Assembly (NCBI RefSeq): GCF_013753875.1
Contig: NZ_SMDS01000010.1
Location: forward strand, 372,001 to 436,000
Source of the DNA: Candidatus Pantoea persica
Lineage (GTDB): Bacteria > Pseudomonadota > Gammaproteobacteria > Enterobacterales > Enterobacteriaceae
DNA: 64,000 bases
Direction of reading: 5' to 3'
Shown here one piece after another: positions 1-64,000 of the stretch. The notes under the pieces are model-generated. The model saw only the letters and a list, made by a program, of their open reading frames with translations. It was not told the DNA's origin and made no database searches. Both the position numbers and the translations under genes were made by a program. Within the stretch, counting starts at the first letter, position 1. Each line of letters starts with the position of its first letter.

Positions 1-517
1 GCGCGGCCCAGCGCCGCCTTGTGCAGCCAGCCGCCCGACAGCGACGAAAGCTCGGTATCCGGCTGCAGGCCGATCTGCTGCAGCACGTCGTTGATGCGCC
101 TCTCCAGCTGCCACAGATTGTGGTGATCGAGAATCGTCTGCAGGCATCCCATCTCGTTGAGGTTTTTCTCGCTGGGGATCGAGCATCACCGCATGGGAAA
201 TGGCGTAGATAGGCCTTGAGGTGCTCGGCCTGCTCCTCGACCCCTTCCGCCACGAAGTCATAGACCGAGCCGGTAATATTACGCAGAGGATCCTGCTGCA
301 GGCGCGCCATGACCAAGTCATGCTCAAAAATAATACGGCCGTCGTCAAGCGGCTGCTCGCCGTTAATGATTTTCATCAACGTCGATTTGCCGGCGCCGTT
401 ACGGCCAACCAGACAGACGCACTCGTTCTCTTCGATATGCAGCTCGGTATTGTCGAGCAGCGGCGCATCGCTGAAGAAGGAGAAGAGGTAAGCGCCGTGA
501 ATACTGATTAGTGACAT
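1..517 (-). pseudogene. uup: Uup, ABC-F ATPase, 5' part, frameshifted and cut by window edge
   Basis: Uup is a soluble ABC-F ATPase linked to ribosome function and to suppression of transposon excision. The minus-strand start at 517 gives MSLISIHGAY, then a Walker A motif (GRNGAGKST), as in E. coli Uup. The frame is lost near 205-215. Matching Uup residues resume in another frame, with an ABC signature-like SSLSGGWL close to base 30-50. The window ends before the second ATPase domain, so the rest cannot be judged. It lies 6 bp downstream of the rlmL remnant, the E. coli order. The frameshift near one third of the first domain makes a working protein unlikely. Confidence 0.85.
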
Positions 518-523
518 CTTTGC

Positions 524-990
524 TTATTCCTTACCGTCGTGGGTAATCAACCAGCAATTGTGAATTTGACGGTTGCGGGCAAAATTCTGCGACAGAGTTT
601 TCTGGGTGATGTCCTGCGCCTTCAGGCCCAGCGACGCCACGCCTTCAAGATCCATTTTGAAGCCGCGCTTGTTGTTGGAGAACATAATGGTGCCGCCGGC
701 GCGCAGCAGACGCTTCATATTGCGCATCAGCATCAGGTGGTAGCGCTGCACGTCAAAATCCGCCGCCATGCGTTTGGCGTTGGAGAAGGTCGGCGGATCG
801 ATAAAGATCAGGTCGAAGGTTTCATTGCTCTCGCGCAGCCAGTTCAGGCAATCCGCCGGCATCAGGCGGTGCTGTCGGCCGCTCAGGCCGTTGAGGCGCA
901 GGTTGCGCTTCGCCCATTCCAGGTCGGTGCGCGACATATCTACCGTGGTGGTGGTGCGCGCGCCGCCAAGGCAGCGACTGCACCATTTTG
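524..990 (-). pseudogene. rlmL: RlmL (23S rRNA G2445 methyltransferase), C-terminal remnant only
   Basis: In E. coli RlmL is a two-domain methyltransferase of about 700 residues that modifies 23S rRNA. Only the last 150 or so residues of the C-terminal (RlmK) domain remain here, from [14 protein letters not shown] through the [12 protein letters not shown] motif to the end NCWLIT. Upstream of about base 970-990 the match stops and the sequence runs directly into the end of zapC. The N-terminal three quarters of rlmL and the ycbX gene normally between zapC and rlmL are missing. This is a deletion remnant with no credible start of its own. Confidence 0.85.
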
Positions 991-1039
991 AGCTGCAGCT
1001 GTATTCCAGCTGGCGGTATTGAACTGGCATAAAGGCGAT

Positions 1040-1562
1040 CAGACCGCTCAGGCGTAGCGCTTTCCGCGTGGTGCGGCAGCAGGCGGTCGTTCATCACCTT
1101 GACAACGTCGCCCAGCGCCATCGGTTTGCCCGCCAGCGTCAGCCCAGGCTGCGCCAGCAAACAGAGCGTGGCGTTGCCGCCGCTTTCCATCGCCAGCAGG
1201 CGCGCCTGTTCGCCGTTTTCCGCCAGAGTCACCTCGAGCATATCGCCCGGCTCCGGCTGTATGACGCAGGTCCAGGCGGTGAAGTGCCAGCTTTTCGGCA
1301 TCAGCGGCTTGAGAAAGCGGCTGGCGATCAGCGCGTTCAGCGTCAGCTAGGCGCTTAATCCGCTCAGTCGGCAGTGCTCTTCAAAGGTGAAATAGAGCGC
1401 GGCATCCTCGACGCTGAAGCCCGTCGCGGTAAAGGCATCCGGCGTCAGCATTTTACGGGTAAAACGAGAGCGGAAAAGCATACCTTCTGCCAGATCCAGC
1501 ATCATCCGGTCATGGTCGGCGTCAAAATACCAGCGCCATTTATCGTCAGGTTTGATTTTCAT
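1040..1562 (-). pseudogene. zapC: ZapC cell-division protein, amber-interrupted and fused to deletion joint
   Basis: ZapC is a cytoplasmic FtsZ-ring stabiliser of about 180 residues. The N-terminal part starts [14 protein letters not shown] and follows E. coli ZapC to a TAG at 1347-1349. The match continues in the same frame after the stop (LTLNALIA, then MPKSWHF and CLLAQPGLTLAGKPMALGD) to about MNDRLLPHH. No ZapC stop follows; the frame runs into the rlmL remnant. The amber codon, about four missing residues around it and the lost terminus show a dead gene. It sits downstream of pyrD as in E. coli. Confidence 0.85.
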
Positions 1563-1712
1563 GGGATGCCTTGTCATTATTCACGCTTTTCATTACGCAG
1601 ACTCAGCAAGCTCTGCAGTTGAGCAAAAAGCTGAAAATACGTATAATAAGGGAAAATATAAACGAGCCAGAGGGAGAAATAAAATCCCTAGCGCGGTTTT
1701 GTCGGAAATGTC

Positions 1713-2723
1713 TTAGAGGTAAGTCACGATATCTTTTATTAAGCCGGGCCCTTTATAAATAAAGCCGGAGTAAATCTGAATAAGCGTGGCGCCGGCGGCC
1801 ATTTTTTCGCGCGTTGCCGTTAATGAATCGATGCCACCGACGCCGATAATCGGCAGCGCGCCGTTCAGCTCCTGTGCCAACCGTTTGATCACCGCCGTGT
1901 TGCGCGACTGCACCGGACGGCCGCTCAGGCCACCGCTTTCGGTGCTGTACTTCAGGCCGCTGACCAGTGAGCGATCCAGCGTAGTATTGGTAGCGATCAC
2001 GCCGTCGATATTATGCCGTATCAGACTGTCGGCAATTTGTATTAATTCTTCTTCTGAAAGATCGGGCGCAATTTTTACCGCGACTGGCACATATTTCTGA
2101 TGCTGCTGCTCCAGCGCTTTTTGCCGGGCTTTAATGGATGCCAGCAAATCGTCCAGCGCCTCGCCATATTGCAGCGAGCGCAGCCCCGGGGTATTCGGCG
2201 AAGAGATATTTACCGCAATATAACCAGCATGGGCATAGACTTTATCCATGCAGATTAGGTAATCCTCTTTGCCATTCTCTACCGCGGTGTCTTTATTTTT
2301 GCCGATATTAATGCCTAGGATGCCGTTAAAACGCGCTTTTTTAACGTTTTCCACCAGGTGATCAACGCCGCGATTATTGAACCCCATGCGGTTGATAATG
2401 CCCTCGGCTTCCACCAGGCGGAACATGCGCGGCTTGTCGTTACCCGCCTGCGGCCGCGGCGTCACGGTGCCCACCTCGACAAAACCAAAGCCCATCGCGC
2501 CGAAGGCGTCGATGCATTCCGCATTTTTATCCAGACCGGCCGCCAGCCCCAGCGCATTGTTGAAGCGCAGCCCCATGCAGGTGACGGGACGGGAAGGAAG
2601 CTGCTGACGGATCAGTGCCTCCAGCGGCGTGCCGCTGATAAAGCGCAGCTGTTGAAAGGTCAGCTCGTGAGCGCACTCGGGATCGAGCTTAAACAGTACC
2701 GGTCGGATGATAGGATAAAGCAT
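1713..2723 (-). CDS. pyrD: Dihydroorotate dehydrogenase (quinone), class 2
   Basis: PyrD oxidises dihydroorotate to orotate at the inner membrane, passing electrons to quinone in de novo pyrimidine synthesis. The 336-residue product equals E. coli PyrD in length. Visible features are the amphipathic N-terminal segment ([16 protein letters not shown]), the FMN-site segments [16 protein letters not shown] and IGVGGIDS, and the catalytic loop [11 protein letters not shown] with the class 2 serine. An AGGAG ribosome site lies seven bases before the ATG. It is intact between a dead zapC and the prophage. Confidence 0.97.
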
Positions 2724-2778
2724 GCACTCTCCTGGATAGCGGAAGCGATAAATGATCAGGGTGCACGGGAAGAAAATG

Positions 2779-2808
2779 TGCGCCAGAATGGTAAAGGCCT
2801 CTGGCGCA
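2779..2808 (-). terminator. 9-bp perfect inverted repeat upstream of pyrD
   Basis: TGCGCCAGA at 2779-2787 pairs with TCTGGCGCA at 2800-2808 around a 12-base loop. On the minus strand it is followed by CATTTTCTT, a weak U tract. It may be a terminator of whatever once lay upstream, or part of the pyrD leader, about 55 bp before the pyrD start. Function is uncertain. Confidence 0.4.
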
Positions 2809-2942
2809 AAAGTAAATTACCGACTGTAGTGCCGCAGACAAAGTGATCCGCCAAAAACTGGATCGCTTTATCTGCAATTTCTTCATAAAAGAAAAACCAC
2901 CACATTTTGTTTACATGACGGTTTTAATACCCAATCAAAACA

Positions 2943-3550
2943 TCATGAACTTGGTTTTAACGTTTCCGGCTTAGGATAAGGCTGCACTTTAAATAATTTT
3001 GTATTGAGGCGCTTCTTCGCGCGTTTGTCCAAAAAGCGGATATATCGAAATTGCTGGAAGCGATGAACAGTTGCACGCTCTATATTGGCCCTCAGGTATT
3101 CTCCTCGCTTGCCGCCCCGCGTGCACAGCGCTCATCTGCAAAGGATTGCACCCATTGCACCTGAGGATAAAGTAATCTGATAGTTTTCAGTGCATAGCTG
3201 ATCGCTCGTGACTCTGAATTTTTAGGCATGTCATCATGCAGCCATAAGCGGTTAAGCTCCATATACTCACGATTCCCTGTACCAGAGACCACTTTTGCGC
3301 CACTGTTAGGATTCAGGGCGTATCCCCACTGCATCACGCCAACCAAAGCCCTACCGGAGAATACCCCAAGATGTAGCCAGGAATTATTAACAAACCGCCG
3401 GCTATAATGCCGACTTGTTACAATGACGCGGGCCAGCCAGCAGGCAATGGTTTCTACCCGCAATTCGTGTGAGCCGTATCCAACAATCTGGTCATTATCG
3501 AAAATGGGCTGGGGTGGTGTGAGAATGCGTGACGTATGTGCGCGCTTCAT
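2943..3550 (-). pseudogene. mom: Mom-like adenine modification protein of a Mu-like prophage, internal deletion
   Basis: Mu Mom converts adenine in phage DNA to a carbamoylmethyl (momylated) form that resists restriction. The N-terminal 140 residues match Mom-family proteins: [39 protein letters not shown] and [11 protein letters not shown]. After this the frame diverges and stops at 3092. A typical Mom C-terminus ([14 protein letters not shown], then YPKPE) lies in another frame and ends at 2943-2945. By comparison with family members the intervening core, roughly 60 residues, is missing. The start overlaps the end of com by 56 bp, as expected for the com-mom pair. Non-functional as it stands. 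Confidence 0.8.
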
Positions 3551-3707
3551 TTCCGGTCTCCGACTGGCGTTCGGAGACGCTGGTTGAGGGATTGCTCATC
3601 CTCATTTCATTAAATGCTTTGCAGCGCGGGCATTTTATCTGTATGTAAATCGCTTCTGCTTTTGCCAGCAATCGGTGACAACCGCAGCAGCGTATCTCCT
3701 GTAACAT
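3495..3707 (-). CDS. com: Com-like zinc-finger translational activator of mom
   Basis: Mu Com binds mom mRNA and opens its translation start. The ATG at 3707 was chosen because the residues after it ([18 protein letters not shown], then [11 protein letters not shown]) match Mu Com, with two CxxC pairs forming the zinc site; a GAGAAG ribosome site precedes it. A longer open frame reaches back to 3830 but has no similarity I recognise. At 70 residues it is close to Mu Com (62). It overlaps the mom start. It appears intact, although its target gene is broken. Confidence 0.8.
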
Positions 3708-3784
3708 CTTCTCATTTCCCCACTGAATCAAGAAAGCATATGTTACCTGCCAAGTAGGGAGAGGATGATTAACCCACTGCAATT

Positions 3785-3819
3785 GATCTGTTTTAGCGAT
3801 CGATAAGGCTTTATTGATC
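3785..3819 (-). promoter_or_regulatory. Cluster of three GATC (Dam) sites upstream of com-mom
   Basis: GATC occurs at 3785, 3798 and 3816, 78-112 bp upstream of the com start. In phage Mu three Dam sites upstream of the mom promoter overlap an OxyR site, so that unmethylated DNA is repressed by OxyR. Count, spacing and position here fit that switch. The OxyR and C-protein sites themselves I can only infer. Confidence 0.6.
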
Positions 3820-3959
3820 GCTAATGCCACTTATGTTTCATGTTAGCCGGCGCAAGGTCGGTAGTGCGATTTTCTGATGCGGTGTGCGATATTTGAAGCC
3901 AAAACGAGCGATAAATGGTGGGCTACTTTTGTTTCCGTCAGTGCAACGTAATTACACTT

Positions 3960-4549
3960 TTATTTTTTGTCGGGGTCGCTTTGACCTGTTCGAGCAGTTA
4001 GATTAACTGGACAATATTTGTAGATGCTAGCTAATGAGACGCCATACAGTAATGCCAGCTGCTTTCTACTATTGCCGGACTCAAGTAATTTTTTAGCCCG
4101 CTCTTGCTGTGCGGAAGATAATGAGCAAGGTCTCCCCCCGATACGTCCCCTGCTTCTCGCTGCGGCCAGACCTGCCTGAGTGCGTTCAACAATCAGTTCC
4201 CGCTCCATCTGCGCCAACGCACTCATCACATGAAAGAAAAAACGCCCTGCGGACGTAGAAGTATCAATGGAATCCGTCAAACTATGAAAATGAATACCTT
4301 CATCTTCCAGTTTGGAGATTAAAGTAATCAAATGTTTAATGCTACGACCCAGCCTGTCGAGCTTCCAGACCACCAGAGTATCCCCCGATTTCAGGCAGTT
4401 TAACGCGCGTTTTAATCCGGGTCTCTGGTCTGTTTTTCCACTGATTTTATCCTCAAAAATCTGTTCACAATTTGCGCGAATCAACGATTTTTGCTGTAAA
4501 TCGGTGTTTTGGTCATTTTTGACACCCTCATATAGCCTATTTTTGCCAT
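3960..4549 (-). pseudogene. gin: Gin-like serine DNA invertase with a 1-base frameshift in an A run
   Basis: Gin inverts the Mu G segment using a catalytic serine. The proper start is ATG at 4549, preceded by AGGGG, giving MAKIGYMRVS with the catalytic Ser10. The next bases are a run of five A (complement of 4516-4520). Six would be needed to read KNDQNTDLQQKSL and continue into the rest of the protein. From CEQIFEDKISGKTDQRPG onward the frame is open to 3960 and includes VVWKLDRLGRS, MERELIVERT and a C-terminal helix-turn-helix (GNSRKQLALLYGVSLASIYK). Repaired length would be 196 residues (Mu Gin 193). One base separates it from an intact gene. Confidence 0.85.
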
Positions 4550-4627
4550 TTTAGCCCCTTAACCTTCCTCTAAAAGACTTGTTATGCCTGGTTTTGGTTA
4601 AAATTTTAGCTAAATTCTGAATTCAAT

Positions 4628-4648
4628 AAAACCTTGGTTTAACAGAAA
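4628..4648 (+). repeat. gix: Left gix-like inversion site
   Basis: A 21-bp sequence with core AACCTTGGTTTAACAGAA, closely resembling the Mu gix site. It is repeated without mismatch in inverted orientation at 6203-6223. It lies 79 bp upstream of the gin start and at the exact joint where the alternative tail fibre C-terminus begins. Confidence 0.85.
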
Positions 4649-5108
4649 TGGTAGTGCCGGTAGGTGTTCCACTACCCTGGCCCGCCGAAAATCCGCCTGC
4701 CGGGTGGCTTAAATGCAACGGTGATACCTTCGATAAAGTGGCCTGTCCTCAGCTGGCAGCGGTCTATCCTTCAGGCAGAACACCGGATTTACGTGGTGAG
4801 TTTATTCGGGGCTGGGATGATGGTCGTGGAATCAATCCAGGAAGGGCGTTGCTGTCTCTGGAGTATGGGGCATTGCAAAGCCATAAGCATGGCTATCGTG
4901 ACCGATATTATGTCGAGCATGGCAGGCCTCTGGGCCGGGCAGAGCACAAAGAAGCGGCCCCTGAAAATTATAACAACAAGGTCGGCTCGGGAGCCACAGA
5001 CGGTGACAACGACTATTTTCTGTACATCGACAGCACAACCTCACCCTCCGGCAGTAGCGAAACCCGTCCCGTAACGTCGCCTTTAATTACATCGTGAGGG
5101 CAGCATAA
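4630..5108 (+). pseudogene. Silent alternative tail-fibre C-terminus (Sv'), one-base frameshift near end
   Basis: Open reading from the gix-like site (NLGLTE then MVVPVGVPLPWP) through a phage collar-type fibre domain: PPAGWLKCNGDTFD, TPDLRGEFIRGWDDGRG, LQSHKHGY and SGSSETRP. It has no promoter or start of its own; it would be expressed only when inverted onto S. At 5068-5070 a run of three C is one base short, causing a TGA at 5094. In the shifted frame the family's usual end, RNVAFNYIVRAA, follows and stops at 5106-5108. The reading frame is therefore intact apart from one base. Confidence 0.75.
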
Positions 5109-5117
5109 TGCTGTGCC

Positions 5118-5555
5118 TCATGCATCTTTATCAGACTGTTGAGGCCACTCCATATCACCATCCGGAGCGGTGCTGATATCCACGCGGTTAAGCAGCACAC
5201 GGTATTTCTTCCATGCCAGCAGCGCGGCTTTTTCGGCGTCCGTTGCCATGTCAGTGTCTGCGGCGTCCTGAAGCGGAGCAATCGCGACGGTAGCAATCTG
5301 CATCAGCGAGGATTTTTGCTTCTCTGCTGCTGACATCAGATCTTCTTTTGTTGGTGGTGGTCTATCTCCCCATGCTGGAAAACCATCCGTACCAACTATA
5401 CGCTGCTTTCCTTTGGGAGGCAGATTGCCTGCAAATTCCAGCCAGACATCATCACCGACTTCAATGGTATCTTTGGGAAAGCTGCCTGCCCTGATATAGT
5501 CCTGTTTTAATTCTTCAGGGAAAAAAGCATTTTCACCCGGACTGTAGTAATACAT
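5118..5555 (-). CDS. Tail fibre assembly protein (gpU / Tfa-like), now read as the tail of S
   Basis: Tfa-type chaperones help tail fibres fold and may remain at the tip. The segment beginning MYYYSPGENAFFPEELKQDY is a standard Tfa start, and its last 80 residues (EKQKSSLMQIA ... DAADTDMATDAEKAALLAWKKYRVLLNRVD) are the typical helical Caudo-TAP end. Length from the inferred ATG at 5555 is 145 residues. It is in frame with upstream S, whose own stop has been bypassed (see S entry). It could still start independently, although I see no strong ribosome site. Confidence 0.75.
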   Translation of the reverse strand: MYYYSPGENAFFPEELKQDYIRAGSFPKDTIEVGDDVWLEFAGNLPPKGKQRIVGTDGFPAWGDRPPPTKEDLMSAAEKQKSSLMQIATVAIAPLQDAADTDMATDAEKAALLAWKKYRVLLNRVDISTAPDGDMEWPQQSDKDA

Positions 5556-6848
5556 GATTAATATCCTATTGCTATCCAGGTTGTAGTCGGTTGTAACCTT
5601 GATATGCGCCCTATCGACTAATCCGGCAGAGTGTGAACATAGATCTTCACCCATCCCTATAGCTTCAGCAACCCAGCCCAGCGCCCACAGGCCTTCGTTT
5701 GGAAACGGAAGGGGCAGCGGAAGAATTTTTCTGTCAAAGCTTTCGCTATCCGTTTTACCCCACTGAATAATCAATCCCGTGTCCCCGCATTTCCACCATC
5801 CATTGACCCCGCGCTTCGCCGTATTCGGTTGGCCGCAGGCCCCTTTGGGCTGGAAGGTCTTTTTCAGGTAAGCGTCCAGCCACTGATTTCCCCATTGACT
5901 GCCGTAGATATTGCCGTCAGAGGCTATCCTTGCGGCTCCGGCATACACGGAAGACGGAGAACGAAAACCGCCATCTTTATGAAAAACGTACTCACCGCCG
6001 CCGTCATTGCCGTTGTTTAGCCGAACGCCATCACCGCCCTTGTCTTTGTAGAGCCACATGCGAACGCTGCCATCCTGATTATGAATACCCAGATGCTTGC
6101 GGTTATCCCCCTTCAGCGAAATTTGGGTGCCCTGTGAAATAATGTCGCCATTGACCGTTCCACCAGTTCGTTGATCGAGTGCATTTTTTGCACAATCTAT
6201 CGTTTCTGTTAAACCAAGGTTTTTCACAAATTGATTTTTGTTCGAGATGTCCGCCCCATTTTCATTTTTCGCCAGTTTCTGGCTCAGAAGCTGCGTCACG
6301 CTTTCGGCAAATTTCGGGTTATTGCTGATGGCCTGCGCCAGCTTGTTCAGCGTATCTAAATCAGACGGCGCTTTGTCAACAACCGCATTCACCCGCTCAT
6401 TGACCGCTTTAGGCGTCGCGGCGGTAGTTTCGTCCGCGCTGCGAGGGGAACTGTTTAACTGCACTATCCCTTTGCGGTGAAGCGTCGCCTCCTGAATGCC
6501 GTCCTGGGTCGCCAGCTTGCCCAGGCCCAGATGCGTACGGGCCTTTTCCTGTGCCCCTTTGCCCGCCGCCGCAATCTCCGCCAATGCCTGGGTTTTCAGC
6601 AGCGCCTCCTGGCCGATAATGGCCCGGATAGCCAGCGTCAGCTGGTTTAACTTGCCCTTATCCGGGCGGATGCCGGCGGCGTCCAGCAAGGCCAGTTGTT
6701 CGGCTTGCTGGATATTGAACCAGTCCTCCCCCGGCCAGCTGATGCCCTTGTTGCCGTCGCCCTCGGTAAACCATAACGGCGTGGTGCTCTGGGTTTCTTT
6801 CAGCGGCGGCATGGTGGCAATGCCGCTGTTGTTATCTAAAAAATACAT
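5118..6848 (-). CDS. Tail fibre S fused in frame to assembly protein U
   Basis: Mu S is the host-range tail fibre. Residues 1-208 are the constant half, starting MYFLDNNSGIATMPP and including the GLGKLATQDGIQEATLHRKGIVQLNS-type prophage fibre motif. The variable half begins after the gix-like site (KNLGLTET). Near DYNLDSNRILI the frame has shifted: in the alternative frame the DNA reads WIAIGY then TAA at 5558-5560, the usual end of such fibres, three bases before the U ATG. A small indel just upstream has removed this stop and fused S to U, giving 576 residues. Whether a fused product would assemble is unknown. Confidence 0.75.
   Translation of the reverse strand: MYFLDNNSGIATMPPLKETQSTTPLWFTEGDGNKGISWPGEDWFNIQQAEQLALLDAAGIRPDKGKLNQLTLAIRAIIGQEALLKTQALAEIAAAGKGAQEKARTHLGLGKLATQDGIQEATLHRKGIVQLNSSPRSADETTAATPKAVNERVNAVVDKAPSDLDTLNKLAQAISNNPKFAESVTQLLSQKLAKNENGADISNKNQFVKNLGLTETIDCAKNALDQRTGGTVNGDIISQGTQISLKGDNRKHLGIHNQDGSVRMWLYKDKGGDGVRLNNGNDGGGEYVFHKDGGFRSPSSVYAGAARIASDGNIYGSQWGNQWLDAYLKKTFQPKGACGQPNTAKRGVNGWWKCGDTGLIIQWGKTDSESFDRKILPLPLPFPNEGLWALGWVAEAIGMGEDLCSHSAGLVDRAHIKVTTDYNLDSNRILIMYYYSPGENAFFPEELKQDYIRAGSFPKDTIEVGDDVWLEFAGNLPPKGKQRIVGTDGFPAWGDRPPPTKEDLMSAAEKQKSSLMQIATVAIAPLQDAADTDMATDAEKAALLAWKKYRVLLNRVDISTAPDGDMEWPQQSDKDA
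6203..6223 (-). repeat. gix: Right gix-like inversion site
   Basis: Reverse complement of the 21-bp site at 4628-4648 with no mismatch. It lies inside the S coding frame at KNLGLTE, as gix does in Mu S. Confidence 0.85.
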
Positions 6849-7390
6849 TAGCCTTTCTCCTTTTTGTCGGCATACACATAGCGAAAGTCCTGATGCGCCG
6901 GCTTATAGCGGTTTAACAGGCATTCGAGTATCCCGGAGTAATAAATCCGCAGCGGCGTGGTGATGGGGTCAAGCACATGCAGCGGGCGATAGTCCACGTG
7001 GGTCTCAATCGTCACCATCGTGACCCACTGATTGTCCGGCAAGGTGCTCAGGCTCACCGTAAAGCCATAAGAGCGCGCCAGTTCAATGTAAAACTGCCGG
7101 TTGAGGCTCGGTTTCATGCGCAGCTTGTTGGCCGCATAGCGCTGGCGCTCATCGATGCCGGCATCCTTACCGATATCACAGTCCGGCAGCCCTAAAAAAC
7201 GCTCCCAGTCAGCCAGCAACCGTGTGGCGGTCAGCGGAAAGCGCTCGGCCAGCAATTGCCCGGCGCGTTCGGTGACGCGCGACGTACTGCGTGCCAGGCC
7301 GCCGGCCAGCAGCGTATCCGGCGCTTTGTTCCAGGCCAGGCCGTCAGGCAGCAGTTGCAGCAGCGCGCGCTGATGTGCCTTTAAAGCCAT
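6848..7390 (-). CDS. Mu gp48-like baseplate/tail protein (DUF2313 / YmfQ family)
   Basis: In Mu-like phages this gene sits between the baseplate wedge protein gp47 and tail fibre S and is part of the baseplate. The 180-residue product begins MALKAHQRALLQLLPDGLAWN, which matches the typical family opening (LLPxGxAW). It also has FLGLPDCDIGKDAGIDERQRYAANKL. It overlaps the gp47 end by 10 bp and its stop overlaps the S start. No damage is seen. It belongs to the prophage tail operon read on the minus strand. Confidence 0.8.
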   Translation of the reverse strand: MALKAHQRALLQLLPDGLAWNKAPDTLLAGGLARSTSRVTERAGQLLAERFPLTATRLLADWERFLGLPDCDIGKDAGIDERQRYAANKLRMKPSLNRQFYIELARSYGFTVSLSTLPDNQWVTMVTIETHVDYRPLHVLDPITTPLRIYYSGILECLLNRYKPAHQDFRYVYADKKEKG

Positions 7391-8461
7391 GTGATATCTC
7401 CCATCACCAGTAGCTCGGTTTTTCCGCTACTGACCGGCGTCAGTGGACTTTTCAGGGCGTAATCCTCCAGCCCGCCTATCCCCGACAGCACGCGCCAGAA
7501 TGCCGAGGGCAACAGGGTTTCGCCCGGCTTAGCCGCCGTGTAAAACAGTTGCCTGAGCGCCTCGCGGATACGGGCTTGGTTATCCGGGGGTATTGGGGGC
7601 GATACGCAGCGTGATATCGACCTTCTTTGCCCCCGGCGCAAACACCGTCACTGTCGGCCCCTCCGGTTGGCCGACCCACTCGCCGGTGGCCGGGTCCAGG
7701 TGGCGAGCGAGATAGTCGGTCACCCGCGCAATATCGGCCGGGCCAGGGAAGATATCCGGGTGATGGTCCATCACGAAGGTCACGCCCACCGTGCCCGCCC
7801 CGTTCCAGGTGGGCAGACACCAGCTGCGGGTGACGCCCGGGACCTCGCGCGCCCAGCGCTCGTAATCCCAGCGTGTGCCGCCGCCTGGGGGAAACTGTAC
7901 CCGATACAGCAGGCGCGACAGCAATTCCTCCACGCGCTCGCGGTCAGCGCCGCCCCGGATCCCGGGCGCATCGGTCAGCGCCTGCGGGGCCACCCCGGCG
8001 ACCGGGGTCACAAAACCGAGTGCCTGTCCCGCACCGCAATCCCCCGCCAGCCCCGGCTGGTCGGCCTCGACGTTGACCGTTAAGGTTCCCGCCTTGCCCT
8101 TGGCGGCGTCTGTCAGGCGGTAAAGCGCGCCGTCGGCCCGTTGCAAACGCGCCCCAACCGGCACACTGGCGGCATCATACAGCGACAGCCTGACCGGGCC
8201 GCTGGCCCGGGCGGCCTGCTTGCGCACCACACCCCAGAAAGCACAGTGTTTGAGCAGCTCGCTCTCGTCAGCGTCGCCCGGAATGATTTGCCGGGCTATC
8301 CAGCCCAGGTGCTCATGCTCCAGCGCCGACAGCCCGGCCTGCGCCATCGCCATGGCCCCCAGCAGACTGTCCTGGGCCGGCAGCGCGCCCGGCAGGCGTT
8401 GCGCCACATCCTGCTGCGTCTGGCTGATAAGCTCGCCGAGCGTGGTTATCTGATACGGCAT
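7381..8461 (-). pseudogene. Mu gp47-like baseplate wedge protein (baseplate J family), one-base frameshift
   Basis: Baseplate J-like proteins form the wedge arms of contractile tails. The frame from MPYQITTLGELISQTQQD runs 293 residues (GTRWDYERWAREVPGVTRSW, VTVFAPGAKKVDITLRIAPN). It then stops at 7580 after a run of five C. With one C fewer it would continue NTPDNQARIREALRQLFY to the stop at 7381, giving about 360 residues, the length of Mu gp47. It overlaps gp48 and abuts gp46. The final 65 residues are lost, so it is probably inactive. Confidence 0.8.
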
Positions 8462-8899
8462 TTACATTCCCTCCAAACGGGCTTTAAAGGTAAACGGGCG
8501 CGCACTGCCGTCCTTGAGCGTCAGGCGCACGATCAGGCGCAGCCAGCCCGGCAGCGGCGCACTCGCCTGGCAATGCAACTGGCTGATCATCCCGGCGTCC
8601 AGCAGGCCACGCAGCGCCTCATCGGCGTAGGCTTCTGCCCGCGCCAATACCGCAGGCAGCGCCTTTTCCCGTGACAGCAGCCACAGCCGCGAGCCAACCG
8701 GGCGGTCGCGATAACTGTCCGCCCACCATCCGCGCCGGTCATGGCCGCCATCCGGCAAACGGTCGGAGACCTCAGCGCGCCGGTCGGTAAACAGGCACAG
8801 CAGCACGGTGGTCGTCAGGCTGTCGTCGGCGAGTAAATCCGCGCCGGCCTGTACCAGCACCCCCTCGCCATTCATCCAGCGCAGCGCCGCGTCACTCAT
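8462..8899 (-). CDS. Mu gp46-like baseplate protein
   Basis: Small baseplate subunit of the gp46/GPW-gp25-like class, between spike gp45 and wedge gp47 in Mu. The product is 145 residues, nearly identical in size to Mu gp46 (146). It has the family features of an N-terminal MSDAALRWMNGEGVL, a DRRAEVSDRLPDGGHDRRGWWADSY region and a C-terminal RLTLKDGSARPFTFKARLEG strand pair. Starts overlap with gp45 by 8 bp. No frameshift or stop is seen. Confidence 0.8.
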   Translation of the reverse strand: MSDAALRWMNGEGVLVQAGADLLADDSLTTTVLLCLFTDRRAEVSDRLPDGGHDRRGWWADSYRDRPVGSRLWLLSREKALPAVLARAEAYADEALRGLLDAGMISQLHCQASAPLPGWLRLIVRLTLKDGSARPFTFKARLEGM

Positions 8900-9500
8900 T
8901 GCGGCCCCCGATCAGACTGCCCTGGCCATTTTCCTGATGGCGGTGAGTACTGTGTTTGACGCCACCGATAACGGCTTCCGGTGCGGCAAAGGTGCCCTGG
9001 GACTCCGCGTCCCCGGCAATCGTCATGCTCTGTTTCACCGTCAGGTTTTTCTCAATCACCACATCATCAGTAAAACGCGCGGTCGGGGTGTTAAACACCG
9101 CCTCCTGCTCGGCGACCACTTCCAGTGTTTTACAGGTGATGATGCAGCGGCCGTCCCGGGTCAGACGCAGGCGATGCCCCTCATAGTGATACAGGCCGCT
9201 ATCCCCGGCGGGCAGCCCGGTGGGCCGATAACGCCGGTCTTCTACCACTAGCACGGTCGCCTGGTCACGACTGCCGCCCAGGCAGGCAAACACCACCTCG
9301 GCCCCCGGCAACGGCACGCTGATATGCCCGTATTGCTGCGGGCGCTCGACCTCATCGAAGGTTTCGCCGTCCAGCGCCGTCAACTGGACGTTTTGCGCTT
9401 TCAGGCCGTCATTCACCCCGGTCAGGATACCCCGCCCGAACAACAGGCGGATCCCGCGCATCACCGGGGCAAGCAGGCGTTGCAGTGCGATATTACTCAT
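8892..9500 (-). CDS. Mu gp45-like tail spike / baseplate assembly protein V
   Basis: The trimeric central spike pierces the outer membrane. The start MSNIALQRLL at 9500 was chosen because it overlaps the gpP stop (ATGAGTAA) and gives 202 residues, near Mu gp45 (197). Longer upstream frame lies inside gpP. A predicted OB-fold region (AEVVFACLGGSRDQATVLVVED) is followed by repetitive beta-helical strands. The C-terminus has HSTHRH, in the place of the HxH iron-binding motif of Mu gp45 and P2 gpV. It looks intact. Confidence 0.8.
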   Translation of the reverse strand: MSNIALQRLLAPVMRGIRLLFGRGILTGVNDGLKAQNVQLTALDGETFDEVERPQQYGHISVPLPGAEVVFACLGGSRDQATVLVVEDRRYRPTGLPAGDSGLYHYEGHRLRLTRDGRCIITCKTLEVVAEQEAVFNTPTARFTDDVVIEKNLTVKQSMTIAGDAESQGTFAAPEAVIGGVKHSTHRHQENGQGSLIGGRNE

Positions 9501-10608
9501 CGAGTTTATTCCCCTGGTTAAGCCAGGCCCGCACCAGACCATCGACGCCGCCGTCAGTACCGCCCGCCTGACGCTCCGCCTCCGCCGGCACAATAAACGC
9601 CTCGCGCGGGGCCAGTGTTAACGTTGTGCGTTCCCCGTTGTCCGCATCGAGATCAAACTGCACCTGGCTAATTAAAAGGTCACGACTGACCATCGACAGA
9701 CGCGGCGCAATGACGCGGGTCAGCCGGTTGGTCTGCCACAGTTCGCCGCTTTCGCGCCGCCAGCCCGTGACCACGGCGGTAAAGCGCTCTGACTGGGCTA
9801 GTGCCCGGCGGCTTTCCCGCAGCGCGCGCGCCCGTGCGGTGGCGGGGGTCAGTTTGCTGTCAGCCAGAATGACTTTGGGGCGGTAACGAGCAATCGCGGG
9901 ATCGTCGCTTTCTCCCCTGGGGGCAGCGCGCAGCGCGTTGGTGTTGGCGTCGCCGGCGTGCCCACCGCCGCCGCCGTGGCCTTTAACCCGATACTGACTG
10001 TGGCGGTCGCGCCAGTCCTCGGTGTACTCGGCGGACAACAGATTTTCACCCAGACGCAGGGTGTCAGTGGGGGTGTTCGCCGCCTGGGTAAACACCAGAT
10101 CGCCGTCGGCATCACTGGTCACCAAAACGCCCCGATGACGCGCCGCCCGGCTCAGCACATCCGCCACGCTTTCCGACAGTTCAAGGGTAAAGGAGGTAAA
10201 GGGTTTGGCGGCCTCGGGGTCAGACACCGCCCAGCGCACCGCGATGCCAAAAGGTTTGCACAGGTCTTGCGCAATCTGTTGCAGGGTGCGTTGACGCCAT
10301 TGACCGCCCGGGTAGACTGCCGAACAGTCCACCAGATCGCCGGTTTTATCCCGGCCCTTTATCGTGACCTGTGCCGAGTCGGCCCCCATCTTGTGCGATA
10401 CGCTGTCGAGGTAGCCGGTGATGACCGGTTGCCCGTCAAGGGTCAGCGCGAGCGTTCCGCCGGCGCGCAGGCTGTCGGGCAACGCCTGGCCGGGCATCAT
10501 GATCCCGAGGGTAAAATCCCCGGCCAGACGCGCCAGCCCCCGGGTAATAATGACCGACAGCCAGTGGGTGAAAATCCGGTTGTCGATGCGCAACGCCACC
10601 TCAGCCAC
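9493..10608 (-). CDS. Mu gpP-like baseplate hub protein (gp27/late control D type)
   Basis: The hub joins the tail tube to the spike. A GTG start at 10608 is inferred because it overlaps the gpN stop (GGTGGCTGA) and begins VAEVALRIDNRIFTHW, like Mu gpP. This gives 371 residues, close to the family norm. Recognisable parts are FTLGIMMPG, VTIKGRDKTGDLVDCSA and the C-terminal LISQVQFDLDADNGERTTLTLAPREAF. The region upstream of the GTG in the open frame is inside gpN. No inactivating change is seen. Confidence 0.8.
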   Translation of the reverse strand: MAEVALRIDNRIFTHWLSVIITRGLARLAGDFTLGIMMPGQALPDSLRAGGTLALTLDGQPVITGYLDSVSHKMGADSAQVTIKGRDKTGDLVDCSAVYPGGQWRQRTLQQIAQDLCKPFGIAVRWAVSDPEAAKPFTSFTLELSESVADVLSRAARHRGVLVTSDADGDLVFTQAANTPTDTLRLGENLLSAEYTEDWRDRHSQYRVKGHGGGGGHAGDANTNALRAAPRGESDDPAIARYRPKVILADSKLTPATARARALRESRRALAQSERFTAVVTGWRRESGELWQTNRLTRVIAPRLSMVSRDLLISQVQFDLDADNGERTTLTLAPREAFIVPAEAERQAGGTDGGVDGLVRAWLNQGNKLDE

Positions 10609-11960
10609 CGGGCACCTCCACGCGCTCGCCCCCCGGCACAAACAGCGGATGACGCAGCCGGTTGCGACGAATAAAGCGCGCCGTGTCACGCGCATCCCCG
10701 CTGATGCGGTACAGGGTCACCAGCGCCGGCTCGGTGGTTGTCACCGCGGCCTGGATCAGGCCGGGTAACGCCACGCCGCGGTGGGATAAATCCGCCACAA
10801 AGGCGCGGCTTAACGCCCGAACCTGCAAGGCCAGGCTCTGATAGCCCAGCGCCGAGGTGGTCAGGGCACACGCATCCAGGCGGCGCGCGACCTGCTGGCT
10901 GACGCGCACCACATCCGGTGTACTTTCCAGCCAGACGCTGCCGCTGCAGCTGTCACTGAGCGGGCGCGGGGCGGGGCGGGCGAGGCCGCGCGTGGCAACA
11001 CCTGTGCCGGTGCGTTTTGGCTGACCGCCGCCAGACTGGCGGTGAGCAGGGACGACAACATCTGTACCTGCACCACCGCCACCGCCAGGCGCAGCGTATT
11101 TTGCAGCAACTGCACCGTGGCGCGGGTGGCCGGTTGCAGACCCTGCCTATCGCGCTGGCGGTCCTGACGGACCAGCGCGCTGTCCAGCCGGTCGGCCAGC
11201 TGGACTATCTGGTGCTGGAGTGCACCGGGCTGCGGGGAGACCGGCGCGCGTGCCCGGTTTTTTATCTGCTCAGGTTGGGGGTAAGCCCGCAGGCGCTGTA
11301 TGCCCTGAAAAATCCCCTTGAAGGCCAGCGCCAGGCGGTCGGGAGTGGTGATAAGCCCCTGGATATTGCCGCGCAGGGCGGTGAACGAGGCGATAAAGCT
11401 CTGCATATCGGCCAGCAGCCCCAGACCATTGAGGGCGCTTTCCAGCATGTTGGCTTTCTCGTTGACGCACGCCATCAACACCTGTGCGTCATGCAGCGAG
11501 GTCTGCCAGCCGTCAGCCAGGGTGGAAAACAGTGAGGCCAGCGTGCCGTCGCCCTGGCGATTGACCACCCCGGCGGTATCCTGCGCTACCGTAGGGGCGG
11601 TCTCATCGGCCACCGGTACCACCGTGACGGTAAACTCCACCAGACGCTGGTTATCGACGCTGTAGCGGCTTTCAAAGTGTTCAACCAGCACCGACAGCGT
11701 ACCCCAGTCCGGGTGCAACAGCTTGCCCGGTCCCGGCGCATTCAGCGCCTGCGTCAGCCGTACCCGTTGTGCCTGCGCATCATCGCCGGTCAGTGACAGG
11801 GTGAAGGTGTGCTCAGGCAGTTTTTCCCTAAATCGTCCGCCCCGCCATGTTCACGCAGCGGATATTCCCGCCGCACCACCCGGCGACCGCCGCGACTGCG
11901 CTGCTCTTTGTAAACCCAGAAAGGCACGCCGCGAAAGCGGCCCTGACCGGTATTTTTCAT
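10601..11960 (-). pseudogene. Mu gpN-like DNA circularisation / tail protein, at least two frameshifts
   Basis: Mu gpN circularises injected DNA and is also a tail component. The start ATG at 11960 gives MKNTGQGRFRGVPFWV, then EQRSRGGRRVVRREYPLR, the usual opening. The frame breaks near 11825 in a GGGAAAAAC stretch; HTFTLSLTGDD and later residues continue in a second frame. This breaks again in a G-rich stretch near 10980, after which VVRVSQQVARRLDACALT leads to the normal end (HPLFVPGGERVEV) at 10601. At about 450 residues the full frame would match family size. It is not expressed as one protein. Confidence 0.8.
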
Positions 11961-11969
11961 CTGCGCACC

Positions 11970-14074
11970 TCAATAAATACGGTAGTTGTCGCCGTTATAC
12001 ACATCCAGAGTTAACCCAAAGGCGTTACTGTCGGTGACGGCGCTGTTTTGCAGCACCAGTCCCGGGGCCAGCGCAATACGCATGTCCGCCTGGGCTTTCA
12101 CGGACGGCTGCACCGTCTGTTGCTCGTCCTTCCTGTCCCACCGGGCGTAGATATCGCCCAACCAGCCGCCGAGTTTTTCGCCGAGCACACTACCGAGCAT
12201 CGAGCCAGCCACCGCCCCTATCGGGCCACCGATGGCGCCGACGAGTCCGCCCGCTGTCGCACCGGTAGCCGAACCTAGCGCACCGCCTTTATCCTCGGCG
12301 CTGGCATTCTTATCCAGCAGCGTCGGGGCCAGCGACAACGCCGTCAGCGCCGGCCCGCCCAGGCGCATTGCGCCGCGACCGAGCGCCCCGGCAGACCGTC
12401 CCAGCCAGCCGGTGAAACCGGTGAGCTGCGCCGTTACCCCACCCAGCAGGCCGCATGCCCGCTGTCCCACACCGGACAGCCAGCGTCCGGCCGTGCTCAC
12501 GCCCGGTATCCGGCTTAACCGTGCGCCGGTGCGATTGACCATGCCGCCAAAGAAGCCTGAGACGGCGGAGGCCGCCCGCCCCAGGCGGGAGCGCGGCACC
12601 GGGGCCGCTGGACGGCCAGGGCGCATGCGGGAGCCTTTACGGCGGGTGCGACCGTTGCCATCGACATCAGTCTCACTGCCACCCCCGACGCCGCCCGCCG
12701 GCCAGTTGGTGACAAACACGCTCACCGGCGCGCCCAGACCGCCACCCATCGCAAACGGTGCGGGACCAGGCAAAGCCGCCGGGGCATTTTTGCCGCGCCC
12801 CCGCCACCACCGATAAGCCCGCCACGGGTAACGCACCGGTGCACTGGCCAGCCCCCAGGCGGGACGGGCTATCGCCATGCCGACACGGGCCAGTTTCGAG
12901 GCGACATAAATCGCCAGAATGGCCCTGGCCGTATTGGCGGCGTATTTGCCGATACTGTCGATAGTCTCGCCGTAGCCAGCCAAGCGCCACGCCATCAGCT
13001 CGGTGTTGACCCGGTTAAGGCCATTTTTAAACAGCGTGACGCCACGGCGGGCGCTGTCGAATACCCCGTTAAAACGACTGGCCAGCCTGTCGGCCCATTG
13101 GTCCTGCAAACCGCTTTCCTGCCCCTCACCGGCAAAATCCAGAAAGTCTTTTAACTCGGTTTTAAGCCGTTTAAATGGCCCTTGATTCATCACCTTGACG
13201 GCGAACTGCTGCCAGACATCGCCCAGTTGGGAAGTGAGTCCCGTCCAGGAGTTCATGGCGTCTTTCTGCGCCCCTTTAGCCTGCTCGCGCAGCGTCTGGA
13301 ACAACAATTCAATGGATTTTGGCCCAAGTAACCCTTTTTCACCCTGTGTGGTCAGTTCGTTACGGCTTTTGCCGAGCTTTTCCGCCAGTACGCTATAGAC
13401 ATCAATGCCGTAGCCGGTGAGCAGGCTCGCGTCCTGAGCCTGGATGCTCTTGCGCGAATACATCTGTTTAAGCTGAAGGGAAGCGCCCTGGGCTTCCGGC
13501 AACGTCCAGCCGTGCCGTGCACCCTGGTCTTCCAGCATCGTAATAAAGTGGCGCGCTTCCTCACGACTCATGCCAAACCCCCGACTGGAGGCGTATTCCT
13601 GCACCACCCCTTGCAATCCCCAGGTGGTGTCCCTGGCATTCTGTATCGCCCATTTCAGGTCGGCGTCGGTCTGGGCTTTATCGTGATGGTTCAGTGAGTT
13701 CAGGCGAATGGTGTAGTTTTCCCGCCGGGTCGATAAAGGCTTTTTTTCAGGCCATACAGCGCCGCGCCCCCGGCCAGCAGCCCGTAAAGGCGCGCTACGC
13801 CGCCATAGGCCGCTTTGGCGCGCGTCTCCAGATGGTCAAAACCGGATGACACCGACGCCAGCCCCAGGCGCAGACCGCTAAAGGTGCGCTGGCCCTGATG
13901 GCCCAGCCGGTCAAGCTGACTCCCCAGGCTATTCGCCCGAAGACCAAGACCGTGCAGGGATGCGCCGCCTTGCCGCCCCATGCCGACCAGACTTTGACCA
14001 AACAGCCGCGCCTGCCGGAGCAGGTTGCCCAGCAGGTCAACAATCACTGACGCTTTTATCTGCTTTCCGGCCAT
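11970..14074 (-). pseudogene. Tape measure protein (Mu gp42-like), frameshifted
   Basis: The tape measure sets tail length. The first frame, MAGKQIKASVIVDLLGNL, runs 124 residues and ends with GGAALYGLKKSL in a run of seven A at about 13741-13747. The continuation (NYTIRLNSLNHHDKAQTDADLKWA) is in another frame and stays open 548+ residues to 11970. This second part has a tape-measure N-domain (QGVVQEYASSRGFGMSREEA), Arg/Pro-rich linkers and a Gly/Ala-rich hydrophobic tract (GGLVGAIGGPIGAVAGSMLGS). The combined length is about 700 residues. The indel breaks it near the N-terminus. Confidence 0.8.
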
Positions 14075-14077
14075 CGT

Positions 14078-14651
14078 TTACTCACGCTGTAATAAGTGGG
14101 TGGCTTGCTGGCAGTGCCGGTAAAGCCGGATTAACGGCAGGGAAAGCGCCCAGTCCATGCCCGACTTGGTGGATGTGGCGAGCATCAGCGCCGCTTCCTC
14201 AATGTTTTCCCGACACTGCATCCAGTCGCCCCGAATCAGCCGCCAGCTGGCCGGCCAGCACGCTGCCGCCCAGACGCTGGGCGATGATAAGGCGTTCAAT
14301 ATAGCGCGCCGACAGACTTTTCAGTTGCAGCAGCGACAACGGGCCGTTGAGGTTGCCCAGCCAGGCAACCTGCCGGCGCAGCAGCTCAAATTCGACCATC
14401 GCCGGCGAACGCACTAATTCCGAGCCGTTAGCCGTCTGCACCACCCGCTCTGCGGCCAGCTCAGCATCAATAATGTCCTTGCCGGTTAATGGCCGCAGGG
14501 TAACGTCCGTGTGGCGCTGTTCGTCGTCACCGCTGCCGGTGACCAGACCCAGTTGCCCGCGCGCTAGTTCGTCGGCGACGCTGGTGATATCCGGCGACAC
14601 TCCTTCAACCTCGTGGGCCGCCGTCGCCAGGGTTTCCATGCTATCGGTCAT
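14078..14651 (-). CDS. Tail assembly chaperones: short form and programmed-frameshift long form (Mu gp41-like)
   Basis: Contractile and siphophage tails use two chaperones made from one start by frameshifting; the long form carries the tape measure. The short frame (MTDSMETLATAAHEVEG) is 150 residues and stops at 14199. The second frame, in the -2/+1 register, overlaps it and runs to 14078 (GDWMQCRENIEEA ... LLQRE), directly before the tape measure start. The only plausible switch is CGGGGCGA at 14226-14233. Mu is reported to use a -2 shift at this gene. The two-frame layout is therefore probably the normal, functional one and not damage. Confidence 0.75.
14226..14233 (-). promoter_or_regulatory. 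Putative -2 programmed ribosomal frameshift site
   Basis: Minus-strand CGGGGCGA, read TCG GGG CGA in the zero frame and CGG GGC GAC in the new frame. From memory it matches the Mu C-GGG-GCG-A slippery site. It lies 27 bases upstream of the zero-frame stop. Confidence 0.6.
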
Positions 14652-14660
14652 ACTCGCTCC

Positions 14661-14925
14661 TTACGCCACACGCTGGCTGCGAATGGCGGTAAATTTGGCG
14701 GAGATTTCTCCCGCGTCCGTCAGGGACTCTTCCCCGTTGCTCCAGGCGTTGGTCATCATAGTGCGTTGCGCCGGAATCGGCTTCAAACTCCAGCGTCACA
14801 TCGTACCAGCCGTTGATGACATCCACGCTCAGATCACCCCGTGCCGGAAATTTGCATTCCAGCGTGGCGGCGCGAGGTGTCGATTTGTAGCCGTAGACGC
14901 GCGCCGGTCACTTCCATCAATCAGA
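14661..14925 (-). pseudogene. Tail tube protein (Mu gpM-like), C-terminal remnant
   Basis: The tail tube is the inner cylinder of the tail. Only about the last 85 residues can be traced: VYGYKSTPRAATLECKFPARGDLS and VINGWYDVTLEFEADSGA in one frame, then MMTNAWSNGEESLTDAGEISAKFTAIRSQRVA in another, ending in TAA at 14661-14663. There is an indel near 14760 and another near 14905. The N-terminus is missing because prophage similarity ends abruptly at about 14.93 kb, where base composition falls to AT-rich. It lies directly upstream of the chaperone gene, as in Mu. Confidence 0.7.
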
Positions 14926-15259
14926 ATCTTTTAGCTATCACATATCTCAGAGCTCAATTAATACAGCCAAGATACTAGATAAGCTGACTGCGGAACAACG
15001 CAGAGAGATTTTACAGAGGTATGGTATTGACGAGGAATATAGTAAAGATACGATAAATCAACCTGTTAGCCAGCATAAAAAGGAAGCTGGCTGATATTAT
15101 CCATCGGCTAGCAACACGATTTTAGCAAAAAAATGGCTCAATGATCACCGAAAGGAACAAGAAAAATTACCACTAAAGGTAGTTTGAATGTGTTTTGAAG
15201 ATAGTTTGAGACGATTTTACATGGATCAGTTTGTTTGCTTAATTTTATCTTTTAGCTAT
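14926..15259 (+). repeat. 13-bp direct repeat pair in the AT-rich prophage-asnS junction
   Basis: ATCTTTTAGCTAT occurs at 14926-14938, exactly where prophage similarity stops, and again at 15247-15259. A GGATCACTTT pair lies at 15265 and 15391. They could be traces of an insertion or deletion event. No known element end is recognised. Confidence 0.45.
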
Positions 15260-15563
15260 TAAATGGATCACTTTGCAGCTCCAATGTAACATTGATTAAA
15301 ATTACGCCAACTTGAGAATTACCTCCTGATTTACTTAGTTTTTATCCCACCAGATCCCGCGAATTCCCGGATATTCCCGTTATACCTATTGGATCACTTT
15401 AGGTAAGTCTCCACATCGGAGCGTTAGCGCGCCCCGCTTCTGCTATGATAAATCTGCCGCCCCGCCGAAATTTTGCTTGTTTCCTTGCGACTCGCAAGTA
15501 ACATAGCAACACTCCGGTCTGGGGAACTGTATAAACTCACTTCTTCTATATATAGAGATATTT
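14935..15563. other. AT-rich intergenic junction between prophage remnant and asnS
   Basis: About 630 bases clearly richer in A+T than the flanks. A plus-strand open frame without a start codon (to 15093) reads INTAKILDKLTAEQRREILQ and ends in HKKEAG. It may be the tail of a lost gene, but I recognise no family. In E. coli pncB and pepN lie on this side of asnS; neither is present. The asnS promoter must lie in the last 150 bases but I cannot place it with confidence. Confidence 0.6.
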
Positions 15564-16964
15564 ATGAGCGTAGTGCCTGTAGCGGACGTACTGCACGGTC
15601 GCGTCGCGGTTGACAGCGAAGTCACCGTACGTGGTTGGGTGCGTACCCGAAGAGATTCAAAAGCCGGTCTTTCCTTTGTTGCCGTTTATGACGGTTCCTG
15701 CTTTAATCCCGTTCAGGCTGTCGTCAATAATTCTCTGAATAATTATCAGGATGAAGTGCTGCACCTGACCACCGGCTGTTCAGTGATCGTGACTGGAACC
15801 GTCGTGGCCTCGCCGGGCCAGGGCCAGGCGTTTGAGATCCAGGTAACGCGCGTGAAAGTGACCGGCTGGGTGGTCGATCCCGACACCTATCCGATGGCGG
15901 CGAAACGCCACAGCATCGAATACCTGCGCGAAGTGGCGCACCTGCGTCCGCGCACCAATCTGATCGGCGCCGTGGCGCGCGTGCGTCATACCCTGGCGCA
16001 GACGCTGCATCGCTTTTTCCATGAGAACGGCTATTTCTGGGTCTCAACGCCGCTGATTACCTCCTCCGATACCGAAGGTGCCGGCGCAATGTTCCGCGTC
16101 TCGACGCTGGATCTGGAAAACCTGCCGCGCACCCCGCAGGGCGCCGTCGACTTTAACGAAGATTTCTTCGGCAAAGAGGCGTTCCTGACCGTATCCGGTC
16201 AGCTCAACGGCGAAACCTACGCCTGCGCGCTGTCGAAGATCTACACCTTCGGCCCGACCTTCCGCGCAGAAAACTCCAATACCAGCCGCCATCTGGCGGA
16301 GTTCTGGATGTTGGAGCCGGAAATCGCATTCGCCACGCTGGACGACGCCGCCGCGCTCGCCGAAGCGATGCTGAAGTATGTCTTTAAAACGGTACTGGAC
16401 GAGCGCGCCGACGATATGGCCTTCTTTGCCGAGCGCGTGGATAAAGAGGTGGTAGATCGCCTGCAGCGCTTTATCTCCACCGACTTTGCGCAGGTGAATT
16501 ACACCGACGCCATCACCATTCTGGAAAACTGCGGCCAGACCTTTGAAAACCCTGTTTCCTGGGGCATCGACCTCTCCTCTGAGCACGAGCGCTACCTTGC
16601 CGAGCAGCACTTCAAGGCGCCGGTGGTAGTGAAAAACTATCCGAAAGATATCAAAGCGTTTTATATGCGTCTTAACGACGACCAGAAAACCGTGGCAGCG
16701 ATGGACGTGCTGGCGCCGGGCATCGGCGAAATCATCGGCGGCTCGCAGCGCGAAGAGCGCCTCGATGTGCTGGACACGCGTCTGGAAGAGATGGGCCTAA
16801 ATAAAGAAGATTACTGGTGGTATCGCGACCTGCGTCGATACGGCACCGTTCCGCATTCAGGTTTTGGTCTCGGCTTTGAACGTTTAATCGCCTATGTCAC
16901 TGGCGTACAAAATGTAAGAGACGTTATCCCTTTCCCGCGCACGCCGCGCAATGCGAATTTCTAA
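15564..16964 (+). CDS. asnS: Asparaginyl-tRNA synthetase
   Basis: Charges tRNA-Asn in the cytoplasm; class IIb synthetase. The 466 residues equal E. coli AsnS. The N-terminal OB-fold anticodon domain spans roughly residues 1-110 ([16 protein letters not shown]). The catalytic core contains motif 2 ([21 protein letters not shown]) and motif 3 ([15 protein letters not shown]). The start follows a weak GAGATA site, as in E. coli. It is monocistronic with its own terminator and shows no damage. Confidence 0.98.
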
Positions 16965-17001
16965 TATGTCCTAATTAATTATAAGAAACTCATATATATT
17001 A

Positions 17002-17036
17002 AAGAGGCCGAACCTGTCGGCCTCTTTTTATTTTTG
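17002..17036 (+). terminator. asnS terminator
   Basis: AAGAGGCCGA (17002-17011) pairs with TCGGCCTCTT (17017-17026) around ACCTG, followed by a T-rich tract. It is about 40 bp after the asnS stop. Confidence 0.9.
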
Positions 17037-17216
17037 TAAATTTTGAGTTCTCTCACAAAGTTCCGCCATACTTACAGGTTGTAATATGAATTTTCTTTTG
17101 AAACAATATTGCGAGTTAAGTAGCATTTTCCGTGTGGCATATCCTGCTTTGTGATGGAAAGATGCGTGCAGATACAGGAAGGCACCAAACTTCTTTCAGG
17201 GTTCCGTAACGGTTTC

Positions 17217-17267
17217 TTGACGGCAGTGGCAGGTGTCCGAATAAACTCTAATTGAGGGTAATAAATA
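17217..17267 (+). promoter_or_regulatory. ompF mRNA leader with MicF-type pairing region
   Basis: TTGACGGCAGTGGCAGGTGTC and GAGGGTAATAAATA before the ATGATG start match the E. coli ompF leader closely. In E. coli the GAGGGTAATAAATAATG stretch is where MicF RNA pairs and blocks translation, and GAGG is the ribosome site. No micF gene is in this window. Confidence 0.6.
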
Positions 17268-18362
17268 ATGATGAAGCGCAACATTCTTGCAGTGGTTATC
17301 CCTGCTCTGCTAGCTGCCGGCACAGCAAACGCAGCAATAGAAATTTATAACAAAGACGGCAACAAACTTGACCTGTACGGTAAAGCTGCTGGTCTGCACT
17401 ACCTCTCTATTGACGACGACGACAAAAGTTACGTACATTTTGGCTTCAAGGGTGAAACCCAGATTAACGACCAGCTGACCGGTTACGGTCAGTGGGAATA
17501 CAACGTTCAGGCCAACAACTCTGAAGGTTCTGATACGCAGAACGGCAACCGTACCCTTCTGGGCTTCGCCGGTCTGAAATTCGGCAACGCAGGCTCAATC
17601 GACTACGGCCGTAACTACGGCGTGGTGTACGACGCTATCAGCTGGACCGACATACTGCCGGAATTCGGCGGCAACTCTGGCTACTCAGACAACTTCATGA
17701 ACGGTCGCAGCGCCGACCTGCTGACCTACCGCAACAAAGATTTCTTCGGCCTGGTGGATGGCTGGGACTTTGCGGCTCAGTATCAGTTCCAAAATAAACG
17801 TACCGGCATTCGTAGCGCCAACGGCGACGGCTGGGGCCTGTCAACCTCCTACACCTCGCCAATCGGCCTAGGTATTGTAGGCGCATACAGCAACAGCGAG
17901 CGTACCTATGAGCAGTCGGCTGGCGTGGCTGACAGCATCGGCGACATGGTTGGTCAGGGCAAACACGCTGAAAACTGGGGTACGGCTATTAAGTATGACG
18001 CTAACAACTTACACCTGGCGGCTTACTACGGTGAAACCCGTAACTCTACACCGTTCACCCTCACTACTACTGACAGCACCACTTCTTTCGCTAACAAAGC
18101 GCAGAACATCGAGCTGGTTGCACAGTATCAGTTCGACTCCGGTCTGCGTCCGTCTATCGCCTACGTGCAGTCTAAAGGCAAATACATCGAAGGTGTGGGC
18201 GATGCTGACCTAGTCAAATACATTGACGTGGGCGCTACCTACTACTTCAACAAAAACATGTCGACCTACATTGACTACCAGATCAACCAGCTGGATTACG
18301 ACAAAAGCCTGGGTCTGAACACCGGCGACACCTTAGCCGTAGGCTTGGTTTACCAGTTCTAA
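17268..18362 (+). CDS. ompF: Outer-membrane trimeric porin OmpF
   Basis: General diffusion porin for small hydrophilic solutes. The product is 364 residues. A signal peptide runs [22 protein letters not shown], with mature protein starting [17 protein letters not shown]. The loop 3 constriction motif is [13 protein letters not shown], and the C-terminus ends in aromatic VGLVYQF, as BAM recognition requires. The MMKRN double start and the asnS-ompF-aspC order identify OmpF and not OmpC. Extracellular loops differ most from E. coli, as expected under surface selection. Intact. Confidence 0.93.
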
Positions 18363-18378
18363 GTTACGCGTCACAGAA

Positions 18379-18404
18379 AAACGGAGCCGAGGCTCCGTTT
18401 TTTT
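18379..18404 (+). terminator. ompF terminator
   Basis: ACGGAGCC (18381-18388) and GGCTCCGT (18391-18398) form a tight hairpin followed by seven T in all. Confidence 0.92.
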
Positions 18405-18571
18405 ATGCCTGACATCCGCCTCCGCGGGCCATTTCGCGCCCCGATGCGCTACCACGCGTTTACGTGCGGGCGCCTCGCCGACGATATTTCACCTAAACGG
18501 TTGGCAATGCGCGGCGATGACGCTAACCTGAGGACTCATTTCGTTAAAGTTCTCTCTACTGGACACGACTC

Positions 18572-19762
18572 ATGTTTGAATCTATCTCTGCGGCACCGGC
18601 CGATCCCATCCTTGGTCTGGCCGATCTGTTTCGCGCCGACGATCGCCCGCACAAAATCAACCTCGGCATCGGCGTCTATAAAGACGAAACCGGCAACACG
18701 CCGGTACTGACCAGTGTTAAAAAAGCGGAGCAGTATCTGCTGGAAAACGAAACAACAAAAAACTACCTCAGCATTGATGGCCTAGCCGATTTTGCGCGCT
18801 GCACCCAAGAACTGCTGTTTGGCGCAGAGAGCTCGCTGATCGCCACAGGCCGCGTGCGCGCCGCGCAGACGCCGGGCGGCACCGGCGCGCTGCGCGTTGC
18901 AGCCGATTTTCTGGCTGCGCAAACCGGCGTCAGGCGCGTCTGGGTGAGCAATCCTAGCTGGCCGAACCATAAGAACGTGTTCAACGCCGCCGGTCTGGAA
19001 GTATGCGAATACGCCTATTACGATGCGGAACAGTATCCGCTCGACTTTGACGGCATGCTGGCCGCGCTGCAGGAAGCCAAAGCGGGCGACGTGGTGCTGT
19101 TCCACGGCTGCTGCCACAACCCCACCGGCATCGATCCGACCGTAGAGCAGTGGAACCAGCTGGCGCAGCTCTCGCTGGCGAAAGGCTGGCTGCCGCTGTT
19201 CGACTTCGCCTATCAGGGGTTCGCCCGCGGCCTGAATGAGGATGCAGAGGGGCTACGCATCTTCGCCGCCGCGCATCAGGAGCTGATTGTTGCCAGCTCC
19301 TACTCGAAAAACTTCGGCCTCTATAACGAGCGCGTAGGCGCCATTACGCTGGTCGCCGCCGATGCCACGACGGCGGAAACCGCGTTCAGCCAGGTGAAGT
19401 ACACTATCCGCGCCAACTACTCCAACCCGCCGGCGCACGGCGCCGCGGTGGTGGCGACCATTCTCAGCAATCAGGCGCTGCGCACTATCTGGGAGCAGGA
19501 GCTGACCGATATGCGTCAGCGCATTCAGCGTATGCGTCAGCTGTTCGTCAATACGCTAGCAGAGAAAGGCGCCGCGCGCGATTTCAGCTTTATTATCCAG
19601 CAGAACGGCATGTTCTCCTTTAGCGGGCTGACCAAAGATCAGGTTGTCCGCCTGCAGAAAGAGTTTGGCGTCTATGCCGTGAATTCGGGCCGTGTCAACG
19701 TGGCGGGTATGACGCCGGACAATATGTCGGCGCTGTGCGAGGCGATTGTCGCGGTACTGTAA
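18572..19762 (+). CDS. aspC: Aspartate aminotransferase
   Basis: PLP enzyme interconverting aspartate and oxaloacetate with glutamate/2-oxoglutarate; it also handles aromatic amino acids. At 396 residues it has the same length as E. coli AspC. Seen are the cofactor-binding [22 protein letters not shown] and the Schiff-base lysine in [15 protein letters not shown], plus the C-terminal substrate arginine in SGRVNVAGM. It has its own upstream region after the ompF terminator. Intact. Confidence 0.97.
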
Positions 19763-19778
19763 GCGGGCAGCGAAAAGC

Positions 19779-19806
19779 AAAATGGGCCATTACGGCCCAT
19801 TTTTTC
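19779..19806. terminator. Bidirectional terminator between aspC and gloC
   Basis: AATGGGCC (19781-19788) pairs with GGCCCATT (19794-19801). It has a T run on the plus side and an A-rich flank giving U on the minus side. It serves the convergent aspC and gloC. Confidence 0.85.
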
Positions 19807-20434
19807 ATTGCAGGAAAGGATTGCTGATACGCTCGCGTCCCAGCGTCGACAGGCTGCCGTGGCCAGGTAGAAAGGTCACATCGTCACCCAGTGGCAATAG
19901 CTTCTCTTTAATAGAGGCGATAAGAGCCGCATGGCTGCCCTGCGGGAAATCACTGCGGCCGACGCCGCCGTTGAAGATCACATCCCCGGAAACCAGCAGG
20001 CGTCCCACGCGATCGAAGAACACGATATGGCCAGGGGTATGGCCCGGCGTATGTAGCACCTCAAGGCTGACCTCGCCCACCTGCACGCTGTCGCCCTCTT
20101 CCAGCCAGAGATCCGGCGTAAAAGAGGCGCACTCTGCCAGACCAAACATGCGGCTTTGCGTCGGCAGCGCTTCCAGCCAAAAGGCGTCCAGCTTGTGCGG
20201 CCCGACGATAGTCGCCTGATAGTGCGCGGCAAGCTCTGCCGCCGCGCCCACGTGATCCAGATGGCCATGCGTCAGCAGGATCTGCGAGGGCGTTAACGCC
20301 AGCTGCTGCAGCGTCTGGATAATTTTTTCCGCTTCGCCGCCGGGATCGACTAGCGCGGCGTCGCGGGTCGCTTCACACCAGATAACGGAACAGTTCTGCG
20401 CAAAGGCGGTAACAGGAATAGTGTGGTAGTTCAT
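19805..20434 (-). CDS. gloC: Hydroxyacylglutathione hydrolase GloC (YcbL)
   Basis: Type II glyoxalase that hydrolyses S-lactoylglutathione, the last step of methylglyoxal detoxification. The metallo-beta-lactamase fold is shown by [14 protein letters not shown] (HxHxDH), the [10 protein letters not shown] histidine and ISGDVIF-like [16 protein letters not shown]. The start [11 protein letters not shown] at 20434 matches E. coli; an upstream ATG at 20455 is less likely. It has 209 residues against 215, ending at NPFLQ and so missing only a few C-terminal residues. Probably active. Confidence 0.92.
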
Positions 20435-20473
20435 AATGCTCCATGACCGACGCACGCAGCGTTGCCGGCGTCG

Positions 20474-20692
20474 TCACCAGTGCCTGAGCGGCTCGGTATC
20501 AATTTTATCGTACGTTTTGCCATTAAAAAACTCAGTTTTAAGGGTTTCACCGGTGTGAAGATTGCTGAGCGTCAGCACCCGCGGACGCGACGTTGGAAGC
20601 GAGGCCATGGCCACGTTGGGCAGCAACGCCATCCCGGCCGCAGCCGTTCCGCCAAGAAGCAATTTGCGACGTGTTAAGTTAAAACTGGACAT
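20474..20692 (-). pseudogene. mepK: MepK (YcbK) endopeptidase, large internal deletion
   Basis: MepK is a periplasmic peptidase that cleaves 3-3 (mDAP-mDAP) cross-links. A Tat-type signal (NLTRRKLLLGGTAAAGMALL) and the first 60 residues (RPRVLTLSNLHTGETLKTEFF) are followed at once by the extreme C-terminus DTEPLRHW (E. coli DTGPARHW). The whole catalytic domain, about 110 residues, is absent, and the joint keeps the frame open for 72 residues. No peptidase activity can remain. Confidence 0.9.
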
Positions 20693-20880
20693 GAAAAACG
20701 GTTACCTGAGATTAAAGCCAACGAAATGTGCAAAAACCGCACAAGGCCGCACCATAACCGCCAGTCTGAACGGCGTCAACCCGCCGTAGAAAAGTTTGTG
20801 CGGCGATCCCGGTCGGGATCGCCATTCTGGAAGGCGTATCGCACGCCGGAGCGTGCGAAACAGCGGTGGAAAATCAACGG

Positions 20881-22452
20881 TTAGAGTAACAGTTGGCCGG
20901 CGCGGGTCAGAACCTGGCTGCCGGAACGAACTGGGTTATCGTAATTGTAAATATCTGTTTGGAACTGCGGCTTGCCGTCATCTGCCACCCAGGCGGTGAG
21001 ATAGTAAAGATTAACCGGGATGCGATGGCGGATCAGCACATAGCGCGTATCGCCCTGTTTGAGCTGATCCGAGATGCGCGAGTCATTCCAGCCCGCATCC
21101 TACAGCAGCAGTCCCGCCAGCTCCGACGCCTTGTTGACGCGCACGCAGCCGGAACTAAGCGTGCGGATATCGCGATGGAACAGCGCATGGTTGGCGTATC
21201 ATACAGATAAATCGCGTCTGAACTTGGCATATTGAACTTATAGCGGCCCAGCGAGTTCATGTTGCCCGGTGCCCGACACAGGCGATAGGGGAGTGAGGAA
21301 GTGGAAACCATACTCCAGTCAATCATGCTAGAGGTAGTCTGGATCCTGCTTCACCTTGGGAATAATATCCTGCCACACCAGCGTGGTGGGCACGTTCCAC
21401 GGCGGATTAAGCACCACGTTGTTCAGGGCGCTGCGCATCAGCGGCGTTTTGCGATCGGGACGACCAACAATCACGCGCGACGACAGAATTTTGCTGCCTT
21501 TAGTCAGCGAGAAGTTGAGAATATTCACCATAATGCCGTTATGCATATCGTCCGGCAGCAGGCGCTGGATATTCAGTGCCAACAGCGCAGCGCGCATCTA
21601 CGGCGTCGCGTTAAGCCATTCGCGGGTGCGCGCCCCGATGGCGTTGTCCCCAGTTCCTGCCACTGCTGAAAGCGTTTTACCGCCTCCACCAGCGTGGCGT
21701 CGTAGACATTATTGTGGCCTCTGTCCGCCGACGCTTTCTGCACGCTGCCTGTGACCTGCGGCGTCTGCGGCGCCAAGTCGCTGACGCTGGCGGTGGAAAG
21801 GCTGACTGCCGTGGGCTGCGTGCTCTGGCTGACGGGAACCTGTGCAGTCGGCACCGCGTCATCCGCCGGCATCGGCGCGGCGATCTGGGCCGACAACATG
21901 CCGTTGCGACGTAAAATTTCACGCAGCGCGGGCACGTCGTCGCTGACCTGACCCGGGTGCAGCGTCTCGCGGTTCTTCAACTGCGGCCAAGGTCGGGTAT
22001 CAGCCAGCAGCTGTCTCAGCACGGCACTCATCGGCGCATATACCGACGGCTGCGCCAGCTTGTAGGGCACATTGTTGTAAAACCAGCTTTCGCCCTGCGT
22101 CGGCACGCTGGAGACGAACTGCAGATAGCCCAGCATGGCGTCGCTGAGCACGGTGAACGCCCGACATCGCGACTTCCGCCAGCTGCTGCTGGAACTGCTG
22201 CACGGCGGCGTGATCCTGTCACATCGGCTGGATATTGTGCGCCGCGTACAGCGAGGCGAGATAAAAAGGCTGCTCTTTGCCGGCAAACGCCTGGCGCAGC
22301 CACTGTTGACTCTCGCTGACCGAAACAGCCGTTGAATAGGTGCCGGGTAGTGCTGCAATCACCGCTGCCTGCGTAAGCTGCAGCGGCGAAAAGGCCAGCG
22401 CGAGCGCCAGCAGAGAAAATACATATTGATGCGTTTTATTGGTCAGCAACAT
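20881..22452 (-). pseudogene. ldtD: L,D-transpeptidase LdtD (YcbB), multiple frameshifts and a stop
   Basis: LdtD forms 3-3 cross-links in peptidoglycan. The signal peptide start (MLLTNKTHQYVFSLLALALAF) and stretches such as [65 protein letters not shown] and [21 protein letters not shown] are spread over three frames. The active-site region downstream ([10 protein letters not shown] equivalent) is in a shifted frame, and a TAG replaces Gln in LLQDAGWND. The end, LTRAGQLLL, is at 20881. At least four breaks make it inactive. Confidence 0.9.
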
Positions 22453-22614
22453 CCCTGCCCCCTCATTTATTTACCACGTAGCGTTTTCTGTATACGCTGC
22501 AACTGGGCTGCTACTTCTGTTCTGAGTATATGAATAAAAAACGGCATTTGCCTCACAGGACAAATGACGTTAACAGATTACCCAAAGCGGTAAACCTTGA
22601 CCAGATTACGCCTG

Positions 22615-25600
22615 CTAGTTTTCCTCTTCCAGCGGGGCTTCCGCCTTGCTGTCGCGGCGCGTTGGCGCGGCGTCGGCAGAGAAACCACGCAGGCCGACAA
22701 CGTGGACGTGTTCCGTATCGTTGAATACCTTACGCATCAGCTTGTAGGTAGTGCCTTTCTCCGGGCTGATATTTTCCGGTGCCGCGATCACCAGCTGCAT
22801 ATCCAGCCTCTCGCACAGTTCGAACAGCGTGGCGATTGAGCGCGAATCAAGTCGCGCCGCCTCATCGAGGAACAGCAGACGACAGGGCGAGATATCCTTG
22901 CCGCGCAGGCGACGCGCCTCCTCTTCCCAGCTCTGCACCACCATCACCAGAATCGACATCCCGGTGCCGATCGCCTCGCCGGTGGAGAGCGCCCCGCTCT
23001 CGGCGCGCTGCCAGCCGTCGGATCCGCGGTTGACCTCCACCTCCATCTCCAGATAGTTGCGGTAGTCGAGCAGCTCTTCACCGATGGTTTGCGGCGTGCG
23101 CTGTCCCATATCGATCTGCAGGTTCAGGCGCTGATAGAGCTTCGCCAGCGCTTCGGAGAAGGTCAGGCGGCTGCTGTTGAAGAGGTCCTGATGCTGCTCA
23201 TGCTCTTCCGACAGGGTATCCAGCAGCGTGGCGTGCGCCTCGCGCACGTTGACGTTGAGACGCACGCTGCGTACCTGGCCGAAGCTCACCATCTGCAGGC
23301 CCTGGTTCAGCTGGCGAATGCGGTTCTGCTCGCGCTGAATTGTTTTGCGAATGATGTTAGAAACGCTGCGCGAACTGATCGCCAGCGTCTTCTCGCGCGC
23401 TGTCAGCTCTTCGGTCAGGCGGTTAAGCTCGATCTCCATCTGCTCGATCGCCTCCACTGGGTCGTCAGTGCGAATGATATCCTGGCGGATACGCTCGCGC
23501 AGATGCTGACAGACGGCGATAAAGAACTGGATCTTGCGCTCCGGCCGTTTGGGATCTTCCGATAGCCGCAGCACGTCGCGTAGGTGTTCATTATCCGCCA
23601 CCGCGAGACGCAGCGCGCCCAGCGCCTTATCGGACATGGAACGCAGCTCGTTGCCGCACAGGTAAGCCAGCTCGCGACGATGCAGACGGCGCTCGACGCC
23701 GTTCTCTTTCACCAGGCGCAGCACGGCGCACCAGCCCGCTTTGGCGCTGACCACCTGCTCGCGCATGCGATGATAGTCGCGTTCCAGCACGCGCAGCTGC
23801 TTCTGCAGGTTCTCCATCGCCGCTTCGCCGAAGGTGAGCTGCTTCTCCAGCTGATTGCGACGCGCGCGGTTGTGGCTCAGCGCGGCGTGAAGCTCGTCGC
23901 GGCGGATACGCGCGCGCTCTTCCGCGCTGGCGTCGGCGTGCACGCCTATATCTTGCATCTCCTGCAGCAGCTCTTTGAGCATATCGCGCTTGGTGTCGTG
24001 GGAGCTTTTCAGCGACGCCAGTACCTGAGTGTACTGCGTCATCTGCGCCCGGTTTTCGCGCTGGCGTTCGCGCGCGCGGCTGCGCTCCCCTTCCGCTTGC
24101 TCCAGCTGACGACGCAGCTTGTCGCTGAGGTCGTTATTGCCGTTCAGCATGCCCGCCGAGTCGCCATAGCTGAAGTGGGCGCGACGCTGCACCACCTCCG
24201 TCAGGGCGAACGCCTGCTGGCGCGCGACGCGCTGCTGCTGCTGCGCCTGCTGATAGTCATCCTGCAGCTGTTCGTGCTGTTCCGGGTCGCTCTGCAAGAC
24301 GCCGATCAGCGACTCGAGCCTGCTGAGCTTCGCGCCGTGCTGATGCAGGAAGCGCGTGGCCTCCTGCGCCTCTTCCACCTGCTCGCAGATCTCTTCGCAG
24401 CGACCGGCCAGCGTATCGTCCAGCAGCAGGTTGACGCGCGGCAGCAGGCGGTTCAGCTGCGCCACGCCCTCTTTCGCCTGCTCATACTGCTGGCACTGCT
24501 GCTGGTTATCGCTTTCGTGCTGGTTCAGCGCGCGCTCCAGCTCGGCGCGGCGGGCGTTGAGCTGACGGATCTGCGCTTCTGGATCCTCTTCGAACGCCAC
24601 CGCCAGATAGCTGCCGATAAAGCGGCTAAAGGACTGGTGCAGGCGCTGCGTTTTCTGCACGTCGAACGAGAGTGTGGCGTAGCGTTCCGCCAGGCGATCG
24701 CGTTCGTTATGCAGTAGCTCCAGCTGGTTTTCTCGCGCGGCGCGGCCAAACAGCGGCACTTTCGGGAAGCGTGAGTAGCGCCACTGACGCTCCGCAACCT
24801 TCACCACGACCGCGCCCTGCAGCTCCTCTACGGCGAACACGCTGTCGTCGAACGACTGCGGATCCCCCTCGATCAGATAGAGATCTTCCGGACACTCTTC
24901 CAGGCCGTCGAGCTGCTCGCGCACCAGCGCAAGCTCGGGTACCACGATAGCGTGGCGCGACGGGCCGTAGAGCGCCGAGAAGTAAGGAGCGTCTTCCAGC
25001 GTGACGTCGTCGTAGATTTCCGACAGCAGCACCCCGCCGAAGCGCTCCACTAGCTGCGTCAGGCGCGCATCTTCGGCGCCGCCAGGCTGGCTGAGGCGCT
25101 CGATCTGGCGCTCGACGTCGCGCTTGCGCGCCGCCACTTCGTCACGCTCCACGGTGGTTTCGCGCTCGCGCTCCAGCAGTAGCTGCATGTATTCGGTAAT
25201 ATGCTGCCTGTTTTCCAGCGCCTCGCCGGTCTGCTCGCTGAGCTGGGTGAGGATCTCCTGCGCCGCCAGCCAGTGCGGCGCGCGCGCCGTCAGCGCCGCG
25301 ATGCGTTCGCGCAGCGACTCCAGCTCCTGGCGCATCGCCATGCGGCGCTCGCCGGCATCGGCGACGCCAGCGCTCAGCTGCTCAATCTGCGCTTCCAGCT
25401 CGTGATGCAGTCCGTCGAGCGCGTCGGCGTCGTAGTGCGCGCCCTGGCGCTTGCAAAACTCCGCCAGCAGCCGTTCGGCCTCCTGCTGTTCGCGCAGGCG
25501 CTGCTCCAGCTCATTCAGGCGCAGGCGCAGCGACGAAAGCTGGTCGGCGTAGTGGCGCTGATTGGCAGCGTCGCGCAACAGCTCGCGGCCGGTTTGCCAA

Positions 25601-27081
25601 GCGTCCTGGCGCGGCACGTTGCCGGCGATGCTGGTGACCAGCGCCAGCGCCTGCTCAAACTGGCTGTGCGCCGCTTCCACCACGCTGAGCTTCTGCTCCA
25701 TCCGCAGCAGGGTATCCGTCGCTTCCTCTTCCGTTACCTGGAAGCGCACCAGCCACTCGGCGGCGTTATCGCTGGTCAGATCCGGTAGCTGGCACAGGGT
25801 GCGAGCGCGCTCCAGCGCCTGCAGCGCTTGCTGATACTGGATGGCGCGCGTCTGCTGCACGTCGAGCGCCTGCTGGAAATTGGCCAGCTGGTTTTTCAGC
25901 TCGTCTACTTCCAGCTCCGCCGCCTCGGCGCGCACTTCGTTCTCTTCCTGCACCTCGCGTGCTTGCGCCACCACTTCGTTCTGCTCTTCCAGACGAATGG
26001 TCAGCTCGTCGAGGTCAGCCTCGTAGCGCGCGATTTTTTCCTGCTGGCGCATCGCAGTTTGCACCAAGTTGAGATGGTCGCTGGCCGCCTGATAATCCGC
26101 TTCCAGATCGTTCTCCGCGCCGCCGTGTTCGGCAAGCTCGCACGCCATTTCAATATGGCGATACTGCTCGGTAGCCAGCTGTTTGCGGCTGGTGAGCAGA
26201 TCGCGGCGCAGCTGCAGGGCGCCGTCGAGATGGATGCGGCGCTCGTTGGCGTGGAGCATATAGTCCGCCGACACGTAGCTGGTCGCTTCGGAGATCAGGT
26301 GCTTAAACAGGTCGCGATCTGACTGGGTGACGCGGATTGCCTCTAGCGTCATGCGGTTTTCGCGCAGCGCCGCTTCCATATCCTGGAACGCCTTGCGCAC
26401 GCCGCTGTTTTCCGGCAGCAGGTAGTCGCGTAGCGAGCGGGTAATGGCGCTGGAAATGCCGCCGTATAGCGACGCCTCGATCAGGCGATAGAATTTGCTG
26501 CGGTCGCCGGCGGAGCGCAGGCGGCGCGGCACGATGCCGTGCTCGAACATCATCGCATGGTAGTCGGTGACCGAGCTGAACTGGCGGAACTGCACTCCTT
26601 CATGCGCTTCGACGCGCTCTTTGACTTCGCTCAGCGGCAGCACGCGCGCCTGGCGGCTGTTCATGATCTCGGTCAGCATGTCAGTCGGCTGGCTCTCCAT
26701 CGGCAGGCCATGAATGCTGAAGGGTTTGATGTCGACTTTTTTATCGCGGCCCGCTATCTGCTGCAGGCGCACGCCCGCCACCACGTGCTGGTATCGCGAG
26801 TTGATAACGTCGAGCACCGCATAGCAGACGCCGGCGCGCAGCTTGCCGTGCAGGCCTTTGTCACACGAGCCGCTGGTGGCGCCCGCTTCCGTAGTGTTAC
26901 GGAAGTGCAGTAGCGTCAGATCGGGGATCAGCGCCGTGACGAAGGCGGCCATGGTGGTGGATTTTCCCGCCCCGTTGCCGCCCGATAAGGTAGTGACTAG
27001 CTTGTCGAGATCAAAGGTGCGGGCAAAAAAGCCGTTCCAGTTAATCAGGGTAAGCGATCGAAATTTTCCGCGCTTAATCAC
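22615..27081 (-). CDS. mukB: MukB condensin ATPase
   Basis: SMC-like core of the MukBEF condensin, which organises and segregates the chromosome. It has 1488 residues (E. coli 1486). The N-terminal ATPase half has Walker [11 protein letters not shown] near residue 34. Long coiled coils flank a central hinge around residues 650-790. The C-terminal half has the signature [14 protein letters not shown] and Walker [14 protein letters not shown]. Its ATG overlaps the mukE stop (ATGA). No interruption occurs in 4.5 kb despite decaying neighbours, which implies selection. Confidence 0.98.
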
Positions 27082-27794
27082 GCCTGTTCTTCCTCCGCGC
27101 TGTCACTCGCTTCGCCGTCAATATCATCCTGCTCGCTGGCAGCGATGACGCTGTCGAGCGTCATCGCCTCGCCGTCGCGGATCAGGCGCAGCTGCGCCTC
27201 ATGCGGATCGTCGCCTCTGCGCACGTCGGCGCCAAAGCGGAAGACCGATTCGGTGATGCGAAATTTGCTGCTGTCGTTGCCCATAAACCACACCATGCCG
27301 AGACGACGCAGGCGGCTGAGCGACGAGCGCATCTTCTCCTGCAGCCTAGCGCGGTCGAGATCGGAGCCCGTAGAGCGCTGGTTCACCAACTTCAGCAGCT
27401 TGCTCTCATCCGCCAGCGTCAGCAGCTCGTCGTAGAGCTCTTGCTGGGTGAAAATGCCCTCGTTCGCCAGGCGCTCCGGGCTGAGGTAGAGATAGCAGAG
27501 CAGCTTGCCGACCATCATATCCAGCTCGGGGAGCACCGAGCGCGGGATCAGCGTGGTTGAGCGCGGGCGCAGATAGAAAAAACCTTCTGGCGCGCGGATC
27601 AGCTCCACGTTGTAGCGGGCGTAAAACTCCTCCAGGAACGTCTGGTAATCCATCAGAAAAGCGTGCTGGTCCAGCTCTTCGATGCCGACATGGCGGCCCG
27701 CGCGCAGCTGACTGTCGAGCGCGGGAAAAATCGGATTGGCCAGTGCCTGTGCCAGCCTAAGCGGCATCACTTGTTCAATACTTGTCGATGACAT
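27078..27794 (-). CDS. mukE: MukE condensin subunit
   Basis: Winged-helix KITE subunit that binds MukF and gates MukB. The start [16 protein letters not shown] at 27794 matches E. coli; nine extra codons upstream are inside mukF and were not used. It has 238 residues (E. coli 234), with [32 protein letters not shown] strongly conserved. The 5' end overlaps mukF by 20 bp and the 3' end overlaps mukB by 4 bp, indicating coupled translation. The acidic C-terminal tail ([13 protein letters not shown]) is variable in the family. Confidence 0.97.
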
Positions 27795-29097
27795 GTGCCT
27801 GCACCTTGGCTCCGTAATCATTAATGGTCTGCCACTCGGCGGGCAGACCGGCTAAATCGGCTTCCGCCACGCCGAGACGCACCGCCTGATCGACGACGAT
27901 GCACGCCAGATCGAAGTGGTGCACCCAGGGATACTGGGCGAGATAGTCGCGCATCACCGTAGCGAGGTTGAGCGGCTTGCGCTCGGATTTGTAGTTCTGC
28001 AGCGCCGCTTCGATCATGGCGGCCAGCTGTTCGCAAATTTCGTTGAACTCTTCATACTCCAGATCGGCGGGCAGTTCGCCCATCACCTCGTCATTGCGCA
28101 GCGTCAAGTCTTCGTCGCGCATGTCGAACAGGCGATCGGCGTTGGCGTAGGTCAACACCCAAGGCTGGTCGAAATAGTTCTGTACCGACTGGCGCAGGCG
28201 CTGCGCGAAGACGCGGTTCTTGTCCATGTCGATAGCGGTTCGGATAAATTTGTGCACGTGGCGGTCGTAGCCGATCCAGAGATCGATCGCCTGCTGGCCC
28301 CAGCTGATGATACGGTCGAGCTTGCTTTGCAGGTCAAACACCAGCTTGTCGACAAAACCGAGATCGGGACTGCTGAGCGTGGCGTCCTGAATGCGCAGCA
28401 GGTTGGCCTGCAGCTTGTCGCCCGCCGCTTCCAGCGTGTCCTGCAGCTCGCGCAGCGTGCCGGAGGTTTCCGACAGCAGCATTTCGCAACTGGAGATAGC
28501 CGCGCGCCAGTCTTTGTTCAGCAGGTCGGCGATATCCTGCTTGACCGCCTGCTGCTGTTCATCCATCAGACGCTGCGTCATGTCGATGCTGTCGAAGATC
28601 TCTGCCACTGAATATTTCAACTGCGCGAAGACGTTGCGATGCCAGTGGAACTCGTCGCCATCTTCCTCCGCGGCGTCCGCGGCGCGCTTCAGCTCGCCCG
28701 CCACGATCGACAGCTGCACCGACAGGCGCAGGGTCGATAACTCGCGCTGGCGGATGTAGTAGTCGGTGATGCCGATGGCCAGCGGCGTCAGGCGGTAAAT
28801 GGCCTGCCCTTCCGTCATCTCGCTGGTGAAGCGGTTGATCAGGCGCTGGCGCACCATGTCGTTGATGGCGTTGTTGGCGCGCACCACGACAGTTTCATGG
28901 GTTTGTTCAAACGCTTTGCTGACGTGATGAAAGGCGTCGATCAGCTCACCCTCTCTCATTTCGCCATCCATGCGCTCGCCGTTGAGGGTCGCGATGGCCA
29001 GCAAAAAGGCCAGACGATCGACCGGCAGCACAAGGGAAAAGTCATTTTTGCGCGCCCAGCTGACCAGCTCGGGTACCGTCTGGGAAAATTCACTCAT
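27775..29097 (-). CDS. mukF: MukF kleisin subunit
   Basis: Kleisin bridging the MukB heads. Its 440 residues are the same as in E. coli. It has an N-terminal winged-helix dimer domain ([32 protein letters not shown]), a central helical bundle and a C-terminal head-binding domain. It overlaps cmoM by 4 bp and mukE by 20 bp in the operon cmoM-mukF-mukE-mukB. Intact. Confidence 0.97.
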
Positions 29098-29879
29098 AGT
29101 TCGTCCTTCTGCCCTGGTTTACGCGCGGTCACGTGGATATAGCGTCCCAAGCTTAAAAAGGATTCCTGGCGGCAGTAACGCCGCTCCATCTCAAGAATGC
29201 TCGCATCGCCGCCGCCGTCCGCCGGCGGGGCTTTCATGTAGTCGCTGAAGACGCGCACGCCGGTGCGCTGCTCAATCTCAAAGCCGCATGCGGTAAGCCA
29301 GCGGTAGACATCTTCAGGATCGCGCGGGAAGTCCGGCGACAGAGAGCGCTTTTTCTGCTTCACCATATTGACCCGCAGATAGCCGAAGTTGCCCAGCGTC
29401 AGATTGCGAAACACCAGACTGTTGCGGTTAAAGAACATCAGCAACATCACGCCGCCCGGACGCAGCGCGTCAAACAGCGCCTGCAGCGCTTTCTCCGGCT
29501 CAGCGACCCACTCAAGCACAGCGTGAAACAATACCAGATCCACCGGCGTATCCAAATGCTCGCCCACCTGCTGCGCGCCGATTTGTCTGAATTGCATGTG
29601 GTCGCTCACACCCTGCGCCTCGGCATGCTGCCGCGCCCGGCGCAGTATCTCGCCGGAGAGATCACACAGCAGAATTTGATGGCCGCGCTGCGCCAGCCCT
29701 CTGGAGATTCGTCCCAGCCCGCCGCCGGCATCCAGCACGCACAGTGGATCCGTGCCGAGGGTGAGCAGAATTGCCTCCAGCTCATCCCAGAGGATCGCCT
29801 GCCGCATGAACGCCTTGGTGGTGCCGTAAATATTTTGCGAAAATTTTTCCGCGAGATTGTCGAAGTTACGATCCTGCAT
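29094..29879 (-). CDS. cmoM: CmoM (SmtA), tRNA 5-carboxymethoxyuridine methyltransferase
   Basis: SAM-dependent enzyme that methylates cmo5U34 in tRNAs to mcmo5U. It has 261 residues, as in E. coli. The SAM site [20 protein letters not shown] and the downstream [16 protein letters not shown] are clear. It is first gene of the muk operon, with an ATGA overlap to mukF. Its start is only about 125 bp from the divergent elyC, so the operon promoter must lie in that gap. Intact. Confidence 0.95.
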
Positions 29880-30003
29880 CGTGGACTCCGGTTTGCTGCG
29901 CTCAGACTTGTGCTATTTTGTCACAGGCTCAACAAGAATGAACCTTTCATCCCCTTCTTCCTTTCCGGCTGCTGTTTTTTCGGACAACAGGAGAGTTTTG
30001 CCG

Positions 30004-30779
30004 ATGTTTTTTGCACTGAAAAAGCTGGTGGGCGGCCTGATGATGTCTTTACTGCTGCTGCTGATCATGGCGGCGGGTATTTTGCTACTTTGGTCGGGTC
30101 GTTGGCAAAAAAGCGGCAAAATAGTGGTCTCCGTCAGCTGGGCACTGCTGTTATGTTGCTGCTGAGCCTGCAGCCGGTCGCCTGCTGCAGTCGCTGGAGT
30201 CGCTGGAGTCGCGCTATCCCACCTGGAGCGGCGAGGAGAAGGTCGATTATATCGTGGTGCTGGGCGACGGCGATACCTTTAATCCCGGCTGGGCGCCCAG
30301 CTCCAATCTTATCGGCAATAACCTGCCGCGGGTGGCCGAAGGCGTCAGACAGTGGCGGCGCTATCAGGAGGCGACAATGATTTTTACCGGCGCCGCCGGC
30401 GGCGCGAATCCGGTCAGCAACGCGGCGGTCGCCGCCAGCCTGGGCGTGCCGGAAAATCGCATGATTGTGCTGGATCGGCCGAAGGATACTGAACAGGATG
30501 CGGGCGCGGTGCGCGGCGTGGTCGGGCAGCAGCCTTTCCTGCTGGTCACCTTCGCCAATCATATGGCGCGCGCTGACGTTCTTCCATGCTGCCGGGCTCG
30601 CGCCCATAGCCGCGCCCGCCAACCAGTTGGCGATCAGCTCACCGCTTAACTAGTGGGAGCGCGTCATCCCGTCGCCGCTCTGGCTGAGCCACAGCGACCG
30701 CGTGGTCTATGAGACGCTGGGTCAGGCGTGGCAGCGGTTAAAGGGCGATAGCGAGCCTTCAGCCGAGCCAGGGAAGTAG
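30004..30779 (+). pseudogene. elyC: ElyC (YcbC) envelope protein, frameshifts and amber stop
   Basis: ElyC is an inner-membrane DUF218 protein needed for peptidoglycan precursor supply at low temperature. The start MFFALKKLVGGLMM with two hydrophobic segments is followed by a frame change near 30150. The DUF218 part KVDYIVVLGDGDTFNPGWAPSSN to PFLLVTFANHMARA is in a second frame and shifts again near 30580. The terminal part (APANQLAISSPLN) is followed by TAG, then WERVIPSPLWLSHSDRV in the same frame to 30779. Dead. Its 3' end overlaps ycbJ antisense by 21 bp. Confidence 0.9.
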
Positions 30780-31652
30780 CTGCGCGCAGGCGCGGTCGAA
30801 GCGCGGGCGATCGAATCGCCCATTCTGCACCAGCTCGTCGATGCAGTCCCAGAGCTGGTAAAGCCAGCGTCGCCAGAGAAAGCCTTCAGAAACCGGCGCG
30901 CACTGCAGGTAGTGCTGCAACAGCATCTGCTCCATGGGCGTGTCGCCGAGGTGAATAAGCTCATACTCACGCGGCCCCCACAGGATGGTGCCGGGCTGCG
31001 TCATCGCCAGCAGCTGATCGCTGCGCGCGTTTTTAATCAGGCTGGTCAGCCGCAGGTTGCCGTGCAGCATCACGCAGGCATCGTCAAAATCGCGGAAAAG
31101 TCGCGCCAGCTGCTGGCGGCTGCGAAACAGCATCTGCCGGTCGGCAAGGGTAAAGGCGAGCGGTCGCAGATAGCTGAGGGTTGACCACAGCACCTCGACG
31201 CGCTGCTGAAACCAGGCGGGCCAGCTGTTTTGCTGGGTGCTGTCGACGGTGCCGACCAGGCCGTGGCTGCTGATGCGATGCCAGGCCAGCAGCCCTTTCA
31301 CCACCTCTTCGCACAGCTGCTGCCGGCAGGCGGCGTCGCGGGGGGGCGCTTCGGCCGAGACGCCCTCCAGACGCGCCATCAGCAGCATCTCATGCACCGG
31401 CGGCTGCTGGCTCAGCACCAGCCCATAGACCGCCGGCACCTTGATCAGCCCTTCATGGCCAAGCAGCGCCAGCTTTTTCGCCTCTAGCGCGGCGCGGCCC
31501 TGATAGCGGAAATATTTCGCTACCAGCGGCATCGGTTTGTCCTGGCGGTCATAGAGCGCATACAGCCGCGTCGACGGCTGCTCGCTGATGGTTTCGAGTC
31601 GGCTGACCGTCTCGCCCAGCACCAGCGACAGTTCAGATTTAAGACTTTCCAT
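30759..31652 (-). CDS. ycbJ: YcbJ, phosphotransferase-like protein of unknown function
   Basis: A 297-residue protein, the exact length of E. coli YcbJ, with the loose APH/choline-kinase-like layout. N-terminal lobe features are YDRQDKPMPLVAKYFRYQG and EMLLMARLEGVSAEAP. The putative catalytic segment is DDACVMLHGNLRLTSLIKN (HGN in place of the usual HGD). GTILWGPREYELIHLGDTPMEQ follows. No function is established. It is intact, convergent with the dead elyC and downstream of the kdsB terminator. Confidence 0.88.
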   Translation of the reverse strand: MESLKSELSLVLGETVSRLETISEQPSTRLYALYDRQDKPMPLVAKYFRYQGRAALEAKKLALLGHEGLIKVPAVYGLVLSQQPPVHEMLLMARLEGVSAEAPPRDAACRQQLCEEVVKGLLAWHRISSHGLVGTVDSTQQNSWPAWFQQRVEVLWSTLSYLRPLAFTLADRQMLFRSRQQLARLFRDFDDACVMLHGNLRLTSLIKNARSDQLLAMTQPGTILWGPREYELIHLGDTPMEQMLLQHYLQCAPVSEGFLWRRWLYQLWDCIDELVQNGRFDRPRFDRACAQLLPWLG

Positions 31653-31717
31653 GCATTCTCCTCAAGGAAAAACGTCACACCATCCTGAGGGCCTTCACAG
31701 ACGGAAGCAGGGAAACA

Positions 31718-31752
31718 GATCAATAAAAGCGTCGGGGAGACCTCCCCAACGC
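31718..31752 (-). terminator. kdsB terminator
   Basis: On the minus strand GCGTTGGGGAGG pairs with TCTCCCCGACGC, followed by TTTTATT. It begins a few bases after the kdsB stop and separates kdsB from ycbJ. Confidence 0.85.
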
Positions 31753-31754
31753 CG

Positions 31755-32504
31755 TCAGCCCTGCATAGCAGCGCGTATGCGCGCCAGATCTTCAGGCGTG
31801 TCCACGCCGACGACCGGCACCGTTTCCGCCACGGCAACGTGAATCTTTTCGCCATACCAGAGCACGCGCAGCTGCTCCAGCAGTTCGATACGCTCCAGCG
31901 GACATGGCGCCCAAGAGACGTAGCGACGAATAAAACCGGCGCGGTAGGCGTAGATGCCGATGTGGCGCAGCAGCGTGTCGCCGATCGCCTCGCGCGAGGC
32001 GGCATAGCGCTCGCGGTCCCAAGGAATGGTGGCGCGGGAGAAATAGAGCGCGTAGCCCTGTGCGCCCATCACCACCTTCACCGCGTTCGGGTTAAAGGCC
32101 TCTTCCGCATCGTGAATCGGCACTGCCAGCGTCGCCATGCCCGCCTGCGCGCCGGCCAGATTTGCCGCTACCTGCCGCACGATTCCCGGCGGGATCTGCG
32201 GCTCGTCGCCCTGCACGTTAACGATGATTTCGTCGTCGGCGAACCGGCAAGCCTCAATCACCTCCGCCAGGCGTTCGGTGCCAGACTGATGGTCGGCGCG
32301 GGTTATGCAGACCTCGCCGCCGGCCGCTTCCACCGCCGCCTTGACGTCAGGATGATCCGTCGCGACGATGACGCGCTGCGCGTCCGATTCACGCGCCCGC
32401 TCCATTACGTGTACGACCATCGGCTTACCGGCGATATCGACCAGCGGTTTGCCGGGCAGCCGTGTTGAAGCATAGCGCGCAGGAATAATCGCCGTGAAAC
32501 TCAT
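31755..32504 (-). CDS. kdsB: CMP-KDO synthetase (3-deoxy-manno-octulosonate cytidylyltransferase)
   Basis: Activates KDO with CTP for lipopolysaccharide inner core synthesis. It has 249 residues (E. coli 248). The nucleotide-binding start is [40 protein letters not shown] holds the metal-binding aspartate, and [11 protein letters not shown] follows. It overlaps ycaR by 4 bp. Intact, consistent with retained LPS synthesis (lpxK and msbA also intact). Confidence 0.96.
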
Positions 32505-32683
32505 GGATGGATCTCTTCGACCGAGAGCGTGCGCGCTTCGTTTTCCAGCAGCACCGGAATGCCGTCGCGCACCGGGAAGGCGAGCGCGTCAGGTTTACAG
32601 ATTAGCTCCTGCTGCGTATTGTTGTAGTAGAGCTTGCCGTTGCATACCGGGCAGGCAACGATTTCAAGTAAACGGTGATCCAT
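32501..32683 (-). CDS. ycaR: YcaR, Trm112-like zinc-ribbon protein
   Basis: A 60-residue UPF0434/Trm112 family protein, equal in length to E. coli YcaR. It begins [20 protein letters not shown] with one CxxC. The second cysteine pair is reduced to the single C of [20 protein letters not shown], as in E. coli. It is in operon with kdsB (ATGA overlap). Function is not established. Intact. Confidence 0.93.
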
Positions 32684-32789
32684 AAATCCTCCATCACGGA
32701 CCGATTGCGTAAGGCGCTAAGAATACCATAGCGCAGTGTTTCAGCGTGCGCGGAAAGCGCCGACGAATCTGCGGCGCAGACCGCAAAAC

Positions 32790-33941
32790 TCAGGAATCGA
32801 GCGGCCAGTGCAGCAGCTGCAGCGCAGCAGGCATCTGCTCAAAGTTGACGCGCTCCGCCTCCTGCCACGCGGCGAAGCGGCTAATCGCCTGCTGGATATC
32901 CCTGGCAAAGGCGGCGCTGACGCGCATGTCCGGCTCCAGCCAGACGTTTTTGATCGACAGCAGCCGCGACTTGCGCAGCATGCGCACATACAGCCGCGCC
33001 TTGATTGCGCCGCGATGCAGCACGGGCAGCACGAAATAGCCATATTTCCGCGTCGCCTCCGGCGTATAGCATTCGAGCGGTAGTCGAAACCAAACAGTTC
33101 CGGCGCGCGGCGGCGATCCCAGACCAGCGGATCGAACGGCGACAGCACCGCGCTGTGGGTCGCCCGCAGCGGCAGCAGATCGCGATGTAGCCACATCTCG
33201 CCTAGCTCGGCGACCTCGACTGGCAGGATCTCTCCCGCCTGCTGCGCGTACTGCAGGAAGGCCGGCAGCCAAGCGGCGCAAAAGATGCCTAAGCTGTGCG
33301 CTGTTGCGCAGCATCTCCCTCTGCGCGTCCGCCTCGCTGAGGGCATGCAGCACATCCTGCCATTCCTGTAGCACGCGCGTGTGCAGATCGTAAACCTGTT
33401 GAAAATTACGCCACTCGCTGACCATCAGTTCGCCCGCGCTGAAGATGTTTTCCAGATGGCGCTTGTGCGGCTTCCACGCCTACCAGCCCGGCTTATGATG
33501 CTGGACGCTGGTGAAATCGGCGGCGCGAACCGGCCTATGCTCCTTGATATGCTGCAGCAGCGCGGCGATCTCCTGCTGATGATCGCGCATCCACTAGGCG
33601 TTATATTTCCAGCCCAGCCGTTCCGGCTCCAGCATGCAGTGCCACAGCAGACGGTAATCTTCGCACGGCACGAAGCAGGCCTCGTGCCCCTAGTATTCAA
33701 AGAGTTCGCCCTGCGCCAGCACATGCTCCAGCCAGCCCGTGGGGTCGCTGCCGAGGCGGCCGAACAGCAACAGGTAAGGGCTGCGCGCCACCACATGAAT
33801 TGTGTCGATTTGCAGCAGCGACATGCGTCGAATGCAGGCGAGCAGATCGGCGTAGCGGGCGCGCCGGGCAGGCGTACGCAGCAGTCCCTGCGCCGCCAGA
33901 TGAAGGTGTCGTGCCTGTTGCAGCGAAAGCGTCCTGTTCAT
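32790..33941 (-). pseudogene. ycaQ: YcaQ interstrand cross-link DNA glycosylase, three ambers and frameshifts
   Basis: YcaQ (HTH_42 family) unhooks DNA interstrand cross-links. The start MNRTLSLQQARHLHLAAQGLL leads to SLLQIDTIHVVARSPYLLLFGRLG, which holds the conserved QxD-type catalytic region. TAG codons follow at three places: after GELFEY (Trp in E. coli), before WMRDHQQEI (Gln-compatible) and before AWKPHKRHLE (Trp). Frameshifts occur near 33300 and 33080. Later segments (THSAVLSPFDPLVWDRRRAPELFGF, KYGYFVLPVLHRG) are recognisable. Inactive. Confidence 0.92.
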
Positions 33942-33965
33942 TCCCTGCCCGCCTGTGACGAGAGG

Positions 33966-34967
33966 TTAGTTGAGGTGTTCGGCCCTGTTGTACCGGACCA
34001 GGCGTTCGATATCATCCAGCAGCGGCGCGACGGCGCTACCGCGCAGCTCGGCCTCTACCGGCAGATACCACCAGTCAGGCTGCGCAAAGCCGCGACACTT
34101 GACCGCATCTTTTTCGGTCATCAGCAGGCTTTGTCCGGCGGCGAGCAGGCCGTTGAGCTCATCTTTTCTGTAGGCGTAGTGATCGGCAAAGGCGATCTCC
34201 GCCACCGGCGTGACGTCCCCATCACGGAGCGTCTGGAAGAAGCGCGGCGGATGACCGATGCCGGCCATCGCCACCACGTTGTGTAGCGCAGAAAGCGGCA
34301 CTGACCGCTGCGTCAAAAGATTCACCGCATCTCCGGGTAGCAGCGTCATGGCTATTTCGCCCGGCTCTGCGCGGCCGCCATTGACGATAACGGCGTCGAC
34401 CTGCGCCAGTCGCGACGCCCGTTCGCGCATCGGGCCCGCCGGCAGCCACCAGCCGTTGCCGAAGCGGCGCACGCCATCGACCACCACGATTTCCCGATCG
34501 CGCTGCAGCGCGTAGTGCTGCAGGCCGTCATCGGTCACAATCACATCGACCTGCTGTCTGGCCAGCAGTGCCTCCACGGCGGCGCGACGCTTCGGCGCCA
34601 CCGCGACCGGCACGCCGCTGCGCTGGGCAATCAGCACCGGTTCATCACCCGCCTGCTGCGGCGGCGTGTCGGCGTTGACCAGCAGCGGATAGCTTGCCGC
34701 TTTGCCACCGTAGCCACGCGATACCACGCCAGGCTTCAGGCCGCGGCGCTGCAGCTCCCGCACCAACCAGATCGCCACCGGCGTTTTGCCGTTGCCGCCT
34801 GCGGTGAGATTACCCACCACGATAACCGGCACCGGCGCCCGCCAGCTCTGGCGCCAGCCGCGCTGGTAGCTGAGGCGGATAAGCGTAGACACCGCGCCAT
34901 ACAGCAGGCTGAGCGGCCACAGCAGCCGCCACAGCGGCGAGCGTCCGCTCCAGATGCGCTCAATCAT
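33966..34967 (-). CDS. lpxK: Tetraacyldisaccharide 4'-kinase LpxK
   Basis: Phosphorylates the 4' position of the lipid A precursor at the inner membrane. It has 333 residues (E. coli 328). An N-terminal membrane anchor ([23 protein letters not shown]) is followed by the P-loop [12 protein letters not shown] and [12 protein letters not shown]. It overlaps the msbA end by 4 bp, the usual msbA-lpxK operon. Intact. Confidence 0.96.
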
Positions 34968-36712
34968 TGTCCGAACTGCATTTTACGCAGCTGGGCATAG
35001 GCGCCCAGCTCAGCCAGCAGGGCGGCGTGGGTGCCGCGCTCGACGATACGGCCATCTTCTACCACCACGATCTCATCCGCTTTTTCAATGGTGGAGAGGC
35101 GATGGGCAATCACCAGCGAGGTGCGGTTTTTCTGCAGCTCATCCAGCGCCGACTGAATGGCGCGCTCGGACTCGGTATCCAGCGCCGAGGTCGCCTCGTC
35201 GAGAATAAGAATCGGACAGTCTCGCAGCAGCGCGCGCGCGATAGCGATGCGCTGGCGCTGGCCGCCGGAGAGCAGCACACCGTTTTCGCCAATCACTGTA
35301 TCCAGCCCGTTATCCATCTTATTGATGAAGTCCATGGCGTGCGCCATGGTGGCGGCCTTCTCGATCTCCTCGCGGCTGTACTGCGCGCTGCGCGCGTAGG
35401 CGATATTGTTGGCGATGGTGTCGTTGAACAGATGCACATTCTGCGACACCAGCGCCACCTGATTGCGCAGCGAACGCAGCGTGTATTCCCGCAGGTCGTG
35501 GCCGTCGAGCAGAATCTCGCCTTCCTGAATGTCGTAAAAACGCGTCAGCAGGCTGGCAAGCGTTGACTTGCCTGAGCCGGAACGTCCTACCAGCGCCACG
35601 GTTTTGCCTTCCGGCAGCGCCAGATTGATATCGCGCAGCGCGGGAACGTCGCGGCATGGATAGGTGAAGGTGACGTTGCGGAAGGCTACGTCGCCTCTGG
35701 CGCGGCTGATTTCACGCGTGCCGTTGTCCTTCTCCTGCTCGCTGTCGAGGATGGAGAACAGCGTCTGGCAGGCCGCCATGCCGCGCTGGAACGGCGCGTT
35801 GACGTTGGTCAGCGATTTCAGCGGACGCATCAGCGCAATCATCGAGGAGAACACCACGGTGATAGTGCCTGCGCTCAGCGTCTCCATCACGCTGGGGAAG
35901 CTGGCGGCGTACAGAACAAACGCCAGCGCCAGCGAGGCGATCAGCTGAATAATGGGATCAGAGATCGAGGAGGCAGAAACCAGCTTCATGCCCTGCTGGC
36001 GCATGCGGTTGCTGAGGCGGGCGAAACGCTCTGTTTCAACATCCTGGCCGCCGAAAATCAGCACCTCTTTGTGCCCTTTCAGCATCTGCTCAGCGCTGGT
36101 GGTGACCAGTCCCATAGTGTTCTGCATGCTTTTGCTGATGTTGCGAAAGCGCTTTGAGACGGAGCGAATGGCGAACGACACCACCGGCGCCAGCACAATA
36201 AGGATCAGCGACAGCTGCCAGCTGTAATAGAACATCATAATAAACAGGCCGATAATTGAAGCGCCCTCGCGCACCACCGTCACCAGCGCGCTGGATGAGG
36301 AGGAAGCGACCTGCTCGGAGTCATAGGTGATACGCGACAGCAACATGCCTGTGGATTGTTGATCGAAGAAAGAGACCGGCATGCTAATCATATGGCTGAA
36401 CAGGCGACGGCGCATACTCATCACCACATTGCCGGAAACCCAGGAGATACAGTAGCTGGAGATGTAGCTGGTGACGCCGCGCGCCAGAATCAGGCCGATA
36501 ACGGCCACAGGCATCCAGATCAGTACCGACTTATCCGCTTTACCAAACCCATCATCCAGTAAAGGTTTCAACAGGGAGAGCATAAGTGTGTCGCTAGCGG
36601 CGTTCAGGATCAGGGCGACAGCAGCCACAAATAAACCCACTTTATGCGGCGCGATCATCGGCCAGAGTCGACGAAATGTCTGCCACGTTGAGAGATATTT
36701 ATCTTGATGCAT
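34964..36712 (-). CDS. msbA: MsbA lipid A flippase (ABC exporter)
   Basis: Homodimeric inner-membrane flippase for core-lipid A. It has 582 residues, as in E. coli. Six transmembrane helices lie within residues 20-310. The nucleotide-binding domain has Walker [11 protein letters not shown], signature [16 protein letters not shown], Walker [12 protein letters not shown] and the switch histidine in VIAHRLST. First gene of msbA-lpxK. Intact. Confidence 0.97.
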
Positions 36713-36746
36713 TATTTATTCACACTGTTTAAAATAGCCGCTCATT

Positions 36747-38993
36747 CTACCTAGATTCCCATTTTACGCCAAACCACTGATGGTACCAACGGGGCAAAAC
36801 TTGCTCTCTCAGTCCGGATACCGTGGTTTTGTTTCCCCTGACGGTGAGCGCGATCTGCCCGTATTGCGCGGTGTCGTACCAGGCGAAGCCCGCCTGCCGG
36901 TAGTTTTTCAGCACGCTTTTCACCGGCATGCGCCAGGCGTTATAGCGCGCCATTGAGGCGATAGCGATGCTGCCCGCCACGTTGCGCAGCAGCAGCGTCC
37001 GGCTGCCGTGATGCGGCACCTGAAGGATGTCTGCCTTGAGCCGCCCTTTTTCCAGCGCCACCAGCTGACGCTCCGCCGGCGCCTCCAGATCCCCCGTTAG
37101 CAGCAGGCGCATCACGCCATCGCTTACGCTTATCACGCAGGACTGGTTGTTATTGCTGACGTCTGATAATGCCAGCGGCTACAGCGCTTCGATATCGAGC
37201 CGTCCCCAGCGCCAGCGCTCGCCGCGCATTCAGGGCAGATGCGCCGGATTGCGCAGCGCGCTGCGCACCGGGATGGAGGGCCAGCGCCGCGTGCTGGCGC
37301 GCAGTCCGCTGCTGTGACCTAGGTGGCGATGGCTGAGAATCACGCTTTGCAGGCGAAGATGCTTGCGCATCAGCCTGGGGATAATGTGATGCGTCCTGGC
37401 ATCGCCGTGTTGCCAGCGCGGCCCGGTGTCATACAGCATCGCCTCGTTGCCCTGGCGGATAACCACGCTCAGCCCCTGTCCGACGTCCAGCATATCAATA
37501 TGCTAGCCCGGATCCTCATCTAGCCTGCGCCAGGCGACAAGCGCCAGCAGCAGAGTGAGGCAGCTTACCGGAGCCGCCTGCCACAGTGCGCCTCGCCATA
37601 TAATCAGCCCACCCCAGACGACGATTGCCAGCATGCCGGCGTCGTAAAATGGCCACCAGCCGCTCGGCAGCGCCTGTAGTGCCGCCACCAGCCAGACCCG
37701 CGACTGACCCCGGCCAGCCACCATAACGCGGCGCACAGGCTGCCGACCGGCGTCAGCATCGCCAGCAGGATCAGAGGCACGCTGATAAAGGTGATGGTGG
37801 GTATCGCCAGCAGATTCGCCGCCAGCGCCGAGAGGCTGATGCCCTCAAACAGCATCACCTGAAGCGGCGCCATCAACAGCATAATGCCGAGCTTCGGGTG
37901 AAGTAGCTGGAGCGGCAGCCAGCGCCTGCCGCGACGATAGCGCGCCGGTAAAGGAAACCAGTGATACCAGGTCAACATAATGGAGACCGCCAGCGCCGAG
38001 AGCCAGAAACTCTCCGACAGCATGTAGAAAGGATCAAACAGCGACAGGCCGCCCACGCACAGGCTCAACACCTGCTAGCCGCCGATATGGACGCCCTTAA
38101 TGCGAAACAGGATCCACAGCGTCAGCGCAATCAGCGCTCAATGCGCGGGCGGCTGGCTGGCTGCCCGACAGCCAGGTATAGATGGCCACCAGCAGCCAGC
38201 TCATTACCAGAGGAAAGAGGTAGCCGGTCAGGCGCGCCGGCAGAGCGCGCTGGACGCCATGCGCTAACAGCCAGCCCATGCTGGCGGCCAGCGCGATGTG
38301 CATGCCTGAAATAGCCATCAGGTGCGCCGTTCCGGTCTTGCGCAGCAGCTGACGCGTCTCTTCACTCATCTCCGTGCGCTCGCCAAAGGCCAGCGCCTGC
38401 AAAACAGCAGACTGATTCAAGGCGTTGATGACCGGCAGATCGCACATAAGGCGTTGCCAGCGCCAGCTGCAGGTCTCGCTTTCAACCCGCTGTTGCAGTA
38501 TGCGGCCGCGCAGTGCCGTATGGTTAGCCAGCGCGAAACGCTGCGCGTCAAACTCTCCCTCGTTCAGCTTCACATGGACCGGGCGCAGATTTAGCCGCAT
38601 CCTCTAGCGCTGGCCTAGGCAGTAGTGCTGCTCTCCCTCTCGCAGCGTAAGCCAGGCAAAGCGCAGCGGAAACAGGTAGCGCCCCTCCTTTTTAATAAGC
38701 TGCACCTTAATCTGCTGCCGACTGGCGCGCACCTCGTCAATCCGTACGCTATAGATAGCAGGCACGGCGCTAGCGGTTTCCACGGCATCAATGCCTGAGC
38801 GGGCGCTGCCCAGCATCCAGGCCAGCAGCAGCGCCACGCCTGCGATACGCAGCGGGCTTCGCGGCATCCAGAGCAGTAGCCCACCCGCCAGGGCGATGCC
38901 AACGATGGCTGCCGCTGACGGCAGCTGCGACAGAAAGAGCAGCGGTAGCGCCGCGACGATGGCGAGCCGGGCAATCAGGGGTGCGGTCATCAT
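36747..38993 (-). pseudogene. comEC: ComEC/YcaI DNA-uptake channel, many ambers and frameshifts
   Basis: ComEC is the inner-membrane channel for incoming single-stranded DNA. Pieces in order are the N-terminal membrane helices (LAIVAALPLLFLSQLPSAAAI), the competence domain TGTAHLMAISGMHIALAASMGW, the helices NLLAIPTITFISVPLILLAML, the beta-lactamase-like domain MLDVGQGLSVVIRQGNEAMLYDTG with VILSHRHLGHSSG, and the end QVLPRWYHQWFGV. TAG replaces residues at four or more sites, several being Trp in E. coli (for example before RMRLNLRP and HIDMLDVGQGL). There are also frameshifts. Dead. Confidence 0.92.
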
Positions 38994-39146
38994 CCTGTCC
39001 TTATTCAACAGGCCCAGTATGCCGCTGCGCGCCGCATCGGTCGCGGCGCCTTTTGCCCTTCTGCGGGCGCTCTCGTGCGCAATGGAGTACGTTGCAGTCA
39101 GGGTTCACAGAATGTCGTGCTGGCTCGCATGCGCCACGTTTCTCTG

Positions 39147-39173
39147 GCAAAAAAAAAGACATCCGGAGATGTC
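39147..39173 (-). terminator. ihfB terminator
   Basis: GACATC CGGA GATGTC at 39158-39173 forms a hairpin. On the minus strand it is followed by nine T, a classical intrinsic terminator about 20 bp after ihfB. Confidence 0.93.
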
Positions 39174-39195
39174 ATTTTTATTGTTCGTTTACGGC

Positions 39196-39480
39196 TTAGC
39201 CGTAGATATTTGCACGATCGCGCAGCTCTTTGCCCGGTTTGAAGTGGGGAACGTATTTACCTTCCAGTTCCACTTTGTCGCCCGTTTTCGGGTTACGTCC
39301 CGTGCGTGGCGCACGATAATGCAAAGAAAAGCTGCCAAATCCCCGGATTTCGATGCGTTCGCCCTGCGCCAGCGTTGTGGCCATGTGCTCCAGCATCTCT
39401 TTTACAGCATCCTCAACGACTTTCGCCGGAATATGAGTTTGCTGGCCAGCAAGTCTTTCAATCAGTTCTGACTTGGTCAT
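39196..39480 (-). CDS. ihfB: Integration host factor beta subunit
   Basis: DNA-bending protein, partner of IhfA; nucleoid and recombination roles. It has 94 residues, as in E. coli. The DNA-binding arm [20 protein letters not shown] contains the intercalating proline of NPKTG. It lies downstream of rpsA. Intact. Confidence 0.97.
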
Positions 39481-39530
39481 GTAACCTCCGGTTAATTTTT
39501 GTTGAAAAGGTTTGACTGCTTTCTACCGCT

Positions 39531-39554
39531 GCCGGGCGAGTCACCTCGCCCGGC
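39531..39554 (-). other. Stable stem-loop between rpsA and ihfB
   Basis: GCCGGGCGAG (39531-39540), a TCAC loop and CTCGCCCGGC (39545-39554) form a perfect 10-bp stem. There is no T run after it on the minus strand, so it is more likely an mRNA 3' stabiliser or pause site than a full terminator. Confidence 0.6.
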
Positions 39555-39566
39555 GCTTCAGATCGA

Positions 39567-41240
39567 TTACTCGCTTTTAGCTGCTTTGAACGCTTCAGCC
39601 ATTGCGTTAGAGAAGTTGCTTTCGTCCTGTTTGTTGTTAACAGTCGCGATAGCATCTTTCTCGTCAGCTTCGTCTTTCGCACGGACAGACAGGCTAACAA
39701 CACGGTTTTTACGATCAACACCGGTGAATTTGGCTTTAACATTGTCGCCAACATTTAGTACCAGCGTTGCATCTTCAACGCTGTCGCGTGAAGCTTCAGA
39801 AGCGCGCAGGTAGCCTTCAACGCCGTCAGCCAGTTCAACTGTAGCACCTTTAGCGTTAACAGTAGTCACTTTACCGTTAACGATCGCGCCTTTCTTGTTC
39901 AGCGTGATGTAGTTGTTGAACGGATCTTCAGCCAGCTGCTTAACGCCCAGGGAGATACGCTCACGTTCTGCGTCAATCTGCAGTACAACGGCGGCGATTT
40001 CGTCGCCTTTTTTGTACTCGCGAACGGCTTCTTCGCCAGTTGCGTTCCAAGAGATGTCAGACAGGTGAACCAGACCGTCGATGCCGCCGTCCAGGCCGAT
40101 GAATATACCGAAGTCAGTGATTGACTTGATTTTACCTTCAACGCGATCGCCCTTGTTATGGATCTCAGCAAACTGCTGCCACGGGTTGGCTTTGCACTGC
40201 TTCAGGCCCAGGGAGATACGACGACGCTCTTCGTCGATGTCCAGAACCATAACTTCAACCACGTCGCCCACGTTAACAACTTTAGCCGGGTGGATGTTTT
40301 TGTTGGTCCAGTCCATTTCAGAAACGTGCACCAGACCTTCAACGCCTTCTTCAATTTCTACGAAGCAGCCGTAATCAGTCAGATTGGTCACGCGGCCGGT
40401 CAGACGAGTGCCTTCCGGGTAGCGCTTAGCTATAGCCACCCACGGATCTTCGCCCAGCTGTTTGAGGCCCAAAGATACACGGGTACGCTCGCGGTCGAAC
40501 TTCAGCACTTTAACAGTGATTTCGTCGCCCACATTGACGATTTCGCTCGGATGCTTAACGCGTTTCCATGCCATATCGGTGATGTGTAGCAGGCCATCGA
40601 CGCCGCCCAGATCAACGAATGCGCCGTAGTCAGTGAGGTTCTTAACGACACCTTTGACTTCCATGCCTTCCTGCAGGTTTTCCAGCAGCTGATCGCGCTC
40701 AGCGCTGTTTTCAGATTCGATAACCGCGCGGCGTGAAACCACGACGTTGTTACGTTTCTGATCAAGCTTGATTATTTTGAATTCAAGCTCTTTGCCTTCC
40801 AGGTGCAGCGTGTCGCGAACCGGACGCACGTCAACCAGTGAACCTGGTAGGAACGCACGAATACCGTTCAGCTCAACTGTGAAGCCACCTTTAACTTTGC
40901 CGTTAATAACACCGGTAACAGTTTCAGCGTCTTCGTAAGCTTTTTCCAGCGTGATCCAGGCTTCATGACGTTTAGCTTTCTCACGGGACAGTAGGGTTTC
41001 ACCGAAGCCGTCTTCCACTGCATCCAGGGCAACGTCAACTTTATCACCAACCTGAATTTCCAGTTCGCCGGCTGCGTTCTTGAACTGCTCTGCCGGAATG
41101 GCAGACTCAGATTTCAGACCCGCATCAACCAGAACGACATCTTTGTCGATAGAGACAACAACGCCACTAACGATGGAACCCGGGCGAGTTTCAATTTCTT
41201 TCAGGGACTCGTCAAAGAGTTGAGCAAAAGATTCAGCCAT
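39567..41240 (-). CDS. rpsA: 30S ribosomal protein S1
   Basis: S1 recruits mRNA to the 30S subunit. The start [17 protein letters not shown] at 41240 was chosen by match to E. coli (MTESFAQLFEESLKEIE); twelve codons upstream are discarded. It has 557 residues, with six S1 OB repeats (for example [21 protein letters not shown] and [21 protein letters not shown]). Codon use is strongly biased, as for a highly expressed gene. It lies between cmk and ihfB. Intact. Confidence 0.98.
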
Positions 41241-41363
41241 ATTGATAATCTTAGGATTCTTCAATTTAACGTCCACCTGACGTCATTGTCGGATGGGGTT
41301 GTTTCACGTGCCCTGCGCGCTGTCCCTGGCACAGGGCTACTGCAATTCGTTACGCCAGAAAGA

Positions 41364-42044
41364 TTAAATGCCCAGCTGTTTGCAGGCATATTCCAGTACC
41401 TTATCAATGACTTGCTCAATGGATAACTGTGTAGAATCCAGAACCAGCGCATCGGCGGCGGACACTAAAGGCGCAATGGCGCGGTTACGATCACGGTCAT
41501 CACGTTCTTTTATCTCGGCTAAAAGGCGATCAAAGTTAACACTAAAGCCGCTCTCTTGCAACTGTAGCATACGGCGCTGGGCGCGTTCTTCCGGGCTGGC
41601 GTCGAGGAATATTTTTACCGGCGCGTCAGGGAAAACCACTGTGCCCATATCGCGGCCATCGGCGATCAAGCCTGGTGCGTCGCGAAAGGCGCGTTGACGA
41701 CGCAGCAACGCTTCGCGCACGCGAGGAAAGGCGGCCACGCGCGAGGCGGTGTTGCTCACCTCCTGCGTGCGGATCTCACTGGTTACCTCTTCACCTTCCA
41801 GAATGACCTGCATTTCACCATCCTGGCTGACGAAACGCACGTCCAGGTGGGCGGCGAGCGGCACTAGCGCCTCTTCAGACTCAATGTCTACCTGATGGTG
41901 CAGCGCAGCCAGCGCCAGCACGCGATAGATGGCGCCGGAATCCAGCAGATGCCACTGCAGCGCTTCTGCCATCGCTTTGCACAGCGTGCCTTTGCCCGCG
42001 CCGCTGGGTCCATCGACAGTTATAACCGGGGCAATTGCCGTCAT
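41364..42044 (-). CDS. cmk: Cytidylate kinase
   Basis: Phosphorylates CMP and dCMP. It has 226 residues (E. coli 227). The P-loop is [16 protein letters not shown], with [19 protein letters not shown] and [13 protein letters not shown] carrying the nucleotide-binding arginine and aspartate. It lies upstream of rpsA, as in E. coli. Intact. Confidence 0.97.
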
Positions 42045-42245
42045 TATTCTCTCCTGTTGTTGCGCATAATTTTTTCAGCCTTCGGGCTGTCCAGAATAGG
42101 GAGCATTATACGCTAACGAAGCTGTGGAAGTTACCCTTTAGCCATAGACAACGCTAAAAATTCCAGCATATTCAGAGGATTTCTTGGCCAGTAAGGTCAG
42201 GCGCAGTGAGAATGCCGGAGAGCAAGCTCTCCGGCAGATCGGCCG

Positions 42246-43532
42246 TCAGGCGTTTTGGCTGATTTTCGCCAGCTGCTCGAAATAGTCAGGGAAGGTTTTC
42301 GCCGTACAGCCCGGATCGAGGATGGTGACCGGCGTGTCAGAGAGCGCCACCAGCGAGAAGCACATCGCCATGCGGTGATCGTTGTAGGTACCGATCTCCG
42401 CATGCGTCAGAGTCGTGGGCGGGGTAATGCGGATATAATCATGGCCCTCTTCGACCTCTGCGCCGACTTTGCGCAACTCAGTCGCCATCGCGGCCAGACG
42501 ATCGGTCTCTTTGACGCGCCAGTTGTAGATGTTGCGCATCAGCGTCGTACCCTTCGCGAACAGCGCCGTGGTGGCGATAGTCATCGCGGCGTCGGGAATA
42601 TGGTTCATATCCATATCGATGGCGTTCAGCTGGCCGGCGGTACAGGCGATATAGTCGCTGCCCCACTCCACGGTGGCGCCCATTTTTTCCAACACGTCAG
42701 CGAAGCGGATATCGCCCTGCACGCTGTTGCGGCCGATGCCCGTGACGCGCACCGTTCCGCCCTTGATCGCTGCCGCCGCGAGGAAGTAGGAGGCGGAGGA
42801 GGCGTCGCCCTCGACCAGATAGTCGCCCGGCGACTGATAACACTGCTGTGCTTTGACAACGAAGCGCTGATAGTTCTGGTTTTCTACCTCGACGCCGAAA
42901 CAGCGCATCAGATGTAGCGTAATGTCGATATAGGGCTTCGACACTAGCTCGCCTTTGATAGAGATAACGGCGTCGCGCTCGGCCAGCGGCGCGGTCATCA
43001 GCAGCGCAGTGAGAAACTGGCTGGAGACGCTGCCGTCCATGCTGACTTCACCACCGGTAAACCCACTCTTGAGACGCAGCGGCGGATAGTCGCTGTTCTC
43101 CAGATAGTCGATCTGCGCGCCGCCCTGACGCAGCGCATCCACCAGATGGCCGATGGGACGTTCTTTCATGCGCGGTTCGCCGGTCAGCACGATATCCTGC
43201 TCGCCGAGGCAAAGTACAGCCGCAAGCGGACGCATTGCCGTGCCGGCATTGCCGAGAAACAGCTCCAGCGGCTGAGCAGCGTGCAGCGGCCCCGCCTGCC
43301 CCACCACTTCGCAGACGGTGCGGTCAGCAGAGAGGGTAAATTCGACGCCTAATGCCTGCAGGGCGTTCAGCATGTGCTTGACATCATCGCTGTCCAGCAG
43401 GTTAGTCAGGCGCGTAGTGCCTTTCGCCAGCGCCGCTAGCAGCAGCGCGCGATTAGAAACGCTTTTTGAACCTGGCAGGTTAATGGTGCCGTCAACGCGT
43501 GCAATCGGTTGTAAGGTCAGGGAGTCCTGCAT
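42246..43532 (-). CDS. aroA: EPSP synthase (3-phosphoshikimate 1-carboxyvinyltransferase)
   Basis: Sixth step of the shikimate pathway. The start [16 protein letters not shown] at 43532 matches E. coli ([15 protein letters not shown]). It has 428 residues (E. coli 427). The PEP-site signature [15 protein letters not shown] and the second EPSP signature REMKERP-like [15 protein letters not shown] are present, with the shikimate-binding lysine in [15 protein letters not shown]. Downstream of serC, separated by a terminator-like hairpin. Intact, so aromatic amino acid synthesis is kept at this step. Confidence 0.97.
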
Positions 43533-43554
43533 GTGAAACCAAATCTCCAAAAAA

Positions 43555-43581
43555 GTATAAAACCCCGCCATGAGACGGGGT
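43555..43581 (-). terminator. Hairpin between serC and aroA
   Basis: On the minus strand ACCCCG TCTCATGG CGGGGT is followed by TTTTAT, about 30 bp after the serC stop. A serC-aroA transcript would have to read through it; partial attenuation is plausible. Confidence 0.7.
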
Positions 43582-43612
43582 ATGAAGTCAGCGCCAGCGT
43601 AACGGCCAGGGA

Positions 43613-44698
43613 TTAGCCGTGGCGACGCGCGAAGTCAGTCATAAAGTCGGTCAGCGTCTTCACGCCTTCCAGCGGCATCGCATTATAGATCGATGCGCGC
43701 ATGCCGCCTACCACGCGATGGCCTTTGAGCGCATGCAGGCCAGCGCTGAACGACTCTTCGAGGAACAGCTTGTCCAGCGCAGCATCCGCCAGCTGGAAAG
43801 GCACGTTCATACGCGAACGGTTTTCTACGGCGACGTTATTGCGGTAAAAGTCGCTGCCATCGATAACGCCGTACAGCAGATCGGCTTTGGCCTGATTGAT
43901 CTTGTCAATTTCGCCTACGCCGCCCTTCTCTTTCAGCCATTTGAAAACCAGGCCCGAAAGATACCATGCAAAGGTCGGCGGCGTATTGAACATAGAGTCG
44001 TTCTCCGCCAGCACCTGATAATCGAGAATAGAAGGCACCGATGACCGGGCTTTTCCCAGCAAATCGTCACGCACGATCACGATGGTCAACCCCGCCGGGC
44101 CGATATTCTTTTGCGCACCGGCGTAGATCACGCCATAGCGGCTAACCTCCAGCGGACGTGACAGGATAGTCGAGGAGAGATCCGCCACCACAACTTTGTT
44201 GCCGAAGTCAGGCTGCTCGTCGATCGCGATGCCGTCGATGGTTTCGTTCGGACAGTAGTGTACGTAGGCGTCGTCACTGCTCAGCGACCACTGGCTCATC
44301 GGCAGAATGGCACGCTTGCCGTCGCGCGTGGTTTTCACGTCCAGCATGCGCGGGGTGCAGTATTTCTCCGCTTCCTTAATGGCGCTGTGCGCCCAGTAGC
44401 CGCCGTCAATGTAGACCGCCGTCGCGGCGTCGCCTAGTAGGTTGCCCGGTACGGCAGCAAACTGCGCGCGCGCGCCGCCGTGGCAGAATAAAACTTTGTA
44501 ATTAGCCGGGATTTTTAGCAGATCGCGTAAGTCCTGCTCCGCCTCTTCCGCGACCTTGATAAACTCTTTGCTGCGATGGCTGATTTCCATAACGGAGGTT
44601 CCCAGGCCGTGCCAGTTTGTCAGTTCTTGTTCTGCACGACGGAGCACTTCCACCGGCAGCATTGCTGGACCGGAACTAAAATTATAAATCTGCGCCAT
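43613..44698 (-). CDS. serC: Phosphoserine aminotransferase
   Basis: PLP enzyme of serine and pyridoxal phosphate synthesis. It has 361 residues (E. coli 362). Clear segments are [22 protein letters not shown], the cofactor lysine in [16 protein letters not shown], and [16 protein letters not shown]. It is the first gene of the serC-aroA pair. Intact. Confidence 0.97.
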
Positions 44699-45009
44699 TT
44701 CCCCTCACCACGTTTATCCAGAACGATTATTAATTGCTTACCGGTTTTATCACCGCCTCTGGATGCCTGCAATGATAAATTGGGAAGGGATCACATTTCC
44801 TGAATCTGCCGCCCCGCAGCTTATTTCACAAATACAACGCGCCGCGAAATTTTGTGAGGTGTTGCGTTTTCAGGGCGATCGGCGCGCGCCGGGCCGCGTT
44901 TCAGGGAAAATAGCCGTGGAGAAATTTCTGCCGTCTTCATAGCGCCGCGCCGGCAAAATCCCCATCATTACGCACTTTACGCCCACCTATATATTGAGAG
45001 AGCGGCTTC
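44699..45009. other. Divergent intergenic region serC / ycaO remnant, no gene seen
   Basis: About 310 bases. In E. coli ycaP lies in this interval; I see no trace of it. It must carry the serC promoter. I see no clear hairpin or protein match. Confidence 0.5.
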
Positions 45010-46487
45010 ATGACGCAAACGTTCATTCCCGATAAAAACGCAGCACTGGAAGATTCCATCGCGCGCTTCCAGCAAAAGCTGATCGACCTTGGCTTTAATA
45101 TTCGAAGAAGCCTCCTAGCTTAACCTGGTTCTTCACATCTGTTCCGTGCATATTCGCGACCATGATTGCCCGCTCTGCTTCACTAACGGCAAAGGCGCCA
45201 GCAAAAAGGCGGCGCTGGCGTCGGCGCTGAGCGAATATTTCGAACGCCTCTCGACCAACTACTTTTTTGCTGATTTCTGGCTCGGCAAATCGATCGCAAA
45301 CGGCGATTTCGTTCACTATCCCAATGAAAAATGGTTCCCGCTGCCTGCGGACGGCTCGCTGCCGGACGGCATTCTCGATGCAGGCCTGCGTGCCTTCTAC
45401 GATCCCGACGACGCGCTGACCGAGCCAGAACTGGTGGATCTGCAGTCGGGCAACGCCGAGCGCGGCATCTGAGCCCTGCCCTTTACGCGCCAGTCCGGCC
45501 AGCAGACGGTCTATATCCCGATGAATATCATCGGCAACCTTTAATGTCTCGAACGGCATGTCTGCGGCCCCCCCTAATGAAGCGCACGAGTAGGGCCTCT
45601 CTGAAGTGTTCGAACGCTATATCAAAAACCGCATCATCGCCGAAGCGATCAGCCTGCCGGCGATTCCTGCCAGCGTGATGCATCGCTATCCTGGCGTGAT
45701 TGAAGCTATTGACCGTCTCGAAGCGGAAGGCTTCCCGATTTTCGCCTATGACGCCTCGCTGGTCGGCAACTACCCGGTGATATGCGTCGTACTGTTCAAC
45801 CCGTAGAACGGCACCTGCTTCGCCTCATTCGGCGCCCATCCCGATTTCGGCGTCGCGCTTGAGCGTACCGTGACCGAGCTGCTGCAGGGCCGCGGCCTGA
45901 AGGATCTTGACGTCTTTACGCCGCCGACCTTTGACGATGAAGAAGTCGCCGAGCATGCCAACCTGTAGACGCACTTTATCGATATCGATATCGATATCGA
46001 TACCAGCGGCCTGATCTCCTGGGATCTGTTCAAAGAGAAAGCGGATTATCCCTTTGTTGACTGGTTTTTCAGTGGCACCACGCAGGAAGAGTTAGCCACG
46101 CTGATGACGATTTTCGCTAAGGAAAACAAAGAAGTTTATATCGTCAATTACGATCACCCCGGCGTCTACGCCTGTCGCATTATCGTGCCGGGCATGTCCG
46201 ATATCTGTCCGGCTGAAGATTTGCTACTGGCAAATAACAATATGGACGCCAGCCTGCGCGATACGCTTTTGTCGCTGCCCGCCAGCAACTGGAATTCGGA
46301 AGAGTATCTCGACCTGATTGCGCAGCTGGATGAAGAAGGCCACGACGATTTTACTCGCGTGCGCGAGCTGCTTGGCCTGGCGAGCGGCAAGGACAACGGC
46401 TGGTACACGCTGCGTATCGGCGAGCTGAAGGCAATGCTGGCGCTGGCGGGCGGCGATCTCGATCAGGCGCTGATCTGGACCGAATAG
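45010..46487 (+). pseudogene. ycaO: YcaO, ATP-dependent cyclodehydratase-family protein, decayed and 3'-truncated
   Basis: E. coli YcaO (586 residues) aids RimO-dependent methylthiolation of ribosomal protein S12. It starts MTQTFIPDKNAALEDSIARFQQK. The frame shifts near 45105, and again near 45475 and 45540 (IIGNL then an extra base). TAG codons occur at FNP*NGTCF and ANL*THFID. The last open part (MTIFAKENKEVYIVNYDHPG to [14 protein letters not shown]) ends in TAG at 46487. About 120 C-terminal residues are gone, replaced by the 3' end of ycaD in opposite orientation. Dead. Confidence 0.92.
45978..46002 (+). repeat. GATATC hexamer microsatellite inside ycaO remnant
   Basis: Almost four copies of GATATC add Ile-Asp repeats (HFIDIDIDIDT) where E. 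coli YcaO has HFIDSSG. It keeps the frame. It looks like a slippage expansion in an unconstrained gene. Confidence 0.8.
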
Positions 46488-47379
46488 TACGAAGAGCGCC
46501 GGCGCCATCGCGGCGTTGCTCAGCATGGCAATCGCTCCCAGAATCACGACAAATACCTGAACGCGCAGCACCAGCAGGCGGCCAAAGCGATCGGCAAGGC
46601 GACCGATAGGTCACTGTCCGACGATACCGGCGCTGACCAGTAGCGCCATCCAGTAGCCGACGCTGGCGTCGCTAATGCCCTGATGGAAGAGATAGAGCGG
46701 CATCAGGCCATAGAGCGATCCCAGCACGATGCCGGAAATCACGCAACCATTAAAGCCCAACCTTGAGCTGCGGCGACGCAGCATCGGCCAGATTTTGCCC
46801 GGCGCGGCGTCGGTAGCTTCGCTTCCGGCGGTGATTTCGATAAAAACCAGCGGCAGAATGGCGCACAGCATCAGCGCGGTCAGCCAGGGGATCACGCTGA
46901 ACAGCGCCGTCGGCACCTTGCTTACCAGTAGTTGGCCTGCGACAGTGCCCAGATAGTGGACAATCATATAGGCGTATAGGCGGCGAGCAGCTGACCACGG
47001 TTCGCACCGTGCCGCTGCACAGCAGCGCGCTCTCGACCACGACCCAGATCAGCGCGCAGCCGATGCCGGCGCAAAAACGCAGCGTCGACCAAGCCCAGAA
47101 GCCCTCTGTCATCACTAAACCTGCCGTCGCCACTGCAAACACCAGCGTGGCGAAATAGTAACTGCAGTTGAATCCGTACTGCTTAATCAGCCAGTCGGCA
47201 ACCAGCGTGCCCAGCAGGTTACCCATGTAGAAAGAGGAACTCAAGACGCCTACCTGTCAGGTGGTCAGCGCGTCGTGAGTCAGCCACAGCGGCACCAGCG
47301 TATTGAGCACGGCAATTGCGATCGTCAGCAAAAGCAGGCCGCAAAACAGCAGCACCACAGGACGTGACCATGTGGACAT
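46488..47379 (-). pseudogene. ycaD: YcaD major-facilitator transporter, 3'-truncated, stop and frameshifts
   Basis: Inner-membrane MFS protein of unknown substrate. The start [26 protein letters not shown] at 47379 is like E. coli YcaD. TGA replaces Trp in [15 protein letters not shown]. The frame shifts after [14 protein letters not shown] and again near 46965. Helices [24 protein letters not shown] and [28 protein letters not shown] are clear. Similarity ends at about 46490, at the joint with ycaO. About 125 C-terminal residues are missing. Dead. Confidence 0.9.
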
Positions 47380-47636
47380 AGGGATAAAACCAAGAAGAGA
47401 GGAAGTTGCACGCAGTTTGCCACTGCGTAAATTAAAGGAAAAGCACAATAATCTGACACTGCACATTTTGCTGCAAGATAATTTAATTTATTTATCTTCA
47501 GTAGGTTATGGGAAGGTTAAACGCTACCTCTCGCTGCGCTATCTTCATGAAAAACATCATTTTTATCTTTGCCAGCCTAGATAATGTCGATAACGTTTAT
47601 TTCTGATAAGTTTCTGCTGCGCGCTAAATCAGGCAA

Positions 47637-47663
47637 TAAAAAAACCCGGACGCGTCCGGGTTT
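47637..47663 (-). terminator. serS terminator
   Basis: AACCCGGACGCGTCCGGGTT at 47643-47662 is a perfect palindrome followed on the minus strand by a run of T. It is 15 bp after the serS stop. Confidence 0.92.
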
Positions 47664-47677
47664 TCTCTGTTACTCGC

Positions 47678-50414
<2,737 letters not shown>

Positions 50415-50421
50415 GCTTACC

Positions 50422-51033
50422 TCACTGACGTTGATCGTCTACCGTCACTCCCTGCGGCGGCGTGAAGGTAAACTTATCCGGGCTGATCGCGCCGTTTTTC
50501 TGGCTTTTCAACTGGTAGCTGCTACGCTGCCCATCCTGCTCAATGGCGCTGAACTGATTGATGGTACCTGCCGAGGTGACATTCAGGGTGAACTGCTTCA
50601 GGTTGCCGTCGCTGCTTTTCGGCGTCAGTTCGAAAGCGTCGCCCTGCTGTTTGATATTGTACTGCTGCCAGTCGCTCGGCTGATTGCGCGCAATCAGCAC
50701 AAAGGGCGTGTTGCTGGTGGCGTTTTTCAGCAGGCTGACGCTCGCCTGCTCAACGAATGGATTATAAAACCACAGGTTTTTGCCGTCGGAAATGATCACG
50801 CTTTCGTCCGGCGCGGTCATATGCCAGTTAAACAGACTGGGACGTTTGACCCAGAGTTCGCCTTCCCCTTCCTGCACGTTGGCGCCGCTGCTGTCGGTGA
50901 CCTTCTGCGTGAAGCTGGCGTGAAAGCTGTTCACCTTGCTCAGACGCTGCTGCAGTTCGCTGGAGGCGTCCGCCATTACGCTGGTAGAAGCAAAGATGGC
51001 CAGCAGGCCAGGCATGATTACGCTTAATTTCAT
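50422..51033 (-). CDS. lolA: Outer-membrane lipoprotein carrier LolA
   Basis: Periplasmic chaperone carrying lipoproteins from LolCDE to LolB. The start [21 protein letters not shown] at 51033 gives a signal peptide cleaved before [10 protein letters not shown], and a 203-residue precursor identical in length to E. coli. [18 protein letters not shown] and [14 protein letters not shown] are conserved. A longer open frame upstream was rejected. Intact. Confidence 0.96.
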
Positions 51034-51159
51034 CTGCTCTGATTCCTTATTAATTTCAACCCAGTTCATAACGTTTTCATTCTGGTCGCCGTTTCGGCAT
51101 TGGGCCAGGAGAAAAACCCGAAAGCATAATCTGATATGGGGATAAACGTCGCCTGAACA

Positions 51160-51183
51160 ATGGGCCAGTAAAAACTGGCCCAT
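51160..51183 (-). terminator. Hairpin downstream of ftsK
   Basis: ATGGGCCAGT (51160-51169), loop AAAA, ACTGGCCCAT (51174-51183). A 10-bp perfect stem between ftsK and lolA; the following bases on the minus strand (TGTTC) are only weakly U-rich. Confidence 0.6.
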
Positions 51184-51209
51184 GATTGTTTGTTGCAAAG
51201 CGCGTCGCG

Positions 51210-54200
51210 CTACATCTCGTGAGGTGGCGGCGAAAGCACCTCGCGGTTGCCGTTGTGGCCTGGCTCCGAGACGATGCCCTGCGCCTCCATCTGTTCGATG
51301 ATGCGCGCGGCGCGGTTATAGCCGATACGGAACTGACGCTGTACGCCGGAAATCGATGCGCGACGCTTGTCGACGACAAAGGCGACCGCCTGATCGAACA
51401 GCGGATCGAGCTCTTCGTCACCCTCCAGACCGCCGCCGCCTTCGCTCTCTTCGCCCGCGGTAATGCTGTCGATATATTGCGGACATCCGCGCGCCTTCCA
51501 GTCCTGCACCACGGCGTGCACTTCCTGATCGCGCACAAAGGCGCCGTGCACGCGCACCGGCATTGAGGAGTTCGGCGGCATATAGAGCATGTCGCCCATT
51601 CCCAGCAGCGATTCAGCGCCGCTCTGATCGAGGATGGTGCGCGAGTCGATTTTGCTGGAGACGGTAAAGGCGATGCGCGTCGGAATGTTGGCCTTGATCA
51701 GGCCGGTGATCACATCTACCGAAGGACGCTGGGTAGCAAGCACCAGGTGAATGCCCGCCGCGCGCGCTTTCTGCGCCAGACGCGCGATCAGCTCTTCCAC
51801 TTTCTTGCCGACCGCCATCATCAGATCGGCAAACTCATCCACCATCACCACGATGTAGGGCAGTTTTTCCAGCACCGGCGGCGTGGTGTCCATGCTGTCA
51901 CCCGGCTTCCAGAACGGATCGGGGATAGGGCGGCCCATCGCTTCGGCCTGTTCGACCTTCTCGTTGTAGCCCGCCAGATTACGAACGCCCAGCGCCGACA
52001 TCAGCTTATAGCGACGCTCCATCTCGCCGACGCTCCAGCGCAACGCGTTGGCGGCGTCCTTCATGTCGGTGACGACTTCGGTCAGCAGATGCGGAATGCC
52101 TTCATACACCGACAGCTCGAGCATTTTAGGGTCGATCATGATGAAGCGCACCTCTTCCGGCGTCGCCTTGTAGAGCATGCTGATAATCATAGTGTTGACG
52201 CCGACCGATTTACCGGAGCCGGTGGTACCGGCTACCAGCAGGTGCGGCATCTTCGCCAGATCCGCAACCACAGGCTGGCCGGCGATATCCTTGCCCAATA
52301 CCACCGCAAGCGGCGACGGGTTATCGCGGAATTTGGCGCAGTCCAGCACTTCGCGCAGGTAGACGGTCTGGCGATGCTTGTCCGGCAACTCCAGGCCAAC
52401 GTAGGGCTTGCCGGGGATCACTTCAACCACGCGCACGGCGACCGCAGAGAGCGAACGCGCCAAATCGCGCGACAGGTTGGAGATGCGCGCGGCTTTAACG
52501 CCCGGTGCCAGATCCAGCTCGAATCGGGTGATTACCGGTCCAGGCGAGATGCCGACCACTTCCGCTTTGACACGGTAATCCGCCAGACGCGCCTCTACCA
52601 GACGCGCCGTTTGCTCAAGAGCAAACATATCGACCGGCTCCTCCTCCGCCGGCGGCGGCGTCAACAGATCCAGCGTCGGCAGCGGCGTAGAAGGTTTCTC
52701 CAGCAGCTGGTTATGGTGCATAAGGAAGGGGTGAATCAGGCTGTTATGCAGCGAATCGCTCTGCGCCGCGGCGGGCGCTTCCTCGACCGGCTCTGGCGCG
52801 GTGGCAGAACTACCATAGGCTGCATGGCCGCTTGATACGGGCGCAGCGGCAGGTGCGCTATAACTCGTGCGCTCGTTCGATACAGGAGCAGAAGCAGGTG
52901 CGCCGTAAGCGCCAGTGGCGGCGGGCCGCTCACCGGCAGGCTGCCCTTGCGGCGCAGCAGGAATAAAAGCGTATGACGCCGACACTGGCGCAACAGGCAC
53001 AGCCGGCTGCGCAACGGGCGCGTCGGCAGGCAGCTGCCAAGCGGCATGCGTGGCCGCGGACGCCTCCGGTTCCGGCGCTCTGGCAATAGTGAACAGCGGC
53101 TCGTTTGGCCCGTCGTCCACCAGATCCTTCATCGGCGAGAAATCAAACGCCGCCGAGGTGTCGAGGCTGAAGGTCGGCGTCTGCTCTTCCTGCTCAGCGG
53201 CGCCGTAGCGCTGCTGTTGCTGGCTGGCGAAGGCGGCGCGCAGCTGCGCCTCCGCGTCGTCAGAGACCCATTCGGTCTGAGAGGCAGCGGACTCAGCGGA
53301 AGTTTCGGCGCGATGTTGCTCCTCGGCTTTCGCCTTCTCTTCCGCCATGCGTTGAGAAGGCAGCTTAATGCCGTAGGAAGCCAGCTCGCGGCGCGTCGGC
53401 AGTTTTACCGGATTGGGACGCGGCATCGCCGGGCCGATGCCCTGCTTCATCTGCTGGTTGTAGTCAACTTCAGGCGCCACGTCGAACAGCGGCGCAGCCG
53501 CGGCCTGAGCAACTGTCGCCGTAGCGGCGCCTGCGGCGACGGGCAGCACATCCGCATCACGCCAGTTGCCCATTTTCGGCCCTTCATCCTCTTCCCAGCC
53601 GATAAAGGCAGAAGCGGGCTGTCCCTGAGGCGCGTCGGAAGCGTAGCGCGGCGCCTCTGCGGTTGCTGGCGCGTCAGAAGCCGTATCGAATGCAGCACAT
53701 GGCGGCGTGCCCGCAGAGGTTTCCGGCTGCGCCTGCGGCATCTCGAATGTATAGCGCGGCGGCGTGTCTGCAGGCATTTCCGGCTGCGTCTGCGGCTCGT
53801 CGAACGCCGCACGCGGCGGCTGCGCGGCAGCAGACAGATCAGGCTGGGCTGGCGCAACGTCCGGCGCGAAAGCGCCAGCGACGCTATGAGGCGCAGCGAT
53901 TGCTCCGCCCGCGGCGGCCACTGTCGCGACGGCTGGCTGTGCAGCAGGCGCCGCGGCGTGCGTCGGCGCGGCAGAGGATGGCGTTCTGGCGACTTCGGAG
54001 GTCGCGCTTAATGCCCTGTCCGTCGCCGTGGCCGCTTTGGCCAGCAACGAATCGGCAGGCGGCTGCGCGACCTGCTCGCCACTGGCGCGCGGCGCCGTAT
54101 CGGCGTCGATAACGTCGTCCTCTTCCTGCCAGGGCTCATCGCGGCGCGAGCGGTTGCTGGCGAAGGTCAGCACGCCCATCACGACGCCGCCGATGCGCTC

Positions 54201-54761
54201 GGCGATGGTGAGCCAAGACCAGCCGGTGTACAGCGTAATGCCAGCCGCCCAGACGCAGAGCAGCGCCAGCGTGTCGGTCATCGGATTAAACCAGGGCGCG
54301 ATAGCGTTGATGACCAAGCTGCCGATCACGCCGCCCGACGCGAAATACCAGATATCATCGGCATTGAGCGCCGCCAGACCGCAGGTGGTGACCACCAACG
54401 CCAGCACGCCGATCAGGCGCAGGCCAATGGCGAAATAGTCGATGTAATCCTGCTGTTCGCGCTGGCGGAAAGCGATCCAGCACTGGCCGACAATCACCGA
54501 CGGAATGGCATAGGCCATGATGCCGAAAATAAACAGCAGCGTATCCGCCAGCCAGGCGCCCATGCCGCCGCCCAGGTTATGAATCGGCTTATGCCAGGTA
54601 GTTTGCGACCAGCTCGGGTCGGATGGATTGAAGCTGACGAGGGAAACCATCAGATAGACGGCGAAAAGTGAGACGAGAATAAGCAACGCTTCCAGCAGAC
54701 GACATCCACTGCTAAGCGGTTTTAACGAAACTTCTTTATCTTCGGTGTATTCCTGGCTCAA
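51210..54761 (-). CDS. ftsK: DNA translocase FtsK
   Basis: Divisome DNA pump that resolves chromosome dimers at dif. It has 1183 residues (E. coli 1329). The N-terminal membrane domain with four or five helices (residues 20-200) starts [20 protein letters not shown] low-complexity Ala/Pro/Gln linker at about 215-680 is shorter than in E. coli and accounts for the size difference. The RecA-like motor has [17 protein letters not shown] and [12 protein letters not shown]. The C-terminal gamma winged helix ([24 protein letters not shown]) recognises KOPS. Intact. Confidence 0.97.
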
Positions 54762-54797
54762 GAGAACTCTCCAGGTGCCTGTAAATTATGAAGGCAA

Positions 54798-54821
54798 CAG
54801 CGTCGGGCTTGCCCGACGCTG
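54798..54821 (-). terminator. Hairpin downstream of lrp
   Basis: CAGCGTCGGGC (54798-54808) pairs with GCCCGACGCTG (54811-54821). On the minus strand it is followed by TTGCCTTC. Probably the lrp transcript end, although it lacks a strong T run. Confidence 0.55.
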
Positions 54822-54880
54822 GTCCTGTATGAATTCACAGGAGTGTATCGAAATCTCACAGGTTTTGCACCTGCGCTACG

Positions 54881-55375
54881 TTATCGGGTTTTAATCACCA
54901 AGCGATTGCTCTGTTTGACCTCTTCCATCACCACATAGGTACGCGTGTCGTTCACGCCTGGCAGCCGCAACAGGGTCTCGCCCAGCAGTTTACGATAGGC
55001 GGACATGTCCGGCACGCGGGTTTTCAGCAGATAGTCGAAATCACCAGAAACCAGGTGACACTCTTGAGTTTCCTCAAGTTTTTGCACGGCGGCGTTAAAT
55101 TGCTCAAACACATCCGGCGCACCACGATTCAGAGTAATCTCAACGAAAACCAGCAGCGACGCATCAAGATAGTGTGGGTTAAGTTGCGCGGTGTAGCCGA
55201 GAATGAAACCCTGACGCTCCAGACGACGCACACGCTCAAGACATGGCGTAGGCGATAATCCTACGCGCTTGGAAAGTTCTACGTTGGAAATACGACCATC
55301 TTTCTGAAGTTCATTCAGGATGTTTCTGTCGATTCTGTCGAGATCCTTTCCGGGGCGTTTCTTATTGTCTACCAT
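54881..55375 (-). CDS. lrp: Leucine-responsive regulator Lrp
   Basis: Global feast/famine transcription factor. The start MVDNKKRPGKDLDRID at 55375 matches E. coli; 13 upstream codons were discarded. Its 164 residues are the E. coli length. The helix-turn-helix is RISNVELSKRVGLSPTPCLERVRRLERQG. The C-terminal RAM domain contains QECHLVSGDFDYLLKTRVPDM. Near-identical to E. coli, so under strong constraint. Confidence 0.98.
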   Translation of the reverse strand: MVDNKKRPGKDLDRIDRNILNELQKDGRISNVELSKRVGLSPTPCLERVRRLERQGFILGYTAQLNPHYLDASLLVFVEITLNRGAPDVFEQFNAAVQKLEETQECHLVSGDFDYLLKTRVPDMSAYRKLLGETLLRLPGVNDTRTYVVMEEVKQSNRLVIKTR

Positions 55376-56868
<1,493 letters not shown>

Positions 56869-56898
56869 GTTGTTAATCTCCTGATCTTAATTATCTGA

Positions 56899-56925
56899 GG
56901 CGACGGTTTTCCGGTCGCCTTTTTT
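56899..56925 (+). terminator. trxB terminator
   Basis: GGCGAC (56899-56904) pairs with GTCGCC (56914-56919), followed by six T. Confidence 0.85.
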
Positions 56926-56989
56926 ATGCCGCCATGCTAGATTCGGGCGCCTGACCTGAAGAGAAAGCTTCATATCCTTTCTTTGGTGG

Positions 56990-58245
56990 ATGGCTACGCT
57001 TAGAGTCACGAAACCCGGCAACAGGAACTTACCCCGCTGGCTACGCCAGCAACGCGCCTTCGGCGGCCGCTGGTTGCGCCTGGCCACGCTGTGCGGTCTG
57101 GCCAGCGTGCTAGTGATTATCGCCCAGGATGCCAACCGCCGTAACTTTATTGCGCTGGCGCGCCTGAGCGGCGACTTTCTCGATCGTATCCGCGTGCGCG
57201 AACCCCTGCGCCTGTTCCATCGCGCCGACGCTGAAACCGCCGCCATTGCCGCCTCGAACCACGATTTTCGCCAGCGTACCATGGAGGTGTTGCGTCTCGC
57301 CTTTCTCTCCTCTGCGGTGCAAGAGTTTTTCGCCTCGCTGGCGATTGCGGTGGTCGCGGTCTATTTCGGCTTTACCTATCTAGGCGAACTGCACTTTGGC
57401 CGTTGGGGGCAAAGCGTGACGCTGTTCGCCGGCTTCGTTGCCCTGCTTCTGGCGCCGGAATTTTTCCAGCTGCCGCGCGATCTTGGCGCCTTTTACCATG
57501 CCAAAGCACAGACGGTCGGCGGCGCGGAAGCGATCGAGCGCTTTCTGCGTGACAGTCCGGCGCCTGAGGAGCCGGCGGGTTCGGCCAAGCTGGACGCCGA
57601 CGCGGCGCAGACTGTCGTCGCCGAAAACCTGGTGGCGCTCAGCGCGGATAAAAAGATCCTCTGCGGCCCGCTCAGCTTTACCCTGCCAGCTGGCAAGCGC
57701 GTGGCGCTGGTGGGCAAGAGCGGCGCCGGAAAAACCGTGCTGATGAATGTGCTGCTCGGCTTTTTGCCCTGCGAGGGGTCGCTGCGCGTCAATGGCGTCG
57801 AACTGCGCGAGCTGAGTCGCACCCACTGGCATCAGCAGATAGCCTGGCTGAGCCAGAATCCTCAGCTGCCTGCCGAAACCCTTTGTGAAAATATCGTGAT
57901 GGGCGGCGCGCAGCACGATAGTGCGCTGGACGCTCTGCTGGCGGAATGCGGCGTCAGCGAATTTTTACCGCGCCTCGCCGAGGGCCTCGCGTCGCGCGTC
58001 GGCGACGCGGGCGCAGGACTTTCCGTGGGTCAGGCGCAGCTTATCGCGCTGGCGCGCGCGCTCGACAAGGCGTCGCGCCAGCAGACCACCCTGATGATCA
58101 CCCACCAGCTTGACCAGCTGGCGCAGTGGGACGTTATCTGGGTAATGCAAGAGGGGTAGCTGGTGCAGCAAGCTGGCAGCAGCTCACCGCCGCGCCTGGA
58201 CCGTTTCGCCAGCTGCTCTCGCATCGTCAACGGGAGACCGCTTAA
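56990..58245 (+). pseudogene. cydD: CydD half-transporter, two internal deletions and an amber stop
   Basis: CydDC exports cysteine/glutathione and is needed for cytochrome bd assembly. The open frame jumps from VLVIIAQ to DANRRNFIALARL, removing about 165 residues that hold most transmembrane helices. Walker A (VGKSGAGKTVLMN) and LSVGQAQLIALARAL remain. A second gap of about 27 residues before QQTTLMITHQL deletes Walker B. A TAG at 58157-58159 interrupts the end, and the last residues (LSHRQRETA) lie in another frame to a TAA overlapping the cydC ATG. The 5' end also seems to carry compensating indels. Non-functional. Confidence 0.9.
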
Positions 58246-59424
58246 TGTCTGTACTGCGTCCTTTTCTGCACCTGTTTCAGGACCATCCCTAGCGTCTGCT
58301 GCTGGACGTGCTGCTGACCATCATCACCCTGCTCGCCAGCATTGGCCTGCTGGCCCTTTCGGGCTGGTTTCTCGCCGCCTCCTCGCTGGCGGGACTGGCC
58401 GGACTCTACAGCTTCAACTACATGCTGCCAGCGGGCGGGCGCAGCGCGCTATTTCGAGCGGCTGGTGAGCCATGACGCCACCTTTCGCGTGCTGCAGCAT
58501 CTGCGCGTTTTTACCTTCAGCCGCCTGATTGTGCTGGCACCGGGCCAGCTGGCCGCGTTTCGTCAGGGCGACCTGCTCAACCGCTTCGTTGGCGACGTCG
58601 ACACGCTCAATCATCTCTATCTGCGGGTGATCGCGCCGCTAGTGGGCGCCTTTGTGGTGATTCTGGTGGTAACGCTAGGCATCGGGCTGGTAGACAGTCA
58701 GCTGGCGCTAGTGCTGGGCTGTGTGATGCTGGCGGCGCTGGCGCTAATGCCGCCGCTGTTTTATCGGCTGGGGCGCCTGCCGGACTCGCTATCGCGCAAG
58801 AGCGCGCGCTGGCGCCTGCAGCTGATACACTGGCTCAACGGCCAGGCCGTACTGGCGATTTATGGCCTGGCGGAACGCTGGCGCGAGCAGCTTGACCACG
58901 ATGAGCACAGCTGGCAGGCTGCGTCAGCATGCGCTGCAGGGGCTGGCGGACTGGCCTGCCCCTGGGGCGCTGATTGCGCTGGTGGTGTTTGGTGCACTAG
59001 CTGCTTTCAAAGCGCTGGGTCCGGCCGCCGCTGCCTTTCTGTGCGTCAGGCAGGACTGGCGTGACTGCTGGAGGACGAAGAGGGCCTCAACGCTTGGCTT
59101 GGCGAAGGCAGTCATGCGCTGTCGGGCGGCGAGCTGCGTAGGCTGGCCATTGCGCGCGCCCTGCTGCACGACGGCGACCTCTGGCTGCTGGATAAACCCT
59201 TGGAAGGGCTGGACGCCGCCACGGAGCAACATATTCTCACGCTGCAGCAGCAGGTCGCCGCATGCAAGACGCTGATTATGGTGACGCATCGGATGACCGG
59301 GCTGGCCGCCCTGGATCGCATCTGCGTGATGGAAAACGGCCGCATAGTTGAACGGGGCAAGCACCACGAGTTAATCTCAAGAGAGGGCCGCTACTGGCAA
59401 TTCGAGCAGCACTTTGCGCTATAG
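58245..59424 (+). pseudogene. cydC: CydC half-transporter, amber, frameshift and large deletion
   Basis: Partner of CydD. It starts MSVLRPFLHLFQDHP, then TAG at 58290 (Trp in E. coli), then LLASIGLLALSGWFLAASSLAGLAG. The frame shifts in a G-rich stretch at about 58430. FRVLQHLRVFTFSRLIVLAPGQLAAF and helices follow. After GALAAFKALGPAAAAF similarity jumps to LSGGELRRLAIARALLHD, so Walker A and about 150 residues are missing. The remaining Walker B reads LLDKPLEGLD, where the catalytic Glu is now Lys. Dead. Confidence 0.9.
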
Positions 59425-59455
59425 TCTTAGCGAAAAGCCGACGAGTAGAGAGACA

Positions 59456-60171
59456 ATGAGACTGGTGCAACTGTCGCAGGAATCCCTGCATTTCCCTCCG
59501 CCTGAGATGGCGCTGCGTGAGCCGAACGGGCTGCTGGCTATGGGCGGTGATCTCTCCCCTGCCCGTCTGCTCAGCGCTTATCAGCGCAGCATCTTTCTCT
59601 CGTTCTCTCCAGGGGCTCCCATTCTGTGGTGGTCGCCCGATCCGCGCGCGGTGCTGCTGCCGGATGAATTTCATCTCAGCCGTAACATGGCACGTTTTCA
59701 CCGCCGCTCGCCGTTTCGCGTTACGATGAATCAGGCGTTTTTCGAGGTGGTATAAGGCTGCGCCACCGGCCGCGAAGAGAGAACGTGGATTACGTTCGAG
59801 GTCAAGCGCGCCCGACAGCGCCTCTATGAGTTAGGGCAGGCGCATTCGATAGAAGTATGGCAGGATCAGCAGCTGGTGGGCGGGATGTACGGCCTGGCGC
59901 TGGGGCAGATTTTTTGCGGCGAGTCGATGTTCAGCCGCCGTGAAAACTCCTCAAAAACGGCACTCTGGATATTTTGCCAGCATTTCATCAAACATCAGGG
60001 CAAACTGGTGGATTGTCAGATTCTCAATCCCTATTCCGCCTCGCTGGGCGCGCAGGAAATCTCTCGCGTCGACATCTGCAGTATGTTCAGTCCTTTGCCT
60101 GGCAGCCCGTCAGTGTGGGATGCTGGCGTACTCAGACCTTTTTTAAGCCTGCGCAGATGTTTTGCACATAA
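59456..60171 (+). pseudogene. aat: Leucyl/phenylalanyl-tRNA-protein transferase Aat, TAA and frameshift
   Basis: Aat adds Leu or Phe to proteins with N-terminal Arg or Lys, making them N-degrons for ClpS-ClpAP. The start [25 protein letters not shown] at 59456 is normal. A TAA follows FFEVV where E. coli has Glu (VIEGCA). The same frame continues with [26 protein letters not shown] and [18 protein letters not shown] second break near 60080 shifts the last part, which ends [10 protein letters not shown] at 60171. Inactive. Confidence 0.9.
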
Positions 60172-60699
<528 letters not shown>

Positions 60700-60736
60700 G
60701 CGGCTCCACTCGCTATTTGCCGCCTGACGGGCGGCG

Positions 60737-60769
60737 AAAAAAGGCCAGATTCGCATCTGGCCTTTTCTA
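60737..60769. terminator. Bidirectional terminator between infA and clpA
   Basis: AAAGGCCAGAT (60740-60750), loop TCGC, ATCTGGCCTTT (60755-60765), with an A run before and T run after, so it works on both strands for the convergent genes. In E. coli tRNA-Ser serW lies in this interval; it is absent here. Confidence 0.9.
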
Positions 60770-60786
60770 TTTCTACGCGACGGTAA

Positions 60787-63063
60787 TCAGTGTACCGTGC
60801 CTTCCGTTTTGCGTTTTTCTGCGCTGAGGAAGTGGTATATCAGCTGCTTCTTCTCTTTATCGAGCGCCACCGAGACCGATCCGCCATCCACCAGCGAACC
60901 AAACAGCAGCTCGTTGGCCAATGGTTTTTTCAGATTTTCCTGCACCGTGCGCGCCATTGGACGCGCGCCCATCGCTTTGTCGTAGCCTTTATCCGCCAGC
61001 CAGTTGCGCGCTTCGTCGCTGACTTCCAGCGAAACGCCCTTCGCGTCCAGCTGCGCCTGCAGCTCAACAATAAATTTATCAACAACCTGATGGATTACCT
61101 CCGGTGACAGGTGGCGAAACCAGATAATATTGTCGAGACGGTTGCGGAACTCCGGCGTAAAGATCTTCTTGATCTCTTCCATCGCATCGGTGCTGTTGTC
61201 CTGCTGGATCAGGCCGATCGACTTACGCTCGGTTTCGCGTACACCCGCGTTGGTGGTCATCACCAGCACCACATTACGGAAGTCTGCTTTACGACCATTG
61301 TTGTCGGTCAGCATGCCGTTATCCATCACCTGCAGCAGTAGGTTAAAGACATCCGGATGCGCCTTCTCGATTTCGTCGAGCAACACCACCGCATGCGGAT
61401 GTTTGATCACCGCATCGGTCAGCAGCCCGCCCTGATCGAAGCCGACATAGCCCGGAGGCGCACCGATCAGGCGGCTGACGGTATGGCGTTCCATATACTC
61501 GGACATATCGAAACGCAGCAGCTCAATGCCCAGCGCTTTCGCCAACTGAACCGTGACCTCGGTTTTCCCTACCCCGGTTGGTCCGGCGAACAGAAAGGAG
61601 CCGACCGGTTTACGATCCTGGCCCAGACCGGCGCGGCTCATTTTGATCGCCTCGGTCAGCGCTTCAATGGCGTTATCCTGACCAAACACCAGCATTTTCA
61701 GCCGATCGCCGAGATTTTTCAGCTTATCGCGGTCGGTAGCGGAAACGCTCTTCTCGGGGATACGCGCAATACGCGCCACCACGGACTCGATATCTGCCAC
61801 GTTGATAGTTTTCTTGCGCTTGCTGACCGGCATTAATCGCGCCCGTGCGCCCGCCTCGTCAATCACGTCAATCGCCTTGTCCGGCAGATGGCGATCGTTG
61901 ATATATCTCACCGCCAGCTCAACCGCCGCGCGTACCGCTTTTGCGGTGTAACGCACATCGTGGTGCGCTTCGTACTTCGGCTTCAGCCCGTTCAGGATCT
62001 GCACGGTTTCATCGACTGACGGCTCGGTGATGTCGATCTTCTGGAATCGACGCGCCAGCGCGCGATCTTTTTCGAAGATATTGCTGAATTCCTGATAGGT
62101 CGTTAAGCCCATCACACGAATTTTCCCGCTGGAAAGCAGCGGCTTGATCAGGTTTGCCGCATCGACCTGGCCGCCGGACGCCGCGCCTGCACCGATGATG
62201 GTATGGATCTCATCGATAAACAGAATACTGCTGTTGTCCTGCTCCAGCTGTTTCAGCAGCGCCTTAAAGCGCTTTTCGAAATCACCGCGGTATTTGGTGC
62301 CCGCCAGCAGCGAACCGATGTCCAGCGAGTAGATGGTGCACTCTTTCATTACTTCTGGCACATCACCCTGCACGATGCGCCAGGCAAGGCCTTCCGCAAT
62401 AGCAGTTTTACCGACGCCCGATTCGCCCACCAACAGCGGGTTCTTTTTACGGCGGCGGCACAGAACCTGAATCGTACGCTCCAGCTCTTTGTCGCGGCTA
62501 ATCAGCGGGTCGATCCCGCCGACGCGAGCAAGCTGATTGAGATTGGTGGTGAAGTTTTCCATACGTTCCTCCCCGCCTGCTTGCTCTTCGTTAACCGGAT
62601 TCTCATTGTTCGGCGCCTGACCGGGTTCGTCTTTGCGCGTTCCATGGGAGATAAAGTTCACCATATCAAGGCGGCTGACTTCGTGTTTACGCAGCAGATA
62701 AGCCGCCTGCGACTCCTGCTCACTGAAGATGGCGACCAGTACGTTGGCGCCGGAGACTTCGCTTCGGCCCGATGACTGAACGTGGAATACCGCACGCTGC
62801 AACACGCGCTGGAAGCTGAGCGTCGGCTGCGTGTCGCGCTCTCCTTCGCTGGCGGGCAGCACGGGCGTGGTTTGTTCGATGAATGCTTCAAGTTCTTGCC
62901 GCAGCGCGACAATATCGACGGTACAGGCTTCCAGTGCCTCTCTGGCCGACGGGTTGCTGAGCAGAGCCAGCAACAAATGCTCGACGGTCATAAACTCATG
63001 ACGGTGCTCACGCGCTCTGGCGAAAGCCATGTTTAAACTGAGTTCCAGTTCTTGATTGAGCAT
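60787..63063 (-). CDS. clpA: ClpA unfoldase of the ClpAP protease
   Basis: AAA+ hexamer feeding substrates to ClpP. It has 758 residues, as in E. coli. The N-terminal adaptor-binding repeat domain occupies residues 1-145 ([35 protein letters not shown]). D1 has [13 protein letters not shown] and [15 protein letters not shown]2 has [13 protein letters not shown] and [16 protein letters not shown]. The ClpP-binding loop is ERKSIGLIQ (IGL). Intact although its adaptor gene clpS, just upstream, is damaged. Confidence 0.98.
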
Positions 63064-63125
63064 TAGGCACCTCCCCCAATTATCGCTCTGACAACCTCGC
63101 TCTCACTATATGAATGAGGGCGAGT

Positions 63126-63458
63126 TCAGGCTTTTTCCTGCGTACACAGCAAGGGATGTTGATTCTCCCGTGCATACGTGCATAGTTGTTCACCTGTGCG
63201 ACGTTGGTCTCCGCCACTTACAGCGGTAAAAACACCACAGATCGCCTTTCCATAGTAGTGAACTTTCAGCATCAGTTGCGTTGCACGTTCAACATCAATA
63301 AGAAAAGAACTTTTGCAGAACGTCAATAACAAATTCCATAGGCGTATAATCGTCATTATTGAGGATGACTGTATATACATGGAAGGCGGCTTCAGTCCTT
63401 CCTTCGCTGTGTCCTCGGCCAGATGTTCAAAGTTAAGCCAGTCGTTAGTGTTTGCCAT
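63126..63458 (-). pseudogene. clpS: ClpS N-degron adaptor, four indels that cancel in pairs
   Basis: ClpS delivers N-degron substrates to ClpA. The start [16 protein letters not shown] at 63458 and end YARENQHPLLCTQEKA are normal, and the frame is open for 110 residues, but two internal stretches are out of frame. After KPPSMY an extra AT shifts the frame so that [24 protein letters not shown], the core with Asn/Asp substrate-binding residues, is lost until an extra T restores it at DVERATQLMLKVHYYGKAICGVFTA. A further extra T is then cancelled by an 8-bp duplication at 63169-63184. The substrate pocket is destroyed. Confidence 0.85.
63169..63184 (-). repeat. 8-bp tandem duplication in clpS
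   Basis: Minus-strand TATGCACG occurs twice in tandem; the second copy is absent from the inferred ancestral frame (NNYARENQ) and restores the clpS reading frame. Confidence 0.85.
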
Positions 63459-63780
63459 AATGTTCCGTTGAAATTCTGCGTATCGGTACGGACAAGGGCC
63501 TGTCCATACATAGAGTTTAACACGCCTGTCAAGCACCCCATCGCCGAGGGAATTTTCTGCGTAAAAACGCGCGCGCGACCTGCATCACAAAATTCGCAAT
63601 AGCGTTAACCGCTTCAAATTTTGAAGATTTTATCCCCACGCTCGCCGGTGATTTGCTTGACGCCAAGGTCCGTTTCTCTACATTCTACAGATACAAGCTG
63701 ATTGAGTTTTAAACAAGCTCGACCCACAGCTTCAATTCACTCTCTTGGTTACCAATACGTCTTACGAGGGAAGTAAAAGC
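63459..63780. other. Divergent regulatory region clpS / cspD, no gene seen
   Basis: About 320 bases between divergent clpS and cspD. No protein similarity is seen apart from short meaningless frames. A possible cspD promoter is listed separately; there is a GAGGGAAG ribosome site before cspD. Confidence 0.6.
63657..63684 (+). promoter_or_regulatory. Candidate cspD promoter
   Basis: TTGACG, a 16-base spacer and TACATT, about 95 bp upstream of the cspD start. The -35 is good, the -10 mediocre; judged by eye only. Confidence 0.35.
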
Positions 63781-64000
63781 ATGGAGACGGGTACTGTTAA
63801 ATGGTTCAACAACGCCAAGGGCTTCGGCTTTATCTGTCCGATCGGTGGCGGAGATGACATCTTCGCGCACTATTCTACGATTCAGATGGATGGTTATAGG
63901 ACGCTAAAAGCCGGCCAGCAAGTTCAGTTTGATGTTCATCAAGGGCCAAAGGGTAATCATGCCAGCCTGATTGTGCCGGTTGACGCTTCGCCGCACGCCT
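63781..64000 (+). CDS. cspD: CspD, cold-shock-family DNA replication inhibitor, cut by window end
   Basis: Stationary-phase single-stranded nucleic-acid-binding protein that slows replication. METGTVKWFNNAKGFGFICP opens a cold-shock domain with both RNP-like motifs (KGFGFI, DIFAHYS). QVQFDVHQGPKGNHASLIVPV continues as in E. coli CspD (74 residues). The window ends at about codon 73, with no stop yet. It is divergent from clpS, as in E. coli. Intact as far as visible. Confidence 0.95.
   Translation, partial: METGTVKWFNNAKGFGFICPIGGGDDIFAHYSTIQMDGYRTLKAGQQVQFDVHQGPKGNHASLIVPVDASPHA

What the first reader, a model, noticed from the sequence alone, without database searches (positions are those of the whole stretch)
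4628..6223. Mu G-type invertible segment with perfect gix-like sites and two alternative fibre tips
Two 21-bp sites match exactly in inverted orientation. Both the active (minus) and silent (plus) fibre ends enter the site in the same frame (NLGLTE), so inversion would give a correctly fused second fibre. The layout, with gin next to it, is that of the Mu host-range switch, here preserved in a decaying genome.
Basis: partly seen in the sequence, partly recalled or inferred. Interest (0 to 1): 0.75.

Follow-up and report, generated by a model that had tools for sequence, protein, structure and literature searches.

The report
Locked relic of a fibre-switch cassette
A piece of a Mu-like virus stranded in a bacterial genome still carries the DNA switch that once let it swap the tips of its tail fibres; related genomes show this switch in the opposite position, but in this copy the gene for the enzyme that flips it is broken, so it is most likely a fossil.

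Summary
Two identical 21-bp sites lie in inverted orientation (4628-4648, 6203-6223), are the only copies in the 2.85-Mb assembly, and have the 26-bp TT…AAACC-AA-GGTTT…AA form of invertase sites. Both fibre tips enter the site as NLGLTE in the same frame.

Relatives show that such sites act as junctions. In a provirus with an intact invertase ORF (L235) the flanks are collinear with the window while tip A, the Tfa end and tip B are inverted. In two contigs of one IMG genome number a segment sharing 99.4% identity has the same end joined to the fibre stem in one and to gin in the other. G041 contigs end at both site edges.

In the window the switch is most likely dead: gin is split so that its start is out of frame, and the only other resolvase-family match in the assembly is a truncated gene. 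The far ends of both tips, gp47 and a gp43-position gene are also out of frame.

It differs from Mu's G segment in size (1.58 against 3.06 kb), one Tfa gene with no U', and an AA core. A decayed member of a known kind.

The parts
3875..3930 (-). right terminus of the element (begins TGATGC...)
   Evidence: The sequence from 3875 on is shared by 8 copies compared, with different sequence before it in each; 4 copies in this genome
3960..4549 (-). gin, serine DNA invertase gene, broken: the start MAKIGYMRVS is in another frame from the rest (ORF 3960-4484)
   Evidence: one-frame relatives
4622..4647 (-). left (gin-side) 26-bp recombination site
4648..5097 (+). tip B (S'), silent, tail-collar domain; its conserved far end is encoded in another frame
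   Evidence: PF07484 3.4e-12; frames; intact relatives
5118..5558 (-). tail fibre assembly gene (Tfa), here in one frame with the fibre
   Evidence: PF02413 6.8e-39; separate ORF in L222
5559..6221 (-). tip A, joined to the stem; last few residues out of frame, stop lost, reads on into Tfa
6204..6229 (+). right (stem-side) 26-bp recombination site
6222..6848 (-). constant stem of fibre S (residues 1-209)
   Evidence: phrog_1833; first part 66% identical to Mu S DNA; 95-96% identical protein in L223 and L224
6848..7390 (-). gp48, baseplate
   Evidence: PF10076 3.6e-25
7381..8461 (-). gp47, baseplate J, split between two frames
   Evidence: PF04865; single 359-aa ORF in L223 and L224
8462..14651 (-). 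rest of the tail module: gp46, gp45, gp44, a gene at the gp43 position split over three frames, tape measure, gp41; phage-like sequence ends between here and asnS (15564)

Best explanation
This is the tail-fibre phase-variation cassette of a Mu-like phage. A Gin/Hin-family serine invertase used to cut at two inverted 26-bp sites and turn the 1.58-kb segment between them, so that one fibre stem (S residues 1-209) was completed either by tip A with its Tfa gene or by a collar-type tip B. In this genome the prophage is reduced to part of its tail genes and the invertase frame is broken near its start, so the segment is most likely locked with tip A on the stem. Structure, sites and broken frames are shown. 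Inversion at such sites is shown by comparison in relatives, not observed directly. The change of host range and the present lock are inferred.
For: Perfect site pair, unique in the assembly, with the 26-bp site form found also at Mu's G segment; both tips in frame with the site; invertase gene and Mu-like tail genes around it. L235: gin and stem collinear with the window, tip A, Tfa end and tip B all on the opposite strand. L222/L225: 2,541 bp at 99.4% with the tip-A end on the stem in one contig and on gin in the other. L226, L009 and L019 also carry tip A away from the stem. G041 contigs end at both site edges. Broken gin and only one other, truncated, PF00239 match in the assembly.
Against: No reads, so neither inversion nor the lock is seen directly. 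dN/dS of the broken gin piece (0.09-0.14) is like that between intact genes (0.10), so the break is very recent or could be an assembly error. Another Mu-like portal gene in the genome (contig C10) has an open frame, so a second, less decayed prophage exists and this assembly is not complete (98%). A mobile invertase arriving later could act in trans.
Confidence: 0.85

Rival explanations
1. The switch still works here: the frame changes are sequencing or assembly errors, or some Gin is made despite them, so both fibre forms still occur.
For: gin piece under the same constraint as intact genes (dN/dS 0.09-0.14 against 0.10); no in-frame stops in the true-strand tail-gene matches to L223/L224, only frame changes; sites perfect.
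Against: Six frame changes in about 8.8 kb of prophage (gin, S, S', gp47, gp43 position twice), while 16 host ORFs looked at cover whole Pfam domains in one frame (chosen for length, so biased). Dispensable host genes are broken too (zapC split over two ORFs, partial comEC-type and ABC genes), as in real decay.
Confidence: 0.1
2. An ordinary mosaic fibre locus with a chance or leftover repeat; the tips were exchanged by homologous recombination, not inversion.
For: Phage fibre genes are mosaic; L083 and L084 have other tips on a similar stem.
Against: 21-bp perfect repeat far beyond shuffles; strand reversal limited to the stretch between the sites in L235, and one near-identical segment joined by its tip-A end to two different partners.
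Confidence: 0.02
3. A tailocin-like tail kept by the bacterium with a switchable tip.
For: What is left at this locus is tail genes plus the fibre switch.
Against: The only sheath-family match in the assembly is a fragment with stops on another contig; gp47 and the gp43-position gene are split.
Confidence: 0.02

Closest known systems
G segment of phage Mu (gin, gix, S-U / U'-S')
   Same: Fibre stem outside the segment, two alternative tips inside, inverted sites, invertase beside it, gp48/gp47 tail order; com and mom genes close by
   Different: About 1.58 kb against 3.06 kb; one Tfa gene and no U'; AA core instead of GA; the two 26-bp sites differ in their outer bases whereas Mu's are identical; gin broken
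Cassettes of insect-symbiont proviruses: L235/L143 (IMG 2512564001), L009 (Arsenophonus nasoniae), L222/L225 (IMG 2773858062), L019 (Candidatus Symbiopectobacterium)
   Same: Same kinds of tip A, tip B, Tfa, stem, gin and sites
   Different: gin open in one frame in L235, L009, L222 (L019's gin is truncated); segment in the other orientation or joined to other partners; P2-like tail beside the stem in L235 and L222
P segment of E. coli cryptic prophage e14 (pinE)
   Same: Fibre genes with tfa in a 1.8-kb invertible segment in a defective prophage (PMC12529663, PMC4272514; passages read)
   Different: Its invertase works; here gin is split. Sites were not compared base by base
Phage SfMu G segment
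   Same: A Mu-like G segment that may no longer invert (PMC4406740, passages read)
   Different: There the suspected cause is a base change in one site; here the sites are perfect and the invertase gene is broken

Membership tests
Gin/Hin/Cin/Pin-type invertible fibre segment | Two inverted 26-bp sites of the form TT....AAACC(A/G)AGGTTT....AA with the same core | tested here: met
   (Mu sites compared in the same call; form otherwise recalled)
Gin/Hin/Cin/Pin-type invertible fibre segment | Two alternative gene ends that enter the site in one frame with the constant part | tested here: met
Gin/Hin/Cin/Pin-type invertible fibre segment | Adjacent intact serine invertase gene | tested here: not met
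   gene present but split; open in one frame in relatives
Gin/Hin/Cin/Pin-type invertible fibre segment | Both orientations occur | tested here: inconclusive
   Found by comparison among relatives; not testable in this genome without reads
Gin/Hin/Cin/Pin-type invertible fibre segment | Fis-bound enhancer near or in the invertase gene | not tested
   no enhancer search was made; role known from PMC3798978 (passages)
Mu G segment in the strict sense | Two tip-plus-chaperone pairs, S-U and S'-U' | tested here: not met
   one Tfa gene only
Mu G segment in the strict sense | GA core of the gix sites | tested here: not met
   AA core
Tailocin | Sheath and baseplate genes intact without head genes | tested here: not met
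   only a sheath fragment with stops in the assembly; gp47 split

The most novel reading that the evidence does not exclude
The cassette is not dead: enough Gin is made despite the frame change for occasional inversion, and the 576-aa fibre that runs into its own assembly protein is a working self-chaperoning fibre kept by a symbiont that has lost the rest of this phage, a fibre switch taken over by the bacterium.
Probability: 0.05. Interest if true: 0.6.

Novelty: new member of a known kind. Interest (0 to 1): 0.3.

Why it matters
It adds a compact, one-chaperone version of the Mu/e14-type fibre switch to a phage pool with relatives in Arsenophonus and Symbiopectobacterium loci and in proteins named Plautia stali symbiont and Sodalis. 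The same cassette is seen in both orientations among relatives whose invertase is open, beside a copy in a reduced genome where the invertase frame is lost while sites and codons are almost untouched. That makes it a usable example of how phase variation is switched off during genome reduction. It does not change the picture of how such switches work.

Tried and rejected
Chance repeat: rejected. Natural fibre-Tfa fusion typical of the family: of 46 loci with a hit among the 47, one (L021, 28% identity) had a single frame spanning tip and Tfa, and the closer relative L222 keeps them separate, so the fusion here is read as a lost stop. I first thought that the tip-A frame changed some 45 residues before its end, because many alignments to distant tips stop near residue 384; L222 agrees with the window frame almost to the end, so I dropped that. 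Sodalis as host genus, my first guess, was dropped: the best named pyrD matches are Pantoea at 93% (the best 120 of 7,620 are listed). Tailocin: rejected. Relation of the terminus at 3875 to Mu's right end: alignment score 28, reached by 1 of 200 shuffles, so some support; for 2740-3860 the score 23 equals the shuffle mean, no support. A claim that the genome has lost every Mu head gene was dropped: the portal family has one match with an open frame on contig C10. The Mu transposase family search found nothing, but none of its controls rang either, so it shows nothing. Sequencing error as cause of the frame changes is not excluded. Literature: 3 papers; 1; 19; 5; 21; 0; 44; 16; passages read in PMC3091646, PMC3914690, PMC3798978, PMC4406740, PMC12529663 and PMC4272514 only; the others were seen in listings. 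These searches found no paper on this cassette; none was read whole.

Full report
CHECK. The two repeats are real. Arms 4628-4648 and 6203-6223 are exact over 21 bp and 93% complementary over 27 bp. One hundred dinucleotide-preserving shuffles of 2501-14900 gave no perfect inverted repeat longer than 16 bp. In the whole assembly, 2,852,448 bases in 23 contigs, the 21-mer occurs once per strand and the reversed control never. As 26-bp sites they read TTCTGTTAAACC-AA-GGTTTTATTGAA on the gin side and TTCTGTTAAACC-AA-GGTTTTTCACAA on the stem side: identical in the half facing the segment, different in the last six bases of the outer half. Mu's two sites are identical to each other over 26 bp, TTCCTGTAAACC-GA-GGTTTTGGATAA. 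The core here is AA, not GA. Both tips read NLGLTE across the site in one frame with the stem.

ANATOMY. From left to right: the element's right terminus at 3875; the invertase gene on the minus strand (3960-4549); the left site; tip B on the plus strand (collar domain PF07484); then on the minus strand one Tfa gene (PF02413), tip A (PF20744, PF12604, part of PF21882), the right site, the constant S stem (phrog_1833; its first part 66% identical to Mu S DNA), gp48, gp47, gp46, gp45, gp44, a gene at the gp43 position (position by recall; no Pfam match), the tape measure and gp41. Phage-like sequence ends between gp41 (to 14651) and host asnS (15564); pyrD is on the other side. Mu's G segment is about 3.06 kb and has two Tfa genes, U and U'. 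This one is 1,582 bp from site centre to site centre and has one.

RELATIVES SHOW INVERSION. I scanned the window and the 277 loci held at that point for stem, tip A, Tfa, tip B, gin and sites. Many of these loci overlap or repeat one another, so I give no tally. Among relatives with tip A at 65% identity or more, L009 (Arsenophonus nasoniae), L142/L234 (gin identical to L009, probably the same organism), L143/L235 (one contig) and L019 (Candidatus Symbiopectobacterium) carry tip A on the gin side; L226 carries tip B on the stem and tip A at the far end; L222 carries tip-A-type tips at both ends, one on the stem; L225 has a gin gene at both ends. L235 is the clearest case. Aligned with the window, gin with the left site (89%) and stem with the right site (83%) are collinear, while tip A (88%), the Tfa end (86%) and tip B (74%) all lie on the opposite strand. 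This is what inversion at the two sites predicts. L235's gin (196 aa) and the ORF running through stem and tip B (402 aa) are open. L222 and L225 bear the same IMG genome number and share 2,541 bp at 99.4%; the tip-A end of that segment is joined to the stem in L222 and to gin in L225. L225, with gin at both ends, could be a recombination product between two prophages or an assembly chimera of two orientations; either way the join is at a site. Cassettes of this kind also sit on P2-like tails (the tail type is by recall).

CONTIG ENDS. In the same-genus genome G041, contig C8 stops beside the left site, next to an open gin ORF, and contig C3 stops beside the right site. No segment belonging to these ends was found in that assembly; the matches found are to another copy on C6. 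Viral contigs L223 and L224, 95.1% and 95.7% identical to the window over 6.6 kb of tail DNA, stop inside the right site. Mixed orientations explain this simply, but several prophages with different tips could also do it; L223's last bases already differ from the window's tip side.

THE WINDOW COPY IS BROKEN. gin: the start MAKIGYMRVS, which holds the serine that is catalytic in this family (recalled), is in a different frame from the rest, whereas G041, L009, L235 and L222 have it in one frame. The only other PF00239 match in the assembly is a truncated gene with a stop. Tip B: the conserved end NYIVRAA is encoded but out of frame (in frame in L092, L084 and L235). Tip A: the end IAIGY is encoded but out of frame, so the ORF runs on into Tfa. 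gp47 is split once and the gp43-position gene twice relative to L223 and L224. dN/dS of the gin piece against four open relatives is 0.09-0.14, as between two open genes (0.10); for tip A it is 0.23-0.33, for Tfa 0.30 and for the stem 0.05. So the loss is very recent, or partly an assembly matter. Sixteen host ORFs that I looked at cover whole Pfam domains in one frame, but I chose them for length. zapC is split between two ORFs, and a comEC-type and an ABC-transporter gene are partial, so the decay is not confined to the prophage.

MECHANISM. Shown: sites, frames, gene content, breaks. Shown by comparison: strand reversal bounded by the sites in relatives. Inferred from the Gin/Hin/Cin/Pin family: a serine invertase acting with Fis at an enhancer turns the segment and swaps the fibre tip, which changes adsorption (PMC3798978, PMC4406740, PMC12529663; passages read). 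I made no enhancer search. Inferred for this genome: no working invertase, hence a lock with tip A on the stem. An invertase from another element could act in trans, since PinE is reported to invert the Mu G segment (PMC12529663, passage read), but no other full-length one was found in this 98%-complete assembly. At least one other Mu-like prophage part exists in the genome, with an open portal gene on contig C10 about 5 kb from another copy of the right terminus, so I do not claim that the genome is free of Mu-like phage genes.

HOST. The best named pyrD matches are Pantoea at 93%. With a 2.85-Mb genome among 61 same-genus genomes of 1.4-6.6 Mb, this is probably a reduced-genome insect symbiont related to Pantoea; this is an inference. 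Among the best fibre-protein matches are ones named Arsenophonus, Plautia stali symbiont and Sodalis (best 120 of 917 listed).

VERDICT. A real, decayed member of a known kind of system. Its variant features are one Tfa gene, an AA core and a short segment; one annotated Tfa between two such sites is also seen in an E. coli plasmid record.

Noticed in passing
window 3092-3830: com and mom genes (PF10122, PF25680) lie just outside the right terminus at 3875, with three GATC sites upstream of com; the same junction is found in L225, whose com-mom part is 98.6-99.4% identical to the window while the gin part is 89%. Either com-mom belongs to an older neighbouring prophage or the end was exchanged.
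   Followed up: partly
G000 C2:315560, C10:206822, C11:94886 and the window: Four copies of the element's right terminus with parts of gin in this one genome; C10 also holds a Mu-type portal gene with an open frame.
   Followed up: partly
L083 5998 and L084 6961: Copies in two different genomes (G000 and G044) show the same junction between the C-terminal part of gin and the end of the tip, with the left site and gin start missing, as if a switch-less form had spread.
   Followed up: partly
L225 1067-4172: One segment flanked by a gin gene on both sides, each next to a right terminus with its own flank.
   Followed up: partly
window 825-1577: zapC is split: ZapC_N in ORF 1347-1577 and ZapC_C in ORF 822-1301.
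   Followed up: partly
window 4648-6202: The segment has 52% G+C against 60% for the prophage remnant 3875-14900.
   Followed up: no
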